DNA from: Thermosipho africanus Ob7
Lineage (GTDB): Bacteria; Thermotogota; Thermotogae; Thermotogales; Fervidobacteriaceae
Assembly (NCBI RefSeq): GCF_003351105.1
Contig: NZ_NKRG01000001.1
Coordinates: forward strand, 372,001-436,000
Length of the DNA stretch: 64,000 nt
Direction of reading: 5' to 3'
In this document: piece after piece, positions 1 through 64,000 of the stretch
Layout: each line of letters starts with the position of its first letter
Position numbering within the stretch: the stretch's first letter is position 1
The notes under the pieces: generated by a model
The model's database searches: none
The model's input: only the letters and a program-made list of their open reading frames with translations
Told to the model about the DNA's origin: nothing
Program-made: the position numbers and the translations under genes

Positions 1-564
1 GATTATGGTGTAGGAAGTTCTAGAAAGGCCATAGCAGCTAAAACTGAGAACTATTACTTTGTAGGACCAGATAATGGTATATTCACACTTGCCTTTGAAA
101 TTGAAAAACCAATAGAGATAAGAGAGCTTAATAATAAAGAATTTTATTATGGAGACTCTCAAACCTTTCATGGAAGAGATATTTTTTCTCCAGCGGCTGC
201 ATACATTCACCTAGGAAAATTTGAACAACTTGGAGATCAATTGTATAACTATGGAACTCTTCCATATATTAAACCAAAAAGATCTGGAAATAATATTCGA
301 GGAGAAATTGCTTATATTGATAAATTTGGAAATATTGAAACAAATATTCCTTATGATTGGATAAAAGATTTTGAAAAAGTTACAATAGTTAAAAACAGAA
401 AGAGAATAGAAATTCCTATAGCAAATTATTATTCTGAAGTTGAAAAAGGACAATTACTTTTACATAATGATAGTACTGGATATGTTGAAATTGCCGCAAA
501 TCAATATAGAGCAAATGATATATTAAAGTTCAATACGGGAGATTTATTGGAGTTGATATTATAG
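1..564 (+). CDS. SAM hydroxide adenosyltransferase (DUF62 family), 3' part
   Basis: The 5' end lies outside the window; the reading frame is open from base 1 and ends at TAG 562-564, giving the last 187 residues. The piece begins DYGVGSSRK and carries GPDNGIFT, FHGRDIFSPAAAYIHLG and, in the C-terminal beta domain, YIDKFGNIETNI. These are hallmarks of the DUF62 family, which splits S-adenosylmethionine into adenosine and methionine using a water-derived hydroxide and is related to SAM chlorinases and fluorinases. No halogenase-specific feature is visible in this part. It is the first gene seen of a plus-strand run, and its stop overlaps the probable start region of the ABC ATPase. Confidence 0.85.
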   Translation, partial: DYGVGSSRKAIAAKTENYYFVGPDNGIFTLAFEIEKPIEIRELNNKEFYYGDSQTFHGRDIFSPAAAYIHLGKFEQLGDQLYNYGTLPYIKPKRSGNNIRGEIAYIDKFGNIETNIPYDWIKDFEKVTIVKNRKRIEIPIANYYSEVEKGQLLLHNDSTGYVEIAANQYRANDILKFNTGDLLELIL

Positions 565-581
565 AATTAATAGTTAATAAT

Positions 582-1250
582 TTGGAAGTATTTTATACAA
601 ATAAGAAAATAATTGGTCCCATAAATATAAAATTCAAAAACAATGAATTAGTTTTATTATTAGGTCATAACGGCAGTGGGAAAACGACTTTTTTAAAAGC
701 CCTTGCGGGTGTAGTAAATTTTAAAGGTGAAATAATATCTAGCGATGGTAAGCCATTTTATATGGCAACTGGTTATGTTTTTCAAAATCCTGAAACGCAA
801 ATTGTTGGCAGTACAGTGTGGGAAGATGTAATTTTTGGACTTGAAAATATAGGGCTTGAAAGAGAAGAAATTGAAAAAAGAGCTTTAGAAACGTTGAAGA
901 CTACCGGATTATTAAATTATAAAGATTTTGATCCATATAGTTTATCCGGAGGTCAGAAACAAAAGCTTGCAATTTCTTCTATTTTAGCTATGAGGCCAAA
1001 ATTTTTGCTACTTGATGAGCCAACTGCAATGTTGGATAAGTACGATAGAATGATTATTAAAAGATTAATTGAGCAATTAAAAAAAACTGGTATTGGTATA
1101 ATACTTGCAACACATCATGTAGAAATTTTTTATGATATAGCGGATCGAATAATTTTAATGAAAGATGGTCTTGTAAAATATGATGGAGCAGCGTTAGAAA
1201 AAGTTTTAAGAGAGTACTATGAAGAAGGTGGAGCAATATGGAGAAAATAA
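582..1250 (+). CDS. ABC transporter ATP-binding protein (ECF/CbiO-like)
   Basis: This is a single nucleotide-binding domain: Walker A GHNGSGKTT, Q-loop VFQNPETQIV, signature LSGGQKQK, Walker B LLLDEPTAML and H-loop ATHHVE. The FQNPETQIV form of the Q-loop is typical of energy-coupling-factor ATPases (EcfA/CbiO), so a vitamin or metal uptake role is likely. No EcfT or S component is seen. Start choice: TTG 582 is the first ordinary start codon, but it has no ribosome binding site and removes the first beta strand. The frame is open upstream, and ATT 558 or ATA 561 would give a normal beginning (IIELIVNN) with GGAG at 549-552, overlapping the previous stop. The next gene overlaps the 3' end. 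Confidence 0.8.
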   Translation: MEVFYTNKKIIGPINIKFKNNELVLLLGHNGSGKTTFLKALAGVVNFKGEIISSDGKPFYMATGYVFQNPETQIVGSTVWEDVIFGLENIGLEREEIEKRALETLKTTGLLNYKDFDPYSLSGGQKQKLAISSILAMRPKFLLLDEPTAMLDKYDRMIIKRLIEQLKKTGIGIILATHHVEIFYDIADRIILMKDGLVKYDGAALEKVLREYYEEGGAIWRK

Positions 1251-2035
1251 GAAAATTAATTGAGAATAATTCTGGAAATTCTATAGCCATTGTTGGTGAA
1301 AATAAAAGATATGTTAATGATAAAGTAATGCAAGCAGTTTTAGATGTTACTAATTATGATATACAAAGATATTTAATGATTGATGAAAATAATATTAAGA
1401 TAGATCATGTCAGAAATATTCAAGAGTTTTTATCATTTTCATCCGATAAGGGAAAAAAGATTGTAGTTATTTTTAATGCAGAAAAAATGCTGCCAGAAGC
1501 CGAAAATGCTTTGTTAAAAACGTTAGAAGAACCACCATCGTATTCAATCATAGTTCTTACAACTACTAATTGGAAAGCATTATATCCAACTATTAGAAGT
1601 AGATTGCAGAAGTATTATGTAAGTGTTCCAAAAGATATTTTATTAGGATTACAGGATTTTATATTAAAAAAACTAGCAATTGAGTTTCCAGATAAAGTAG
1701 ATGAAATAAAGGCAAATAATTTAAAAATAGTTGAAATTGAAAATTTTGAAGAAAGTCCTAGTTATTACTATTCACTTTACTTAAAAATAAAAGAAAACTT
1801 GGAAGATGCTAAGAAGATTAATAACTTTGTTGCTAGTTTATCAAGTATAAAAGATTTTAATTTTTTAAAAGTATTATCTAAAATAGCACTATGGATATGC
1901 GAAGAATTTAGTTGTGATTATAAATTTGCAAAGGTATTATCTTCAATATTATCTTCAAAAGTTGCAAATTATAATTATGAACTTACGTATTACTTTATAT
2001 TGTTGAGCTTAAATGATGCTATAAAGCAAGAATGA
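1238..2035 (+). CDS. holB: DNA polymerase III delta' subunit-like clamp-loader protein
   Basis: 265 residues resembling the delta' subunit of the clamp loader, which helps load the sliding clamp on DNA. Visible marks are a weak nucleotide-binding region (SIAIVGENKRY), KKIVVIFNAEKMLPEAENALLKTL-like helicase core spacing, the sequence LEEPPSYSIIVLTT, and an SRC-like motif altered to TIRSRLQ. It is shorter than the roughly 330-residue proteobacterial protein and has no zinc-binding cysteine module, which fits the catalytically inactive delta' role. ATG 1238 overlaps the ABC ATPase stop by 13 bases and has GGTGGAG just upstream, so the two are probably translationally coupled. Confidence 0.75.
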   Translation: MEKIRKLIENNSGNSIAIVGENKRYVNDKVMQAVLDVTNYDIQRYLMIDENNIKIDHVRNIQEFLSFSSDKGKKIVVIFNAEKMLPEAENALLKTLEEPPSYSIIVLTTTNWKALYPTIRSRLQKYYVSVPKDILLGLQDFILKKLAIEFPDKVDEIKANNLKIVEIENFEESPSYYYSLYLKIKENLEDAKKINNFVASLSSIKDFNFLKVLSKIALWICEEFSCDYKFAKVLSSILSSKVANYNYELTYYFILLSLNDAIKQE

Positions 2036-2130
2036 AAATTTTTAAGAATAATGGAGGTTAATATTTCTTTCATTATTTTAGATAGTGATATATAATAAGA
2101 GTAGAAATAAAAATAAAGGAGGAGTTGGAC

Positions 2131-3266
2131 TTGTTAGAATCACTAATGGCTTTTTTCAAAGTACGGCGTTTATGAATTTAACGATTGGTAATATAGTTAT
2201 GTTTGCTGTTGCTGGCGTTTTAATATACATAGCAATAGCAAAAGATGCTGAACCATTGTTATTAATACCTATAGCTTTTGGAATTATTCTTGCAAATGTA
2301 CCTCCTGATGTGACTGGTATTTTAAATCCTCCTACAGAAACTTCACCTGGTGGTGTGCTCTGGTATTTGCAACAGGGCTTGGTCCTGGGAATTTACCCTC
2401 CATTGATATTTTTAGGTATAGGTGCATTAACAGACTTTTCATTTATGCTTTCTTATCCAATTACAATTTTCCTTGGTGGAGCGGCACAGATGGGGATATT
2501 TATAACATTTCTTTTAGCTAAATTTTTTGGTTTTAGTCTAAAGCAAGCTGCTTCAATAGGGATTATAGGTGGGGCAGATGGACCTACCTCAATATATATT
2601 ACTTCTAAATTTGCACCAGAACTATTATCAATAATTGCAATTTCGGCATATTCATATATAGCACTAATTCCTGTCTTACAACCTATGGTTTCAAAAATGC
2701 TTACAACCAAGGAAGAAAGAAGAATAAGAATGAAACCACCTAGAAAAGTAACAAAAACTGAAAGGGTACTATTTCCAATTGTAACAACTATAATAGTTGC
2801 TTTGATAATTCCAAAATCGTTGCCATTGATAGGAATGCTTATGTTTGGAAATCTTTTAAGAGAGGCTGGAGTTGTTAAGAGGTTAGTTGAAGCTGCAAGT
2901 AGGTATATTTTAGACACAGTAACAATTTTATTGTGTGTTTCAGTTGGTGCATCTGCAAGAGCGGATATTTTCTTAACACCTAAATCTCTTTTAGTATTTG
3001 GAATGGGTGCGGTAGCATTTGTTACTGCAATAACTTTTGGAATTTTATTTGCAAAATTGATGAACCTGTTCTTGAAAGATAAAATAAATCCATTAATTGG
3101 TGCAGCGGGAGTATCCGCGGTTCCAGATTCTGCAAGGGTTGCGCAAAGAATTGCACAAGAAGAAGATCCAACAAACTTTATTTTAATGCATGCAATGAGC
3201 CCAAATGTTGCTGGTGTTATTGGTTCAGCTGTTGCCGCAGGAATATTCTTATCATTAATTAAGTGA
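2131..3266 (+). CDS. oadB: Sodium-translocating decarboxylase beta subunit, frameshifted near 5' end
   Basis: Integral membrane subunit of biotin-dependent Na+-pumping decarboxylases (oxaloacetate, methylmalonyl-CoA or glutaconyl-CoA); it decarboxylates carboxybiotin and exports sodium. Family marks are IIGGADGPTSIYI, GASARADIFL and HAMSPNVAGVIGSA, with about ten hydrophobic segments. The natural start is TTG 2131 behind AAAGGAGGAG (2116-2124), reading M-LESLMAFF as in relatives, but that frame stops after 14 codons. The rest of the protein is one frame back (-1), continuing QSTAFMNLTIGN and intact to 3266. The switch point is T-TTT-TTC (2151-2157). An unbroken alternative would start at ATG 2172, or at GTG 2085 without a ribosome binding site. 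The 2-oxoacid oxidoreductase genes follow within 12 bases. Confidence 0.8.
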
Positions 3267-3277
3267 GGTGGTTTTAG

Positions 3278-3505
3278 ATGGCAAAAAGAAGTTTTAGAGT
3301 AGATATAAATTATGATTGGTGTAAAAGCTGTGGGATTTGTTATCATACGTGTCCAACAAAAACTATCAAGGAGGGAGAACTTAAAAGACCGGTAGTTGAA
3401 GATCATTCTACCTGTATTGGCTGTCTTATATGTGAAAATTTGTGTCCAGATTTTGCTATAAACATTGTAGATATAACTGAAAAAGTAGGTGAAAAAAATG
3501 GGTAA
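3278..3505 (+). CDS. korD: 2-oxoacid:ferredoxin oxidoreductase, delta (2x[4Fe-4S]) subunit
   Basis: 75-residue bacterial-type ferredoxin with two CxxCxxCxxxCP clusters (Cys15/18/21/25 and Cys46/49/52/56). As the delta subunit it would carry electrons between the thiamine-diphosphate centre of a 2-oxoacid oxidoreductase and free ferredoxin. The identification rests on the cysteine spacing together with the directly following alpha subunit, which it overlaps by 8 bases. GAGGTGG lies 7 bases before the ATG. The beta (TPP-binding) and gamma subunits are not present in the window. Confidence 0.85.
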   Translation: MAKRSFRVDINYDWCKSCGICYHTCPTKTIKEGELKRPVVEDHSTCIGCLICENLCPDFAINIVDITEKVGEKNG

Positions 3506-4658
3506 ACTTGTTTTTTGGCAAGGAAACGAAGCTGCAGCCTATGGGGCTTTAAAGGCAGGATGTAGATTTTACGCAGGATATCCTATAACCCCATCTTCAG
3601 AAATTGCAGAAACCATGGCAAGAGAGCTTCCAAAAGTAAATGGTGTCTTTATACAGATGGAAGATGAAATAGGGAGTGCAGCAGCTATAATAGGTGCTTC
3701 TCTTGCTGGTGTAAAATCAATGACTGCAACAAGTGGGCCGGGTTTTAGCTTAATGCAAGAAGCATTAGGATACGCAATAATGACTGAAACGCCTTGTGTA
3801 TTTGTAAATGTGATGAGGGGAGGACCTTCAACAGGTTTACCAACTAAACCTGCTCAAGGCGATATAATGCAGGCAAGATGGGGAACTCACGGGGACCATG
3901 CCATAATAGCTTTGTATCCTTCAACTGTTGAAGAGGTATATAGATATATGATAGAAGCATTTAATTTAGCTGAAATATATAGAACTCCAGTAGTATTTTT
4001 GATGGATGAAACACTTGGTCATATGAGAGAAGCTTTTGAGTTGCCTGATTTAAAGAATGTTGAGATTGTAAATAGAATTTCTGAAAAAGAACTAGAGGAA
4101 GAAGAAATATTTGTTCCATATGTTGAAAGTGAATATGCAGAGCCAAAACCAACTGCATTAGTTGAAATGGGAAAAACAAGATTCCATGTTTCGGGCCTTG
4201 TCCACGATGAATCAGGTTTTCCAAATGCAGCATATGAAACAGCAGAAAAACTTATTAAGAGATTATCTAACAAAATAAAGTTACATATTGATGAAATCTC
4301 AATATATGATGAATATTTAACAGAAGATGCAGAAGTTTTGGTAATTGCATATGGAATAGTTGCAAGAAGCGCAAAAGAAGCAGTGAAAATTGCAAGAAAT
4401 GATAAGATGAGAGTAGGGTTGTTTAAACCAATAACAATATGGCCGCTTCCAGTTCACGAACTTAGAAAAAGGCTTTCAAAAGTTGAAGCTGTAGTAATTC
4501 CAGAAATGAATTTGGGACAATATGGAAGGGAAATTTTAAGATTGGTAAAACCAGGAACGAAAGTTAAATTTATTAATAAAGTAGGTGGAGAATTAATTAC
4601 ACCTGAAGAAATACTTGATGGAATTAATGAAATTCTAACAGAAGGATATGATTACTAG
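3498..4658 (+). CDS. korA: 2-oxoacid:ferredoxin oxidoreductase, alpha subunit
   Basis: 386 residues of the pyrimidine-binding and transketolase C-terminal-like domains of the ferredoxin-dependent 2-oxoacid oxidoreductases. Diagnostic stretches are YPITPSSEIAE near residue 28, ATSGPGFSLMQE, and RGGPSTGLPTKPAQGD, the last being typical of the 2-oxoglutarate (KorA) type. It would help form or cleave acyl-CoA, for example succinyl-CoA from 2-oxoglutarate. ATG 3498 is preferred over GTG 3489 because AGGTG lies 7 bases upstream. A strong terminator follows directly, so no beta or gamma subunit is co-transcribed; the holoenzyme needs partners encoded elsewhere. Substrate assignment is tentative. Confidence 0.8.
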   Translation: MGKLVFWQGNEAAAYGALKAGCRFYAGYPITPSSEIAETMARELPKVNGVFIQMEDEIGSAAAIIGASLAGVKSMTATSGPGFSLMQEALGYAIMTETPCVFVNVMRGGPSTGLPTKPAQGDIMQARWGTHGDHAIIALYPSTVEEVYRYMIEAFNLAEIYRTPVVFLMDETLGHMREAFELPDLKNVEIVNRISEKELEEEEIFVPYVESEYAEPKPTALVEMGKTRFHVSGLVHDESGFPNAAYETAEKLIKRLSNKIKLHIDEISIYDEYLTEDAEVLVIAYGIVARSAKEAVKIARNDKMRVGLFKPITIWPLPVHELRKRLSKVEAVVIPEMNLGQYGREILRLVKPGTKVKFINKVGGELITPEEILDGINEILTEGYDY

Positions 4659-4682
4659 CAGTTAAATAAAAGTAATTAAAAA

Positions 4683-4714
4683 AATGGCTTTGGGATTACC
4701 CAAAGCCATTTTTT
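4683..4714. terminator. Bidirectional terminator between korA and hutU
   Basis: Perfect hairpin AATGGCTTTGGG / CCCAAAGCCATT with a three-base loop, preceded by an A run and followed by TTTTTT, so it can serve both converging genes. Confidence 0.85.
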
Positions 4715-4727
4715 ATAGTAAGAAATT

Positions 4728-6377
4728 TTAATCAAGCATTGGCATTCTTAAATTATGTTTTTTAGCAGTTTCGATTGCAATTTCATAGCCGGCATCAGCA
4801 TGTCTTACAACACCCAAACCAACATCATTTGTTAAGACTCTTTCAAGTTTTTTGTGTGCTAGGTCTGTTCCATCTGCAACTATAACCATACCTGCGTGTA
4901 AGGAATAACCAATACCAACACCACCACCATGATGGAATGAAACCCATGTAGCGCCACTTGCTACATTTAACATAGCATTTAAAATTGGCCAGTCTGCAAT
5001 TGCATCACTTCCATCTTTCATAGCTTCAGTTTCTCTATATGGACTTGCTACTGATCCAGTATCATGGTGATCCCTCCCAATGACTATAGGTGCTTCTAAT
5101 TCACCTTTTTTGACCATTTCGTTGATTGCAAGTCCAAATTCCGCACGTTCTCCTTGCCCAAGCCAGCAAATTCTTGCAGGTAATCCTTGCCATTTTACTT
5201 TCTTTTGTGCAAGTTCTATCCATTTTCTTAGGTGGTCATCATATGGGAATAACTCGAGAACTTTCTTATCGGTTTTGTAAATATCCTCAGGATTTCCAGA
5301 TAGAGCAGCCCATCTAAATGGTCCTTTTCCTTCGGCAAATAAATCTCTAATATATTCGGGTACATATCCTGGGATATTAAATGCATCTTTTACACCGTGA
5401 TCATATGCAAGCCTTCTAATATTATTACCGTACTCAAATACTTTTGCACCTTGTTTTTGCATTTCAAGGATTGCATTAATATGTTTTACAACGCTCTCAT
5501 AAACTAATTCTAAGTATTTCTGAGGATTTTCTTTTCTTAATTTTAATGCTTCATCAAATGACATTCCAGCTGGAACGTATCCAGTTAGTGGATCGTGGGC
5601 TGCAGTTTGGTCAGTAACTATATCAGGAATTATTCCTCTTTTAACAAGTTCAGGATGAACATCTGCTGCATTGGCAAGAAGTCCAACAGATAATGGTCTT
5701 TCTTCTTTAACTGCTTTTTGAACCATTTCAAGTGCTTCATCTAAGTTGTCAGTCCAAGTATCAAGATATCCAGTATTAAGTCTTCTTTCAATCATTCTTT
5801 TGTCTATTTCAACTGCAAGTACAACACCATCATTTAATGTTACTGCAAGAGGTTGAGCTCCACCCATTTCACCGAGTCCAGCTGTAAGTACCCATTTTCC
5901 TTTTAAAGTTCCACCAAAATATTTTTTGGCAACTGCATAAAAAGTTTCATATGTTCCTTGCAAAATGCCTTGAGTTCCTATATATATCCAGCTTCCAGCG
6001 GTCATTTGACCATACATTATAAGGCCTCTTTCTTCTAATTCTCTAAAATATTCCCAATTTGCCCATTTTGGTACCAAGTTTGAATTTGCAATCAAAACAC
6101 GAGGAGCCCATTCACTTGTTTTAAATACTGCAACTGGTTTTCCACTTTGTACAAGTAATGTTTCATCCATTTCCAAAGTTTTTAGTGTTTCCACTATTTT
6201 ATCAAAACATTGCCAGTTTCTTGCAGCTCTACCAGTTCCACCATACACAATTAGATTTGCAGGGTCTCTTGCAACTTCTGGATCAAGGTTGTTCATAAGC
6301 ATTCTCATTGGAGCTTCCGTTTGCCAACTTTTACATGATAATGTTGTTCCCCTTGGTGCTCTAATAATTCTTTCCAT
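4728..6377 (-). CDS. hutU: Urocanate hydratase (urocanase)
   Basis: 549 residues, the usual urocanase length. It converts urocanate to imidazolone propionate, the second step of histidine breakdown, with tightly bound NAD+. The N-terminus [14 protein letters not shown], the [13 protein letters not shown] segment, [12 protein letters not shown] in the NAD-binding domain and the active-site cysteine region [14 protein letters not shown] all fit. ATG 6377 is chosen because GGGGG lies just upstream; a longer frame to 6410 would overlap the M20 gene. No histidine ammonia-lyase, imidazolonepropionase or formimidoyl hydrolase is in the window. It is the last gene of the minus-strand run. Confidence 0.93.
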
Positions 6378-6396
6378 AGTTTTTCCCCCTTTTCTT

Positions 6397-7620
6397 TTAT
6401 GAATTTGCAATTAAGTAGGCATAGACCTTGGTATCTTCAATTAAGTTTTTAATTACAACATATTCATTAGGTTGATGGGCAGTTTCATCAATAGTAGCCC
6501 AAACAGCAGCTGGTAAACCTTCATTTCTTAAAATTGCAGCACAAGTTCCACCACCAATTCCTCCTACTCTTGGTGTTATGTTTCTCATTTCTTTAATTGC
6601 ATTTATTAATTTAACTACTATTTCTGAATTTTTATCAGTAGGAGGGGCCGCTTGTTCAAATTGGAGTTTTTCAATTTGGATTTTTACTCCATTTTCTTTT
6701 TCAAATTTTTCACCTAAACTTACAATGTTTTTAAAAATTTCCTCTAAATTATATTGTGGTAATATCCTACAATCAAAATAGAAAATATCTGTTCCAGGAA
6801 TGGTATTTACATTTTCAACGTTGGATTCTTTTTTAGTTGGTTCAAATGAACTTTTTGGATAATCAAAAAGTAAATCTTCTTCATTATAATTTGAATTTAA
6901 ATATTCATCTAAAATTGTTAAAAACCTTGCTCCGTATCTGTGAGCATTTTTAGCAATATCAGGCCTTGAAGCATGAGCTTGTTTTCCGGAAACAATTACT
7001 TTAAACCAAAGTATTGATTTTTCGGCTATTTCAATAAATGAACCGTCAGGTTCTCCTGAATCAGGCACAAGGAACAAATCATTTTTACTAAAAAGATTTT
7101 GTTTAACAAGATATTTAATGCCATAATCAGAACCAGTTTCCTCATCAGAAACAAAAGCTAAGGCAATATTATCTTTTGGGCGAATACCTAGATCCATTAT
7201 TGTCTTCAAACCATATAAAGATGCAATTAAAGAAGATCCATTGTCTTCCGCACCTCGCCCGTAAATTTTTCCATCTTTTTCTACAGGTGTAAAAGGATCA
7301 TTTTCCCACAAACTTAAATCTCCAGCTGGTACTTTGTCCATGTGTGTAATTATCCAAATTGTTCTTTTTCCAACTGTTCCATTATATCTTGCAACGATAT
7401 TTGGTCTGAATCCATACGGAACAATATCATCTTTAGCATCGTACCTTTCAATTGAATCAAAACCCCAGTCTTTTATTAAGCTTTGAAGCCATTCAGCCAT
7501 TTCTTTTTCACCTGGACCTCCGGATCTTGGGTTCACTGAGTTGATTGAAATAAACTTTTTCATTGAATTTTTAATGTCTTCTTGAATTTCTTCAACTCTT
7601 TTGATAATCTTTTCTTTCAT
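6397..7620 (-). CDS. M20 family metallopeptidase (DapE/ArgE/PepV-like)
   Basis: 407 residues with the two-metal M20 site: [20 protein letters not shown], the acidic pair in [19 protein letters not shown], and a late histidine in [11 protein letters not shown], with a dimerisation domain inserted around residues 190-300. Members cleave N-acyl amino acids or dipeptides. A role in supplying amino acids for breakdown, next to urocanase, is possible. Another thought is the N-acetyl-diaminopimelate deacetylase that the lysine operon in this window lacks, but nothing in the sequence shows that. The stop of the Nudix gene overlaps the ATG by one base. Confidence 0.8.
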
Positions 7621-8168
7621 TATTTTTCCCCCTTTTCATTTATTTTTTTATATGCTTCGTGTGCAATTAAAGCTGTCATTCCCCAGATAATATGATCATT
7701 ATATTCAAAAAACATAACTTTGTATGTTCCACTTCTCCATTTATAATCCCTTCCATTTGGAATTAGATGAAATGGGAAAGAACTAGGAGGAATGACTTTT
7801 ACTTTTAAGTCATATGTATACTTAGGTGATTTAAAAATTTCAATTGGCACTTCAATAGTTTTTTCGACTTCATATTTGTTTATATTTAAATTAGAGTTTT
7901 CTAAAATACCAATAAAGGGATGTATAATAATATTAAATGGAGTATAAACTGGAGGAAGATTTGAAATTATATTTGGTCGTACACCAATTTCTTCTACTGT
8001 TTCTCTTATTGCAGCACTTTTTAGGGTTTCTCCATATTCTATTTTCCCGCCTGGAAAAGATATTTCCCCTGGTTGTATTCTTAGTAAATTTGATCTAATT
8101 TCGAATAAAAAATATTTTTTATTAACGACAGGAACTACAACAGCATATTCTTCTGCACCTATAAACAT
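7620..8168 (-). CDS. Nudix hydrolase (CoA pyrophosphatase-like)
   Basis: 182 residues. A complete Nudix box is visible: G(x5)E(x7)REU(x)EE(x)GU as GGKIEYGE then AAIRETVEEIGV, preceded by PGEISFPGG. The combination of PGEISFPGGK with a C-terminal extension is typical of NudL/CoA diphosphatase-type members, which cut CoA and related diphosphates. The N-terminal strand VVVPVVNKKYFLFEIRS fits. It has AGGTGAC before ATG 8168 and touches the M20 gene downstream, suggesting one transcript. Confidence 0.8.
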   Translation of the reverse strand: MFIGAEEYAVVVPVVNKKYFLFEIRSNLLRIQPGEISFPGGKIEYGETLKSAAIRETVEEIGVRPNIISNLPPVYTPFNIIIHPFIGILENSNLNINKYEVEKTIEVPIEIFKSPKYTYDLKVKVIPPSSFPFHLIPNGRDYKWRSGTYKVMFFEYNDHIIWGMTALIAHEAYKKINEKGEK

Positions 8169-8183
8169 TATTTGTCACCTCAG

Positions 8184-9845
8184 TTAGAAATTTACAGAAG
8201 ATGAGTTTAAATGATTTTTGTAAATGCTGTACCAAGATTCACTTGGCATGTCATTTGTAGATAATGCATAAATATTTTTTCCGATTATAAATAAATTTCC
8301 AATATTGTCCATTACCAGAAATTTTGAGTTTTCAAAAAAGTTATTGTATACTATATTATAATTTTTTAAATCAATTACATACAATTTATTACCGCTTGAT
8401 AAAACATATAGAAATTTATTTCCAACAATACCATCTTGAATATTTTCATCAAGTGACAATATCAAGTTATCATTTTTGTATATATTATTTTCTTTAAATG
8501 TATATCTATTATTTAGTATATCGAGTAATATGAAAGAATTTTCAGGGGGAATTTGAGGGTTTTCTAATGAAAAAGCTAGGTTTTTGACATTTCCAACAAA
8601 CTTATCTTTTTTATTGTTTTTCCATATATACCCCATACCATCTACAATGTAAACACTTCCTGATAATGAAACGAAAGGTCCAGAAATAGGCCATTTCCCA
8701 ACATCATAGTGGTTCAAAATTTTACCGTCTTTAATTTCATATAAAACTCCATTGTCGGATACCACATAAATTATTTGACCATCGAAAGCAGCTCCTAAAG
8801 TTAGATCAGAATCAAGTTCTACTTTCCACATTAGGTTTCCATTAAAATCAAATTGATATACGTAATCATCCCAGCATGTAACTAAAATCCCATCATTATT
8901 TAGAGTAAGATGTCCAGTAACAATGAAAGGTAAAGTATAATTCCATGTAATTTTTCCATCTTCGATTTTGAATATTTTCCCATTTGTTGCGGCTACGTAG
9001 AGAGTACCATCTTTGGCAACGGGTTTTGATGTTATCTCTTGATCTAGGTTTATTTGCCATAAAAGCTTAACTTTATTATCTGTAAAGTTAATTTCATGAC
9101 TAACATTAATAAAAGCAATTATTTTGAATGGATAAGTTGTAACATTAAAATCTTTTGTAATTAGGTAATTGCCTACTATTATATTTTCACCATCGGTAAT
9201 TATTTTATTGCCATTAACATTTTTTGAGAATATTAGTTTATTATTTTCATCGTAAAATTGTAATAAGTTATTTTTTAAAATAACATGATAACCGTTGTAT
9301 ACATAATCATCAGCTATATTGAATTTTTTTATGAACTTTGGAAATTTAGGATTTTCAATATCAAAAATTGATAAATCTGAAGAAGAAAAAACTGCAAGTT
9401 TTCCATTTGCAATTCTAATTTTATGTATTTTTCCATTATTAGGACTTAGCGACCATACAATTTTTCCGTTATCCAAAGCAACAACATTCCCCATATTTAT
9501 ACCAAATATAATGTCTTTATAAACAAAAGGATGTTCAAGATTCGAAATGATTCTTATTAATTCAAGTTTTCCATTTTCGAATTTATATAATCTATTGTTA
9601 GATAAAAAATAACCTTCTCCAATGTAGATTGGAGATTCTATATAAATTTCCTTTTTTGTAAAAATATCAACTATTGAATCATTATAAATTGCATAAATTT
9701 TGTTGTCTAAAAAGCAAATATCCTTAAATTTTCCATCCAATATTTTGTCGGTTGATTTATAAATTCCTCCATCAGTAAGAAAATAAATTTGAGAAAATAG
9801 GAGCAGTGTAAGAAAAACAAATAATATAGATAATAGTTTCTTCAT
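8184..9845 (-). CDS. Secreted PQQ-like beta-propeller repeat protein
   Basis: 553 residues. A signal peptide (MKKLLSILFVFLTLLLFS) precedes repeated beta-propeller blades of the kind NGKIFKIEDGKITWNYTL and NGVLYEIKDGKI, with the W-x-hydrophobic pattern characteristic of PQQ-like/BamB-type repeats; roughly seven or eight blades can be read. It probably sits outside the cytoplasmic membrane, in the periplasm under the toga, as a scaffold or binding protein. No catalytic residues are recognisable. ATG 9845 follows AAAGGTG; a nine-base longer frame from GTG 9854 is less likely. It starts one base after the stop of the methyltransferase gene. Confidence 0.6.
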   Translation of the reverse strand: MKKLLSILFVFLTLLLFSQIYFLTDGGIYKSTDKILDGKFKDICFLDNKIYAIYNDSIVDIFTKKEIYIESPIYIGEGYFLSNNRLYKFENGKLELIRIISNLEHPFVYKDIIFGINMGNVVALDNGKIVWSLSPNNGKIHKIRIANGKLAVFSSSDLSIFDIENPKFPKFIKKFNIADDYVYNGYHVILKNNLLQFYDENNKLIFSKNVNGNKIITDGENIIVGNYLITKDFNVTTYPFKIIAFINVSHEINFTDNKVKLLWQINLDQEITSKPVAKDGTLYVAATNGKIFKIEDGKITWNYTLPFIVTGHLTLNNDGILVTCWDDYVYQFDFNGNLMWKVELDSDLTLGAAFDGQIIYVVSDNGVLYEIKDGKILNHYDVGKWPISGPFVSLSGSVYIVDGMGYIWKNNKKDKFVGNVKNLAFSLENPQIPPENSFILLDILNNRYTFKENNIYKNDNLILSLDENIQDGIVGNKFLYVLSSGNKLYVIDLKNYNIVYNNFFENSKFLVMDNIGNLFIIGKNIYALSTNDMPSESWYSIYKNHLNSSSVNF

Positions 9846-9846
9846 T

Positions 9847-11016
9847 TTACACACCTTTCATATTTTCAAGTTGTAAAAGTAAAAATTTAAGATATTTTGT
9901 TTCAAGAATATTTAATACATAAGGATGATCGTATGGTTGATCTCCACGAAAGAGAATTCTTGCCAATTTTCCAGCATCAACTGCTGCTGAAAATATAATA
10001 TTTTTAAAATCTTCTTCCGTAATTACTTGAGTACATGAAGAAGTTGCAAGAATTCCATTATTTTTAAGTATCTTCATTGCTCTTAAATTTATCTCTTTGT
10101 AGCCCCTTTTTGCATTAGCTTTGCTATTTGCATTTTTTGCAAAAGCTGGTGGATCAATTGAGATAATATCAAATATTTTTGAATTGTTGTCATAAGATTT
10201 CAAAATATCAAAGGCATTTCCGATTATAGTATCGTAATTTTTAAAATTGTTTTTCTTGGCAGTAATGTTTACCACTTCAATTGCTCTTTCAGAATAATCT
10301 AAAAACGTTACGTGTTTTGCGCCGAACTTTAGCATATGCATTCCAAAATTTCCAGTGTAACAAAATGCGTCTAGACATATGGCATCTTTTGAATAATTTT
10401 TTAGTGATAAAGCATTAAATCTTTGATCTAAAAATGCACCAGTTTTTTGTCCTAAAGTATCAGCAAAGAATAAAATATCATTTACTTTATAAGGTATCAA
10501 TTCAGGCCCTGATTTATAGATCCAACCAACAGATTCTTGAAGTCCTTCTTTTATTCTTGATGTACTTTCTGATTTTTCAAATATTCCTTTTGGTGAAAAA
10601 GTATTTATCAATATATCTAATATTTCGTTTTTAAACTTTTCCATTCCAAGAGTGTTAATTTCAATTACTATATAATCTCCAAATTTGTCGGCTATGATCC
10701 CGGGCAAATTATCAGCTTCTGAGAAAATAATTCTAAAGCTTTCTTCTTTTGGATTTCTTCTAAGTAATGCTTCTTTTATTCTTTTTTCAAAAAAACTTTT
10801 GTTTATTTCTTCATTTAATCTTGTTAAAATTCTAATCCTTATTTTAGAGTTAAAATTAATGTAACCTTTACCAACAAAATGCCTTTCGTGGTTAAAGACA
10901 CTAACAATATCACCATTTTGAGGTGTTCCATCTATGTGTTCGATTTCATTTTCATAAATCCATGGATGTCCATTTTTAACTCTATTTTTAATGTTTTTCT
11001 TTAAATAAACTTTCAT
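9847..11016 (-). CDS. Class I rRNA methyltransferase, RlmI-like (PUA + MTase)
   Basis: 389 residues. An N-terminal PUA-like domain (HPWIYENEIEHIDG, then VSVFNHERHFVGKGY) is followed by a Rossmann methyltransferase with CLDAFCYTGNFGMHMLKFGA as SAM site and DPPAFAKN as the base-binding motif IV. A cysteine occurs in SSCTQ near the end. This is the architecture of RlmI, which makes 5-methylcytosine in 23S rRNA, and of related Thermotoga proteins. Target base not provable from sequence. GGAGGGTAAT precedes ATG 11016. It lies between the alcohol dehydrogenase and the propeller gene with gaps of 2 and 1 bases. Confidence 0.8.
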   Translation of the reverse strand: MKVYLKKNIKNRVKNGHPWIYENEIEHIDGTPQNGDIVSVFNHERHFVGKGYINFNSKIRIRILTRLNEEINKSFFEKRIKEALLRRNPKEESFRIIFSEADNLPGIIADKFGDYIVIEINTLGMEKFKNEILDILINTFSPKGIFEKSESTSRIKEGLQESVGWIYKSGPELIPYKVNDILFFADTLGQKTGAFLDQRFNALSLKNYSKDAICLDAFCYTGNFGMHMLKFGAKHVTFLDYSERAIEVVNITAKKNNFKNYDTIIGNAFDILKSYDNNSKIFDIISIDPPAFAKNANSKANAKRGYKEINLRAMKILKNNGILATSSCTQVITEEDFKNIIFSAAVDAGKLARILFRGDQPYDHPYVLNILETKYLKFLLLQLENMKGV

Positions 11017-11018
11017 TA

Positions 11019-12107
11019 TTACCCTCCAAACAAACCAGATTCTTCAAAGAACCATTTATAAGCTTTTATAATTTTCTCTTTGGTATAAATTCCAGGTGTA
11101 ACTTTTACATGGGAAGAATTTTTAACTCTTTCAGCCCATTTTTCAATTTCATCATCACTAACTTCAAAATTTAAATTAATTTCTAGTTTTTTAAGAAAAT
11201 CGAGGATATTTCCCATGATTGCTTTAATTTCTTCAGCTTTTTTTGAGCCTGAGTTTTCTATTTCAAAAGGTAGAAAAACTGCCGTGGCAAGACCATGTTT
11301 AATATTTTTGTCAGTTGTAAAAGAGTATCCCAATGAATGTGCTATTGTTGTTCCAGTAATACTTATAGCTACTCCTGCATACATTGATGCAAGCATTAAA
11401 TTTCTTCTTAATGAATAATCAGAAAGGTTGTTAACAAGTTTTGGTAAATCTTGAGAAATAATTTCGATTGCTTTGAATGCATAAAGATCTGAGAAAGAGT
11501 TTGATTTCAGAGAAAGTACAGATTCAACTGCATGAGACAGGGCGTCAAGACCTGTAGAAATAGTAAGTTCTTTTGACATGGTTAAAGTATATTTAGGCTC
11601 AAGGAGTGACAATGTAGGGAATACTATTTCATGCTTAAATCCTTTTTTTACATTATTGATAGTTAGTACAGAATATTGTGTTACTTCACTTCCTGTACCC
11701 GAAGTTGTTGGAATACAGATTATTTTAGATGCAGTTTTGTATTTACCTTGATCATAAAGATCCTCAATTGAAATATCGTTTTTACACAAGACAGCAATAG
11801 CCTTGGCGGCGTCCATTGGACTACCACCGCCAAGACCAACAATTACATCCCAGTTTTTACCAAATTTCCTTATAATTTCTTCTATCATTTCTTTAGGAGG
11901 GTTTTCAAGTGTTTCGTCAAAAATTTCATATTTTTTGTTCAAATTTTCTAAGATCCTTATTAATTCCTCAAGACTTCCATTTTTTTTAGAGCTTTTTCCT
12001 GTTATTATTAAAAAGCTTTCACCAAGTTTTTTTATTTCATCTACTGATTCATTGTAGTTGTCTTCGAAGAAAACCTTTGTTGGAAGAAAGAACCTCAATA
12101 CTATCAC
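11019..12107 (-). CDS. Iron-containing alcohol dehydrogenase family protein
   Basis: 362 residues of the group III (Fe-dependent) alcohol dehydrogenases. NAD(P)-binding [13 protein letters not shown] and [11 protein letters not shown] are followed by the metal ligands in [21 protein letters not shown] and KHGLATAV. It reduces or oxidises short alcohols and aldehydes; the substrate cannot be told. GTG 12107 overlaps the gcvPB stop (GTGA) and GGAG lies in the gcvPB end, so it is translated from the glycine cleavage transcript. Its presence in that operon may reflect redox balancing, but that is speculative. Confidence 0.85.
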
Positions 12108-13546
12108 TCCTCAAAATTGTATTTAAATACAGGTTTTCTTGAAGCACTTACATCGTCAAGACGTCTTACTGGGGTATTATATGGTGCACCTTTTACAAGC
12201 TCAGGATTTTCACGTGCTTCATTAAATATTTTTTCAAGTATTTGAGCAAATTTATCTAATGTATCTTTACTTTCAGTTTCAGTAGGTTCAATCATAAAGT
12301 CTTCATGGACAATTAATGGGAAATACATCGTTGGAGCGTGGATTCCGTAGTCTAATAATCTTTTAGCAATATCTAATGCTTTTACACCGGTTTCTTTCGT
12401 CAGTTTTTCACACGTAGATACAAATTCGTGCATACATATTCCTGGATATGCAATATCCATTATTTTGCTTACTTTAACTCTCAAATAGTTAGCGTTTAAA
12501 ACGGCCATTTCTCCAGCTTTTTTCAATCCATCTTTTCCCATTGTTTTAATATATGTATATGCTCTAACCATGACCGAGAAATTTCCAAAATAGCTTCTTA
12601 TAAATCCTATACTTTCAGGTTTATTATAATTTAATGTGTATTTATCCTCAATTTTAACTATTTCTGGAACTGGTAAAAACTTAGCAAGGTGTTTTTTTAC
12701 ACCAACTGGTCCGCTTCCAGGTCCACCCATTCCGTGAGGAGTGCTAAATGTTTTATGAAGATTTAAGTGGACAATATCGAATCCCATATCCCCAGGTCTT
12801 GTTCTTCCCAAAATTGCATTTAAATTTGCTCCATCATAATAGAGAAGAGCCCCTTTATCATGTGCCATTTGTGCAATTTTTAATATATCTTTTTCAAATA
12901 ATCCAAGAGTATTTGGGTTTGTAAGCATGATTACTGCAACAGTTTCATCTAAGACTTTTTCAAGTTCATTTAAGTCAACTCTTCCATCTGGTCCTGATTT
13001 TATTTCAATTACATCAAATCCAGCCATTCTAGCTGAAGCTGGGTTAGTTCCATGTGCACTATCGGGCACAATTACCTTTGTTCTTTTGGTATCACCACGA
13101 CTTAAGTGATAGGCTCTTGATATTAATATTCCAGTTAACTCACCATGAGCCCCTGCAGATGGTATTAACGTCATATCATCCATTCCAGTAATTTCACAGA
13201 GCATTTCTTTGAGATCGTACATTAACTTTAAAGCACCTTGAACAGTTTCATGTGGCTGAAATGGATGGATCATACTAAATTCTTCAAATGAGGCCACTTT
13301 CTCATTTACTTTTGGATTGTATTTCATTGTACATGAACCAAGTGGGTAAAAACCAACATCTACTGAATAATTTTTTGCAGAAAGGTTAGTATAATGTCTT
13401 ACAACATCGACTTCACTAACTTGAGGAAGTCTTGGCAAGGATTTTCTTAAAAGATATTCTGGAAGATTTATTTCGTAATCTTTTATATTATTGTCAGGTA
13501 GCTGAAAACCTATTCTTCCTTCTTTGGAGATTTCGAAAATTGTCAT
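12104..13546 (-). CDS. gcvPB: Glycine dehydrogenase (decarboxylating) subunit 2
   Basis: 480 residues. Second half of the split P-protein of the glycine cleavage system. The PLP lysine sits in [16 protein letters not shown], with [10 protein letters not shown] and YDGANLNAI upstream and the usual PTETESK near the end. With GcvPA it decarboxylates glycine and loads the aminomethyl group on lipoyl-GcvH. The gene follows gcvPA after 19 bases with GGAGGG before its ATG. No gcvH is present between T and P1 or anywhere in the window. Confidence 0.95.
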
Positions 13547-13565
13547 TTATTTCCCTCCAATCCTA

Positions 13566-14885
13566 TTAAAAATGTTTTAATAGCTCATCAATGCTTTCTT
13601 TTGTGTTTACTTCAGTACAGCATGCAAGAGCAGAATTTTTAAAGTTTGGCATTGCCTTTTCTAATGGTAGAGGACCAAGTATTCCATCATTGGCCATTGT
13701 TTTCCATTTCTCATAATAGTTTTCTCCTGCATTAAATACAAATTCGTTAAAGAAAGGTCCATTAAATGTCAAATTGTAACCTTTTTCAACTAATTTTTCT
13801 GCAAGATAGTGAGCAGCGTTATAAGACATTCTTGCTACTTTTCTAAGTCCTTCAGGCCCCATAACAGACATATAAATTGCATTTTTAAGGGCCATTAATG
13901 CATGGTTAGAACAAATGTTTGAAGTTGCTTTTGCTCTTCTAATATGTTGTTCTCTGGTTTGTAAAATCATAACGTAACCTTTTTTTCCATCAACGTCTTT
14001 TGTTTCACCAATTATTCTTCCTGGCATCTTTCTTACGTGTTTTGCTAAAGTCGTGAAGAAACCAATTCCAGGTCCGCCATAATTTGGGGTTATTCCAAGA
14101 GATTGACCTTCACCAACTACAATGTCAACACCAAATTTACCAGGAGCTTCCAAGATTGAAAGCGCTATTGGTTCACTTACTACTATAAAAACCACATTGT
14201 CTGGAAGTATTTCTTTTATTTGTTTTAAATCTTCTACAATTCCAAAAAAGTTAGGATAACCAACTACAACTGCCGATGTGTTATCGTCAATCTTAGATTT
14301 TAGATCTTCTAGATCTATTGTTCCACTTTCTGTCCATTTAACAGTTTCAATTTCAATATTTTGTGGAGTACAATATGTTTTGCTTGTAGCCAAAAATTCA
14401 GGGTTTATAGAACCAGCGGCAAGAATTTTTGTTTTATTATTAATTCTAACAGCCATTAACATTGCTTCAGCAAGGGCAGTTGCTCCATCATACATTGAGG
14501 AATTTGCTACATCCATTCCAGTAAGTTCACACATCATTGTTTGGTATTCAAATAAAGCTTGCAAGGTTCCTTGGGATACTTCAGCTTGATAAGGTGTATA
14601 AGCGGTAACGAAATTTTGGTTATTGGATAATGTTTCAACTACAGTTGGAATGTAATGGAAATATATTCCAGCACCTGCAAAAACCTTTTCTGGTTCAAAG
14701 ACTTTGTTGAGTTTACTTAATGATTTAATTTCTTTTAAAACTGAAAATTCATCTTTTCCATTTTCAAGATTGTATTCTTCAATTGTTTTTGGAACATCCA
14801 AATATAAATCTTCTATAGAATTAATACCTATTTCTTTTAACATTTCCTTTATTTCTTCTTCAGTATGTGGAATATATCTGTGCAT
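13566..14885 (-). CDS. gcvPA: Glycine dehydrogenase (decarboxylating) subunit 1
   Basis: 439 residues from ATG 14885 (GTG 14891 is a close alternative). First half of the split P-protein: IPHTEEEIKEML at the N-terminus, TAYTPYQAEVSQGTLQA, and EGQSLGITPNYGGPGIGF match the subunit 1 family. It forms a heterotetramer with GcvPB to decarboxylate glycine. It lies 20 bases after gcvT, a gap too small to have ever held gcvH without rearrangement. AAAGGATGA precedes the start. Confidence 0.95.
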   Translation of the reverse strand: MHRYIPHTEEEIKEMLKEIGINSIEDLYLDVPKTIEEYNLENGKDEFSVLKEIKSLSKLNKVFEPEKVFAGAGIYFHYIPTVVETLSNNQNFVTAYTPYQAEVSQGTLQALFEYQTMMCELTGMDVANSSMYDGATALAEAMLMAVRINNKTKILAAGSINPEFLATSKTYCTPQNIEIETVKWTESGTIDLEDLKSKIDDNTSAVVVGYPNFFGIVEDLKQIKEILPDNVVFIVVSEPIALSILEAPGKFGVDIVVGEGQSLGITPNYGGPGIGFFTTLAKHVRKMPGRIIGETKDVDGKKGYVMILQTREQHIRRAKATSNICSNHALMALKNAIYMSVMGPEGLRKVARMSYNAAHYLAEKLVEKGYNLTFNGPFFNEFVFNAGENYYEKWKTMANDGILGPLPLEKAMPNFKNSALACCTEVNTKESIDELLKHF

Positions 14886-14905
14886 ATTCACTCATCCTTT
14901 CTTTT

Positions 14906-16216
14906 TTATTTTTTCTTTTTTGATCTTACACTTCCTCTATAAAATGGCATTTTTACTATTTCAGCTTTAACCAATTTGTTTCTAATTTCTATTTCAATTA
15001 TATCTCCTGACTTATAACCAGTTTCTATTAATGCCATGCCAATTGATTCGTCTAATGTAGGTGAAAAGGTGCCGCTTGTAACTACACCAATTTCCCTTCC
15101 ATCTTTGAAAACTTTGTAGCCGTGCCTTGCTATTCCCTTATCTATTAACTTGAAACCTTTTAATCTTCTTTTTAAACCTTCTTCAAGTTGCTTTTCTAAA
15201 GCAGCTTTTCCAACAAATTCTTTGTCAAATTTTACGGCCCATTTTATACCTGCTTCTAGTGGTGTTACTGTTTCATCCATGTCATTGCCATATAGTAGTA
15301 AAGATGCTTCAAGTCTCAAAGTATCTCTTGCGCCAAGTCCTGCGGGTTTAACACCTAAATTAAGTAATTCTTCCCATATTTTTACTATTCCATCTTTATC
15401 AGTAGTATAAATTTCAAAACCATCTTCTCCTGTATAACCTGTTCTAGATATTAAAGCTTCAACATCTTTTACTTTCCCGAAAACAAATGTATAGTATCCT
15501 ATACTTTCTAAATCTATATCAGTCAATTTTTGCAAAGTCTTTTGTGCGTTTGGACCTTGTATTGCTATTAGCGCATAGTCATCTGATTTATTTTCTAACT
15601 TGACATCAAAGTTTAATGCTACGTTTTTCATCCATTCAAAGTCTTTTTCAATGTTTGCAGCATTTATAACAAGGAAAGCTTTTTCGTCTGAAATTTTATA
15701 TGCAAGCAAATCGTCTATGAATCCTCCATTTTCATTACACATAGCTGTATAAACAATTTCACCATTTGAGAGATTTTTAAAATCATTGGTAATTAAATAA
15801 TTAACAAAATTAGTTGAATCTTTTCCTTCAACTAATACTTGTCCCATATGAGAAACATCAAACATACCAACATCTTTTCTAACAGCAATTACTTCGTCTT
15901 TAATCCCAGTGTATTGAATAGGCATTTGAAAACCTGCAAACTCAACCATTTTGGCCCCTAGCTTTACGTGCTGCTCATACAATGGTGTATATTTCATATA
16001 TAATTCCTCCTTTTTAAAAGAATTAAGCAAATTATTTGCTTCATCAAAAAGATCTTTAGGTACATAAATTTCAAAAAAAGAAGTTGAACCAAAATAAGCT
16101 TTGGGGAATGGTTCATCAACTGATTTTATAACACAATCGATATTGTTTGTTTTTAGCATTCCTTCAATTAACCTTGCATTTATTTCACCATCAACCTCTA
16201 AAAGTTTTTTCCACAC
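14906..16216 (-). CDS. gcvT: Aminomethyltransferase GcvT with in-frame N-terminal DUF2007-like domain
   Basis: The open frame runs 436 residues. Residues 74-436 are a complete GcvT: TPLYEQHVKLGAKMVEFAGF, MFDVSHMGQ, SRTGYTGEDGFE and GLGARDTLRLEA, which transfers the one-carbon unit from GcvH-bound aminomethyl to tetrahydrofolate and releases ammonia. Residues 1-73 look like DUF2007 (putative signal-transducing domain): KKLLEVDGEINARLIEGMLK, then EIYVPKDLFDEANNLL. A strong ribosome binding site (AAAGGAGGA) sits inside the frame just before ATG 15997, so standard GcvT can be made alone; GTG 16216 with GGAG gives the fused form. First gene of the gcv operon. Confidence 0.9.
   Translation of the reverse strand: MWKKLLEVDGEINARLIEGMLKTNNIDCVIKSVDEPFPKAYFGSTSFFEIYVPKDLFDEANNLLNSFKKEELYMKYTPLYEQHVKLGAKMVEFAGFQMPIQYTGIKDEVIAVRKDVGMFDVSHMGQVLVEGKDSTNFVNYLITNDFKNLSNGEIVYTAMCNENGGFIDDLLAYKISDEKAFLVINAANIEKDFEWMKNVALNFDVKLENKSDDYALIAIQGPNAQKTLQKLTDIDLESIGYYTFVFGKVKDVEALISRTGYTGEDGFEIYTTDKDGIVKIWEELLNLGVKPAGLGARDTLRLEASLLLYGNDMDETVTPLEAGIKWAVKFDKEFVGKAALEKQLEEGLKRRLKGFKLIDKGIARHGYKVFKDGREIGVVTSGTFSPTLDESIGMALIETGYKSGDIIEIEIRNKLVKAEIVKMPFYRGSVRSKKKK
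15995..16012 (-). promoter_or_regulatory. Internal ribosome binding site for GcvT inside the DUF2007-GcvT frame
   Basis: On the minus strand AAAAAGGAGGAATTATATATG: a near-perfect Shine-Dalgarno sequence 7-8 bases ahead of ATG 15997, exactly where family GcvT proteins begin. It lies within sense codons of the upstream domain, with no stop codon between the two parts. Confidence 0.75.
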
Positions 16217-16234
16217 AATTTCATCTCCATTCTT

Positions 16235-16262
16235 ATTCTAACACCAGAATTTAAAGTGTTAA
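16235..16262 (-). promoter_or_regulatory. Probable promoter of the gcv operon
   Basis: Reading the minus strand, TTAACA (16257-16262) and TAGAAT (16235-16240) are 16 bases apart, 19 bases ahead of the GTG at 16216. No glycine riboswitch motif is seen in the 117-base gap to pncB. Confidence 0.45.
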
Positions 16263-16333
16263 AATTCAGTTATGAACAATAAAATGTAATTATTAAAAAT
16301 ATTTATATTCATTCTTTGTCATGTTAATTTATG

Positions 16334-17626
16334 TTAATTTTCCCAAAACCTTTTTGGAACTATACTTAGATGGGAATTATCTTTTTTATAACGACCAACT
16401 TTTGCACAAGGTTTTCCATTAACCTCAACTATGTCTGCTGTTACATCAATCTTTTTCTTTAATAATTTTGAGCCAACACCATATACATCTGCAGGAACTT
16501 GTAACTTTTCAAAAAGTCTTATTTTTTCTTCGTCAAAACCACCAGAAACTACAATTTTCAAATCCTTTAGTCCAACTTTATCAAATTCTTGTCTTGCACG
16601 CCAGACAAGTTCTGGGCAAACACCAAAAGAACTTTCATCTTTTGGAACTACGGATTTATCTCTTAAATTTCCTGAAGTGTCAAATCTTACACCCCAAATT
16701 TTGTTTTTACCTTCTCCAATAATAATAGATGGATCTGTCTGACCTAAAATGAATTTTTTCCCTGTGACATATTCATAAAAACTTTTTACTACTTTAAAAG
16801 TTGTGTTTATTACGTCGTTGTCCCAATCTACTAGGAATATTCTATTTACATGTTCTGGCATATATTTATCAAAAGCAATTGATGCAATATCTGTTTGCCC
16901 GTTATATGCAGCAATTAAAGCATGAGGAATTGTTCCCATAGATTCAATACCCCAATAGTCGGCATTTGCATCTGTTGAAACACCAAATGCTCCAGCCTTT
17001 AGTGCAGCATAGCCATCAGTGGCTTGAACCCAGAAATGATCAAAGCGAGCACTAAAAAACAGTATTGGCTTTCCATTGGCAGCTTTTACGACTCTTTTTA
17101 CTGCGGTTGCTGTACTTGAAGCTCTTGCAATAACACCTAGCAATACAGTTTCAAGATAACCAAAATATGTAGGATCGCCTTCTATTGTTAGAATAGGCGT
17201 CCCTTCTTTTACATCATCTCCATCATAAGCTGCTCTTACTTCAATTTCATCCCACTTATCTACCCAGAGATCGTTTAGTTTTAATCTAAGCTGCCATTTG
17301 TTTTCAGTTAATTTAACTATTTCTTTTATATCTCCTTCAATACTAAGACTTTGCATTTTTTTATCTATTTCAAGCATATTTGAAAATAATTCTCTTGCTT
17401 TATCTTCATCTTTATAGTATCCAGTACAAAACTTTAGTATTGCAAGTGCTTCATCAATACCGCATATAGTTGCATCTTGGCGTGGAAAGAATTGGTAATA
17501 AACCCTTGGATGGTGGTTATCCTGCTTTAAAATTTCAACATACCTTGTAAAATACTTATCAGAATAATAGCCCATTCTTATTTTATCAATAGGTAATTTG
17601 AATACCTTTGGATGAAGTCTAGTCAT
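16334..17626 (-). CDS. pncB: Nicotinate phosphoribosyltransferase
   Basis: 430 residues of the short NAPRTase type found in Thermotoga and archaea. It makes nicotinate mononucleotide from nicotinate and PRPP in the NAD salvage route. Visible: MTRLHPKVFKLPID and GYYSDKYF at the start, ARFDHFWVQATDGYAALK-like core with the STDANADYWG segment, and VSGGFDEEKI in the PRPP-binding barrel. GGAGG precedes ATG 17626, and the gap to lnt is 15 bases, suggesting co-transcription with lnt and the DegT aminotransferase. Confidence 0.9.
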   Translation of the reverse strand: MTRLHPKVFKLPIDKIRMGYYSDKYFTRYVEILKQDNHHPRVYYQFFPRQDATICGIDEALAILKFCTGYYKDEDKARELFSNMLEIDKKMQSLSIEGDIKEIVKLTENKWQLRLKLNDLWVDKWDEIEVRAAYDGDDVKEGTPILTIEGDPTYFGYLETVLLGVIARASSTATAVKRVVKAANGKPILFFSARFDHFWVQATDGYAALKAGAFGVSTDANADYWGIESMGTIPHALIAAYNGQTDIASIAFDKYMPEHVNRIFLVDWDNDVINTTFKVVKSFYEYVTGKKFILGQTDPSIIIGEGKNKIWGVRFDTSGNLRDKSVVPKDESSFGVCPELVWRARQEFDKVGLKDLKIVVSGGFDEEKIRLFEKLQVPADVYGVGSKLLKKKIDVTADIVEVNGKPCAKVGRYKKDNSHLSIVPKRFWEN

Positions 17627-17641
17627 AATCTTCCTCCTTTT

Positions 17642-19096
17642 TTATATCCTATTTTTTCTTCTGTCTTTGTAAAGTAATGGAATTAATAAAGTTAAAAGTA
17701 TTGAGAGTATAGAAAACCAATCACCGAATTTTTGATAAAATGTTCTTGAATTTTTTGCACTTATGTTTAAAATTCCGGTAGTTTTATTTCTAAGCGGAAG
17801 TATTTTTTGAATTCTTCCAAAATTATCTACTACACCACTTATGCCTGTGTTTGAAACCTGTACTACATATCTTTGATTTTCTATTGCTCTAAAAACAATT
17901 TTTGAAAAATGTTGCCATAAAGCAGTATCATGTTTATACCAACCGTCATTTGTAATAACAAATAGAACTTTTGCTCCATTATTTGAAAGATTTCTTGAAA
18001 TTTCAGGGAAATAGCTTTCAAAACAAATTTGAATACCAAATTCAGGGAATCCATCGATTTTAAATGTTTTGAATTCATTTCCTGGGGTAAAATAAGCTAC
18101 TCCTTTTAAGAATTCAAACTTTTTAAAAATTTTTTCATATGGTAAGAACTCAACAAATGGAAAGAGTTTTATTTTATCGTACTTACCTACTAGATTTCCA
18201 TTGGCATAAACTAAAGTACTATTTTTAGGTTGTGAGTCATAAGTTGGAAAACCTAAAATAATAGGTTTTCTTTTGCTTATATTTTTTAATTTTTCTTCAA
18301 GCTGAGAATTTCTGATATCTTCGGTTGCAAAAACTGCCTCTGGCAAGATATGAAGGTAGTTATTGGGAGTATTAGCAATTAAATTTTCAATGTTGTACAT
18401 AATTTTTTCGCTTTTTGATGTGTATTTTATTTGTTGTTCGTAGTTTGTTTGAACTGCAACTATTGGAACATTAGCGCTATTAAGTGGAAGGTTAGTTGAA
18501 ACTATCCAATTTGCAAGATATATAAAGCTAATTGTAATTATAATTACTTGTATTTTTGACTTTTTAATGTAGAGTATGTAATTAATGAGCACTATTAAAA
18601 ACACTATTCCAAGAGTTCCTGTAATTGATGCGATTTGAATAATACCAATATCTTTATATAAGGCATCGGAAAGTCGAATACCAGTAAACCCTAGTTCACC
18701 AATTCCGCGTAAAAACTCTGAAAATGTAAATGCAGAAGATACAAATAGTGCTTTTGGAATATCACCTTTTATTCTGTCTATAAAATAACCATATAATGCA
18801 CCAAATAATAGAAAAGGAATAGCTTCAACTAGACATAAAAGTAAATATACAAAGAAACCAGTTACAGAAGAAAATTTTCCAAAAAATTCTGGAAGATTTT
18901 TTGTAAGAATCGGAATTACCCAATACAATGAGATAAAAGTCAATAAGTATTCATATAAAAATGCATACAAAAATGAAAGTTTTCTATTTTCCATTGATTT
19001 AAATAAAAATATTAGTGAAAACCAAACAATACCGCCCCATAGAAAGCCTGGCATTGAAAGTGCTGTAAGAATTGATGAGATTATTGCAAAAATCAT
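17642..19096 (-). CDS. lnt: Apolipoprotein N-acyltransferase
   Basis: 484 residues. The first 200 form about six to seven membrane helices; the rest is a nitrilase-fold domain facing outside the membrane. The Glu-Lys-Cys catalytic set can be placed in LPEAVFATED, KIKLFPFVEFLPYE and GIQICFESYFPEI. Lnt adds the third acyl chain to bacterial lipoproteins, which fits an organism with an outer envelope. One terminal hydrophobic segment closes the protein, as usual in the family. It sits between the DegT gene (11-base gap) and pncB. Confidence 0.92.
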   Translation of the reverse strand: MIFAIISSILTALSMPGFLWGGIVWFSLIFLFKSMENRKLSFLYAFLYEYLLTFISLYWVIPILTKNLPEFFGKFSSVTGFFVYLLLCLVEAIPFLLFGALYGYFIDRIKGDIPKALFVSSAFTFSEFLRGIGELGFTGIRLSDALYKDIGIIQIASITGTLGIVFLIVLINYILYIKKSKIQVIIITISFIYLANWIVSTNLPLNSANVPIVAVQTNYEQQIKYTSKSEKIMYNIENLIANTPNNYLHILPEAVFATEDIRNSQLEEKLKNISKRKPIILGFPTYDSQPKNSTLVYANGNLVGKYDKIKLFPFVEFLPYEKIFKKFEFLKGVAYFTPGNEFKTFKIDGFPEFGIQICFESYFPEISRNLSNNGAKVLFVITNDGWYKHDTALWQHFSKIVFRAIENQRYVVQVSNTGISGVVDNFGRIQKILPLRNKTTGILNISAKNSRTFYQKFGDWFSILSILLTLLIPLLYKDRRKNRI

Positions 19097-19107
19097 AACT
19101 ATCCCAC

Positions 19108-20241
19108 CTATGAGAATAATTCAATAGATTTTTTTAGATAATAAGCAACTTTGTCTTGTTCATCTTTTTTTAGATCTGTGTAAAATGGAATTGCAAGTGT
19201 TCTTTTCGAAAGTTCTTCTGTTACAGGTAGCATACCTTTTTTGTATCCCAAATTTCTGTATAACGGCTGGAGATGTACTGGAGAAAAATAGTTTCTGGAT
19301 TCTATGCCATTTTCACTTAAATATTTTATAACCTTATTTATGTCAACACCTTCAGGCAATTTTATAACATAAACAAACCAAGACATTTTTGTAACATAGT
19401 CTTTTATAGTTGGAATTTCTACGAAATCTAAAATCTTGTTATAATACATTGCAACTTTATTTCTTTTTTCAATAATATAGTCAATTTTTTTCATTTGTGA
19501 ATACCCAAGAGCAGCAGACATTTCATCTAACCTATAGTTATAACCAATTATTTCATGAGATAGCCAGCCATTGTTTGTCCTTCCTTGATTACGCATAGCC
19601 CTAGAAAGATGAGCTATTTCTTCGTCGTTGGTTACTATTATTCCTCCTTCACCAGTGGTTATTTGCTTGTTAGGATAAAAAGCGAAAGCACCAGCTTTAC
19701 CAAAAGTGCCGCATTTTTTTCCCTTATATTCACTTCCCAAAGCCTCACATGAGTCTTCAATGATTTGAATGTTATATTTTTCCGCAATTTTTATAATTTT
19801 TTCCCAATTTAATGGATGACCAAATATATCTACAGCCATTAAAAATTTTACTTTTTTGGGGTCATATTTTGTTTTACCTGAATACACCATTTCCATGAAC
19901 TCTTCTAGAGCATCTGGATCAATATTACCTGTATCTTTTTCAATATCTATAAATACTGGAACGCCTTTTTCAAAAAGGGCAACATTTGCGGAGGCAATAA
20001 AAGTAAACGAAGGAACTAATATAATATCGCCTTCTTGAAAAGATAAGGATTTTAGTATCAAATGTAGTGCTGAAGTTCCGCTGTTGACAGCAATAGCGTA
20101 TTTTACTCCGATATATTTTGCTACTATATCTTCGAATTTTTCTAAGTAAGGACCTAACGCTAGCCTACCACTTTTTAAAACGTTTAAAACTTCATCAATA
20201 TCTTCTTTTGAAATTGAAGCATTTGAAAGTGGTATTTTCAT
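19108..20241 (-). CDS. DegT/DnrJ/EryC1/StrS family PLP aminotransferase
   Basis: 377 residues. The family normally transfers an amino group to keto-sugars for surface polysaccharides, or in some cases acts on small metabolites. PLP lysine in AFAFYPNKQITTGEGGI, with NSGTSALHLILKSL binding the phosphate and EDSCEALGSEYKGKKCGTFG-like active-site segments. No sugar nucleotide genes are nearby, so the substrate is unknown; linkage with lnt hints at cell-envelope work. GGGGGAAATT precedes ATG 20241. Confidence 0.85.
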   Translation of the reverse strand: MKIPLSNASISKEDIDEVLNVLKSGRLALGPYLEKFEDIVAKYIGVKYAIAVNSGTSALHLILKSLSFQEGDIILVPSFTFIASANVALFEKGVPVFIDIEKDTGNIDPDALEEFMEMVYSGKTKYDPKKVKFLMAVDIFGHPLNWEKIIKIAEKYNIQIIEDSCEALGSEYKGKKCGTFGKAGAFAFYPNKQITTGEGGIIVTNDEEIAHLSRAMRNQGRTNNGWLSHEIIGYNYRLDEMSAALGYSQMKKIDYIIEKRNKVAMYYNKILDFVEIPTIKDYVTKMSWFVYVIKLPEGVDINKVIKYLSENGIESRNYFSPVHLQPLYRNLGYKKGMLPVTEELSKRTLAIPFYTDLKKDEQDKVAYYLKKSIELFS

Positions 20242-20481
20242 TTAATTTCCCCCTAAATATTGAGTTTTAGTTCACTAATAAGTATAACACAGTTATTAGA
20301 AAATTTGCAGGTATTAACTTTATTAGAAAGATAAACTAAAATAACTTATGTTTTAGTCAATGGATGAATTTAGTGACTTAAGGAGGAAACATAGATAAGT
20401 TAGGCAGTTTAATAATAGTAATTAGGAGATTTAGTTGCGTTGATAATGAAAAAGTTTTTTTGTTTTTAATTATATATTTGT
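20242..20481. other. 240-base gap between the DegT and SGNH genes
   Basis: No convincing open frame, RNA or repeat is seen. A minus-strand TATACT lies about 50 bases ahead of the DegT start with a poor -35 region, so a new transcript may start here. The plus-strand AAGGAGGAAAC near 20380 has no start codon after it. Confidence 0.3.
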
Positions 20482-21168
20482 TCATTTGCTAGAAATTTTT
20501 TCTTTTATTAACTCTGCTAACTTTCTTGCGGAATGATCATTAAAATGTACACCATCAATTGTAGTAACAAGATTTCTTTTTTTGCTGACAATATTTGAAA
20601 TTTTTGGAGATCTAACAAAAATAGAATCAAGTACCATTTTAAATGGCTTTTTGGAAATAAAATATTTATTTGAATTAGTTTTTAATTGAGATTTTTGCCA
20701 AGAATTGAAGTCAACTAATTTAAACGGGTAATCTTTACATAATTTATGAATTATTTTATTGTATTCATCAACTTTTTTGTTTAACTCATTATTTAAATTT
20801 TCTCCTATACATGGTATATTTATGATTAAAACGTTTTTATCCACCAAAAGTTCTAATAAGTTTTTATAGTTTTTTTCAAATTCTTCGATGTTTTTTGAGG
20901 GAATTCTTCCTGAAGCAATAATCTTTTTAACTGTTTTTTGCCATTCTGGTGAGTAGTTATATAAGAATGGCAAAAGTATATCATTAGTTCCAATTTCTAT
21001 TATGATATTTTCTACAGTTTGACTATTTAGAAAATTTTTTAGTCTATTGTATAGACCAAGAGTGGTATCCCCGCCTTTTCCATAATTAAGAAATTCTTTT
21101 CCTAAATATTTTACGTATGACACTCCTGGTATTCCTTCTGTTATGCTGTCACCAAAACAGTAGTACAT
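20482..21168 (-). CDS. SGNH/GDSL-family hydrolase
   Basis: 228 residues. Block I CFGDSITEG carries the nucleophilic serine, block II is YGKGGDTTLG, block III EIGTNDILLP, and block V DGVHFNDHSARKLAELI holds the Asp and His. No signal peptide is seen, so it is probably cytoplasmic. Such enzymes are esterases, lysophospholipases or deacetylases. It lies 36 bases after the aminotransferase gene at the end of the lysine operon. A deacylase at this point is suggestive because the acetyl-DAP route needs a deacetylase, but that step is normally done by M20 enzymes, so this is weak. Confidence 0.8.
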   Translation of the reverse strand: MYYCFGDSITEGIPGVSYVKYLGKEFLNYGKGGDTTLGLYNRLKNFLNSQTVENIIIEIGTNDILLPFLYNYSPEWQKTVKKIIASGRIPSKNIEEFEKNYKNLLELLVDKNVLIINIPCIGENLNNELNKKVDEYNKIIHKLCKDYPFKLVDFNSWQKSQLKTNSNKYFISKKPFKMVLDSIFVRSPKISNIVSKKRNLVTTIDGVHFNDHSARKLAELIKEKISSK

Positions 21169-21204
21169 ATTCTCACCTTGTTTATTATTTATTGTAATTC
21201 TATT

Positions 21205-22365
21205 TTAACATGAATTAAGTTTTTTAATTACTTTTTCAAGTCTGTATAGCATTTCATCTATTTCATGATGCGTAATATTAAGAGCAGGGAGTAATCTAAT
21301 AGTATTACCTTTTACAACATTTAGTAGTATTTTTTCATTTAAACCATATTCAATGATTTTTTCTGAATAATTGTTATTATTAATCTCAATACCAAGCATT
21401 AAACCAATACCTTTAATCTCTTTAATTATTGGATAATTTTTCTTTAAAGTTAATAATTTATTTTTTAGATAGCTTGATTTTTCTTTTACACTATCTAGAA
21501 ATGTTTTTGTTATTCTATTGATAACAGTTTTTCCTGCAGCAAGAGAAACAGGATTTGGTGCAAAAGTTGAACCATGTTCCCCAACAGAAAAAACATCTTT
21601 ATATTTTCCTGTAAATATAGCGGCAGATAGTGGTAGGCCGCCGCCAAGTGATTTTGCAACTGTTACGATATCCGGATTAAGATTAAAATTTTGATATGAG
21701 TAAAATTCTCCTGTTCTTCCTAAGCCAGCTTGAACTTCGTCTGCAACGACAATGTAATCATAAATATCTTTATACTTATTTATTACTTCTACAAAATCTT
21801 TGTTAACGGTATCAAGTCCACCACTTCCGTGTACACATTCGACAAAAATTGCAGATATTTTATTTCCTTCATTCTCAATAAAATTTTCAAGTTTTTTTGA
21901 ATCATTAAATGGTAAAAATGCAATATTTGAAAGTAATGGTTCAAATTGCTCTCTTAAATTTTGAAATCCAGTTATAGAAAGAGAACCGATTGATCTTCCG
22001 TGAAAATTATTTTCAAATGAAATAATAATTCCTTTTTTTAATTTCTTTATAGCTTTCAAAGCTGCTTCGTTAGCTTCTGTTCCTGAGTTTGCAAAAAATA
22101 CAGTACCATCTTTTTTGGTTTCTTCTACAAGTCTTTTTGCTAGAAAAATTGCATTTTCATCGATAAAAAAGTTTGAAATGTGCGTATATTTTTTTATTTG
22201 CATTGAAATTGCTTCATTAATTTCTTCATCGCAATGCCCAAATGAAAGAACTCCTATTCCAGAAAATGTGTCAAGGTACTTTTCACCACTTTCATCATAA
22301 ATCCATATTCCTTTAGCATTTTTAACTTTTATTGGTAATCTTTTGTAAGTGTTTGAAATAAACAT
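21205..22365 (-). CDS. Acetylornithine/N-acetyl-LL-diaminopimelate-type aminotransferase
   Basis: 386 residues of class III PLP aminotransferases (ArgD-like): FANSGTEANEAALK, FHGRSIGSLSITG, VVADEVQAGLGRTG, and the PLP lysine in TVAKSLGGGLPLSA. As the last lysine gene of an operon with DapH (acetyl branch), it most likely makes N-acetyl-LL-2,6-diaminopimelate; acetylornithine aminotransferase activity may be shared. ATG 22365 is preferred over the earlier frame start because GGAGG lies nine bases upstream at the end of lysC, four bases before the start. Confidence 0.85.
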   Translation of the reverse strand: MFISNTYKRLPIKVKNAKGIWIYDESGEKYLDTFSGIGVLSFGHCDEEINEAISMQIKKYTHISNFFIDENAIFLAKRLVEETKKDGTVFFANSGTEANEAALKAIKKLKKGIIISFENNFHGRSIGSLSITGFQNLREQFEPLLSNIAFLPFNDSKKLENFIENEGNKISAIFVECVHGSGGLDTVNKDFVEVINKYKDIYDYIVVADEVQAGLGRTGEFYSYQNFNLNPDIVTVAKSLGGGLPLSAAIFTGKYKDVFSVGEHGSTFAPNPVSLAAGKTVINRITKTFLDSVKEKSSYLKNKLLTLKKNYPIIKEIKGIGLMLGIEINNNNYSEKIIEYGLNEKILLNVVKGNTIRLLPALNITHHEIDEMLYRLEKVIKKLNSC

Positions 22366-22369
22366 GTTT

Positions 22370-23569
22370 TCATCCTCCAAGTGAAAATTCTTTTGCAAGT
22401 TCTTTTAACAATAGTTCAGATTTTTCTTTAGAAACTAAGACAGAAATTTTTATTTCTGAAGTAGTGACTAATTCTGGAATAATGTTATTTTCATAAAGAA
22501 CTTTGAAGAATCTTGCTGCAACACCTGGACTTGATTTCATACCAACCCCAACAATTGAAACTTTATCAAACATTCCCTGATAAGACATTTCAATTAATGG
22601 ATCTGCTGCCTTTATTGACTTTTCTATAGTTTCTCTAAGATCATTTAATACTGAAAATGATAAATGGAATTTTTCATTATCAGCAAACATTGAAATCATG
22701 TCAATGTTTATTTTATTATCACTTAATGTTTCAAATATTTTTTCAATTATTTTTTTGTCTTTAGGAAGGTTATTTAAAGTTATTTTTATTTGATCCTTTT
22801 CTATAGTTGCACCTGTAACTACAGGTTGTTCTAGCCATTCTGGTAATTTATCAACCACCCAAGTTCCCTCCTCTTCAGAAAAAGTTGAAGCACAATATAT
22901 TTTTATATTGTATTTTTTTGCAAGTTCAACAGCTCTAGAATGTAATACCTTTGCACCAAGAGAGGATAATTCTAACATATCATCATATGTTATGTATTTT
23001 AATTTTTTAGTTGATTTAACTATTCTTGGATCGCATGTATATACCCCATCTACATCACTGTAAATTTCACAATTGACATTTAACTTTGCAGCTATTGCAA
23101 CTGCACTAGTATCGGAACCACCTCTTCCAAGAGTTGTAAGATCGCCATCTTCTGTTATACCTTGAAAACCAGTTACAATGATAACTTCATTTTTTTGAAG
23201 CTCATTATTTAATTTATCTATATCGATATCAATTATTCTAGCCTTTGTATGATCGGTTGTTGTTTTTATATTTAATTGGAAAGCGTTTAATGATTTTGAT
23301 TTAATTCCAAGTTCATTTAATGCAATTGAAAGTAAAGCCACAGACACCTGTTCTCCAGTTGTTAAAAGCATATCCATTTCTCTAGGATGGGGATTTTTAC
23401 TTAAAGATTTAGCAAGATTAATAAGGTTATCGGTAGTTTTTCCCATTGCAGAGACGATTACAATGACCTTATCGCCATTTTCTATTCTTTTTTTTATCCT
23501 ATTTGCAACTTTTAAAATTTTATCCACATCTGCTACTGATGAACCACCATATTTTTGTACAACAATCAT
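22370..23569 (-). CDS. lysC: Aspartate kinase
   Basis: 399 residues. It phosphorylates aspartate at the head of the lysine, threonine and methionine pathways. N-terminal VQKYGGSSVADVDKI is the kinase signature, with TTGEQVS and GRGGSDTSAVAIAAKL in the amino acid kinase fold, then two ACT domains from about residue 265 for feedback binding. There is no homoserine dehydrogenase domain. It sits within the riboswitch-controlled lysine operon between dapH and the aminotransferase, so lysine is expected to control it both at RNA level and perhaps allosterically. Confidence 0.95.
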   Translation of the reverse strand: MIVVQKYGGSSVADVDKILKVANRIKKRIENGDKVIVIVSAMGKTTDNLINLAKSLSKNPHPREMDMLLTTGEQVSVALLSIALNELGIKSKSLNAFQLNIKTTTDHTKARIIDIDIDKLNNELQKNEVIIVTGFQGITEDGDLTTLGRGGSDTSAVAIAAKLNVNCEIYSDVDGVYTCDPRIVKSTKKLKYITYDDMLELSSLGAKVLHSRAVELAKKYNIKIYCASTFSEEEGTWVVDKLPEWLEQPVVTGATIEKDQIKITLNNLPKDKKIIEKIFETLSDNKINIDMISMFADNEKFHLSFSVLNDLRETIEKSIKAADPLIEMSYQGMFDKVSIVGVGMKSSPGVAARFFKVLYENNIIPELVTTSEIKISVLVSKEKSELLLKELAKEFSLGG

Positions 23570-23573
23570 TTGA

Positions 23574-24275
23574 TCACCTCAATTTTCTTAATCCTTCTAC
23601 GATTTGTGTTTTTTGTTTTGTTTTTTCATCAACTTTTTTAATAATTTTTGCAGGAACACCAGCTACTACTGAGTTTGGTGGAACATCTTCTATAACAACA
23701 GCTCCAGCGGCGATTACACTGTTTTGCCCTATACGTACTCCTTCAAGAATTACTGCGTTTGCCCCAACCATTACGTTATCTTCAATAATTACTGGTTGAG
23801 CACTGGGTGGTTCAATTACACCTGCTATAACTGCACCAGCACCAATATGACAATTTTTACCGATTATAGCTCTTCCGCCAACTACTGCATTCATATCTAT
23901 CATTGTCCCTTCGCCTATTTTTGCTCCTATATTAATAACTGCTCCCATCATTATTACTGCACCGTCGCCGATTTCAACTAAATCTCTAATTATGGCTCCA
24001 GGTTCAATCCTTGCATTGTATTTTGCTAAGTTAGCAAGAGGGATTGCAGAATTTCTTGCTTTGATTTCTAACTTGTATTTTTCGATATGTTCTTTGTTGT
24101 TTTCAATTAACTTAACTATTTCTTCATATTCACCAAATAAAATTCCAAAATTTTCAGTTCCAATAAATTCAAGAGACTTAAAGTCTATATTTTTGAGATT
24201 CCCTGTCAAGTAAGCAACAGTTAAAGTTTTCTTTTTTGAATTTGCAATTAAGTTTATAATTTCCTGTGTATTCAT
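23574..24275 (-). CDS. dapH: 2,3,4,5-tetrahydropyridine-2,6-dicarboxylate N-acetyltransferase
   Basis: 233 residues. The C-terminal two thirds is a left-handed beta-helix of hexapeptide repeats ([39 protein letters not shown]), with the DapH N-terminal domain before it. It acetylates tetrahydrodipicolinate, marking the acetyl branch of lysine synthesis rather than the succinyl or direct aminotransferase route. GCCTCC on the plus strand gives a GGAGGC ribosome site ahead of ATG 24275. Its start overlaps the dapB end by four bases. Confidence 0.92.
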
Positions 24276-24925
24276 ATGAATGCCTCCTTTATAATGTCTT
24301 TGAATGTATAAAAACCACTTTTTTTATTTAAAATAAACTTAGCAGCTTTTAGTGCTCCTAATGCAAAAACTTTTCTTGAAATTGCCCTGTGTTTTATTTC
24401 AATCAATTCTCCTTCGTTTGAAAACAAAACAGTATGATCACCAGGGATTCCCCCTAATCTAAGAGAGTGAATTTCTACTTCTCTATTTAAAGCATTTTTT
24501 AATAAAATAGCAGTACCCGAAGGCTTGTCTTTTTTCTTTGAATGATGAATTTCTGTTATTTCACAATCCCAATCATTAAGCATTTTGGTTGCTTTTTCTA
24601 AAAGTTCTAAGAGAATATTAATACCTATTGAAAAATTATATGATTGCACAACAGCAACTTTTTTTGATAAATTTTCTAATATTTTTAAATGCTTTTCTGT
24701 AAGTGCAGTAGTTCCAATTACCAGATTGCTATTGTATTTTTCACAATAACTTGAAGTTTTTTCTAGTGCATCCGGCGTAGAAAAATCTATAATAACTTCT
24801 GGAAAATCTTCTTCGATTATTTCGTCTTTATCAATGAGTAGAACTGGTGTATGTCCATCATTTGAGAAAACATCTAAAATTACTTTTCCCATTTTCCCTT
24901 TAAAGCCCACAACTCCAAATCTCAT
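24272..24925 (-). CDS. dapB: 4-hydroxy-tetrahydrodipicolinate reductase
   Basis: 217 residues, the compact Thermotoga-type length. The nucleotide site is [14 protein letters not shown], with [19 protein letters not shown], the substrate segment [15 protein letters not shown] and [14 protein letters not shown]. It reduces the DapA product with NAD(P)H. The start ATG 24925 overlaps the dapA stop (ATGA), so translation is coupled; a frame start at 24937 would add four residues not seen in the family. Confidence 0.94.
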
Positions 24926-25803
24926 ATAACACCACATCCTTTAAGTGTTTCAGTTATTATTTTCATTGTTGACTCTGAAGCTGGAACAAGTGGTAGTCTC
25001 AATTCATTATTTATAAATTCCATTATCGATAAAGCTGCTTTTACCGGAATTGGATTAGTTTCAATGAATAAGTTTTTAAATAGCTTATAATATGAAAAAT
25101 GAATATTTCTAGCCTTTTCAATTTCCCCATTTTTTATAAAATTAAACATTTGAACCATTTGTAAAGGTATAACGTTTGATGCTACTGAAATTACCCCATC
25201 TCCACCACTTACAAGTAGCTGAAAAGCCGTATCATCATTTCCCGAAAAGATTTTAAAGTCTTTTAATTCTTTTAGTAATAGTAAATCTTTATTGATTTGT
25301 TCAAACGATGAATTTGCTTCTTTTAATGCCTTAACATTTTTGCAGTCACTAGCAATTTTATATACGGTCTCTGGGAGTATATTTATGCCAGTTCTGCTAG
25401 GAACATTGTATACAATTATTTCTAAATCTGTATGTTCAGAGATATATTTATAATATTCATACAAGCCATTTTGAGTTGGCTTGTTATAGTAAGGGGTTAC
25501 AATTAAAAGACCATCTGCACCGTTTTTTTCGGCATTTTTAATTAATTCTATTGTATGATTTATTCCATTTGATCCTGCTCCAACTATAACTTGGGCTTTA
25601 TTACCAGATACTTCCTTTGCTTTTTTTATCAATATTTCTCTTTCATCTAGAGAAATGTTTGGTGCTTCACCTGTAGTTCCTAAAACTATTATTGCATTAA
25701 TTTGATTGTTAATTTGGAAATTTAATAGTTTTTCATAGCTTTCTATATCTAATTTCCCTCCTTTAAAAGGTGTAACAATTGCAGTTCCTATTCCTTCAAA
25801 CAT
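24922..25803 (-). CDS. dapA: 4-hydroxy-tetrahydrodipicolinate synthase
   Basis: 293 residues, a TIM-barrel aldolase joining pyruvate and aspartate semialdehyde. Key points are [25 protein letters not shown] with the catalytic tyrosine, the Schiff-base lysine in [10 protein letters not shown], and [11 protein letters not shown] 25803 has AAGGAGGTG six bases upstream, located inside the last codons of dapF, with an eight-base gene overlap. Typical first committed enzyme of lysine synthesis. Confidence 0.95.
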
Positions 25804-26509
25804 TTTCCACACCTCCTTCAAGGTAGATACCATCATTTAAGAAATGAACAAAAAGAGTTCCACCACGTGCCTTTACTTCTATTTTTTCTAAGTTATTTTT
25901 GTTGAAGACATATGCACTAGCTGTTGTTCCGCTTCCACATGCTAGAGTTTCGGCCTCAACACCTCTTTCAAAAGTTCTAATTTTAATTGTTTTTTCATCT
26001 AGGACTTGGACAAAATTAATGTTACTATTTAGCTTTTCTCTTAAACATTTTCCAATTTTGTTAACATCTATATTTTCTACGTTATCAACAAAAATTACAA
26101 AATGTGGTACTCCAACATTTAAAAGAAAACCACTGAAAGAATCGATTGTTAATTTTTGTGTTATATTTGGTGCAGGCATTTTAATCATGACACCATTTTT
26201 GGTAAGCTTTCCAGTAATTTCTCCAGCGTATGTATTAAATTTAACCAAATCTTCTTTAACATACCCTTTTTTCATCAAATAATATAAAAATGTTCTTGCT
26301 CCATTACCACAGAATGCAGCTCTATTTCCATCTTTGTTGAAATAATCCATAAAAAATTGGCTATCTCTTTTTTCAACAAAAATTACGCCATCTCTATCTT
26401 TTGAATTTTTAAGTACAAAGTTACTTTTTTCCTCATCGTTTAATTTTGAGCCTAAAATATCACATACTATAAATGAATTTCCTGTAGCTGTGAATTTTTC
26501 AACTATCAT
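25796..26509 (-). CDS. dapF: Diaminopimelate epimerase
   Basis: 237 residues, slightly short for the family (about 270). The two catalytic cysteines are in AAFCGNGARTF and LACGSGTTAS. It converts LL- to meso-diaminopimelate for peptidoglycan and lysine. Its ATG overlaps the asd stop as ATGA. Position directly after asd is the same as in Thermotoga maritima. Confidence 0.93.
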   Translation of the reverse strand: MIVEKFTATGNSFIVCDILGSKLNDEEKSNFVLKNSKDRDGVIFVEKRDSQFFMDYFNKDGNRAAFCGNGARTFLYYLMKKGYVKEDLVKFNTYAGEITGKLTKNGVMIKMPAPNITQKLTIDSFSGFLLNVGVPHFVIFVDNVENIDVNKIGKCLREKLNSNINFVQVLDEKTIKIRTFERGVEAETLACGSGTTASAYVFNKNNLEKIEVKARGGTLFVHFLNDGIYLEGGVENV

Positions 26510-27474
26510 AACAATCCCACCATTAACATTAAAATTCTAATCGCATTTGTGGCTGCTCCTACTCTGATGTTATCTGCTACATTCCAAAAAGAAAATGTAT
26601 ATTCATCAATTTTTCTAAGTCTTGAGACATATACATAGTCACTTCCTGCTACATCGATAGGTGTTATTATTTCATTAGTAAGAATAACATTCTTTGAATT
26701 TTTAATTTGATTTTCAATGAATGAAATATCATTGAAAGGAAGTTTGGTTTTAACGACAATAGCTTCTGAATGTCCATAAAATACAGGAACTCTCACGGTA
26801 GTAGGATAGACATTTATTGAGTAATCATCAAGGATTTTTCTTGTTTCATTAATCATTTTATGTTCTTCGGTACTAAAACCGTCTTCTTCAATTTCACCGA
26901 TTAATGGAATAACATTGTGAGAAATTTGCTTTGGAAAAACTGTTTTTGATTTATCTCCTTCTAATTGCCTTTGCAATTCTGAGATTGCTTTGTAACCTGC
27001 CCCTGAAACAGCTTGGTATGTTGAAACAAATATTTCGTTGATTTTGAACTTTTCATGAATTTTATATAGAGATAAAACCATTTGAATTGTTGAACAATTT
27101 GGATTAGCTATTATTCCCCTATAGTTTTTTAATAAATGTCCGTTAATTTCAGGAACAACTAAAGGAATTTCTTTTTCCATTCTAAAAGCGGATGAGTTAT
27201 CTATTACAATATTTCCTGCTTTTGCAGCAATTGGTGCAAAGATTTTTGAAACAGTTGAACCCGCTGAAAATAGTAAAAAGTCGAATTTTTGTATCATTGA
27301 GTCTTCAGTCAATTCTTCAACGACAATTGAAGCGTTATTAAAAGTTAAAGTTTTTCCAGAAGATCTTTTAGATGCAAAGAGTTTTAATTCATTTACAGGA
27401 ATCTTAAAATCTTCTAATACTTTAATCATTGTTCTTCCAACTTCACCTGTTGCACCTACTATACCAATTTTCAT
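26506..27474 (-). CDS. asd: Aspartate-semialdehyde dehydrogenase
   Basis: 322 residues. It reduces aspartyl phosphate with NADPH. IVGATGEVGRTMIKVL binds the cofactor, the active cysteine is in ANPNCSTIQMVL, and the acid-base histidine region reads VRVPVFYGHSEA. ATG 27474 follows TAGGAGGTGTCC; the frame stays open further upstream into the riboswitch, but that part is RNA control sequence and not protein. First gene of the lysine operon. Confidence 0.95.
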   Translation of the reverse strand: MKIGIVGATGEVGRTMIKVLEDFKIPVNELKLFASKRSSGKTLTFNNASIVVEELTEDSMIQKFDFLLFSAGSTVSKIFAPIAAKAGNIVIDNSSAFRMEKEIPLVVPEINGHLLKNYRGIIANPNCSTIQMVLSLYKIHEKFKINEIFVSTYQAVSGAGYKAISELQRQLEGDKSKTVFPKQISHNVIPLIGEIEEDGFSTEEHKMINETRKILDDYSINVYPTTVRVPVFYGHSEAIVVKTKLPFNDISFIENQIKNSKNVILTNEIITPIDVAGSDYVYVSRLRKIDEYTFSFWNVADNIRVGAATNAIRILMLMVGLL

Positions 27475-27490
27475 TTGGACACCTCCTAAT

Positions 27491-27516
27491 AAAAAAACTC
27501 GCCTCGTGAAGAGGCG
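27491..27516 (-). terminator. Intrinsic terminator of the lysine riboswitch
   Basis: Hairpin CGCCTC-TTCAC-GAGGCG followed on the minus strand by a run of seven T, 17 bases ahead of the asd start. A second hairpin (27519-27548, CGTTGAGAA / TTCTCAACG) between it and the aptamer shares bases with the P1 helix and is a candidate for the switching element. Confidence 0.85.
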
Positions 27517-27546
27517 TTCGTTGAGAAAATATAAAATTATTCTCAA

Positions 27547-27718
27547 CGATCGGCTCTCCACGGATATTTCCGTGACAGTGGCACAGGTATTCCCTGTACC
27601 CCCAGGCATGTAAGGTGGGAGAAACCTTACACCCTTCGGCGTCCTCGCCTTTCAGGCTCTCTCAATATTCTCCCCTTGAAAGAGAACCTTACTCATCTCG
27701 GACGCGCCTCCGATCGTA
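27547..27718 (-). ncRNA. Lysine riboswitch (L box) aptamer
   Basis: Minus-strand sequence has the L-box core elements in order: GGAGGCGCGTCCGAGATGAGTA, then CTGAAAGGCGAGGACGCCGAAGGG split around conserved loops, CATGCCTGGGGGTAC, CACTGTCACGG and GTGGAGAGCCGATCG. P1 pairs ACGATCGG with CCGATCGT. It closely resembles the structurally known Thermotoga maritima asd riboswitch. Lysine binding should favour the terminator before asd, turning the dap/lysC operon down. Confidence 0.95.
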
Positions 27719-27728
27719 TTTGTTAACT

Positions 27729-27745
27729 ATTATAACAGAATTATA
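27729..27745 (-). promoter_or_regulatory. Probable -10 region for the lysine operon
   Basis: Two overlapping candidates for TATAAT on the minus strand (27729-27734 and 27740-27745) lie 11-27 bases ahead of the riboswitch. No good -35 hexamer is seen. Confidence 0.4.
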
Positions 27746-27756
27746 GTAAATATATG

Positions 27757-28899
27757 TTACAAATTAGTTAATATAGAAAATAGTTTGTTAAATATAACCA
27801 TTCCAAGTAGTGCGAAAGGATATGTTGCACCGTATCCTGCTGTTACAAGTTCACTTTTTGTTGACTCTAAAGCGGCTCCTAGTCCTGGAGTACTTGTCAT
27901 ACCACCAGTTATTGCACCAGCAAGTATTATCCAATCAAGTTTGAAGATATATTTTCCTATTATATAACCAACTAAAATTGAAAAAATGGCGCAGACAAAT
28001 GAAATCACCATAAGATATAAACTTTCTCTGTTGAAATTTGAAATTACCTTATAACCGCTTCTTAGACCAATCGATGATAAAAATATTACAAGACCTAAGT
28101 TTTGAAAGACCTTTAGTATATTTTTATTAAATTCAAAACTTAGATTGCCTATTTTTCCAAGTGAGCCTAAAAATAAAGAACTTAATAATATCCCACCAGT
28201 GTTTCCGAGTTTTAAGGATGCAAATTTAAGGTTTAAATTTAAATTTCCAATTAGTATACCTAAAATTATAACTATTGAAAAGCTAATAAAATTAAAATTG
28301 TAATCTTTTGAATTATCGATACTTTCAAATTTATATGATTCTTTTTCTTTATTTATATTAATTTTAAAAATTATAGGAATAAAATAGATTGAAAATATTA
28401 CTGCTAAAACACCGGGTATATAACCAACTGTATAGCCATAAATAATATCGGCAGAGCCTTCTTTTATGCTTTCAAGTGCACTAGCTAGACCAGGTGAGCT
28501 TGTCATACTACCAGAAAAAACTCCTAACAAATTGAGGTTGTTTAAATTGGTAAAGTAGGTAAAAAGTAATGTTGAAATAAATCCTGAAAAAGTTATTAAA
28601 AAACCCAAAATTATAAATTTAAAGCCGTGAGTTTTGAGAATTTTTTTAATATCTCTTGAAGCAATTAAGCCTATTGAAGATACAAACAAAATGAGTGAGA
28701 AATTAAAAAACGTGTTTAAAGTATTTTGAATATTAATTAATTCTTTTTGAGAGTTTATAAACAATGGAAATAGCCAGCCAAAAAAAAGACCAGCAAAAAG
28801 TGTACCTGAAGCACCTAGTTTAAAGTTTTTAAATTGAATTTTTCCAAGCAATAATCCACTTAAAATTGAGATGAATAATAGAAAAAATGGATTGCTCAT
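27757..28899 (-). CDS. AspT/YidE/YbjL-family transporter (SucE1-like)
   Basis: 380 residues, about ten hydrophobic helices in two homologous halves, each with the duplicated family motif: GSMTSSPGLASALE near residue 130 and GGMTSTPGLGAALE near 340. There is no TrkA_C domain in the middle, so it is the short form. Known relatives include the aspartate:alanine antiporter AspT and the Corynebacterium succinate exporter SucE1. ATG 28899 comes one base after the sucD stop, with GGAGGGG inside the last sucD codons, so it belongs to the cobalamin-riboswitch operon. Transport of succinate or another dicarboxylate is inferred from this context. The frame is intact although both genes before it are broken. 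Confidence 0.8.
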   Translation of the reverse strand: MSNPFFLLFISILSGLLLGKIQFKNFKLGASGTLFAGLFFGWLFPLFINSQKELINIQNTLNTFFNFSLILFVSSIGLIASRDIKKILKTHGFKFIILGFLITFSGFISTLLFTYFTNLNNLNLLGVFSGSMTSSPGLASALESIKEGSADIIYGYTVGYIPGVLAVIFSIYFIPIIFKININKEKESYKFESIDNSKDYNFNFISFSIVIILGILIGNLNLNLKFASLKLGNTGGILLSSLFLGSLGKIGNLSFEFNKNILKVFQNLGLVIFLSSIGLRSGYKVISNFNRESLYLMVISFVCAIFSILVGYIIGKYIFKLDWIILAGAITGGMTSTPGLGAALESTKSELVTAGYGATYPFALLGMVIFNKLFSILTNL

Positions 28900-28900
28900 T

Positions 28901-29743
28901 TTACCCCTCCAATAATTCTTCTATATATTTAGCAACGAAAATCCCCATATTATTTAATTTGTTTTCTTTATACTCTATTGAACCTTCATAGCCTTCGATA
29001 ATAGCACCTGCATGTCCCATTCTTTTGCCTTTTGGAGCAGTTCTTCCGGCAAAAAAAGACCTGTATATTAGCATTATAACCTTTTTTTAGAAATTTTTCT
29101 ATACCTATTATTTCATCATTACCGCCTATTTCACTGATGATAACAATTTTTCTTGGATTTAAATGCGTAACAAATTCTAAAGCTTCATCTATTGAAATTC
29201 CAATTATTGGATCACCGCCTAATCCAATTGCAATTTTAATACCAGTGGATTTTTTTGAAAGGTAATTGGATACTTCGTACATTAGAGTACCACTTTTTGA
29301 AATAATTGCTATATCTCCAGGTTTGAAATCTGATGATGGCATTATTCCAATTTTACTTACTCCTGGAAGAATAATTCCTGGACAATTTGGACCTACAAAT
29401 GTTATATTTTTCTCTTTTACTTTTTTATATATTTCGATCATATCGTGAATTGGAATGTGCTCAGTTATTGTGATGATTTTTTTAATTCCTGAATCAATGG
29501 CTTCAAATATAGCACTTTTAGCATAAAGGGTCGGAACAAAAACCACGCTAGTATCACATTTATATTTTTTTACAGCTTCGAACATGTTATCAAAAACAGG
29601 AATATTTTCAATATTTGTTACTTTATTGTTTTTTGAAACTCCACAAACTATATTTGTTCCATATTCAATCATTTTTTTGTGTGAAATTTACCATATTTTC
29701 CAGTAATACCTTGAGCACAGACTTTTTCATTTCCATTAATCAT
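28901..29743 (-). pseudogene. sucD: Succinyl-CoA synthetase alpha subunit, broken by two frameshifts
   Basis: The gene can be read from ATG 29743 (MINGNEKVCAQGITGKYG, with AAGGGGAAG upstream) to TAA 28901, in three frames. The first break is in an A7 run near 29684, where the N-terminal frame stops; the middle part 29672-29070 reads EYGTNIVCGVSK to NIQVFF; the second break is in a T7 run near 29063, after which AGRTAPKGKRMGHAGAIIEG continues to the family C-terminus. The second shift separates the phosphohistidine (in GHAGAI) from the rest. Total length fits a normal alpha subunit of about 280 residues. One-base slips in homopolymers could be phase variation or sequencing error, but the neighbouring sucC is damaged more deeply. 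Confidence 0.85.
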
Positions 29744-29754
29744 GATACTTCCCC

Positions 29755-30707
29755 TTATTGCAATTTAATCATCTCGTACATATCATCAAAATAAGCTATG
29801 TTATTTTCATCTAATATTCGTTTGGCTTCGTTTTCATTGGGTCCGGTAATTCTTACAAGTATAGGAACATTTTTATTTTCGTTTTTGAATTTTACGATTG
29901 CTTTTGCTATTTCGTCGCATTTTGTAATACAACCAAATATATTCATTATGATTTTTATACATTTAGTGATTTTAGTGATCTCATTGCTTCTAAAGTTATA
30001 TTTGAATTTGCTCCACCACCAAGATCCAAAAAGTTGGCAGGTTTTCCACAATATAGATTTACTGCATCCATTGTTGCCATAACTATTCCAGCTCCACAAC
30101 CGATACTGCCAATATCACCATCTAATTTTACAAAATGAAATGGATATTAATCATTTACAAATTCTTGAGCCCATTTTTGTCTAAATAATGCATTGTCATC
30201 AAGATGCATTACACAATCAAGCGCGATTAACTTGCCATTTTCATCTTCTGCAAGAAGATTAATTTCAAGAAGAGTCAATTCTTTTTCAATAAATAATTTA
30301 TATAGCTAATAACAATATCGTGAAATTTATCAGGCAGCTTTTTATAATCATTTATGTTTAGATTTAAAATATTATTTTTATTGTTTTCAATTTCTATACC
30401 ACCACTTTCTGAGAAAAGAATTTTTATATCTGTTTAATATTTATTTTTTCTTCAACAAGAATTGCATAAGGTTTTTCACCATGGATATCTTTTTCTAATA
30501 GATTTTATGTATTGGTGAAAAATTCGTCTTTTGTGTTTGCAAATTTCCACCTGCTTTCATTCTGCTTTCAACAAGGACTTGACTTTTTAAAACTGCTGGA
30601 AGAAATTTTACTTGTAGACTGTCTGAGTTTTTAATTACATAGCCATTTGGTGTTTCAATCCCTGCTTCTTTTAAAAGTTTTTTACCAACAAACTCATGAA
30701 TTTTCAC
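29755..30707 (-). pseudogene. sucC: Succinyl-CoA synthetase beta subunit, multiply frameshifted
   Basis: Starts at GTG 30707 behind GGAGGTGAG with IHEFVGKKLLKEAGI and VLKSQVLVESRMKAGG (ATP-grasp), and ends at TAA 29755 with VPILVRITGPNENEAK. Between them at least five shifts are needed: after KAGG, after INIKQ, after ISYI, after QEFVND and after SLKSLNV. Recognisable pieces are [63 protein letters not shown] and [17 protein letters not shown]. The span (953 bases) is short for a beta subunit of about 380 residues, with sequence missing around INIKQ, so real deletion has occurred. No full-length product can be made. Confidence 0.88.
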
Positions 30708-30730
30708 TATCTCACCTCCAAAGTATTGAA

Positions 30731-30766
30731 TAAAAAATTTTTCTCAATCTTCCCTCGAGATTGAGA
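30731..30766 (-). terminator. Intrinsic terminator of the cobalamin riboswitch
   Basis: Nine-base perfect stem TCTCAATCT / AGATTGAGA (30742-30766) with a seven-base loop, followed on the minus strand by AAAAATTTTTT, 24 bases ahead of the sucC start. Confidence 0.85.
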
Positions 30767-30777
30767 AACGTTTTGAA

Positions 30778-30936
30778 ATAAAGGCAGGTCTCCTGGCTTC
30801 CGAATCATCCTACTCTCCACGCCTTCCCAGGAATACTTCCCAGTGGCATACTGTGGATTTCGTCCTCGGTTACAGTGGCGGGGCCGCGCTGGATTTTCAC
30901 CAGCTTCCCTTTTAAGCCAAATAGGCACCTTTATTC
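30778..30936 (-). ncRNA. Cobalamin (B12) riboswitch aptamer
   Basis: Minus-strand sequence contains all core elements of the class: GGTGCC near the 5' end, AAAAGGGAAGCTGGTGAAAATC, GCGGCCCCGCCACTGTAACC, ATGCCACTGGGA and the terminal B12 box GAAGCCAGGAGACCTGCC. P1 pairs AATAAAGG with CCTTTATT. It is followed by an intrinsic terminator and then by sucC, sucD and the transporter gene. The usual logic is that adenosylcobalamin binding stops transcription. No B12 synthesis or uptake gene lies downstream, which is the common target of such switches. Confidence 0.95.
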
Positions 30937-30962
30937 CAAAATAATATTCACTTTTCTAGAGA

Positions 30963-30990
30963 ATTATAACAAAAATTATAATTTTTGTAA
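30963..30990 (-). promoter_or_regulatory. Promoter of the cobalamin-riboswitch operon
   Basis: On the minus strand TTACAA (30985-30990), a 16-base spacer and TATAAT (30963-30968), ending 27 bases ahead of the aptamer. The rest of the 30708-31027 gap holds the riboswitch and its terminator. Confidence 0.65.
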
Positions 30991-31027
30991 TCTTTAATTA
31001 TTTTATAAAAAGCCAATTAATCGTGTA

Positions 31028-31660
31028 TTATTCTTCGAAAGCAAATTCATTTTTAATTTTTTTAACGCTCATATTGATTATTGGACTGTTAAAAATTGAT
31101 AGAGCCAGCTTTACTATATACTGTGATAATATCATATTAAACAATACGTTAAGATCATATGAGCCAAAAAAGGATACTACAACGAAAACTATAGAATCTA
31201 CAAATTGAGTGATTATCATTGAAAAAGCATTTCTAAAAGTAATATTTTCATAGTTGAATAGTTTTTTAGGTAAGTTAAAAGCCCAAATATTAGTATATTG
31301 TGCTGAAAGATAAGCTAAAAAGCTTGCTAATATTATTCTTGGAGTTGAATTGAAAACTGTTATATAAGCATTATTTTTGTCAAAAATATTTGATGGTGGA
31401 TAAAATATTACTAAATATGAATATATTACTAAAATAAGTGAGGCTAAAAATCCAACTTTGATAACCTTTTTTGCCATATTAGCTCCATAAACTTCAAATA
31501 TTATATTAGATATTCCAAAGCTAAGTGGATAAATTAAAACTGATAAAGTGATAACAAATGGGCCAATATTAACTAGTTTTCCTGCTATTATGTTTGAGAT
31601 GATAATGACGGCAGTAAACAATCCTGTTAAAAGTATTAACCTTTCCTGTGATTTTTCCAT
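31028..31660 (-). CDS. Queuosine precursor transporter family protein (YhhQ/VUT)
   Basis: 210 residues, six or so hydrophobic helices: SIIxxNIIAGKLVNIGPFVI-type start (IIISNIIAGKLVNIG), YPLSFGISNIIFEVYG, and TQFVDSIVFVVVSFFG near residue 155. These are the conserved stretches of the VUT/YhhQ family that import 7-cyano-7-deazaguanine or 7-aminomethyl-7-deazaguanine for tRNA queuosine. ATG 31660 is preferred to TTG 31666 because AGGAGG lies six bases before it. No preQ1 riboswitch is recognisable upstream. It stands alone between the riboswitch operon and the divergent oxygen-sensor operon. Confidence 0.85.
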   Translation of the reverse strand: MEKSQERLILLTGLFTAVIIISNIIAGKLVNIGPFVITLSVLIYPLSFGISNIIFEVYGANMAKKVIKVGFLASLILVIYSYLVIFYPPSNIFDKNNAYITVFNSTPRIILASFLAYLSAQYTNIWAFNLPKKLFNYENITFRNAFSMIITQFVDSIVFVVVSFFGSYDLNVLFNMILSQYIVKLALSIFNSPIINMSVKKIKNEFAFEE

Positions 31661-31832
31661 GATCAACCTCCTTATCTATATATTAACAATTCATTTAGCA
31701 TCTTATTCTATAACATTGTGTAATAGATTTCAAGTAAAAATAAAGTTAATAACCTTAAATCTTTATAAATATGAAAGTTTGTATTGTTAATATTTTTTAT
31801 AGTTCTAAAAAACTGAAAAATGTTTATTTTTC

Positions 31833-31841
31833 TGGTATAAT
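31833..31841 (+). promoter_or_regulatory. Extended -10 promoter for the diiron-sensor/chemoreceptor operon
   Basis: TGGTATAAT, an extended -10 element, 24 bases before the start codon, with no clear -35. A ribosome site AAAGGGGG follows. Confidence 0.5.
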
Positions 31842-31864
31842 AAATAGTAAAGGGGGTAAAAAGT

Positions 31865-32629
31865 ATGAATAATATTTGTTTATATGATGATGGCAAGCAT
31901 AAATATTACCTTCTTGGTTGGGAAGAGACAGAGGATCCAAATATGGTTCCAACTAATCAATATTTAATTATCCATGAAAATAAAGGTTTTTTATTAGATC
32001 CAGGTGGAGCTCATGTTTTTCCAAGGGTGCTCGCAAATGTATCTGAAATTATTGCTCCTGAAAATATAGAAGGAATATTTTATTCGCACCAAGACCCTGA
32101 TGTTTCTTCTGGAATAACGATGTGGCTTACAATAGCAAGCAGAGCAAAAATTTATATTTCAGAACTTTGGATAAGATTTTTACCACATTTTGGCGTTTTT
32201 GATAAAAACAGAATAGTTGGACTAAAGGATAGAGGAGAAAAGGGTGTTAGATTTTCTGGATATACACTTGATTTTGTTCCGGCACATTTTTTGCATGCCC
32301 CAGGTCACTTTAATGTCTATGATCCAATCTCTAAAATATTATTTAGCGGTGATATAGGTGTTTCTTTACTACCATTTAGTCAAAGGGTGCAAATATATGA
32401 AGGCGACTTTAAAAATCTAGTAAGTGCAATGGAAGGTTTTCATAAAAGATATATGACTTCAAATGCTGCTTGTAAGATTTGGGTTGATAGAGTATCAGAA
32501 TATGAAATTTATATGATTGCTCCACAGCATGGTGCCGTTTTAAAGGGAAATGTTGTCAAAGAATTTTTGAAATGGTTTAAGACATTGAAATGTGGTAGCG
32601 ATATAATTGAACAATTTTACGGGAGATGA
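31865..32629 (+). CDS. Metallo-beta-lactamase-fold diiron protein, ODP-like oxygen sensor
   Basis: 254 residues resembling the beta-lactamase part of flavodiiron proteins but without a flavodoxin domain. Metal ligands expected from the family can be placed: His75, Asp77 and Asp79 in HQDPDVSS, His148 in APGHFNV, Asp163 in FSGDIG and His222 in APQHG; the position after Asp79 is Val where flavodiiron enzymes have His. This matches the oxygen-binding diiron protein (ODP) group, described in Treponema as an Fe/O2 sensor that acts with a soluble chemoreceptor. The next gene is such a receptor, overlapping by four bases, which strongly supports this role. Confidence 0.75.
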
Positions 32630-32634
32630 TAGAT

Positions 32635-33474
32635 ATGAAAATAGATGAAAAAACTTTAAATACTTTATCATCGGCTTTTTATGTACAGAATTTGATGTTA
32701 TCTTTTATGGCACAGTTGGATGAAGTATTAGTTTCAAGGATAAATGATATAAAAGATGATATAGAAAAGATTACCAGTAGATTTGAAGAATTAAATGATA
32801 ATATTTTTAAGCTTCTTGAGAGTTTTTCAAAAGAAAGTAAAAGTATAGTTGAAAACGTAGAATATGCTACAGAAGTTAATCAGAAAATTAATGATGATTT
32901 AAAAAGTCTTGGAACAGATGTTGATAATGTTTCATTAAAATTTAAAGATACAATAGGTAAAACATCAGAAACTTTTGAAAAATTTTCAAAAGTAGAAGAG
33001 CTTGTAAAAGCTATACAGAGGATTGCAAAACAAACAAATTTATTGGCATTAAATGCATCTATTGAAGCTGCAAGAGCAGGAGAATATGGAAAAGGATTTT
33101 CTGTTGTAGCATCTGAAATTCAAAAGTTGGCTGAAGAATCACAAGAAACATCCGCTAATATTTCAAAGATAATTTCTGAGATTTCAAATTCTGTAAATGA
33201 ATCTATTAATTCGTTAAAACAAATAGAGGGATTATTTAGTGCAGTGCAAAATTCATTAAGCGAAGCATTAAATTATATGAAAAAGAATATTCAGGTGTTA
33301 GTAAGCTCCAAAAAATTGTATGAAGATACGAGTGAAAGTTTGGAAAATGAATATAAATTGTTGTCAAATGCAGTGGAAATTTTAGGTGAAACTTCTAAGG
33401 AATTTAATACGATTAGTGAAGTCATACGTTCAATCGTTAAAGCACAAAATTCTTTGAAAGATTTAAAGTTATAG
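32635..33474 (+). CDS. Cytoplasmic methyl-accepting chemotaxis protein
   Basis: 279 residues, all soluble: no membrane helix is seen. An N-terminal alpha-helical region of about 110 residues leads to the conserved hairpin tip [20 protein letters not shown] (residues 130-149) and [18 protein letters not shown], the CheA/CheW contact site. The flanking heptads are coiled coil. It lacks a ligand domain of its own, so it should take its input from a partner, most simply the ODP-like protein made from the overlapping gene upstream. ATG 32635 has GGGAG nine bases upstream; ATG 32626 in the same frame is possible. The result would be an oxygen or iron taxis unit. Confidence 0.85.
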
Positions 33475-33489
33475 AAAGGAAGGAAATGT

Positions 33490-33696
33490 ATGAAGGAAAA
33501 GGCTTTTTTAATTATACATGGTTTTGAACAGAGAGATGAATTATTTAAATTAATAAAGTTATTGAAAGATAATTTTCCAGAAAAGGAGCTGATTTTTGCA
33601 ACGACGACTCCAACTAATTTAGAATGGAAACTATCAGATTTGATAGTTGAAATTGAAAAGGAGCATGAATTTATGAAAAAGACGAAGCAGAAGTAG
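33490..33696 (+). CDS. Small conserved protein, DUF3783-like
   Basis: 68 residues with an alternating alpha/beta pattern (KAFLIIHGFEQRDELFKLIKLL, then KELIFATTTPTNLEWKL), resembling the DUF3783 group of about 70 residues. Function unknown. GAAAGGAAGG lies ahead of ATG 33490, and it sits between the chemoreceptor and infB with short gaps, so it is probably part of the same transcript as infB. Confidence 0.5.
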   Translation: MKEKAFLIIHGFEQRDELFKLIKLLKDNFPEKELIFATTTPTNLEWKLSDLIVEIEKEHEFMKKTKQK

Positions 33697-33720
33697 AGAA
33701 AGGTTTTGGAGGTGATTCTA

Positions 33721-35811
33721 TTGGCTCGATTAAGAGTATATGAGCTTGCTAGACAACTAGAAATGGATACAAGAGAATTGATGAAGGAGCTGCATGAGCT
33801 AGGAATAGAGATAAAAAGTCACATGAGTTATATCGATGAAGAAACAGTTAATCTTCTTCTTGAGATGTATGGAACCCAAGAGGAAGAAGAGGAACTTATT
33901 GAAGAGTATGAAGAATATGAGGAAATTGATGAAGAAGTTAATGGGAAACACTTTAAAAACAAAGAAGGTTCTTTAGAAAAGTTACAAACAAACAAAAAGA
34001 AAAATTCAGTAAAAATAACTGAAGAAGATCTAAAATTGGACAAATTTGCTGAAAAAATTGGAATTCCACAAAACAGGATTATACAGGACTTTTTTATGAA
34101 AGGTGAAATCCTGAAACCAGGTCAGTCGCTCAATCTGCAACTTGCGAAAAAAATTGCCAAAATGTACGATGTAAGGATTTCATTTGAAACTGAGGAAAAA
34201 GAAGAAGTTATAGAAAATCCTTTAATTGAGATAGAAAAATACTTTGAAGAAAAATACAAAAATCCCGAAAATTTGAAAGAAAGACCACCAGTAGTTACAG
34301 TAATGGGTCACGTTGACCATGGTAAAACAACATTACTTGATTATATAAGAAATACAAGAGTAGCCGAAAGAGAAGAAGGCGGAATTACACAGAGCATTGG
34401 TGCTTATCAAGTTGAAGTTAACGGCAAGAAAATTACGTTTATTGATACACCAGGACACGAAATTTTTACAGAAATGAGAGCACGTGGTGCTCAGGCTACT
34501 GATATAGTTGTTTTAGTTGTTGCTGCTGATGATGGTGTAATGCCTCAGACTATTGAAGCATATAACCATGCAAAATCTGCAAATGTTCCAATTATAGTTG
34601 CAATTAATAAAATTGATAAGCCAAATGCAAATGTTGAAAAAACTAAGCAAGAACTTGTTAACAAATTAAACCTCATTCCCGAGGAATGGGGTGGAGATAC
34701 AATAGTTGTTCCAATATCTGCAAAGAAAGGTCAAAATGTTGATACATTACTTGAAATGATCCTTTTAGTTGCTGAAATGCAAGAAATTAAGGGAATTCCT
34801 GATGGACCTGTTAGAGCTGTAACTATTGAATCAAAACTTGACAAAGGTTTTGGACCAGTTGCAAACGTGATAGTTAAAGATGGTATTTTAAAGATTGGTG
34901 ATTATATAATCTCAGGAAAAGTAATGGGAAAGGTAAAAGCTCTTGTTAACGATCAGGGAAAGAGAGTAAAAGAAGCAGGACCATCTACTCCAGTTATGAT
35001 AGTTGGTTTTGAAGAACTACCAGATTCTCATGGAATAGTATATAGTGTTGATTCACTTGATAAAGCAAGGGAAATTTCTGAAAAGATAAGGGAAATTGAA
35101 CAGAAAGAACTTAGAAGAAAAAGACATATGAAATTGGAAGAAATTTTGAAGATGATGGAACAATCTGAGAGAAAAGAATTGAGATTGGTTTTAAAGGCAG
35201 ATACTCAAGGTTCACTAATGGCATTATCTGGTGCTATAAATAAATTGCGGAGTGAAGAAATTAGTATAAATATAATTCACTCTGGTGTTGGTTCAATTAC
35301 TGTAAGTGATGTTATGTTAGCTACTGCATCAGATGCAATTATTTTTGGTTTTAGGGTTAAGGCAGACAGTCAAGCAAGAAAAATGGCTGAAGCTGAAGGT
35401 ATTCAAATTAAAACATACACGATTGTATATAAACTAATAGAGGAATTACAAGCAGCACTAGAAGGTATGTTAGAGCCAGAAGAAATTGAAGAAATAACTG
35501 GTCGTGGAGAAATTAAAAAGGTATTTAAGATAAAAAAAGTTGGCTCCATAGCGGGTGTTCAAATGATTGAAGGTTATGTGGAGAAAGATGGGCTTGTTAA
35601 AGTTTACAGAAGTGGTAAACTAGTTTATGAAGGAAAGATAGAATCTTTAAAGCATTATCAACAGGATGTTAAAAGAGTTGATGCACCTCAAGAATGTGGA
35701 ATAAAACTTGAAAATTTTGATGATATAAAAGAGGGAGATGAACTTGAATTTTCAGTATTAAAGAAAGTGGCAAGAAAACTAACTTTTGAGGAAGACAAAG
35801 GAGAGAAATAA
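33721..35811 (+). CDS. infB: Translation initiation factor IF-2
   Basis: 696 residues. It brings initiator tRNA to the 30S subunit and promotes subunit joining with GTP. A short N-terminal domain ([20 protein letters not shown]) and acidic linker precede the GTPase with G1 [10 protein letters not shown]3 DTPGHE and G4 NKID, then the beta-barrel and C-terminal tRNA-binding domains. TTG 33721 is chosen as start because GGAGGTG (33708-33714) is seven bases upstream and the protein then begins ARLRVYELA as in relatives. It is followed two bases later by the carboxyltransferase. Confidence 0.97.
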
Positions 35812-35813
35812 AG

Positions 35814-37190
35814 ATGTTTGTAGATACGACATTACGAGATGGTCACCAATCACTTATTGCGACAAGAATGAGTATTAATGATATGCTCCCAGCCTTGAAT
35901 GACATGGATGATTTAGGATTTGAGGCGATGGAAGTCTGGGGCGGAGCTACTTTTGATGTGTGTGTAAGATTCTTAAATGAAGATCCATGGGAAAGAATAA
36001 AAACTATCAAATCACATTTGAAAAAAACTAAGACTCAAATGCTGTTAAGAGGTCAAAATCTTGTAGGTTACAGACATTATGCTGATGATGTAGTTGAATT
36101 GTTTGTCAAAAAAGCAATTGAGAACGGAGTAGACAAAATTAGGGTTTTCGATGCACTGAATGATATTAGAAATTTGGAAAAAAGTATTGAAATTGCTTTA
36201 GCCAATGGTGCTCATGTTCAAGGTGCGATTTCTTATACAATTAGTCCTGTTCACACACTTGAGTATTATCTTAATTATGCTCAACAGTTAGTTGAAAAAG
36301 GCGTTAATTCACTTTGTATTAAAGATATGGCGGGACTTTTAACTCCAAGATCTTCGTTCAAACTAGTTAGTGAGTTAAAAAAGAGATTTAATGTACCAGT
36401 TGAAGTACATACTCATTGTACAGCAGGGCTCGGTGATTTGAATTATCTAGCTGCAGTTGAAGCGGGGGCAGATTATTTAGATACGGCACTATCTCCATTT
36501 GCTCTTGGGACATCTCAACCACCGTTTGAAGCAATGTATTATGCTGTAAGGGAATATAGAAATTTACCTGATATAGATTGGAAGAAAATATCAGTTTTAG
36601 TTGAGCATTTTAAAGCAGTTAGAGAAAAGCATAAAGATTATGATGTTATGATGAAAAGCATAGATTATAGAATTTTAGTTTCGCAAGTTCCTGGTGGTAT
36701 GTATTCAAATCTTGTCAAACAGCTATCAGAACAAAAAATGCTAAATAAACTTGAAGCAGTTTTAAATGAAATTCCAAGAGTAAGAAAAGATTTAGGTTAT
36801 CCACCACTTGTAACTCCTACAAGTCAAATTGTAGGTGTTCAAGCAGTTTTAAATGTTCTAACAGGTGAAAGGTACAAGAAAGTGACTAATGAAGTAAAAA
36901 ACTATGTTAAAGGAATGTATGGAAAACCACCTGCACCAATTGACGAAGAACTCAAGAAGAAAATTCTTGGTGATGAGAAACCAATAGATTGTAGACCAGC
37001 CGATTTAATTGAACCTGAGGTTGAAAGAGCAAGGAAAGAAATTGGGGTTTTAGCAGAAACTGATGAGGAGTTATTAATTTATATTTTACTTGGAGAAGTA
37101 GGAAGAAAATATTTATATAATAAGTATCAAGAAAAAATTAAAGTTGATCTTCAGCTTGTTGATGAACTTGGGGGAGGTTATCCTGTTTGA
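35814..37190 (+). CDS. Biotin-dependent carboxyltransferase alpha subunit (OadA/pyruvate carboxylase type)
   Basis: 458 residues. The TIM barrel begins DTTLRDGHQSLIATRM, with metal-binding HTHCTAG, the carboxylated lysine region CIKDMAGLLTP and VPGGMYSNL, followed by the conserved PYC_OADA domain. It stops at about residue 458, so the biotin carrier domain with its AMKM motif, found at the end of full-length OadA, is missing and must be a separate protein. It would transfer the carboxyl group of oxaloacetate or another acid to biotin, the partner reaction of OadB at 2131-3266. The gene is two bases behind infB and overlaps the next start as TTGA. Confidence 0.88.
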   Translation: MFVDTTLRDGHQSLIATRMSINDMLPALNDMDDLGFEAMEVWGGATFDVCVRFLNEDPWERIKTIKSHLKKTKTQMLLRGQNLVGYRHYADDVVELFVKKAIENGVDKIRVFDALNDIRNLEKSIEIALANGAHVQGAISYTISPVHTLEYYLNYAQQLVEKGVNSLCIKDMAGLLTPRSSFKLVSELKKRFNVPVEVHTHCTAGLGDLNYLAAVEAGADYLDTALSPFALGTSQPPFEAMYYAVREYRNLPDIDWKKISVLVEHFKAVREKHKDYDVMMKSIDYRILVSQVPGGMYSNLVKQLSEQKMLNKLEAVLNEIPRVRKDLGYPPLVTPTSQIVGVQAVLNVLTGERYKKVTNEVKNYVKGMYGKPPAPIDEELKKKILGDEKPIDCRPADLIEPEVERARKEIGVLAETDEELLIYILLGEVGRKYLYNKYQEKIKVDLQLVDELGGGYPV

Positions 37191-38005
37191 TTGTAGGTTT
37201 GGGAAATGATATTGTAGAGATAAATAGGTTTGATCTAAAACTTGTTGATAGAATTTTAACAGATATAGAAAAAGAGAACAAAAAATTAAACGCCCAATAT
37301 CTTGCTGGGCGTTTTTCTCTAAAGGAATCATTTTTTAAAGCAATTGGTACTGGAATATCTAACAATTCATTTAAAGATATTTCTTTTTTAAATAACAAAA
37401 ACGGGAAGCCCTATTTTGTTATGCATAAAGATTTTAAAGGATTTAATTTTTGTCATATTGCACTTTCTCATGATAAGTTTGCAAATTCTATGGTAGTTCT
37501 TGAAAAAATTAAAGGAAAGATATTTTTAGGCCTTGGTAGTAATATAGGAAATAGAGAAGAAAATTTAAAGAAAGCCTTAGAATATATCGAAAACTTTGGA
37601 ATAAACATTTTAAGAGTTTCAAGTATATATATAACAAAACCTTACGGCTATCTTGAGCAGGATGATTTTTTTAATATAGCAGTAGAGGTTGACACTGATT
37701 TATCTCCATTTGAATTATTAAATACAATTATGGAAATAGAAAGGATAATGAAGAGAAAACGAGAAATAAAGTGGGGACCGCGAAATATAGACATTGATAT
37801 ATTATTTTATGGAAACTTGGTTGTAGAAAATGAAAATCTTAAGATTCCTCATTATGATTTCAAAAATAGAGATTTTTTCATAGCTCCCATGTATGAAATT
37901 GCAAAAGATTTTGTGGATCCTATTTTTGATATGAGTATGAATGAATATTACTCTAAACTTGAAAAAAATTGGGAGGTAATAAATTGGCAGATGAAGAAAT
38001 TATAA
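37187..38005 (+). CDS. Fused holo-ACP synthase and HPPK (AcpS-FolK)
   Basis: 272 residues joining two enzymes that are normally separate. Residues 1 to about 107 are AcpS: VGLGNDIVEINRF with the metal Asp and RFSLKESFFKAIGTG with the metal Glu; it attaches phosphopantetheine to acyl carrier protein. Residues from about 110 are 6-hydroxymethyl-7,8-dihydropterin pyrophosphokinase: FLGLGSNIGNREENL and WGPRNIDIDILFYG, a step of folate synthesis. AcpS is slightly short but has its key residues. Start TTG 37187 overlaps the previous stop and has GGGGAGG ten bases upstream. No stop or frame change separates the halves. Confidence 0.85.
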   Translation: MIVGLGNDIVEINRFDLKLVDRILTDIEKENKKLNAQYLAGRFSLKESFFKAIGTGISNNSFKDISFLNNKNGKPYFVMHKDFKGFNFCHIALSHDKFANSMVVLEKIKGKIFLGLGSNIGNREENLKKALEYIENFGINILRVSSIYITKPYGYLEQDDFFNIAVEVDTDLSPFELLNTIMEIERIMKRKREIKWGPRNIDIDILFYGNLVVENENLKIPHYDFKNRDFFIAPMYEIAKDFVDPIFDMSMNEYYSKLEKNWEVINWQMKKL

Positions 38006-38286
38006 AGATTGAGGAAATGATTGATAAAGCTATAGAGGAAGAGAATTTTCAGTTACTAAATGAACTTCTCGAGAAGAGAGAAAATCTTTTAAAAAAAGGT
38101 ATAAGTGAAGAACTTGCAAAATTGATATTAGAAAAAGATAAACAAAGAAAGAATAAGATTTTAGAAATGATGGAACAACTAGGAGTTCAAGCAAAGAATA
38201 TAAAATTAGGTGAGAAGGCTTTAAAAGGCTATGGTGGTATTGAAGGCCTAAATAATACTGGTGGGAGGTTTAAAGGAAGAGGATGA
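37984..38286 (+). CDS. Small helical protein, possibly FliT-like
   Basis: 100 residues, nearly all alpha-helical and charged: EEENFQLLNELLEKRENLLKK followed by KQRKNKILEMMEQLG and KALKGYGG near the end. The pattern of a leucine-rich hairpin and a final K-x-x-KxYG resembles FliT-type flagellar export chaperones, but no flagellar gene is near, so this is only a suggestion. TTG 37984 has GGGAGG seven bases upstream; the longer frame from TTG 37969 starts before that site. It overlaps both neighbours. Confidence 0.5.
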   Translation: MADEEIIKIEEMIDKAIEEENFQLLNELLEKRENLLKKGISEELAKLILEKDKQRKNKILEMMEQLGVQAKNIKLGEKALKGYGGIEGLNNTGGRFKGRG

Positions 38287-38921
38287 AAAAGAAAATATTA
38301 GAAGCTTCAAAATTTATTGTTGAAAATGGTTTAGTAAAAGGAACATGGGGTAATATATCTATAAGATATGAAGATAAAATATATATAACCCCTTCTGGTA
38401 TTCCTTATGATATCTTAACTGAAGATATGATAAGCGTTGTAGATTTAAGAGGGAATCATCTTGGAGGCTTAAAGCCTTCATCAGAGCTTCCAACTCATCT
38501 AGAAATTTATAGAACTCGCGAAGATGTTAATGCAATTGTTCATACTCACCCCATTTTTTCAACAACAGTTTCATTGGTTGCAGATTATATCCCTCCATTA
38601 ATAGAGGACTCTGTTATGATATTAGGTTCAAAAATATTGGTAGCCGAATATGCACTTGCTGGTACCCAAGATTTAGCCATAAATGTTGTAAAAGCACTTG
38701 GAAATAATAATGCTGTTTTGCTTAAGAATCATGGACTTATTACCGTAGGTGTAGATATTAAAGAAGCTTTAACTGCAAGTTTAGTTTGTGAAAAAACAGC
38801 TGAAATATATTTATATGCTTTGAATATTGGCAAATTTTCAACGCTTAGTGAAGAGGACGCGATTATGCTTAGGAATAAGTATTTGAATAGTTATAGACAG
38901 ATTGAGAAAGATGTAAGATAA
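38283..38921 (+). CDS. Class II aldolase/adducin family protein
   Basis: 212 residues of the FucA/AraD group. GNISIRYEDKIYITPSG at the start, the acid in SSELPTHLEIY, the zinc ligands in VHTHPIFS and the later KNHGLITVG fit. These enzymes cleave or epimerise sugar phosphates such as fuculose-1-phosphate or ribulose-5-phosphate, and in other organisms take part in methionine salvage. No sugar or salvage gene is adjacent to decide. ATG 38283 overlaps the previous stop (ATGA). Confidence 0.82.
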   Translation: MKKKILEASKFIVENGLVKGTWGNISIRYEDKIYITPSGIPYDILTEDMISVVDLRGNHLGGLKPSSELPTHLEIYRTREDVNAIVHTHPIFSTTVSLVADYIPPLIEDSVMILGSKILVAEYALAGTQDLAINVVKALGNNNAVLLKNHGLITVGVDIKEALTASLVCEKTAEIYLYALNIGKFSTLSEEDAIMLRNKYLNSYRQIEKDVR

Positions 38922-38955
38922 TAATGTTGGAAATAGTAAGCAATGAGGGGGTTAA

Positions 38956-40638
38956 ATGATGTTTGAAAAAGAAAAATTGGAAAAGATAAAACAGGGAATG
39001 GAAAAGTATCAACAAAATGTTGAGAAAGCTGTACAAAGGTTTCCGGAAAGAAAGGAAAAATTTACTTCTACATCAGGATATGAAATTAAAAGGTTGTATA
39101 CCCCATTAGATATTCCAGATCTTGATTATGAAAAAGATTTAGGTTTTCCAGGAATGTTTCCATATACGCGTGGTGTTCAGCCAACAATGTATCGTGCAAG
39201 ATTTTGGACAATGAGGCAATATGCAGGTTTTGGAACCGCTGAAGAATCAAACAAGAGATATAAATATCTTTTAGAACAAGGGCAAATGGGACTTTCGGTT
39301 GCATTTGATCTTCCAACGCAAATTGGATACGATTCTGATGATCCAATGGCAGAAGGTGAAGTTGGAAAAGTTGGCGTTGCAATAGATTCTCTTGAAGACA
39401 TGGAGGTTCTTTTTGATGGAATTCCATTGGATAAAGTTAGTACTTCAATGACAATTAATAGTACTGCAGCAATTTTACTTGCTATGTATATTGCAGTAGC
39501 TGAAAAACAAGGTGTGCCAATGGAAAAACTTTCAGGTACTATACAAAATGACATATTAAAAGAATATATTGCAAGAGGGACTTATATATTCCCACCACAA
39601 CCTTCAATGAGAATTATTACTGATATTTTTGATTTCTGTTCTAAAAACATGCCTAAATGGAATCCAATAAGCATTAGTGGGTATCATATAAGAGAAGCAG
39701 GTGCAACTGCAGTTCAGGAAGTTGCATTTACTTTAGCTGATGCTATAGCTTATGTAGAAGCTGCAATAAAGGCAGGATTAGATCCAAATGTTTTTGGTCA
39801 AAGGTTATCTTTCTTCTTTGCTGCACACAATAACTTCTTAGAAGAAATTGCAAAGTTTAGAGCAGCAAGAAGACTTTGGGCAAAAATAATGAAGGAAAGA
39901 TTTAACGTTACAAATCCTAAAGCAATGCTTTTGAGATTCCATACTCAAACAGGTGGTTCGACGTTAACAGCTCAACAACCAATGAATAATATTGTAAGGG
40001 TTACAATTCAGGCCTTAGCTGCAGTTTTAGGTGGTACTCAATCTCTACATACAAATAGTTATGATGAAGCTTTAGGACTTCCAACTGAGGAATCAGTTAG
40101 AATAGCACTTAGAACTCAACAAATAATTGCATACGAATCTGGTGTAGCAGACACAATTGATCCACTTGCAGGCTCTTATGCAATTGAAGCAATGACTAGT
40201 GAGATAGAGAAAAGGGCAATGGAATATATTGAGAAGATTGATCAGATGGGTGGAATGGTAAAAGCAATTGAAATGGGTTATATACAAAAAGAAATACATG
40301 AGAGTGCATATAAATCACAACTAGCAATTGAAAATGGAGAGGATATAATTGTAGGTGTAAATAAATTCCAAATTGAAGAAGATCTTTCTCAAAAAGAAGT
40401 GTTAAAGGTTGATCCAGAATTAGAAGAAAAGCAAAAACAAAAATTAAAGAAACTAAAAGAAAAAAGAGACAATGAAAAGGTTAAAAAGGTTTTAAATAAT
40501 GTAAAAAAGGCCGCATCGAGTGATGAAAATTTAATGCCGTATATTTTAGAAGCAGTTAAAGCTTATGCTACTGTTGGTGAAATAAGTAATGCTTTAAGAG
40601 AAGTATTTGGTGAATATACTGAGACAATAATAATTTAA
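38956..40638 (+). CDS. Methylmalonyl-CoA mutase large subunit (N-terminal barrel part)
   Basis: 560 residues covering the substrate-binding TIM barrel: [48 protein letters not shown] with the cobalamin-facing histidine region, and [12 protein letters not shown]. It interconverts succinyl-CoA and methylmalonyl-CoA. The C-terminal cobalamin-binding domain with DxHxxG is not in this protein nor in the window, as expected for two-subunit enzymes. The last 90 residues are a lysine-rich helical tail. ATG 38956 or 38959 follows GAGGGGG. An acyl-CoA mutase of related specificity cannot be excluded. It links to the decarboxylase genes and the B12 switch elsewhere in the window. Confidence 0.9.
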
Positions 40639-40657
40639 TTATACGGAGGTGTTTTAA

Positions 40658-41536
40658 ATGACACAAAAGGGAACATGGATGGTAAAAGAAGGTTTTGCTG
40701 AAATGTTTAAGGGTGGAGTAATAATGGATGTTACAACTGCAGAGCAAGCAAAAATAGCAGAAGAAGCTGGTGCAGTTGCAGTTATGGCACTTGAAAGGGT
40801 TCCGGCAGACATTAGAAAAGCTGGTGGCGTTGCAAGAATGGCTAGCATTAGTAAAATTAAAGAGATTATGGAAGCAGTTTCTATCCCTGTAATGGCTAAA
40901 GTTAGAATTGGTCATATTGCAGAAGCAAGAATATTAGAAGCTTTAGGAGTAGACTTTATTGATGAATCTGAAGTTTTAACTCCTGCAGATGATAAGTATC
41001 ATATAAACAAATGGGATTTTAAAGTTCCATTTGTTTGTGGAGCAAGGAACTTGGGAGAAGCATTAAGAAGAATTGCTGAAGGTGCTGCAATGATAAGAAC
41101 GAAGGGAGAAGCAGGTACAGGAAACGTTGTTGAAGCTGTGAAGCATATGAGAACTGTAATGGATGAGATAAGAATGGTTCAAAATATGCCTGATGAAGAA
41201 TTGGTCACTTTTGCAAAAAATATTGGTGCTCCTGTAAATCTGGTAGCAAAAGTTAAAGAATTAGGAAGACTTCCTGTTGTTAATTTTGCCGCAGGTGGTG
41301 TTGCAACTCCAGCAGATGCAGCATTAATGATGATGCTTGGTGCCGATGGAGTTTTTGTTGGAAGTGGAATATTCAAATCGAAAGATCCAGCAAAAATGGC
41401 AAAAGCAATTGTTATGGCTGTTACTTACTGGAATGATCCAGAAATGTTGTTAAAAATTTCTGAAGATATTGGGCAACCAATGGAAGGTTTAGAGATAGAA
41501 GAACTTGATGTAAAGCTCCAAGAGAGGGGTTGGTAA
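40658..41536 (+). CDS. pdxS: Pyridoxal 5'-phosphate synthase lyase subunit
   Basis: 292 residues, highly conserved. It builds PLP from ribose 5-phosphate, glyceraldehyde 3-phosphate and ammonia. [45 protein letters not shown] and [14 protein letters not shown] are diagnostic, with lysines for the imine steps. GGAGG lies before ATG 40658. The glutaminase partner follows three bases later. The window has many PLP enzymes that need the product. Confidence 0.97.
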
Positions 41537-41539
41537 AAG

Positions 41540-42106
41540 TTGAAAATAGGTGTTTCTGGGATCCAAGGAGATTTTAGGGAACATAAAGTTATGCTTGAAA
41601 AACTTGGGGTAGATGTTAAGGTAGTAAGAAAACCTGAAGAGTTAGATGAAGTTGATGGTTTAGTTATTCCTGGCGGAGAATCAACTACAATGATTAGAAT
41701 AATGAAAATGGTTAACTTATATGAAAAGCTTAAACAAAAAATTAAAGAAGGATTTCCGGTATTTGGAACATGTGCTGGAATGATTTTACTTTCAAAAGAA
41801 GTTGTAAACTTTCCTCAAGACTCTCTAGGGGTAATTGATATTAAGGTGGAAAGAAACGCATATGGTAGACAAGTTGATAGTTTTGAAGAACAAATTGAGG
41901 TAAAAGGATTTGAAAAACCATTTAATGCAATTTTTATACGTGCGCCTAAGGTAGTAGATTACGGTGAGAATGTTGAAGTTTTAGCAACTTATATGGATAG
42001 TCCAGTGCTATTAAGACAGAATAATGTTCTTGTAGCATCATTTCATCCAGAATTGACTGAAGATACAAGAATTCACGAATATTTTTTGAATATGGTAAAA
42101 AAATAA
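41540..42106 (+). CDS. pdxT: Pyridoxal 5'-phosphate synthase glutaminase subunit
   Basis: 188 residues. Class I glutamine amidotransferase feeding ammonia to Pdx[13 protein letters not shown] at the start, [14 protein letters not shown], nucleophile cysteine in [12 protein letters not shown], and the His-Glu pair in [16 protein letters not shown] 41540 is the start, with GAGGGG in the pdxS end. A terminator follows, closing the plus-strand run. Confidence 0.96.
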
Positions 42107-42131
42107 TGTGAAGATTAATAAGTAAATTTTT

Positions 42132-42165
42132 AAGGCTCCAATTTAATAAATTGGGGCCTTTTTTT
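42132..42165 (+). terminator. Terminator after pdxT
   Basis: Stem AAGGCTCCAATTT / AATTGGGGCCTT with one G-T pair and a short AT loop, followed by TTTTT. Confidence 0.85.
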
Positions 42166-42225
42166 CGTTTATTGATATGATATAATATTTTTTAGATAAG
42201 AAATTGTTAAATGGGGGTTAATAAA

Positions 42226-43299
42226 TTGAGTATTCCACAGGAGTTAATTTCAAAAATAAAACTTCTTGCTCCAGGAACAAAATTAAGAAAGGCGCTTGAT
42301 GACATAGTATTAGCAAATTTTGGAGCCTTAATTGTTTTTATTTCAGAAGAAAAATATGAAAAATATTCTGATATTTTTCAGGCTGGATTTAAATTAGAAA
42401 TACCCTTTTTACCAGAAAAGTTATATGAACTTGCAAAAATGGATGGAGCGATAATAATCGATGATAATGTAACTAAGATATTAGGAGCAAATGTACATCT
42501 TGTACCAGACCCAAGTATACCAACTAGTGAAACAGGAACAAGGCATAGAACAGCCGAAAGAGTCGCCAAACAGCTGGGTGAGCTTACAATAGCAGTTTCA
42601 AAAAGAAGAAATGTTATTAGTCTTTACTACGGAAGTTATAAATATATTATTAACGATATTAATTTTTTAATTACACGGGTTAATCAAGCTTTAAATACAT
42701 TAGAAAAGTATAGACAGAATTTTGATAAGATGATTTTAAATTTGGATGTTTTAGAGATTGAAAATAGAGTTAATCTAATTGATGTTGTAGAAATTATCAA
42801 TAAAGGGATTGAAATTTTGAAGATAAAAGAAGAAGTTGAGCCGTATGTTATTGAACTTGGTGTTGAAGGAAGACTTGCATCAATGCAATTGTTAGAAATA
42901 ATTGTCGAAATGGAAGATATATTAAAAAATTTGATCCTTGATTATTCTAAAGAAGATATTGATGAAGAAGACGAAGCAATGCAAATTCTAGAAGTTTTAA
43001 AGGGGTATAAAGAAAGAAAACCTATTTCAACTGCCAGACTTTTGGGATATGAAGATATAGCTAACATAAACCAATTAAATGATTATCATGTTCAATCTAG
43101 AGGTTATAGGTTGTTAAGAAATGTTGCAAAAATTCCAATGACAATTACTCACAATGTGGTAAAGGCGTTTGGGAATGTGTTCTCTTTGAGTAATGCAGAT
43201 TTTTCTGCTTTAAAGGAAGTTGAAGGTATTGGTGAGAAAAGAGCAAGTGCAATTATTGATAGTATAAATTCAATGAGAAAAAGGATATCCCAAGGTTAG
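42226..43299 (+). CDS. disA: DNA integrity scanning protein DisA, diadenylate cyclase
   Basis: 357 residues. It makes cyclic di-AMP from ATP and scans DNA branch points. The DAC domain has DGAIIIDDN and SETGTRHRTAERVAKQ with the DGA and RHR motifs; a helical linker and a helix-hairpin-helix domain (VEGIGEKRASAI) at the end bind DNA. TTG 42226 is preferred to ATG 42211 because GGGGG in that upstream ATG stretch forms the ribosome site eight bases ahead. Its last codons form one arm of the terminator shared with the ferritin-like gene. Confidence 0.95.
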   Translation: MSIPQELISKIKLLAPGTKLRKALDDIVLANFGALIVFISEEKYEKYSDIFQAGFKLEIPFLPEKLYELAKMDGAIIIDDNVTKILGANVHLVPDPSIPTSETGTRHRTAERVAKQLGELTIAVSKRRNVISLYYGSYKYIINDINFLITRVNQALNTLEKYRQNFDKMILNLDVLEIENRVNLIDVVEIINKGIEILKIKEEVEPYVIELGVEGRLASMQLLEIIVEMEDILKNLILDYSKEDIDEEDEAMQILEVLKGYKERKPISTARLLGYEDIANINQLNDYHVQSRGYRLLRNVAKIPMTITHNVVKAFGNVFSLSNADFSALKEVEGIGEKRASAIIDSINSMRKRISQG

Positions 43300-43320
43300 A
43301 CTTGGGATATCCTTTATTTT
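43281..43320. terminator. Bidirectional terminator overlapping the disA end
   Basis: Perfect 14-base stem (43281-43294 with 43301-43314: AAGGATATCCCAAG / CTTGGGATATCCTT), six-base loop, T-rich on one side and A-rich on the other. The left arm is coding sequence of disA; the right arm touches the stop of the convergent gene. Confidence 0.85.
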
Positions 43321-43625
43321 TTCTCTTTTAATTTCTTTATTTCTTCTTCAACTTCTTTAGCACCCTCCAAATAGAATTGTTCTTCATCTGGAGATAATTC
43401 TTTCAGAAGTCTTAAAAATTCGCCAGCATGCACTTTTTCCTCATTTGCTATGTCATATAAAACTTCTTTTGCAAGTTGGTTATCTGTTGATTCAGCAAGT
43501 TGAGTGTATAACTGAATTGCTTCGTATTCTGCTGCAATCATGTATCGAATAGCTCTAACTAACTCTTCATGTGAAAGTTTTCTATCATTTTTTAAAGATG
43601 AAAATGGATTGGAAAATTCTGGCAT
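43314..43625 (-). CDS. Ferritin-like protein (encapsulated-ferritin type)
   Basis: 103 residues. Helical core KLSHEELVRAIRYMIAAEYEAIQLY with ANEEKVHAGEFLRLL: the E-x6-Y and E-E-x2-H spacing of half-ferritins that dimerise to form the iron site. It resembles the short ferritin-like cargo that in Pyrococcus and Thermotoga is fused to or carried by encapsulin shells, ending here in a charged tail instead of a shell domain. It would oxidise and store iron or scavenge peroxide. ATG 43625 follows GGAGGTG. No encapsulin gene is near. Confidence 0.75.
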   Translation of the reverse strand: MPEFSNPFSSLKNDRKLSHEELVRAIRYMIAAEYEAIQLYTQLAESTDNQLAKEVLYDIANEEKVHAGEFLRLLKELSPDEEQFYLEGAKEVEEEIKKLKEKK

Positions 43626-43679
43626 AGAATTCACCTCCATTATTTGATTTAAAATAATTTTACCATAAAAGCTTATAAT

Positions 43680-46409
43680 TTACGATTTTGATAATTTTTC
43701 AATTTCGTTTATAAATTCTTCCTCTGTTGAATAGATAATATATGCTTTCTCTTTTTCATTGTAAATGTTTGGTAGACTAAAATTAATTTTTTTGCTGGTA
43801 TAAACTACTATATTATCTTCATATAATTCTATCTTATTAATAGATAATTTAGAAGCAATTATACGCATCCTTGCGTACTTTAGTAAGTTTATAACACTTT
43901 GTGGAACTTTTCCAAAGCGATCATTTAATTCATCAATTAAATCAAAAATCATTTGTTCATTTTCAAATGAAGATATTCTACGATATATTCTAAGTCTTTC
44001 TATTGGATTTGCAATATATTCTTCTGGTATTATAATTGAACCTTTTAGACCAATTATTTCTGTTTTAATTTCATTAGTGATTTTTCCATATTCTTTGTTT
44101 AATACTTCTTCTAGTATTTCAAAGTAATAGTGAAAACCAATATCGTTTATAAATCCATGCTGTTCAAGTCCAAGAATATTTCCAATTCCTCTGATTTCCA
44201 TATCTTTAAGTGCTATTTGAAAACCACTACCTGGTCCCATAATTTCTTTAATTGCTTTTAATCGTTCTTTGGCTACTTTATTTACTTTTGAAGGATGAAA
44301 AAAATATGCAAAAGCTCTTTTATCTGAGCGGCCAACTCTACCTCTTAATTGATAAAGCTGAGCAAGCCCATATCTATGTGCATCATCTACAATTAGTGTA
44401 TTTGCATTAGGAATGTCTACGCCATTTTCGATAATTGATGTTGCGACAAGAACATCTAATTTTCCATGGTAAAATTCTTCGATTACTTTTTCCATTCTCT
44501 TTTTTGGCATTTGACCGTTTGCTATATCTATAGATACTTCTGGAACTATTTCTTTTAACTTTTTAGCTACATTTTCTATATCATTAACTCTATTATGTAC
44601 ATATAAAACCTGACCACCTCTATTAATTTCTCTCATTATAGCTTGTCTGATTATTTTTTCATCGTAAGTATTTACATAAACTTGTATGTTTTTTCTTCCA
44701 AAAGGTGGTGTTTTAATAACAGACATGTCTTTTATACCACTTAACGCCATGTGTAAAGTTCTAGGAATAGGAGTTGCACTCATTGAAAGTATATTAACGT
44801 TTATCCTTAATTTTTTTAAGGCTTCTTTTTGTTGAACTCCAAATTTTTGTTCTTCATCTATTATTAAAAGCCCAAGATCAGAAAATTTTATTGATTTTAA
44901 TAAGCCGTGTGTTCCAATAACTACATCAGTAATTCCTGTTTCAATTTTTTGTTTTACTTCATCCTTTTGTTTTTTTGTAAGAGAACTGTCATATAATTCA
45001 ACGTTTATTCCAAATGGTTCAAACCTTTTTTTAAAGTTTTCATAGTGTTGACGGGCAAGTACTGTGGTTGGGACTAAAACAGCTACCTGTTTTCCGGAAA
45101 TGGCAGCTTTAAAAGCAGCCCGCATTGCAACTTCTGTTTTGCCATATCCTGCATCTCCTGCGAGTAATCTATCCATATTTTTCTCAGAAGAAAGGTCTTC
45201 TGAGACTTCTTGTATAGCTTTTAATTGGTCTTGAGTTTCAATATGAGGGAATGTCTTAGCAAATTCTTTTTCAAGTTCACTATCGCCTGGCAAAGAAATT
45301 CCCTTAGTATTTTTTCTAAGTGCATTTATTCTGAGTATTTCTTTTACAATTTTTTCAATTTGTGATTTTGCCTTTTTAACTCTTTTTGACCAATTATTTT
45401 TCTTTAGATTATCCAGAGTTACATTTTCATTTGTTCCTATATATTTTTGTACTAAATCTAATCTGTCTGTAGGTACGAAAAGCTTAGAGTCGTTAAATTG
45501 TAAAATTAAGAATTCTCTTTCTAAATCTTTTTGAGTAATCTTGGTGGTACCTACAAATTTAGCAATTCCATATTCTTTGTGAACTACAATGTCTCCAATA
45601 TTAAATTCATCTTCAGATAATACGGGAAGGCTATTAATTTCTTCTTCCTTTTTTTCATCGATTTTTGATTTTTGTATGTCTGAATTTAAATCAATTTCTT
45701 TTGCAATTTTTATTATTTCCTTAAAATCTATTCCTGAATATCTTATATAATTTTGTCTAAGATTAGGATCCATAATTAGTTGTCTTATTTCTCTTTCTTT
45801 TTTTGAAAAACTTTCTATTACTTTAGGTTTATTAAAGATTTGAAATTCGACATTATAATCTAAAAAAGTTCCATTGTATTTTTCGCCAATCATTGTTTCA
45901 TGAATAACTGGTTCTATATATTCTCTTGCTGGAAGTATAAGAGCTTTTTCAATTTTTCTAATACTTTTTTGAGTAGAAGGATCAAAATGTCTAATATCTT
46001 CAATTAAATTATCAAATAATTCAATACGAGTTGGTACTTCGTTAGGACCATAAAAATCTATTATATCTCCACGTATTGAAAATTGACCGCCTTCCGTAAC
46101 ATTATATACTCTTTCATAACCAAGCTTTGAAAATAATTCTTCAGGTGATTCAAATATATCACCAACTTTTAATTCAATGACATATTTTTTAAAAATTGAG
46201 GGAGGCATAATAAATCTTGTTATCGAATACAAAGTAGCTACCCCTTTTAGATTATTATTTAGGGCAAGATATAAAGAGTATATCCTTTTTGATCTTACAA
46301 ACCATGAATTTTCAAGATTTTCATATGGAAAAACATCATAGGAAGGAATGTAAAAATATCCTTCAATATTGCAATCTTTTTCAGATGGAACTATTAAAAT
46401 TTTATTCAT
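43680..46409 (-). CDS. mfd: Transcription-repair coupling factor
   Basis: 909 residues, shorter than the about 1150 of Escherichia coli; the N-terminal UvrB-like region is reduced, as in Thermotoga. It removes RNA polymerase stalled at lesions and recruits UvrA. The RNA polymerase-interacting domain (GDIVVHKEYGIAKFVGTTKI) precedes a RecG-like motor with Walker A AGDAGYGKTEVAMRAAF, IIDEEQKFGVQQ and YQLRGRVGRS, then the C-terminal D7 domain. ATG 46409 is preferred because GAGGG lies five bases before it. UvrB is encoded further on in the window. Confidence 0.95.
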   Translation of the reverse strand: MNKILIVPSEKDCNIEGYFYIPSYDVFPYENLENSWFVRSKRIYSLYLALNNNLKGVATLYSITRFIMPPSIFKKYVIELKVGDIFESPEELFSKLGYERVYNVTEGGQFSIRGDIIDFYGPNEVPTRIELFDNLIEDIRHFDPSTQKSIRKIEKALILPAREYIEPVIHETMIGEKYNGTFLDYNVEFQIFNKPKVIESFSKKEREIRQLIMDPNLRQNYIRYSGIDFKEIIKIAKEIDLNSDIQKSKIDEKKEEEINSLPVLSEDEFNIGDIVVHKEYGIAKFVGTTKITQKDLEREFLILQFNDSKLFVPTDRLDLVQKYIGTNENVTLDNLKKNNWSKRVKKAKSQIEKIVKEILRINALRKNTKGISLPGDSELEKEFAKTFPHIETQDQLKAIQEVSEDLSSEKNMDRLLAGDAGYGKTEVAMRAAFKAAISGKQVAVLVPTTVLARQHYENFKKRFEPFGINVELYDSSLTKKQKDEVKQKIETGITDVVIGTHGLLKSIKFSDLGLLIIDEEQKFGVQQKEALKKLRINVNILSMSATPIPRTLHMALSGIKDMSVIKTPPFGRKNIQVYVNTYDEKIIRQAIMREINRGGQVLYVHNRVNDIENVAKKLKEIVPEVSIDIANGQMPKKRMEKVIEEFYHGKLDVLVATSIIENGVDIPNANTLIVDDAHRYGLAQLYQLRGRVGRSDKRAFAYFFHPSKVNKVAKERLKAIKEIMGPGSGFQIALKDMEIRGIGNILGLEQHGFINDIGFHYYFEILEEVLNKEYGKITNEIKTEIIGLKGSIIIPEEYIANPIERLRIYRRISSFENEQMIFDLIDELNDRFGKVPQSVINLLKYARMRIIASKLSINKIELYEDNIVVYTSKKINFSLPNIYNEKEKAYIIYSTEEEFINEIEKLSKS

Positions 46410-46410
46410 A

Positions 46411-47682
46411 TTATCCCTCAATTATTATTGGCTTTCTAAAATCCATACCAGATTTTCTTTGAGAAGAGTTAGGATAAAATAAAGTATAGATATTACTTGC
46501 AAGTATATCTTTTTCAAATTGCCAGTTGTATAAGCTTATGTTAAAATCCCATTTTCTTTCACTGTTTTTTAAAACATCTTTTAGTATTTTGTTTTTGAGT
46601 GAAGGATTTGTGATAATTGGAATTGTTGATTTTTTCTTTGCATATGATAAAAATTCTTGACCTTTTTTTGAAAATCCGAGAACTCTTGCATATTGAGGTC
46701 CTAGTTTATTTGAAAATTCCATATAGTTTTTTTCAAAATTAAAGATCGCATGGAATATCAACCTTCTTATTCTTGAGAATGTAAATCTTTTTGCTTTTAT
46801 ATTTTCAATGAATTCTTTAAGATTGGTTGAAATATTTGCACTATCAATAAATCTTTTGTCTAAACCTTCACTAAAACCATATATATTTTCTAAATTTTCT
46901 CTTGCCTTTAATCTAAATTCAGAGAGTATAAATTGTTCTAAATTTTCCAAAAAGACTGGACCTCTCCCTTTTTCAAATTCATCTTTTAAAATTAAATAAG
47001 TACTTTCAGGAACATATTCTTTAATGTTTTTTTCAAACTTTATAGCATTTCTAATTGCAGTAGCTGAAGAAAATTTCCCAGATAAATTTTGCTCATTGTA
47101 TTTTGCACCAACACGTTTAATAACATGATACTTAATGTTGCTGTTATATTTAAAAATTGCTTTGATGTATTCGATTCCTAGAATATCATTTGAGTTTTCT
47201 AGCTTTTTAATAGTATCTAAATCAGTCTTCAAAAATTTTTGAAGTGCAAATTTTCTTGCGTTTGGATATGACAAACCTTTTTTTAGTTCTCTTTTTATTA
47301 GGTAATCAAACTCTTTTGAATTTTCATATAAGATTTTGGAGATCTTTTCAAGAAATGAAATATCAGCACTTTCGCTTCCAAATACAATATCTGTAACAAG
47401 ACCAAGTTTATGCATTAAGCCAACTGAACCAAATGCAAAGCCACCTGCATCTTGTAATGCATAGACAGTTGGAATTTCAAATACTACATCAATACCATTT
47501 AAAAGAGCCATTTTAGCTCTTGCAAATTTGTTAACAATAGCCGGCTCTCCTCTTTGGCAAAAATTTCCACTCATAACCGCAATTGTAAAATCAGGTTTTA
47601 CTAGCTTTTTAGCAGATTTTAAATGATAGAGATGGCCATTATGGAAAGGATTATATTCAACTACAACTCCTAAAACTTTCAT
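46411..47682 (-). CDS. tmcAL: tRNA(Met) cytidine acetate ligase
   Basis: 423 residues. VVVEYNPFHNGHLYHL carries the nucleotidyl-transfer HxGH-type motif, then MSGNFCQRGEPAIVNKFARA, GSESADISFL and SSATAIRNAI, all characteristic of TmcAL/YlbM, which makes N4-acetylcytidine at the wobble base of elongator tRNA-Met using acetate and ATP. It ends one base before mfd and its ATG overlaps the stop of the membrane protein gene, so the three form one transcript. Confidence 0.92.
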   Translation of the reverse strand: MKVLGVVVEYNPFHNGHLYHLKSAKKLVKPDFTIAVMSGNFCQRGEPAIVNKFARAKMALLNGIDVVFEIPTVYALQDAGGFAFGSVGLMHKLGLVTDIVFGSESADISFLEKISKILYENSKEFDYLIKRELKKGLSYPNARKFALQKFLKTDLDTIKKLENSNDILGIEYIKAIFKYNSNIKYHVIKRVGAKYNEQNLSGKFSSATAIRNAIKFEKNIKEYVPESTYLILKDEFEKGRGPVFLENLEQFILSEFRLKARENLENIYGFSEGLDKRFIDSANISTNLKEFIENIKAKRFTFSRIRRLIFHAIFNFEKNYMEFSNKLGPQYARVLGFSKKGQEFLSYAKKKSTIPIITNPSLKNKILKDVLKNSERKWDFNISLYNWQFEKDILASNIYTLFYPNSSQRKSGMDFRKPIIIEG

Positions 47683-48128
47683 TCTTCACCTCTAAATCTG
47701 CTGAAAACAAGTATTCCACAAATAACTAATATGGCAAGATTTATTAGGAAAAGCATCATACCAATGTACATAGTCTCAATTTTATTGCCGTTAATTCCAA
47801 AAAATTCTAAACCCAACCAGGTTGGGCCTAGAGATGCTAATTTGTATAATTGAAAGAGAAATGATATAAATGATAGTAAAAAGGAAATTATTATCCATAC
47901 ATTAGCATATTCCCATGAATCTTTAGAAATTGAATAGAAGCCTATAAAAAAGCCATTGAGCGTGAAAGATATCGCTATTATTAGCAATGCTGATGAAATA
48001 TTCATATTGATAGAAAAAATATTTTCTATTACAGGCGAAAAAAAGAAAATAGCTATGTAAAAACTTAAAAAGATTAATCCAATTGTTGCAAGTAATGTGC
48101 CTAAAATATAAATTAAGTATTTTTCCAT
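47679..48128 (-). CDS. Four-helix membrane protein of unknown function
   Basis: 149 residues with four clear hydrophobic segments (around residues 7-32, 42-68, 76-95 and 118-143) and short charged loops. No motif is recognised. GAGGTG lies before ATG 48128. It overlaps tmcAL by four bases. Confidence 0.6.
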   Translation of the reverse strand: MEKYLIYILGTLLATIGLIFLSFYIAIFFFSPVIENIFSINMNISSALLIIAISFTLNGFFIGFYSISKDSWEYANVWIIISFLLSFISFLFQLYKLASLGPTWLGLEFFGINGNKIETMYIGMMLFLINLAILVICGILVFSRFRGEE

Positions 48129-48163
48129 GTTTTACACCTCTTTAAATATTTTACCACAAAAAT

Positions 48164-48181
48164 AGGGCCTTTTAAGGCCCT
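48164..48181 (-). terminator. Terminator after tRNA-Val
   Basis: Hairpin AGGGCCTT-AA-AAGGCCCT, followed on the minus strand by ATTTTTGTGG, just beyond the tRNA 3' end. Confidence 0.7.
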
Positions 48182-48194
48182 TCATTTATTTTTT

Positions 48195-48269
48195 TGGTGG
48201 GTGCGGCAGGGATTGAACCTGCGGCCTCTTCCGTGTGAAGGAAGCGCTCTCCCACTGAGCTACGCACCC
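48195..48269 (-). tRNA. tRNA-Val (anticodon CAC)
   Basis: 75 bases folding as a full cloverleaf: acceptor GGGTGCG/CGCACCC, D arm GCTC/GAGC, anticodon arm CTTCC-TTCACAC-GGAAG, T arm GCAGG-TTCAATC-CCTGC. The CCA end is encoded. CAC reads GUG codons. Confidence 0.97.
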
Positions 48270-48279
48270 ATGCAAAAAA

Positions 48280-48308
48280 ATAATACCATAAAAATTTTTT
48301 AAAATCAA
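48280..48308 (-). promoter_or_regulatory. Promoter of tRNA-Val
   Basis: Minus strand TTGATT (48303-48308), 17-base spacer, TATTAT (48280-48285) preceded by TGG, 11 bases ahead of the tRNA. Confidence 0.65.
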
Positions 48309-48346
48309 GAATTTGGTGTATATTTTTTATGGGGGTGAATTAAAAA

Positions 48347-49435
48347 ATGATTAAGAAATTTATTAACTTTACGCTATTTTTTGTTTTGGGTGTTGTGATT
48401 TTTATAGTTATTTCTCCCTATGTTTTTAAATATCAGAAATTTTTGCCCAAAACTTTGAACAAGGAAATTGAGCTTATTAATTCCAAACTTAAATTACATT
48501 ATATTGATGATGAGAGGGTAATTAATTTTAAAGATATCAAAATCAGTAGGTGGATGAATAAATACGAGTTTTATAAGATCCTAGTTAAAGAAATTTCAAA
48601 ATATCCTGGGGTATATGTGCTATTGCCTGAATCTAATAAATCTACTTATGTTCTACCATTTGAAATTAGATTTGTTGATGGAAAATTTGTGGTTATTAAT
48701 TCTTCATGTAGTATTGAGGAAGGAGCAGTGGTTAGTAAAATTAATAACAGGAATTTGATCGAATACTTATCAGATTTTTATTTAGAAAAAAATATTTTTA
48801 ATGAGAATAAACAATTTTTTTCAAGATATATTTTTCCATTTTTAGGAGAATTTTTAAGGAAAAAGAGAATTGAGGTTGAATACGAATATTTAGGAAAGAG
48901 CGAAAAAACAATTGTTGAAACGATTCCGTATGAAGAGTTTATTAGAAAAGAACCAGTTTTGATAGAAAAAAAATCAAATGATTTTGCTGATATAAAAATT
49001 TTCTCGTTTAATTTTTTGGGAGATAAATTTTCAGAAATTTTTGAAGAATTTGAAAATATTGCAAAAAATGATGATATCAAACATATAACTTTAGATTTTA
49101 GCTATGCATATGATATTCCAATTGACTTAAGTAGTTTATATATGATAATGTCATTTTTAATAGATAAAAAAACAACTTTGTTTGATGAAGCAATGTTTAA
49201 ATTTGGAAGCTATAAGTATACTTATAAAAATTTTGGAGAATTAGTTCCAAATAATGTAACGTTCAAAAATAAAGAAATTGAAATAGTTGAAAATTGTTCT
49301 GATTCAATTGGAAGGTTAATTTGTAATATAATTAAAAATGAAAAATTAGAATTTTACAATAATTATAAGGAGATTATTACTCCGTGGACAAGGTTAAGAA
49401 TATACATTCCAAGTGCTAAATTTTTTATTAAATAG
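48347..49435 (+). CDS. Membrane-anchored protein, possible degenerate S41-type protease relative
   Basis: 362 residues. One N-terminal membrane helix (NFTLFFVLGVVIFIVISPYV), then an extracytoplasmic region. The run EEGAVVSKINNRNLIEYL resembles the ligand loop of a PDZ-like domain, and ADIKIFSFNFLGDKFSEIF followed by DDIKHITLDFSYAYDIPIDL resembles the strand pattern of C-terminal processing peptidases. The catalytic Ser and Lys of that family are not seen. So it may be an inactive relative; no firm assignment. GGGGGTG precedes ATG 48347. It stands alone between the tRNA and the transporter gene. Confidence 0.5.
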   Translation: MIKKFINFTLFFVLGVVIFIVISPYVFKYQKFLPKTLNKEIELINSKLKLHYIDDERVINFKDIKISRWMNKYEFYKILVKEISKYPGVYVLLPESNKSTYVLPFEIRFVDGKFVVINSSCSIEEGAVVSKINNRNLIEYLSDFYLEKNIFNENKQFFSRYIFPFLGEFLRKKRIEVEYEYLGKSEKTIVETIPYEEFIRKEPVLIEKKSNDFADIKIFSFNFLGDKFSEIFEEFENIAKNDDIKHITLDFSYAYDIPIDLSSLYMIMSFLIDKKTTLFDEAMFKFGSYKYTYKNFGELVPNNVTFKNKEIEIVENCSDSIGRLICNIIKNEKLEFYNNYKEIITPWTRLRIYIPSAKFFIK

Positions 49436-49475
49436 CTATAATATTTAATATATATTTTTATGAAATGTAAAAGAG

Positions 49476-49505
49476 TTGATTTTTTTGTAAAATATGTGGT
49501 ATAAT
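49476..49505 (+). promoter_or_regulatory. Promoter of the solute-binding protein gene
   Basis: TTGATT (49476-49481), 18-base spacer and TATAAT (49500-49505) with TGG directly before it, 42 bases ahead of the GTG start. Confidence 0.7.
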
Positions 49506-49547
49506 AATTACGAACCATTACATTACTCCAGAAGAGGGGGGATTTTT

Positions 49548-51392
49548 GTGAAAAAACTTTTAGCATTTTTGATGGTAGTATTTGCGGTAGTATTATTTGC
49601 TGCCGACCCAAACACTTTGGTAGACGCAACTATTGGTGAGCCAGATACTCTTGACCCACATCTTGCATACGATACAGCTAGTGGTGAGGTTATTTATCAA
49701 GTATATGAGAACCTTATACAATATAAAGGTTCCAGCTTGAACGAATTTGAACCAAGGCTTGCAACAGAAGTTCCAACAGTTGAAAATGGACTCATAAGAG
49801 ATGGTGGAAAAACATACGTATTTCCAATCAGAAAAGGAGTTAAATTTCATAATGGAAATGATTTAACTCCAGAAGATGTTGAATACAGTTTTGAAAGAGC
49901 ACTTCTTTACAATCCATCTGGGGGACCAGTATGGATGCTTTGGTATTCAATTTTTGGAACATGGGATGTTACAATGTTTGTTGAAGACTTAACAGGAAAA
50001 TCATGGGATGAATTGTTTGATGAAGAAGGAAATCCAGTACCTGGAGCAGAAGAAGTATTTAAACAAGTGTATGATGCAGTTGACAAAGCAATTGAAGTAG
50101 ACGGAGACAATGTTGTATTTCATCTTGCAAGACCATATGCACCATTCTTGAACGTAATTGCACAAGGTGGAAGTTGGGGAGCAATACTTGATAAAGAATG
50201 GTGTATTGAAATAGGACTTTGGGATGGGCAACCAACCACATGGTGGAAATGGCATGATCAAGGAAAGGAAGAATCACCATTATTCACACAAATGAACGGT
50301 ACAGGTCCATACAAATTTGTAGAATGGGATAGAGCACAACAAAAAGTAATACTTGAAGCAAATGAAAATTATTGGAGAGAACCTGCAAAGATTAAGAGAG
50401 TAATTATATGGGGTATTGATGAATATTCAACCAGAAAAGCAATGCTTGAAAAAGGTGATGCAGATATTGCATATATTCCAACACAATATCTTGACCAAGT
50501 AAGAGGAAATCCAGATATTGAAATAATAGAAGGATTACCAACATTGTCAGTTACAGTTCTTGGATTTAACTGGACAATTAAAGAAGGAAGCAAGTACGTT
50601 GGTAGTGGAAAGCTTGATGGAAATGGAATTCCATTGGATTTCTTCAGTGATGTTCACGCAAGAAAAGCTATTGCACACGTAATTAACTACGACGCACTTA
50701 TTAATGAGGTATTAAAAGGATTTGGTAAGAGAGTACCAACAGCATTGCCAGAAGGTCTTCTTGGATTTGATCCTTCACTTCCATTGTATGATTTCAATCT
50801 CTTTAAAGCAAGACAAGAATTAATGCAAGCATGGAACGGAGAAGCATGGAAAAAAGGATTCAAATTCTCAGTTGCATATAACTTAGGAAACGAAGCAAGA
50901 CAAAGAACAGCAGAAATGGTAAAGATGTATCTTGAAATGTTATCACCAAAGATTAAGGTTGATGTTGTTGGTTTGCAATGGCCAACATTCTTAGATGCAA
51001 CAAAACGTGGTGAGCTTCCAATATTCATTCTTGGATGGCTTGCAGACTTCCCAGACCCAGATAACTTCATATTTACATATTATGATTCAAAAGGTGACTA
51101 CAGTTCAAGACAAGGAGCAAAATTCAGAGAATTTGTAAGTACACCTATGGAAGAACTTGGTGGAAAGAGCTTGGATGAATTAATTGAACAAGCAGCAGCT
51201 GAAACAGATGCAGCAAAAAGGGCGGAGTTATATGCACAAGTTCAAAAATTTGTTGTAAAGTATGCAATTAGTGTACCACTTTATCAACCAATTGGAGTTA
51301 GGGTTCACAGGAAATGGCTCAAAGGTTGGTATCCAAATGCAATGAGACCAGGTGATGATTATTACGCATACTGGTTTGAAGGAAAAGAATAA
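49548..51392 (+). CDS. ABC transporter substrate-binding protein, family 5 (peptide/sugar type)
   Basis: 614 residues. Signal peptide KKLLAFLMVVFAVVLFAA ends without a lipobox cysteine, so the mature protein (from about ADPNTL) is probably free in the periplasm or attached otherwise. IGEPDTLDPHLAYDTASGEV, FHNGNDLTPEDVEYSFERAL and ADFPDPDNFIF are typical of the DppA/OppA group; in Thermotogales, members bind oligosaccharides as well as peptides, so the ligand is open. GTG 49548 with GAGGGGGGAT is the start. The permease and ATPase genes are not in the window. Its own promoter and terminator make it a single-gene unit, and codon choice looks like that of a highly expressed gene. Confidence 0.88.
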   Translation: MKKLLAFLMVVFAVVLFAADPNTLVDATIGEPDTLDPHLAYDTASGEVIYQVYENLIQYKGSSLNEFEPRLATEVPTVENGLIRDGGKTYVFPIRKGVKFHNGNDLTPEDVEYSFERALLYNPSGGPVWMLWYSIFGTWDVTMFVEDLTGKSWDELFDEEGNPVPGAEEVFKQVYDAVDKAIEVDGDNVVFHLARPYAPFLNVIAQGGSWGAILDKEWCIEIGLWDGQPTTWWKWHDQGKEESPLFTQMNGTGPYKFVEWDRAQQKVILEANENYWREPAKIKRVIIWGIDEYSTRKAMLEKGDADIAYIPTQYLDQVRGNPDIEIIEGLPTLSVTVLGFNWTIKEGSKYVGSGKLDGNGIPLDFFSDVHARKAIAHVINYDALINEVLKGFGKRVPTALPEGLLGFDPSLPLYDFNLFKARQELMQAWNGEAWKKGFKFSVAYNLGNEARQRTAEMVKMYLEMLSPKIKVDVVGLQWPTFLDATKRGELPIFILGWLADFPDPDNFIFTYYDSKGDYSSRQGAKFREFVSTPMEELGGKSLDELIEQAAAETDAAKRAELYAQVQKFVVKYAISVPLYQPIGVRVHRKWLKGWYPNAMRPGDDYYAYWFEGKE

Positions 51393-51413
51393 TTAAAAAG
51401 TAATTAATTTCTT

Positions 51414-51441
51414 GCGGCCCATTATGGGCCGCATTTTTTTT
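51414..51441 (+). terminator. Terminator after the solute-binding protein gene
   Basis: GC-rich hairpin GCGGCCCATTATGGGCCGC followed by a run of T. Confidence 0.9.
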
Positions 51442-51472
51442 ATGATATACTTAGGTATAGGAGGTAGATAAA

Positions 51473-53137
51473 ATGCCATACGATGGGTTTGTTATGAGGC
51501 AATTTTTAGAATATTCAAAACCATATTTGCTTAATGCACATATTAGAAATTTTTATATCTTTAATAAGATAATCTATTTTAGTTTTCAAAGTTTTGATTT
51601 AAAAATTTCACTTAATCCAAGTTATTCTTATATAACTTTTGAAAAAAGAAATTTACCTTTAAACACCAAAAGTCATTATTTTGTTGAGTATTTAAGAAGT
51701 AAAGTTAGAGGTGGTGTGATAAAAAATATTGAGCAAATTGGATTGGAAAGGACTTATAAGTTTGAAGTTTATAAAGTTGATGATGTTGGAAATAAACATA
51801 ATTATGAAATTTATATTGATATAATGGGAAAACATTCAAATATAATTTTTGTAGAAAATGGGATAATTTTGGATGCCTATAAACGAATAAAAAATAGATT
51901 TAGAAACATTTTTCCAGGAGAACAATTTAAAATTTTCAGTTCAAATAAAATTAATCCGCTTGATGTAAATCAAATTAAAAAGCTTAAAACTATTAATGAA
52001 AGTAAAAAGGCTTTAGAATTTATTTACAAGAATATTCAGGGATTTTCTAAAGTAGCTGCTAGAGAATTGTTGTATAGAGCAGGTATAGATGAAGATGAAG
52101 TTATCAAATGGGATGATAAATTAGAAAAAATTTTGAAGGAAATTATTCAGGAATTTAGCGAGAAAAATATGTATGTTTATTTTGAGAATAATAAACCATT
52201 TGAAATTTCTGCATTTTCTTTAAATCATTTAGCTGAAAAATTTAGAAAATTTTCAAAACCTGACGAAGCAATTAATTTGTTTTTTAGTTGGAATGAAAAA
52301 AAGAGCTTAATATATGAAAAGAAAAAGGCTTTGGAAGATGTATTGGTAAAATATATAAGCAAGTTGGAAAATACATTAGATAAGATTAATATTGAAATTG
52401 AAAAAAACAAAAATTACGATTTGTATAAAAAATATGGAGAACTTTTAAAGGCTTATTTTTATCAAATTGATGAAAAGATGAACAAAATAGTTTTATATGA
52501 TTGGGAAAATGATGAAAATATCGAGGTTCCTCTAGATTCTAATAAAGGACCACTTGAAAATGCAAATTATTACTTTAAAAAATACAATAAAATGAAAAAT
52601 AAGTTGAAAGGTCTTCTGGAAAGAAAGAAAGTATTAGAAGACGAACTAGACTACCTATATCAAATTTGGTACACAATTGAAGATGCTGAAAGTGAGGAAG
52701 AAATAGAAGAGATAAAGTTTGAAATGCAAAATATGGGGTTAATAAAAGATAAGAAAGGTAGAAGTAAAAAAGTTATCAAATCAGAACCAAGAAAGGTAGA
52801 GCATAGTGGGTTTGTAATATATATTGGGAAAAATAACAAACAAAATGATGAACTTGTTCGTAAGGCAAATGATGAAGATTTATGGTTTCATGTTCACGAA
52901 ATGCCTGGATCACATGTTGTGTTGAAGAACAATGGAAAGGATATAGACGAAGAAGTTATAAAATTTGCTGCAGAGCTTGCAGCTGGGTATAGCAAAGGTA
53001 AAAATTCAGGAAAGGTTCCAGTTGACTATACAAAAGTAAAATATGTTAGAAAAACTAAAGGATTAAAACCTGGTCTTGTATTGTACAGTAATTATAAAAC
53101 AATTTATGTAAGACCGAGGAGGATTGATAATGTTTAA
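51473..53137 (+). CDS. rqcH: NFACT family protein RqcH (Rqc2 homolog)
   Basis: 554 residues. NFACT-N ([32 protein letters not shown]), a central helix-hairpin-helix and long coiled coil at about residues 275-410, and the C-terminal NFACT-R domain ([34 protein letters not shown]). RqcH binds split large ribosomal subunits and adds alanine tails to stalled chains; the same family was earlier called fibronectin-binding protein A. AGGAGGTAG precedes ATG 51473. The end overlaps uvrB. Confidence 0.9.
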
Positions 53138-55115
53138 GGTCTATTCGGATTTTTTACCGTCAGGAGATCAACCTGAGGCAATTAAAAAATTAGTTGAAGG
53201 TTTACAAAAAGGATATAGAATACAAACTTTATTAGGTGTCACAGGAAGTGGAAAGACATTTACAATGGCCAAAGTTATTGAGAAAGTTGGCAAGCCAACT
53301 CTTATAATTTCGCCTAATAAAACTTTAGCTGCTCAATTATATTCTGAGTTTAAATCTTTTTTTCCAGAGAATAAAGTTGAATTTTTTGTAAGTTACTATG
53401 ATTATTATCAACCAGAGGCATATATTCCAACAAGAGATTTGTATATTGAAAAAAATGCAGACATTAATGAGGTAATTGAAAAAATGAGAATTAGTGCAAT
53501 AAAGTCAATAATGACTAGGAAAGATGTTATTGTTGTGGCAAGTGTTTCAGCAATATACAATTGTGGAGATCCTAAAGATTTTAGTGATTTAAATTTTGTT
53601 TTATCTGTAGGACAAGAGATTGATTTAGAAGGATTTTTAACACATTTAGCTAGAATTGGTTATGAAAGGAAAGAAGAAGTTGCATTTGGAGGGACTTTTA
53701 GAGTTAAAGGCGATGTTATAGAAATATATCCTAGATATCAAGATGAAGGAATAAGAATTGAACTTTTTGGTGATGAAATAGACTCGATCTATACTTTTGA
53801 TCCATTGAACAGGAAAATTTTAGAAAAGCTTGACAGGGTAGTTATCTATCCTACAAAAGAATTTATTACGACAGAAGAAAAAATAAAAAGAGCAGTCAAG
53901 TCAATTTTAAAAGAATTAGAAGAACAGTTAGAATATTTTAAAAAGCAAGGAAAGCACCTAGAGGCTGAAAGATTGAAACAAAGAACAATGAATGATATTG
54001 AACTTCTTACAGCACTTGGATATTGTTCAGGTATAGAAAACTATTCAAGACATTTTGATGGTAGAAATCCTGGAGATCCACCATACAGTCTTTTAGATTA
54101 TTTTGGAGATGATTATCTAGTATTTATAGATGAGTCACATATAACTATTCCCCAGCTTAGAGCAATGTATAGAGGAGATTTTTCAAGAAAGAAAAACTTG
54201 GTAGATTATGGTTTTAGACTTCCATGCGCTTATGATAATAGGCCACTGAAATTTGAGGAATTTTGGAATAAGGTAAAAAATGTTATTTTTGTTTCAGCAA
54301 CACCAGGCGATTTTGAAATTAATAATTCTCAGCAAGTTGTAGAGCAAATAATAAGGCCGACAGGACTTGTTGATCCTGAGGTTGAAGTAAGACCTACTCA
54401 AAATCAAATAGATGATCTTGTTAATGAAATTGCCAAAATAAGAAAACGAAACGAACGTGCATTAGTTACAGTTCTTACTAAAAAAACTGCTGAAAAATTA
54501 GCAGAATATTTAATAGAGATGGGTATTAAGGCTTTGTACATTCATTCTGAACTTGATACGATAGAACGTGTTGAAGTATTAAAAAAACTTAGAAGAGGAG
54601 ATGTAGAAGTAGTTGTTGGTGTAAATTTGTTAAGAGAAGGATTGGATTTACCAGAAGTTTCATTAGTAGCAATATTAGATAGTGATACTGAGGGATTTTT
54701 GAGAAGCGAAACTACATTAATACAGATTATTGGCAGGGTTGCCAGAAATATAAATGGTAAAGTAATTATGTATGCTGATAAAATAACACCGGCTATGAAA
54801 AAAGCAATTGATGAAACAAATAGAAGAAGGAAAATTCAGATTGAGTATAACAAGAAGCATGGTATTACTCCAAAAACTATAATTAAACCACTTGATGAAG
54901 AGATATTTAAGCAGTTTATGACAGATGAAGATGAGGAAAAAGAAGAAATTAAAACAATATTTGAATTAAAAGAATCTCTATCAATTGAAGAGTATATTGC
55001 ATTGCTTGAAGAAGAAATGTATAAGGCAGCATCAGAGTTAAGGTATGAGGATGCGGCAAGATTAAGAGATGAATTATTTAATATCAGAGAAAAATTAAAG
55101 AATAAATCTTTTTAA
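53130..55115 (+). CDS. uvrB: Excinuclease ABC subunit B
   Basis: 661 residues. DNA damage verification helicase of nucleotide excision repair. Walker [16 protein letters not shown], the hairpin [24 protein letters not shown] box [11 protein letters not shown], motif [10 protein letters not shown] and the C-terminal UVR motif [14 protein letters not shown] are all present. ATG 53130 with AGGAGG seven bases before is chosen over the earlier in-frame TTG 53124. Its start lies in the last codons of rqcH. Confidence 0.96.
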
Positions 55116-55165
55116 ACGATAATATAAGTGAAAAATAATAAAAAATTGTATAATAAGGTGAGAGT

Positions 55166-55978
55166 ATGGAAAAGATTTCAGATGTTATTTTTGAAGCCAG
55201 TGATACATTGAAGGAAAAGGCGTTATTCCCATTATTTTCGATTTCTGTTATTGATATAATTGGAACAATTGAAAAAAAAGAATTTTTTTATAAAATGGCT
55301 AGAACTTTGTTTAATATTATTCCATCAGTAAATGCTGTAGAGATTTTTGATAGTGATAAATTAATAGCATCGTTTGGGACAATTAGCGGCAAAAATAAAG
55401 ATTACAAACTTGATAATATAATTTTTAGATTGTATTATAATAAAATCAGTCAGTTTGAAGAAAGTCTTTTAAAATACATTTTGACGATTGCAGAAATTCA
55501 CTACAGAAATGTTAAAAAATTTGAAGAAGTAAAGGAAAATTCGTTATATGATGAATTAACAGGTGCTTTAACAAGGAAAGCTGGAATAGAAATTTTACAA
55601 AAAAAATTTTATGAAATTAAAAGAACCAACAAAAAAGCAAGTATTGTGTTTATAGATATTGATGGTTTAAAAGAGACGAATGATAAACTTGGACATTTTG
55701 CAGGTGATAAATTGCTAAGAGAGTTTGTTTTAGTTATTAAAGAGTTGATAAGAAAAGGTGATTTTATAATTAGATGGGGTGGTGACGAGTTTGTCTTGTT
55801 TTTAAATACTATGGATGCAAAGTGTGTAATAAATAGGTTGGAAAGTTTGATCAAGACGAAGTTTTCATGGGGAATTTCTATAATTCCAGAAGGTTTTAAT
55901 GACATTTTAGAAGCGATTGAATATGCAGATAAACTTATGTATAAACAAAAATTTTTAAAAAAGATGAAAAATAATTAA
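55166..55978 (+). CDS. Diguanylate cyclase (GGDEF domain protein)
   Basis: 270 residues. An N-terminal region of about 125 residues, GAF-like in its strand pattern, is followed by a GGDEF domain: DELTGALTRKAG, FIDIDGLKETNDKLGH and the active motif RWGGDEFVLFL. The inhibitory I-site RKGD is present five residues before GGDEF, so it should make cyclic di-GMP with product inhibition. No membrane helix is seen, so it is cytoplasmic. No EAL partner occurs in the window. Confidence 0.9.
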   Translation: MEKISDVIFEASDTLKEKALFPLFSISVIDIIGTIEKKEFFYKMARTLFNIIPSVNAVEIFDSDKLIASFGTISGKNKDYKLDNIIFRLYYNKISQFEESLLKYILTIAEIHYRNVKKFEEVKENSLYDELTGALTRKAGIEILQKKFYEIKRTNKKASIVFIDIDGLKETNDKLGHFAGDKLLREFVLVIKELIRKGDFIIRWGGDEFVLFLNTMDAKCVINRLESLIKTKFSWGISIIPEGFNDILEAIEYADKLMYKQKFLKKMKNN

Positions 55979-55980
55979 AA

Positions 55981-56010
55981 AAAGTGCCTCTTTTAAAAAG
56001 AGGCACTTTT
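55981..56010. terminator. Bidirectional terminator shared with the coaE end
   Basis: Long stem AAAGTGCCTCTTTT / AAAAGAGGCACTTT between the diguanylate cyclase and convergent coaE. The right part is coding for the last coaE residues (KSASF). Confidence 0.85.
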
Positions 56011-56532
56011 CATAATAAAAGTATAGATTTTTTCAAGTTTTTCATAAAGTTCTTTGATTGTTCCGTCATTATTTATAATAATTCCCTCATCAAGTATGTC
56101 CATTTGGTTTTTTAATATGTTTTCTATATCTTTTTGAGAAAGTCCTCTTTCAGAAACCCTTTTTAAAATTGTATCTAAACTACATTTTACTGTAATTGTA
56201 AAATCACATTTTATTTTTAATCTTCTTTTTATAGCTGCTTCAATTGCATAATAATTTTCTTTGGCAGTCATTTGTTCAAGTATTTCTAACATTTTTGGAT
56301 GTAAAATTTTTTCTAATTTTTTGAGCATTTTTTGATCTTGAAATACAATATCTCTAATTTTGTTTCTCTCTAATGTATTAAAAACTTCTAAGATTTTGTC
56401 TTTTTCGTATTCAAAGGCAATTTTTCCTAACTCGTCCATATTTATATATTCAAAACCTTTTTCTTTAAAAAATTTTGATACAGTGGATTTTCCTGTTCCA
56501 ATTTTGCCAGTTACACATAATATTAATTTCAA
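55993..56532 (-). CDS. coaE: Dephospho-CoA kinase
   Basis: 179 residues. Last step of coenzyme A synthesis: ATP-dependent phosphorylation of dephospho-CoA. P-loop VTGKIGTGKSTVSKFF, Asp in NMDELGK, and CSLDTILKRVSERGLSQKDIE in the lid region match; the segment after DELGK is short compared with other CoaE. Its ATG overlaps the preceding small gene by four bases. The terminator stem covers its last codons, so transcript end and stop codon nearly coincide. Confidence 0.88.
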   Translation of the reverse strand: MKLILCVTGKIGTGKSTVSKFFKEKGFEYINMDELGKIAFEYEKDKILEVFNTLERNKIRDIVFQDQKMLKKLEKILHPKMLEILEQMTAKENYYAIEAAIKRRLKIKCDFTITVKCSLDTILKRVSERGLSQKDIENILKNQMDILDEGIIINNDGTIKELYEKLEKIYTFIMKSASF

Positions 56533-56744
56533 ATTAGCTTCACTCCTAAATCTTTAATTGCATTATTTTCTAACTCTTCTTTGGTAATAATTCTAAGAGT
56601 TTTTTCGGGTAACATGTTTTTAGGAGTTTTTTTAATTTTTTCTTCAAGATTTTCATCATTTTCAATTACGATAGTAACAAAGTCATCTGATTCATAAATA
56701 TTTATTGGAGAAAAAATATTTGATAAAATTTCAATATAATTCAT
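56529..56744 (-). CDS. 71-residue protein of unknown function
   Basis: Short alpha/beta protein (VTIVIENDENLEEKI, EKTLRIITKEELENNAIKDLG). It overlaps pgi by one base and coaE by four, and has a conserved-looking compact frame, so it is probably translated. No family recognised. The antisense frames across this stretch lack such gene fit. Confidence 0.55.
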   Translation of the reverse strand: MNYIEILSNIFSPINIYESDDFVTIVIENDENLEEKIKKTPKNMLPEKTLRIITKEELENNAIKDLGVKLI

Positions 56745-58093
56745 TACAATTCAATCCTTTTTTCCTCAATGTTTATTTTATGGTCATCATAACCTGGTCT
56801 TCCCATAAGAGCATATGTTATTTTTTTACCAAGTTCAACGCCAGGTTGATCATAAGGATTTATATTAAACAATTCACCAGCAATTGCAGTTGCAAGTTCA
56901 TAATGCATAAAAAATTCACCAACATGTACCTCATCAATAACAGGGAATGTTATTTTTAATGATGGCTTACCATGTTCTAAAATTGCACTTTCAGTTCCAA
57001 GTTGTTCGTTATTTAACAATTCAGAGAGGTATTTTCCCTGTAAGTAAGAAAGAGCTTCTTCCTCATGAACATTTGGTATTTTAATATCTCTATTAAATTT
57101 TTCAGTTTTTAAGAAAGTAATAATTTTATCATCTGGACCTTCGTTATACAATTGGACCTGTGAATGCTGATCAACAGCTCCGAGTGCTTTAACAGGTGTT
57201 TGTCCTACATTAACTATATTTCCATCTTTATCAAGCTTTTTCCCAAGGCTTTCTGCCCATAGCTGCCTATACCAATCAGCAAGGTGATAGAGCCTATTTG
57301 AATAAGCCATCATAACGGAGATATTTCTTCCTTTATTGTAATATAAATAGTGTGTGATTGCTATTAAAGCTGCAGGATTTTCAAATAGTGGTTTTAAGAA
57401 CCTTGAATAGGCAATTTTTGCTCCATCATATAAGGCTTCTATGTTTATACCTGCTGCATATGCTGATAAAAGACCAACTGGTGTTAAAACACTGAAACGG
57501 CCGCCAACATTTTGTGGTATTTCTAAAGTTTTTATGTTTTCTTCATTAGCAATTTTTCTTAAAACTCCTTTTTCTGGATCGGTAGTAAAGATAAGATGTT
57601 TTTTTGGATCGAGACCATATGTTTCAATAATTCCACGAGCAATTAGATAATTTGACATTGCTTCAGCAGTACTTCCAGATTTTGAAATAACATTAAACAA
57701 TGTCTTTCTTATATCTATTGTATCTAAAATGGAAGCAACAAAATCCGGATCAACATTATCTATCACGAAAATTCTTAACTTTCTGTTTCTTTCTTCTTTA
57801 GAAAGAAAGTTCCAGTTAAGAGGTTTCAATGTATTTTGAAGAGCAATATTCCCTAAAGCTGAACCTCCAATACCAAGAACTACTAAATTATCAAACTGAA
57901 AAATAGTATCTTTTAAATCTAAAACAGAATCTATCCATTTTCTTGAAAAAATAGTTTCAACAAAACCAGGGCGGTTAGTATCTATTTCCTTTATGATTTG
58001 ATTTATTTTATTTTCGTATGATTTTACTTCATCAAGTGTAATATTATTGGGAACTTTATTGCTAAATAAATTTGTAAAATCAAATTTTAGCAT
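56744..58093 (-). CDS. pgi: Glucose-6-phosphate isomerase
   Basis: 449 residues, the size of the Thermotoga enzyme. It interconverts glucose 6-phosphate and fructose 6-phosphate. VVLGIGGSALGNIALQ, NVISKSGSTAEAMSNYL, NVGGRFSVLTPVGLLSA, QLWAESLGKK and HSQVQLYNEGP are family signatures, with the base Glu and the Lys near the end in VELGKKITYAL. ATG 58093 follows AGGGGTG. Ends one base into the next small gene. Confidence 0.97.
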   Translation of the reverse strand: MLKFDFTNLFSNKVPNNITLDEVKSYENKINQIIKEIDTNRPGFVETIFSRKWIDSVLDLKDTIFQFDNLVVLGIGGSALGNIALQNTLKPLNWNFLSKEERNRKLRIFVIDNVDPDFVASILDTIDIRKTLFNVISKSGSTAEAMSNYLIARGIIETYGLDPKKHLIFTTDPEKGVLRKIANEENIKTLEIPQNVGGRFSVLTPVGLLSAYAAGINIEALYDGAKIAYSRFLKPLFENPAALIAITHYLYYNKGRNISVMMAYSNRLYHLADWYRQLWAESLGKKLDKDGNIVNVGQTPVKALGAVDQHSQVQLYNEGPDDKIITFLKTEKFNRDIKIPNVHEEEALSYLQGKYLSELLNNEQLGTESAILEHGKPSLKITFPVIDEVHVGEFFMHYELATAIAGELFNINPYDQPGVELGKKITYALMGRPGYDDHKINIEEKRIEL

Positions 58094-58125
58094 TTTACAC
58101 ACCCCTTTATCTTTAACAATTTTAT

Positions 58126-58638
58126 TTAAAGGATTATTAATGATATAATATTTTCATCTTTTAATATATCTCTAGGGTTAAGATAACTAAGTTCAATTAA
58201 AAATGACATTGCAACTACTTCTCCACCAGCTTTTTCAACAAGTTTTTTTAATGCTTTTGCTGTACCACCTGTTGCAAGAACATCATCGAAAATTATAACT
58301 TTTTGTCCTTTATTTATGCTATCAACATGCATTTGAAGTTCTGCTTCTCCATATTCAAGGGTATATTTTTCAGATATTACTTCATATGGTAATTTTCCAG
58401 GTTTTCTTACAGGAATAAATCCTTTATTTAATTTGTAAGATAATGCACCACCAAAAATAAATCCACGAGCTTCTGGGGCAACTATTAAGTCAAAATCAAT
58501 TTCGGATAATTTTTCAGCGAGCATATCAATAGCATGTTTAAAAGCCTCTTTATCCTTGAGCAATGGTGTAATATCTCTAAATATAATTCCTTTTTCTGGA
58601 AAATCAGGAATATCTCTGATAAAAGTTCTTAAATCCAC
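58126..58638 (-). CDS. apt: Adenine phosphoribosyltransferase
   Basis: 170 residues. Adenine salvage to AMP with PRPP. DLRTFIRDIPDFPEKGI at the start, APEARGFIFGG, the loop RKPGKLPYEVISEKY and the PRPP site IIFDDVLATGGTAKAL. GTG 58638 is preferred because GGAGGTG lies seven bases upstream and gives the normal family start; a frame five codons longer exists. Confidence 0.95.
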   Translation of the reverse strand: MDLRTFIRDIPDFPEKGIIFRDITPLLKDKEAFKHAIDMLAEKLSEIDFDLIVAPEARGFIFGGALSYKLNKGFIPVRKPGKLPYEVISEKYTLEYGEAELQMHVDSINKGQKVIIFDDVLATGGTAKALKKLVEKAGGEVVAMSFLIELSYLNPRDILKDENIISLIIL

Positions 58639-58658
58639 AACAGGCACCTCCAAATTTT

Positions 58659-60266
58659 TTATTTTACACCCAATCCAACTGGTATACCACGTTGAATAGT
58701 ACCATCTTGATTTACAACTTCGTCCTGTATTACCATAGCACTTGATCCACCACCATCTAGCATCATAGCATAAAAATATCCTTTTTCAAGTAAAAATTCT
58801 GTTGCTATATCATAATTCATTCCAGGTGAATCATTATATCCTTCAATTACAATAAAATCAACTTTACCTTCCTTTGTAATTGCAATAATAGTTCTACTGG
58901 TCTTTGATAGTGCAAGACCATTACCATATCTCAATTTTTCTTCGTCACTGTCTATTAATTTTTTCCCATTTTCGATTAGCAAAGGGCCGGCACCTATTGC
59001 ATGCTTAATAGGGAATGGAAAATCAGAATTAATTGTTAAATTCACCTTTGAACCCACTTCTATATTTTTAAGATATTTATCGTACTTTTTTGTTATTAAA
59101 AGAACCATCGAGTCTTTTGGGACTTTTTCAACGTATTCTTTTGAAATTATTTGATTGTTGGATATTACAAAATAATTTTTATCGTCATCTTTAGGAATTT
59201 TTAATGCATATTCATCTGTATATAGCAAAACTTCACCCTTTGCATTTGTATTTACACCCTTTACGAGAAATAGAAGATCATCAAGATAAATATTTACCTC
59301 TAAGTTAATTCTTTTTATAAATACTTCGTTTGAATATGTTACTATAAATACAGGCCTCAATCCGTATTTGTCCGATAAAAGTTTACCATCTTTTATAACT
59401 AAGTCAATTGGTATATTAGTAGATGGATCAAAATAGTTTGCATTTATACCTGCAATGCAATTATTGTTTTTAAGCATTTCTCTCAAGTCTTGTCTGGTGC
59501 CTATGCCATTGCTTGAAATGATTGGAAGTATTTCTACTTTTTTTGGATCTATGTGTAGATAATTTATTAAATATTTTTTTTCATTAAAAACTTCAATTTT
59601 TCTTTCCCATTCAAGTCCATCCTTTAACGTTTTTCTATCTTCTTCAGTAAAATTAAGAACAATTTTGACAATATTTTTTTGAAAAGAAATAATTGGTACA
59701 GGTTTAAGCCTATTGTTTAAAATGAAAAATAAGAATGAATTTTCATTTTTTTGAAAACTAACATTACCTATTATCACAGGATTACCATTAATCGGTTTTA
59801 ATTCTATTGTCAAATCTCTGTTGTCAACCAATAGATTAATAAACTCTTTTGTTATTTCTTTAGAAAAGAAAAATGTTAGATTATTATCTTTAAATTCGAC
59901 ACTTTTTAGTAATGGTAAAGTATCATAATATATAAAGAGATTGTCCTTTTTAATAACCGAAAGATTTAGATATTCTTTTAAGAAGTCAATATTTAAATAA
60001 AGTTCGTTATTTTCTATCTTAAAAGCATTTTTATACTCACCATCAAAATTTATGGTAAATGTACCATCTTTTCCAATAAAAAGATCATCATTAAATACCA
60101 TAAAGATTTTTTCATTTTTAACATATTTAAATCCAATATCTTTTAAAATTTTTTCATCAATCCATTTGTCGGGGAAAAAATAAGCTTTGTTTTGAAACAA
60201 CAAGGAATTAGCGAAAAATAGCCCGCTAAAAATAAAAATTTGAAGAATAAGAATTAACTTTTTCAA
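58659..60266 (-). CDS. Secreted phosphodiester glycosidase (NAGPA domain) protein
   Basis: 535 residues. A signal peptide (KKLILILQIFIFSGLFFA), a long N-terminal part of about 240 residues rich in beta structure and resembling copper-amine-oxidase-N-like or AMIN-type repeats, and a C-terminal NAGPA domain from about residue 255: NGIGTRQDLREMLK, GINANYFDPSTNIPIDLVI, AIGAGPLLIENGK, and MLDGGGSSAMV. The family removes N-acetylglucosamine from phosphodiesters, and in bacteria is linked to envelope or wall-teichoic-like polymers. It lies between apt and deoA with gaps of 20 and 9 bases. Confidence 0.8.
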   Translation of the reverse strand: MKKLILILQIFIFSGLFFANSLLFQNKAYFFPDKWIDEKILKDIGFKYVKNEKIFMVFNDDLFIGKDGTFTINFDGEYKNAFKIENNELYLNIDFLKEYLNLSVIKKDNLFIYYDTLPLLKSVEFKDNNLTFFFSKEITKEFINLLVDNRDLTIELKPINGNPVIIGNVSFQKNENSFLFFILNNRLKPVPIISFQKNIVKIVLNFTEEDRKTLKDGLEWERKIEVFNEKKYLINYLHIDPKKVEILPIISSNGIGTRQDLREMLKNNNCIAGINANYFDPSTNIPIDLVIKDGKLLSDKYGLRPVFIVTYSNEVFIKRINLEVNIYLDDLLFLVKGVNTNAKGEVLLYTDEYALKIPKDDDKNYFVISNNQIISKEYVEKVPKDSMVLLITKKYDKYLKNIEVGSKVNLTINSDFPFPIKHAIGAGPLLIENGKKLIDSDEEKLRYGNGLALSKTSRTIIAITKEGKVDFIVIEGYNDSPGMNYDIATEFLLEKGYFYAMMLDGGGSSAMVIQDEVVNQDGTIQRGIPVGLGVK

Positions 60267-60275
60267 AGAGACACC

Positions 60276-61580
60276 TCACTTTACTATGTCTAAAATAATT
60301 TCCAAAGGATTTGTTTTTGTAGAAGATATATTGTAAGCTTGTTTGAGTAAGTTCATAGCTTCATCAATATTACTTTTTTCACTTACATAAAGCCTTACCA
60401 GTGTATCTCCATTTTTTACTTTGTCGCCAATTTTTTTCAAGAATTCTAATCCAACAGAATGATCAATATTATCTTCTTTTTTGACTCTACCCGCACCTAA
60501 GTAATTACAGGCAATTCCAACTTTTTCAGTATCAATGCTTGAAATATATCCATCCTCGGATGCTTTGAATTCAACTATTTTATTGGAGATCGGTAATATC
60601 TTTTCAGGAGATTCTACAACCATTTCATTTCCTTCTTGTGCTTTAACAAACTCTCTAAATTTTTCAAGTGCTTTGCCCGTTTCTAGAGCTTCTTTAGAAA
60701 GCTCAAAACATTTTTCATATGATCCAAGGCCAGCTAAATGGCACATCCAGGCAGAAAGTGTTAAGCAAAGAGTTCTAAATTTTTCATCACCTTGCCCTTT
60801 TAAAGTATTAATTGCTTCTAATACTTCAAGAGAATTCCCTGCAAAGGTTCCGAGTGGTTCATCCATATTTGTTAAAACTGCAACAGCAGTTTTGTTATGA
60901 GATTTTGCTATTTCGACCATTGCGCTTGCAAGTTCTTTTGCCGAACTAATGTCCTTCATAAAAGCTCCACTACCTACTTTTACGTCTAAAACAAAGGCAT
61001 CAGCACCCCCCGCAAGTTTTTTGCTCATAATACTTGATGCGATCAACGATATTTCATCGACAGTTGCAGTAGCGTCACGCAGAGCATATATTTTCTTATC
61101 TGCAGGTGCTAAATTTGCAGTTTGTCCTACAACCGCAATTTTATATTTATTTACATTTTCAAAGAATTTTTCAAGACTTAATGAAGTTTTAAAACCTGGA
61201 ATTGATTCTAGTTTGTCAATGGTTCCACCTGTGTGACCTAACGCTCTCCCTGACATTTTTGCAACAGGAATTCCTAACGATGCTACAATCGGTGCAACAA
61301 CCAATGTTGTTTTATCACCAACACCACCAGTTGAATGTTTGTCAACTTTAACTCCCTTTATTGGAGAAAGATCAAGCATATCACCGGATTTTGCCATTAT
61401 CTCAGTAAAAATAGCTCTTTCGTCTTTGTCAAGATGTCTAAAGTATATTGCCATTAAAAAAGCTGACATTTGATAATCCGGAATTTCCCCATTTACATAA
61501 CCCATTATCATATATTCAATTTCTTCTTTTGTTAATTTACCACCATTACGTTTTTTTAAAATTACATCATACGGTCTCAT
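60276..61580 (-). CDS. Pyrimidine-nucleoside (thymidine) phosphorylase
   Basis: 434 residues. It splits thymidine, uridine and deoxyuridine with phosphate. VDKHSTGGVGDKTTLV is the phosphate and family signature, with SGRALGHTGGTIDKLESI-like region, YALRDATATVDEI and the C-terminal domain EDGYISSID. The sequence supports the Pdp/DeoA group without separating the two. Its ATG overlaps the kinase gene end by 14 bases, so it sits in the operon behind the two-component pair. Confidence 0.92.
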   Translation of the reverse strand: MRPYDVILKKRNGGKLTKEEIEYMIMGYVNGEIPDYQMSAFLMAIYFRHLDKDERAIFTEIMAKSGDMLDLSPIKGVKVDKHSTGGVGDKTTLVVAPIVASLGIPVAKMSGRALGHTGGTIDKLESIPGFKTSLSLEKFFENVNKYKIAVVGQTANLAPADKKIYALRDATATVDEISLIASSIMSKKLAGGADAFVLDVKVGSGAFMKDISSAKELASAMVEIAKSHNKTAVAVLTNMDEPLGTFAGNSLEVLEAINTLKGQGDEKFRTLCLTLSAWMCHLAGLGSYEKCFELSKEALETGKALEKFREFVKAQEGNEMVVESPEKILPISNKIVEFKASEDGYISSIDTEKVGIACNYLGAGRVKKEDNIDHSVGLEFLKKIGDKVKNGDTLVRLYVSEKSNIDEAMNLLKQAYNISSTKTNPLEIILDIVK

Positions 61581-62841
61581 TGTTATCTTCCTCCCTGTTG
61601 ATTGGTAGTGTGACTACAAATTTTGTTCCAACACCTTCTTTACTTGTAAATTCAATGACTCCATTGTGTTTTTCAACTATTGTTTTAACGATTGAAAGTC
61701 CTAAACCTGTTCCACCCATTTTTCTACTCCTTGCTTTGTCAACTCTATAAAATCTTTCAAATAATTTCTTTTGAGCTTTTTCGGGAATACCAACACCTGT
61801 ATCTTTCACTACCAATTTAATAGAGTTATTTTCTTTCCAAGCTTCAACAGTAACTTTCTTTTTGCCTTTTTCTTTTAATGAAGTATATTTGATTGCATTA
61901 TCAACTAAATTTAATGTCATTTGAGTTAACCTGTCCTTGTCACCAACTAAATATAACTCGTCAGGATAAACAAATTCAACTTCTACTTGATAATCTTTTG
62001 CAAGCGGCTCAATTATATTTCTAACATGTTCTAAAACTTCGGTAAAATTTATTTTTTCGAAAACAAATTGTGTGTTTCCTGATTCAAGTTTTTCTAGATC
62101 TAAAAGATCGTTTATAAGCCTGGTCATTCTTGCAGCCTCAGATTCTATAATTGATAGGAACTTTCTGATTAATTCTTTATCTTCGAGATCATCTTCAAGT
62201 AAAGCTTCAGCATAACCATGTATAGAAGTAAGAGGTGTTCTAAGCTCATGTGATACATTGGATATGAATTCTTTTCTAACATTTTCAAGTACGCGTTCTT
62301 GTGTTACATCATGCAATACTATAATAAACCTTTCATTATTTTGTTCTAAGGTAACAGGTACAATTTTCACTTCATAATATTTTTTTTCACCATTAACAAA
62401 TATGTTTATTTCTCCAGAAGTTAAGCTTTTATTATTAATGGTTTCATCAAACATTTGATTGACATAATAATCTTCAAAAACTTCATAAACTTTCCTTTCT
62501 TCAATCCCGGGTCTAGTAATTTTACGTGCTTCATTATTGGCGAAAGTAATAGTTCCATCCTTTTTAGTAATTATAATAGGATCAACTATGTTATTGAGTA
62601 TGGTTAAATGGTTTTTTAAAGATAATTCAAGGTCATAATTTTCTTCCTCAAGTTTTGTAATTTTTTTTCTTATTTTTTCTGCAATATAAAGAGGAGGAGA
62701 ATCTTTTTCCTCCTCTATTAACTGTGCTAATTTATTTAAAGCTTCTCTGTAAATTTTCATTTTTGATAATTTTTTTCTAAAATAGGCAATTATTATTAAT
62801 AAGATTATTGTTATAAGTATTGTTGAAACTTCAAGAAACAT
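61567..62841 (-). CDS. Sensor histidine kinase, PhoR-like with PAS domain
   Basis: 424 residues. One N-terminal membrane helix (residues 3-20) with no external domain, a short coiled coil, a PAS domain at about 80-180 (DPIIITKKDGTITFANNEA), HisKA with His198 in FISNVSHELRTPLTSIHGY, and HATPase_c with LVDNAIKYT and GTGLGLSIVKTIVEKHNG. The PAS probably senses a cytoplasmic signal. GAAGAATAATGAC upstream is not a strong ribosome site, but it starts four bases after the regulator gene. Confidence 0.93.
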   Translation of the reverse strand: MFLEVSTILITIILLIIIAYFRKKLSKMKIYREALNKLAQLIEEEKDSPPLYIAEKIRKKITKLEEENYDLELSLKNHLTILNNIVDPIIITKKDGTITFANNEARKITRPGIEERKVYEVFEDYYVNQMFDETINNKSLTSGEINIFVNGEKKYYEVKIVPVTLEQNNERFIIVLHDVTQERVLENVRKEFISNVSHELRTPLTSIHGYAEALLEDDLEDKELIRKFLSIIESEAARMTRLINDLLDLEKLESGNTQFVFEKINFTEVLEHVRNIIEPLAKDYQVEVEFVYPDELYLVGDKDRLTQMTLNLVDNAIKYTSLKEKGKKKVTVEAWKENNSIKLVVKDTGVGIPEKAQKKLFERFYRVDKARSRKMGGTGLGLSIVKTIVEKHNGVIEFTSKEGVGTKFVVTLPINREEDNNETV

Positions 62842-62845
62842 GTCA

Positions 62846-63565
62846 TTATTCTTCCTTTCCAGGATCTCTAAACTTGTACCCTTTCCCTCTAACAGTTACA
62901 ATATATTTTGGATTAGAAGGATCTTCTTCTATTTTTGTTCTAAGTCTTCTTATATGTACATCAACTGTTCTTGTATCGCCAAAGTAGTCATAACCCCATA
63001 ATTTATCGAGTAGTACATTTCTTGAGAAAACTTTACCCTCATTTTCAGCTAAAAATCTTAAAAGATCGAATTCAAGAGGAGTAAGGTTTACTTTTTTACC
63101 TTTAATTTTAACTTCATATTTGTCCACATCTATTTCGAGATCTTTGGCAACAATTTTTTTAGGTTTTTCTTCTTTAACTTGAGTAGAAAGTTGCATTCTT
63201 CTAAAGACTGCTTTTATACGGGCGAGTAATTCTCTTATACTAAATGGTTTAGTTATATAATCATCTGCGCCAAGTTCCAAACCTAATACTTTGTCGAATT
63301 CTTCACCTTTAGCACTTAGAAAAATTACAGGTGTAGATTTATATTTTTCTTGACTTCTAATATTTCTGACAAATTCAAATCCATCCATTCCAGGTAACAT
63401 AATATCAACTAAAAACATATCAATTTCTTTGTCTTTTATTTCTTCTAAAGCTTTTTCGGCATCTTCAACAGGAACAACCTCATATCCTTCTTTTTCAAGT
63501 GTAAAGCTAATAAGTTCTAATATCTCAGGCTGATCATCAATAACCATGATCCTTCTCTTTCCCAT
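62846..63565 (-). CDS. Response regulator, OmpR/PhoB family
   Basis: 239 residues. Receiver with Asp54 in FLVDIMLPGMDGF, the acidic pair MVIDDQPE and LSAKGEE lysine, then a winged helix (LTPLEFDLLRFLAENEGKVF, RTVDVHIRRLRTKIEEDPSNP). Pair for the kinase next to it, as in the DrrA/HpkA and PhoB/PhoR groups. GGAGG lies before ATG 63565. It is the first gene of the minus-strand operon that runs on to coaE, so it may also control these metabolic genes. Confidence 0.95.
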   Translation of the reverse strand: MGKRRIMVIDDQPEILELISFTLEKEGYEVVPVEDAEKALEEIKDKEIDMFLVDIMLPGMDGFEFVRNIRSQEKYKSTPVIFLSAKGEEFDKVLGLELGADDYITKPFSIRELLARIKAVFRRMQLSTQVKEEKPKKIVAKDLEIDVDKYEVKIKGKKVNLTPLEFDLLRFLAENEGKVFSRNVLLDKLWGYDYFGDTRTVDVHIRRLRTKIEEDPSNPKYIVTVRGKGYKFRDPGKEE

Positions 63566-63613
63566 AAAATTAACCTCCTCTCGATTTTAAATGTTAACTG
63601 ATATCTTCTTGAA

Positions 63614-63683
63614 ACATTATATCATATTTTTTAACAAATTGGAAATACTTTTGCATGTTTTTGGAACAAAAAAATGTTATAAT
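63614..63683. promoter_or_regulatory. Divergent promoter region between the regulator and pyrophosphatase genes
   Basis: On the minus strand TATAAT (rc of ATTATA at 63617-63622) lies about 50 bases ahead of the regulator; on the plus strand TATAAT at 63678-63683 leads to the short frame and the pyrophosphatase. Their -35 regions are weak. Confidence 0.4.
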
Positions 63684-63708
63684 TCTGTTAACAAAAGGTG
63701 ATAATAAA

Positions 63709-63771
63709 ATGTTTAAAGAACTTTTACATTATAAATTTAAGTTAGAATTTTCACAAAAATTGAGGGGGTGA
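63709..63771 (+). CDS. 20-residue open frame ahead of the pyrophosphatase gene
   Basis: ATG 63709 with AAAGGTG nine bases upstream, reading MFKELLHYKFKLEFSQKLRG and ending at TGA 63769-63771. Its stop region holds the GAGGGGGTG used by the next gene. It may be a leader peptide or chance; nothing else supports it. Confidence 0.25.
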   Translation: MFKELLHYKFKLEFSQKLRG

Positions 63772-63775
63772 TGAT

Positions 63776-64000
63776 ATGTTTATATATTTATTATTACCTA
63801 TTGTCGGTGTATTTCTTGCTTTGTTAAACTTTTGGAGTGTAACAAAAAAGCCAGAAGGTACTAAGGAAATGATAGAAATAGCAAAAGCTATTAGAGAAGG
63901 TGCTGATGCATTTATTTCTCATGAATACAAAGTTGTTTTTAAAATATCTCTTCCAATTGCAATAATCCTTGGATTATTGACTGAATGGTATGTTTCAGTT
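63776..64000 (+). CDS. hppA: Membrane-bound proton/sodium pyrophosphatase, 5' part
   Basis: The first 75 codons; the rest lies beyond the window. A first membrane helix (YLLLPIVGVFLALLNFW), then TKKPEGTKEMIEIAKAI and REGADAFISHEYKVVFKI, and the start of a second helix. The KPEGT and GADAF segments match the N-terminus of membrane pyrophosphatases of Thermotoga, which are potassium-dependent sodium pumps. Which ion this one moves cannot be read here. ATG 63776 follows GAGGGGGTG. Confidence 0.88.
   Translation, partial: MFIYLLLPIVGVFLALLNFWSVTKKPEGTKEMIEIAKAIREGADAFISHEYKVVFKISLPIAIILGLLTEWYVSV

Follow-up and report, generated by a model that had tools for sequence, protein, structure and literature searches.

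Programmed -1 ribosomal frameshifting, as in dnaX and the IS3-family elements, is among the described systems closest to a gene changing frame at a run of T, with an in-phase X_XXY_YYZ heptamer placed at the junction of the two frames. In an E. coli study, heptamers that lack a stimulator exceeded the background shifting of ~0.05% by no more than about ten-fold (PMC4066793). A frame change at such a run can also arise in sequencing, as the errors of the Ion Torrent PGM mostly concern homopolymer length, with deletions dominating in longer runs (PMC3623719). The genome of Thermosipho africanus Ob7 (NKRG00000000; 23 contigs, 1,933,435 bp) was sequenced with Ion Torrent only (PMC6211235, Table 1) and assembled with Newbler 2.6 (PMC6211235), making it a product of error-prone, flow-based sequencing. 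Here, we analyze oadB of this strain, in which the reading frame changes at a T run shortly after the start codon, and find that this is most likely not a new case of ribosomal frameshifting. The window is the whole stretch of 64,000 nucleotides that was analyzed (G000:C1:372001-436000, where G000 denotes the Ob7 genome), and positions refer to it unless given with genome and contig.

The oadB gene and its frame junction

The product of oadB is the beta subunit of a sodium-translocating decarboxylase, with a whole-model match to TIGR01109 (E 1.8e-154, 514 bits) that exceeds the family cut-off of 190.6 bits and begins only at about codon 2187. The protein is present in 59 of the 61 genomes searched, while in Ob7 the gene is single, with no second copy in the genome able to cover for it. 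It is followed at 3278-4658 by genes for a ferredoxin-type subunit and the alpha subunit of a 2-oxoacid:ferredoxin oxidoreductase, then by a gene on the opposite strand; no beta or gamma subunit gene lies directly after them. The parts of oadB are as follows.

2115-2122, plus strand: ribosome-binding site AAAGGAGG, 8 nt 5′ of TTG 2131 (sequence)
2131-2175, plus strand: 5′ part of oadB as deposited, with TTG start, 14 codons and TGA (translation)
2151-2157, plus strand: run of six T and a C (T_TTT_TTC), being seven T and a C in the nearest relative (sequence, alignment)
2154-3266, plus strand: rest of oadB in the -1 frame, uninterrupted until the stop (open reading frame, family match)
2172-2175, plus strand: ATGA, an in-frame ATG overlapping the TGA of the first frame, with the same in-frame ATG in the nearest relative (sequence)

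The initial annotation placed the start at TTG 2131, with a strong ribosome site and the family N-terminus, and the comparison with homologues agrees: GGAGG is found at the equivalent position in the relatives, and the family N-terminus, here split over the two frames, is the one that the nearest relative (G001, a member of the genus whose protein is 98% and whose DNA is about 95% identical) reads straight through in a single frame as LLESLMAFFQSTAFMNLS. The early stop and the continuation one frame back that it described are likewise present. The frame opened by TTG 2131 reads MLESLMAFFKVRRL, its translation being given as LLESLMAFFKVRRL, and ends at the TGA at 2173-2175. The T tract occupies 2151-2156 and is followed by C 2157 in the phase GCT TTT TTC, and conserved OadB sequence resumes at this tract, with the -1 frame reading FQSTAFMNLTIGN... 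up to the stop that ends at 3266. Because this -1 frame is uninterrupted from GTG 2085 through 3266, a start at GTG 2085 would give a single-frame ORF of 393 aa; this start was rejected, as its leader MIYNKSRNKNKGGVGLVRITNG does not match the family N-terminus, whereas the frame of TTG 2131 does.

The T run in relatives and homopolymer breaks in the assembly

The 364 aa read from ATG 2172 are 98% identical to those of G001, whose gene begins TTG TTA GAA TCA CTA ATG GCT TTT TTT CAA AGT ACG GCG TTT ATG, with seven T. In the alignment of the two genes exactly one T is absent from the Ob7 copy, and oadB is otherwise free of gaps. The N-termini of two further relatives, LLESLLSFFQSTAFMH (G002) and LLESFLAFFQSTAFMH (G003), are also read in a single frame at this site, and the frame change is conserved in none of the inspected homologues. 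In a genome of the same order, an oadB relative is split in two frames near residues 87-115 (G024:C1:942556-943610, a one-contig genome), a position distant from the T-run site. Between Ob7 and G001, oadB has a dN/dS of 0.051, and the ferredoxin and 2-oxoacid oxidoreductase alpha genes downstream have values of 0.048 and 0.024; oadB was therefore a constrained gene until the change in the T run. On this value and the absence of other lesions, an old pseudogene was rejected.

The frequency of such breaks was assessed by a census, in which stretches of contig C1 (472 kb) were set against their collinear counterparts in G001, giving 441,526 aligned columns. Within these 441 kb, one-base homopolymer indels break seven genes in G000 and one in G001.

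TPR protein: A5 to A6 in G000 (name from sequence reading)
ABC permease: A7 to A8 in G000 (name from sequence reading)
792-aa protein: A8 to A9 in G000
M42-type peptidase: T8 to T9 in G000 (name from sequence reading)
KaiC-like ATPase: T7 to T8 in G000 (name from sequence reading)
sucD: T8 to T7 in G000
oadB: T7 to T6 in G000
SGNH-type hydrolase: the single break in G001, T9 versus T7

The five genes in which an A or T run is one base longer than in G001 (G000:C1:30828, 180546, 207236, 236382 and 452099, all outside the window) are probably assembly errors. The SGNH-hydrolase-like ORF (20482-21168, minus strand) is intact here with T7 and shifted in G001 by T9 and a second one-base change; it matched no family at the chosen cut-off. 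Also outside the window, at G000:C1:456645, a 4-nt insertion repeating TAAG cuts a gene that encodes 271 aa in the relative to 222 aa and, not being in a homopolymer, is probably a real mutation. The census lends some support, short of proof, to a technical origin of the oadB change.

An undercalled run or a real deletion

The frame change in oadB is most likely a homopolymer undercall, the missing T being an error rather than a real deletion. The gene would then be an ordinary oadB, whose true sequence would have seven T and be read without a change of frame between TTG 2131 and the stop at 3266, and the six T deposited would reflect an undercall in a genome sequenced with Ion Torrent and assembled with Newbler. 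This reading is favored because G001 has GCT TTT TTT CAA in a single frame, because the one T is absent from a gene otherwise without gaps or lesions and under strong constraint, because Ob7 was sequenced on a platform whose errors mostly concern homopolymer length, because homopolymer breaks affect seven genes here and one in G001, and because oadB is single-copy. One suggestion of the initial annotation, that a run of seven T had become one shorter either in the genome itself or during assembly, is supported by the exact T7 of G001 and by the other one-base homopolymer breaks of the assembly. Several observations count against an undercall: the asymmetry of the census is modest (7/8, one-sided P 0.035), five of the seven G000 breaks are insertions, opposite to undercalling, and errors are not frequent, given that in the first 188 kb 169 of the 173 coding runs of seven match G001. 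In addition, the neighboring sucC-sucD locus looks like a case of real gene loss in the lineage.

That locus (succinate-CoA ligase; 28986-30900, minus strand) is degraded here, while in G001 both frames are open, over 339 and 281 aa. In sucC there are single-base indels and, away from homopolymers, deletions of 40 nt and 4 nt, and dN/dS between the two genomes is 0.88 for the C-terminal part of sucC and 0.30 for sucD. With deletions outside homopolymers and relaxed selection, sucC-sucD looks genuinely decayed, with the features of a true pseudogene and of gene loss in the strain. It had been proposed that the slips in oadB and sucD share a cause. The sucD slip is real (T7 here at 29679, T8 in the relative) and for this T8 to T7 change a common cause is possible, but it does not extend to the larger deletions and relaxed selection of the locus.

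The runner-up is a real and recent one-base deletion in the strain, which we consider unlikely. T runs are natural hot spots of mutation, and the apparently true degradation of sucC-sucD in the same window is in line with such an event; the strong purifying selection on oadB, the lack of any further lesion and the occurrence of the same type of break in several other intact-looking genes of this Ion Torrent assembly argue against it. If the deletion were real, oadB would be lost, or a low-level product lacking the first 14 residues would be made with ATG 2172 as its start, perhaps through ribosomes that terminate at the ATGA overlap and begin again there. The ATGA at 2172-2175 is a possible restart site in that case, and the family model matches only downstream of it, but no ribosome-binding site was found in the sequence 5′ of ATG 2172.

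The slippery heptamer and proposed recoding

It is highly improbable that the run in Ob7 really is six T long and that full-length OadB arises by ribosomal or transcriptional slippage seven codons in, rescuing a recent deletion; the trans-frame peptide would be ESLMAFFQSTAF..., and neither form of slippage has support other than a motif that arises from the deletion. Programmed -1 ribosomal frameshifting at T_TTT_TTC as the source of full-length OadB, raised by the initial annotation, is less probable still. In its favor, a heptamer in canonical phase (2151-2157) sits at the junction. However, loss of one T from GCT TTT TTT CAA necessarily yields a phased T_TTT_TTC with the remainder one frame back, so that the heptamer, its phase and the exact junction are a single observation rather than three. 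A canonical-looking slippery heptamer appears by itself whenever a T7 in the given phase drops one T, as would happen in about half of the T7 runs in ORFs of the contig (54/105). The motif itself is unremarkable and adds little as evidence, with 17 in-phase occurrences of T_TTT_TTC in the 442 ORFs of the contig, and with TTTTTTC present 104 times in the window when both strands are counted, against an average of 83 in shuffles. In two relatives (L023 and L024) the same GCT TTT TTC stands at this site and is read in frame 0, followed in L023 by AAA exactly as in this genome, which, with the single-frame homologues, speaks against programmed slippage. A downstream stimulatory hairpin, for which the initial annotation had suggested looking, was not found: the 73 nt of RNA at 2158-2230 have a folding energy of -8.7 kcal/mol against a mean of -12.2 for shuffled sequences (z +1.28), with 186 of the 200 shuffles folding better, and no SD-like stimulator was found between the start and the T run. 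Motifs without a stimulator shift only slightly above background in E. coli, as described above. Programmed frameshifting is rejected on the relatives, the folding and the motif statistics together.

Transcriptional slippage on the T run, restoring the frame in some oadB mRNA, is comparably improbable: RNA polymerase slippage on A/T runs occurs in other bacteria, e.g., at Thermus dnaX, but six bases are a short run for efficient slippage, the deletion would have to be real to begin with, and the arrangement is absent from relatives.

Were programmed slippage true, a subunit of a membrane decarboxylase would be made by recoding, a case without precedent in a literature search for frameshifting together with oxaloacetate decarboxylase. 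With an undercalled run as the preferred reading, the frame change has little biological import, and homopolymer frame changes in the Ob7 assembly should not be counted as recoding.

Set beside the known systems, the locus shares with dnaX and the IS3-family elements the in-phase X_XXY_YYZ heptamer at the junction, and differs from them in having no conserved frame change, stimulatory structure or internal SD at the usual distance. Compared with the OadB family (TIGR01109/PF03977), the deposited gene lacks one T in codon 8-9, which places its N-terminus out of frame with the rest, whereas the N-terminus, the start and the ribosome-binding site are the same as in Thermosipho homologues. It departs from Ion Torrent PGM undercalling (PMC3623719) in that most other homopolymer breaks in this contig are insertions, and resembles it in that a seven-base A/T run is one base short in an assembly built from Ion Torrent data alone, with further homopolymer breaks nearby.

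Follow-up and report, generated by a model that had tools for sequence, protein, structure and literature searches.

The 64,000-nucleotide stretch of Thermosipho africanus Ob7 DNA analyzed here (the window) carries on its forward strand a gene for a predicted oxygen-binding di-iron protein (ODP), followed closely by a gene for a predicted soluble chemoreceptor. The features of this pair and its immediate control region are:

31813-31841, + strand: promoter-like site, CTGAAA-17-TATAAT with a TG-extended -10, 10/12 matches (such sites are not enriched over shuffles)
31865-32629, + strand: ODP gene, 254 aa, metallo-beta-lactamase-fold oxygen-binding di-iron protein
32621-32625, + strand: GGGAG, probable ribosome-binding site of the receptor gene, within the ODP gene and 9 nt before the ATG at 32635
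32635-33474, + strand: soluble chemoreceptor gene from its preferred ATG, 279 aa, putative Tm14 ortholog; assigned by its MCPsignal and 3g67 matches, ribosome-binding-site spacing and genus comparison

The receptor frame is also open from an ATG at 32626 (32626-33474, + strand, 282 aa), which forms the ATGA overlap from which an earlier note on this DNA had argued for translational coupling. While the overlap exists, GGGAG abuts the ATG at 32626 without a spacer, whereas the ATG at 32635 is preceded by a 9-nt spacer; furthermore, in one congener (L051) the overlapping ATG opens a different frame from that of the receptor and runs into a stop codon, while each of the four genomes compared within the genus (L001, L051, L053 and L058) keeps the equivalent of the ATG at 32635. 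Because of this spacing and the genus comparison, the receptor probably starts at 32635, leaving a 5-nt gap after the ODP gene, and the overlapping ATG is thought unlikely to serve as its start. A point against this choice is that, when the most upstream start codon is taken across lineages, a 4-nt overlap is the commonest ODP-receptor spacing (35 of 134 pairs), so that overlap starts may be real elsewhere.

The extended -10 element of the promoter claimed in the same note, TGGTATAAT, is present with CTGAAA 17 nt upstream, 10/12 matches in all; shuffling the region, however, yields such sites about as often (14 found, 12.4 +/- 3.1 expected). The pair is flanked by a divergent Vut_1 gene, DUF3783 and infB in all four members of the genus; none of the remaining loci of the 141 compared showed these flanks, but most of those loci extend just 1.5-4 kb past the ODP gene. 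The position beside infB, previously described as unusual, is thus confined to the genus within that span of comparison and looks like a local gene arrangement. The small DUF3783 protein between the receptor gene and infB (33490-33696, + strand; PF12646, E 4.8e-15) was likewise seen only in the genus among the loci compared. Elsewhere in the window, a succinyl-CoA ligase-like gene pair, named by reading the translations (28986-30947, - strand), has been disrupted by frameshifts and stop codons; ahead of it stands a cobalamin riboswitch (RF00174, 144.7 bits, 30766-30947), and an uninterrupted methylmalonyl-CoA mutase gene lies nearby (38956-40638).

The family assignments are clear for both proteins. 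The first matches the Pfam ODP family PF19583 over the whole model (positions 1-194 of 194) with an E value of 3.8e-73 and 246 bits, against a curated cut-off of 27.2 bits; ODP and Lactamase_B are its only Pfam matches, and it is a stand-alone protein in whose 254 residues the Pfam search found neither a flavodoxin domain nor any other redox domain. For the second protein, MCPsignal (E 5.7e-33) is the sole match above cut-off among the 25 listed of its 36 matched families, with no sensory domain among them. These results uphold the earlier identification of an ODP-like di-iron protein next to a soluble chemoreceptor that lacks a sensory domain. The highest 19-residue Kyte-Doolittle means are 1.06 for the ODP and 1.02 for the receptor, neither protein containing a strongly hydrophobic stretch, and both are thus compatible with the cytoplasmic location previously proposed. 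The receptor is predicted to be all helical and to form a long hairpin (mean pLDDT 86.6, pTM 0.49). Among solved structures, the best relatives of the ODP are 6qrq/6qwo and 6qnm/6r9n, which are named oxygen-binding di-iron protein (E 4.9e-100 for 6qrq), and those of the receptor are 3g67/3g6b, titled soluble chemoreceptor from Thermotoga maritima (E 3.7e-31 for 3g67). The aligned part of the 6qrq chain has an exact match in a single locus, L006 of genome G090, and the aligned part of 3g67 is exact in L006 and L007; in L006 the ODP frame (1399-2181) precedes the receptor frame (2191-3027), the same order as in the window. Because the neighbors in L006 match the aligned parts of 6qrq and 3g67 letter for letter, the window pair is, as judged from sequence, the ortholog of the T. 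maritima ODP-Tm14 pair.

The predicted metal ligands of the window ODP are H75, D77, D79, H144, D163 and H222, accompanied by the ODP-specific Gln221; their roles were assigned through alignment with flavodiiron proteins and from PMC7785958. Conservation was assessed in ODPs defined strictly, as stand-alone proteins scoring >200 bits, because the PF19583 cut-off of 27.2 bits is loose: a full flavodiiron protein of the window genome (L002), separate from the ODP and possessing a flavodoxin domain, passes it with 95-98 bits. H75, Q76, D77, D79, H141, H144, D163, Q221 and H222 are present in all 124 distinct strict ODPs, which were drawn from 139 genes, and V80 in 123 of the 124, with Thr at this position in L117; in a selected set of 67 ODPs, all of these residues, V80 included, occur in 67/67. 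The PF19583 cut-off also admits other matches of ~390-450 aa at ~82-110 bits, and since the one of these that was checked (L002) is a flavodiiron protein, automatic ODP labels may be over-broad.

The window motif HQDPDV, with Val80, contrasts with HAEQDH in L002, which also has SHG, and bears out the earlier observation of Val where flavodiiron proteins have the second His. Doubt about Val80 as a marker, raised by the Ala at this position in the T. maritima flavodiiron structure 4dik, was dropped; 4dik, 4dil and 5v8s are engineered H90A, H90N and H90D mutants, so the Val-for-His distinction stands. According to PMC7785958, the third His of motif 2 is replaced in the T. maritima ODP by Gln at motif 5, and the Val80 and Gln221 of the window ODP fit this substitution. 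The beta-lactamase fold suggested earlier is likewise supported by the Lactamase_B match and by the predicted structure (mean pLDDT 92.6), which superposes on the 6qwo/6qrq chains with TM scores of 0.92-0.95 and rmsd of 1.5-1.6 and on the Treponema denticola ODP chains with TM scores of 0.86-0.88; the fold search was headed by ortholog structures with apo, zinc and peroxo-di-iron states in their titles.

The window genome contains the partners that such a pair would need to act in chemotaxis. CheA and CheW, whose presence had been suggested as a check, were both found: one CheA match, and three occurrences of the CheW domain, including one within a CheA-like frame of 684 aa. There are in addition two CheR-family matches, three flagellin matches and 12 MCP matches, of which 10 exceed the cut-off, one of these with internal stops. 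This last (G000:C12:24008-24472, - strand), an MCP signalling domain with eight internal stops, is probably a decayed receptor.

Strict ODPs occur in 57 of 103 Thermotogota genomes, a count that leaves out a 223-bit GGDEF fusion in G051 as not stand-alone (the same genome carries a stand-alone ODP as well). With a profile built from the paired receptors, among the matches listed best first and, in many genomes, among the 24 best first-pass candidates scored, each of these 57 genomes had one match of at least 262 bits, and the other 46 of the 103 had none at that level. All other matches listed reached at most 135 bits, and most of them start past model position 20 (exceptions: G000 C1:305464, position 5, and G046 C3:20132, position 7). 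The ODP and this receptor class are thus present or absent together across the 103 Thermotogota genomes compared, and the receptor gene adjoins the ODP gene in 57/57 Thermotogota loci. A CheA match was found in 79/103 genomes, including 56 of the 57 with an ODP and 23 of the 46 without (Fisher p 2.7e-9, a value that ignores shared ancestry); the sole ODP genome without one, G074, is 60% complete, and the match in G082, one of the 23, is weak at 28.3 bits. Because these 23 genomes are CheA-positive without an ODP, the ODP is not required for having a chemotaxis kinase. In L050 (2691-4218) and L054 (3218-4747), two tandem ODP genes precede a single receptor gene; the ligand residues are retained in each copy, and the upstream copy scores lower against the window ODP.

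In a wider genome collection, from which the best 80 of 326 stretches encoding relatives were examined (some overlapping the Thermotogota set), a receptor of at most 340 aa, in a few cases cut by a contig end, follows within 300 nt downstream in 78/80. These 80 include Synergistota, Aquificota, Thermodesulfovibrio, Desulfurella, Thermodesulfobacterium, Dictyoglomota and Spirochaetota. One exception, L112, has receptor matches upstream only. The other, L117 (3443-6403, Aquificaceae), which has Thr for Val80, lacks the small downstream receptor; the protein encoded downstream instead is 664 aa long and bears a chemoreceptor zinc-binding (CZB) domain. No natural ODP-receptor fusion was found among the three long ODP-like hits (L059-L061, ~650-675 aa), all of which combine an ODP domain with a GGDEF domain and, at the C terminus, a receiver domain. 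On visual inspection, L059 seems to retain its metal motifs and L060 and L061 seem to have lost theirs, while the GGDEF signature appears degenerate.

Our analysis strongly favors the view that this pair represents the ODP:MCP module for oxygen/iron taxis already described in Thermotoga and Treponema, and we hold this with high confidence. Family membership, ligand conservation, gene pairing and co-occurrence with the receptor class and with CheA are established here, and to the extent that sequence can speak to function, the earlier reading as an oxygen- or iron-taxis pair was right; its comparison with Treponema holds in that the system is known there, but the closest solved case is that of T. 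maritima (56-57% versus 45% ODP identity). By analogy, the ODP would bind two iron ions in a flavodiiron-like site without a flavin domain, and O2 would bind the di-ferrous site and be held as a peroxo species rather than reduced. The iron/oxygen state would alter the shape of the ODP, which would signal to a receptor without a sensor domain of its own; the receptor would in turn join the CheA/CheW array and adjust CheA activity, hence swimming. Iron and O2 binding, the peroxo species, the conformation-dependent receptor interaction and CheA modulation are carried over from papers and PDB titles on relatives, and we infer that the ODP of the window organism would work as theirs does.

The alternative that survives best is that the pair senses mainly iron, or another metal, with oxygen binding secondary. 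In their title, Muok et al. (2019), who originally described the ODP, call it an Fe[II] and oxygen sensor, and a zinc-reconstituted ODP structure exists; set against these are the peroxo-di-iron structure (6r9n, by its title) and PMC7666581, which describe an oxygen sensor. The sequence of the window ODP fits either role, and we consider a primarily metal-sensing role unlikely. It is very improbable that the receptor works without the ODP, in a separate cytoplasmic array or as a component of array structure: although the receptor is soluble and PMC7666581 reports a change in CheA ordering when the ODP is deleted, the receptor class and the ODP are both present or both absent in 103/103 genomes, and the window genome has only one CheA match. 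Finally, the idea that the metalloprotein is an O2- or NO-detoxifying enzyme of flavodiiron type that merely adjoins a receptor gene, which draws on the anaerobic lifestyle of Thermotogota and on a fold and most ligands common to flavodiiron proteins (TM by query length 0.67-0.78), is rejected as having hardly any likelihood, given an ODP with no flavodoxin or redox domain, the separate full flavodiiron protein L002 in the same genome, Gln221 in 124/124 and Val80 in 123/124 distinct ODPs, and receptor pairing in 57/57 Thermotogota loci.

The ends of the receptor chain offer a candidate site at which the separate sensor could reach a receptor without a sensory domain. Two elements are concerned, in 279-aa numbering:

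32650-32739, + strand: codons of the N-terminal element, residues 6-35 (N19, S23, F24, L28, D29, R35), marked by conservation; proposed half of the ODP dock
33418-33471, + strand: codons of the C-terminal element, residues 262-279 (Q271, K275), marked by conservation; second proposed half of the dock

A receptor folded as a hairpin brings its two chain ends together at a long distance from its tip. Aligning 114 distinct paired receptors (282-aa numbering) gives, per column, a mean information content of 2.3-3.7 bits for residues 125-174, around the kinase-binding tip, 1.95-2.1 bits for residues 11-40 and 265-282, and 1.2-1.9 bits for the stretches between; the ends thus form a second, weaker peak, with stretches beside the tip close behind at 1.81 and 1.93. 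Among 59 high-scoring receptors, mostly from Thermotogota and Synergistota, S23 is kept in 59/59, F24 in 56, L28 in 54, D29 in 53, R35 in 51, Q271 in 56 and K275 in 48 (279-aa numbering); the corresponding counts for all 114 are 92, 74, 70, 66, 67, 74 and 64. We tentatively propose that the ODP docks at the free end of the hairpin, on a composite cap formed by SSxxYxxNxxxSFxxxLDxxLxxR and VIxxIxxAQxxLKxI, which would replace the missing sensory domain, although we put this at somewhat short of an even chance. Against this proposal, the element is weaker in Aquificota and spirochete receptors, in which profile matches often begin after position 20, and conservation of the ends could instead serve dimer or array packing. 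Because the aligned part of 3g67 comprises only residues 42-252 of the 278-aa L006 receptor, the Tm14 structure is without both ends and cannot show such a dock, and no paper mapping it was found in a literature collection containing few subscription journals. The conserved receptor ends provide a target for mapping how a separate sensor plugs into a sensorless receptor.

Much of what is proposed here has precedent. ODP has been described as an iron- and oxygen-binding protein whose interaction with its cognate receptors depends on conformation (PMC6978683). As recounted in PMC7319448, the original analysis found ODPs encoded in operons with receptor genes, in two orders, or alongside further signalling genes, and also as fusions to signalling domains. 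In T. denticola, ODP is genetically coupled to TDE2496, a receptor able to modulate CheA activity, and its deletion alters CheA ordering; no obvious density for ODP was seen in the arrays, with which ODP may interact peripherally, a point that counts against the reading adopted here (PMC7666581). With the description of Tm14 in PMC12871147, these accounts place the pairing, the mechanism and the fusions already in print. Flavodiiron proteins such as T. maritima TM0755 (1VME) share with the ODP the metallo-beta-lactamase core and the di-iron site, whereas the ODP, at 15-22% identity to them, has no flavodoxin domain, Asp77 in place of Glu, Val80 in place of His, and Gln221 before the last His. 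The T. denticola ODP, TDE2498 (6QNM, 6R9N), has the same fold and aligned ligands at 45-48% identity, and TDE2496, like the window receptor, is described in PMC7666581 as being without transmembrane and sensing modules; T. denticola differs in being a spirochete with, as portrayed there, an unusual array architecture. The closest counterpart is T. maritima, in which the ODP (6QRQ, 6QWO) and Tm14 (3G67, 3G6B) represent the same two genes in the same order with the same ligands. Identity is 56-57% for the ODP and 36% for the receptor, where divergence is largest, and the neighborhoods differ, the window pair preceding DUF3783 and infB. Tm14, which PMC12871147 presents as having no ligand-binding domain and no canonical methylation sites, resembles the window receptor in lacking the former. 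The window pair is therefore a further, ordinary example of the known ODP:MCP system, and a well-supported one of a flavodiiron-like protein acting as the detachable sensor of a chemoreceptor.
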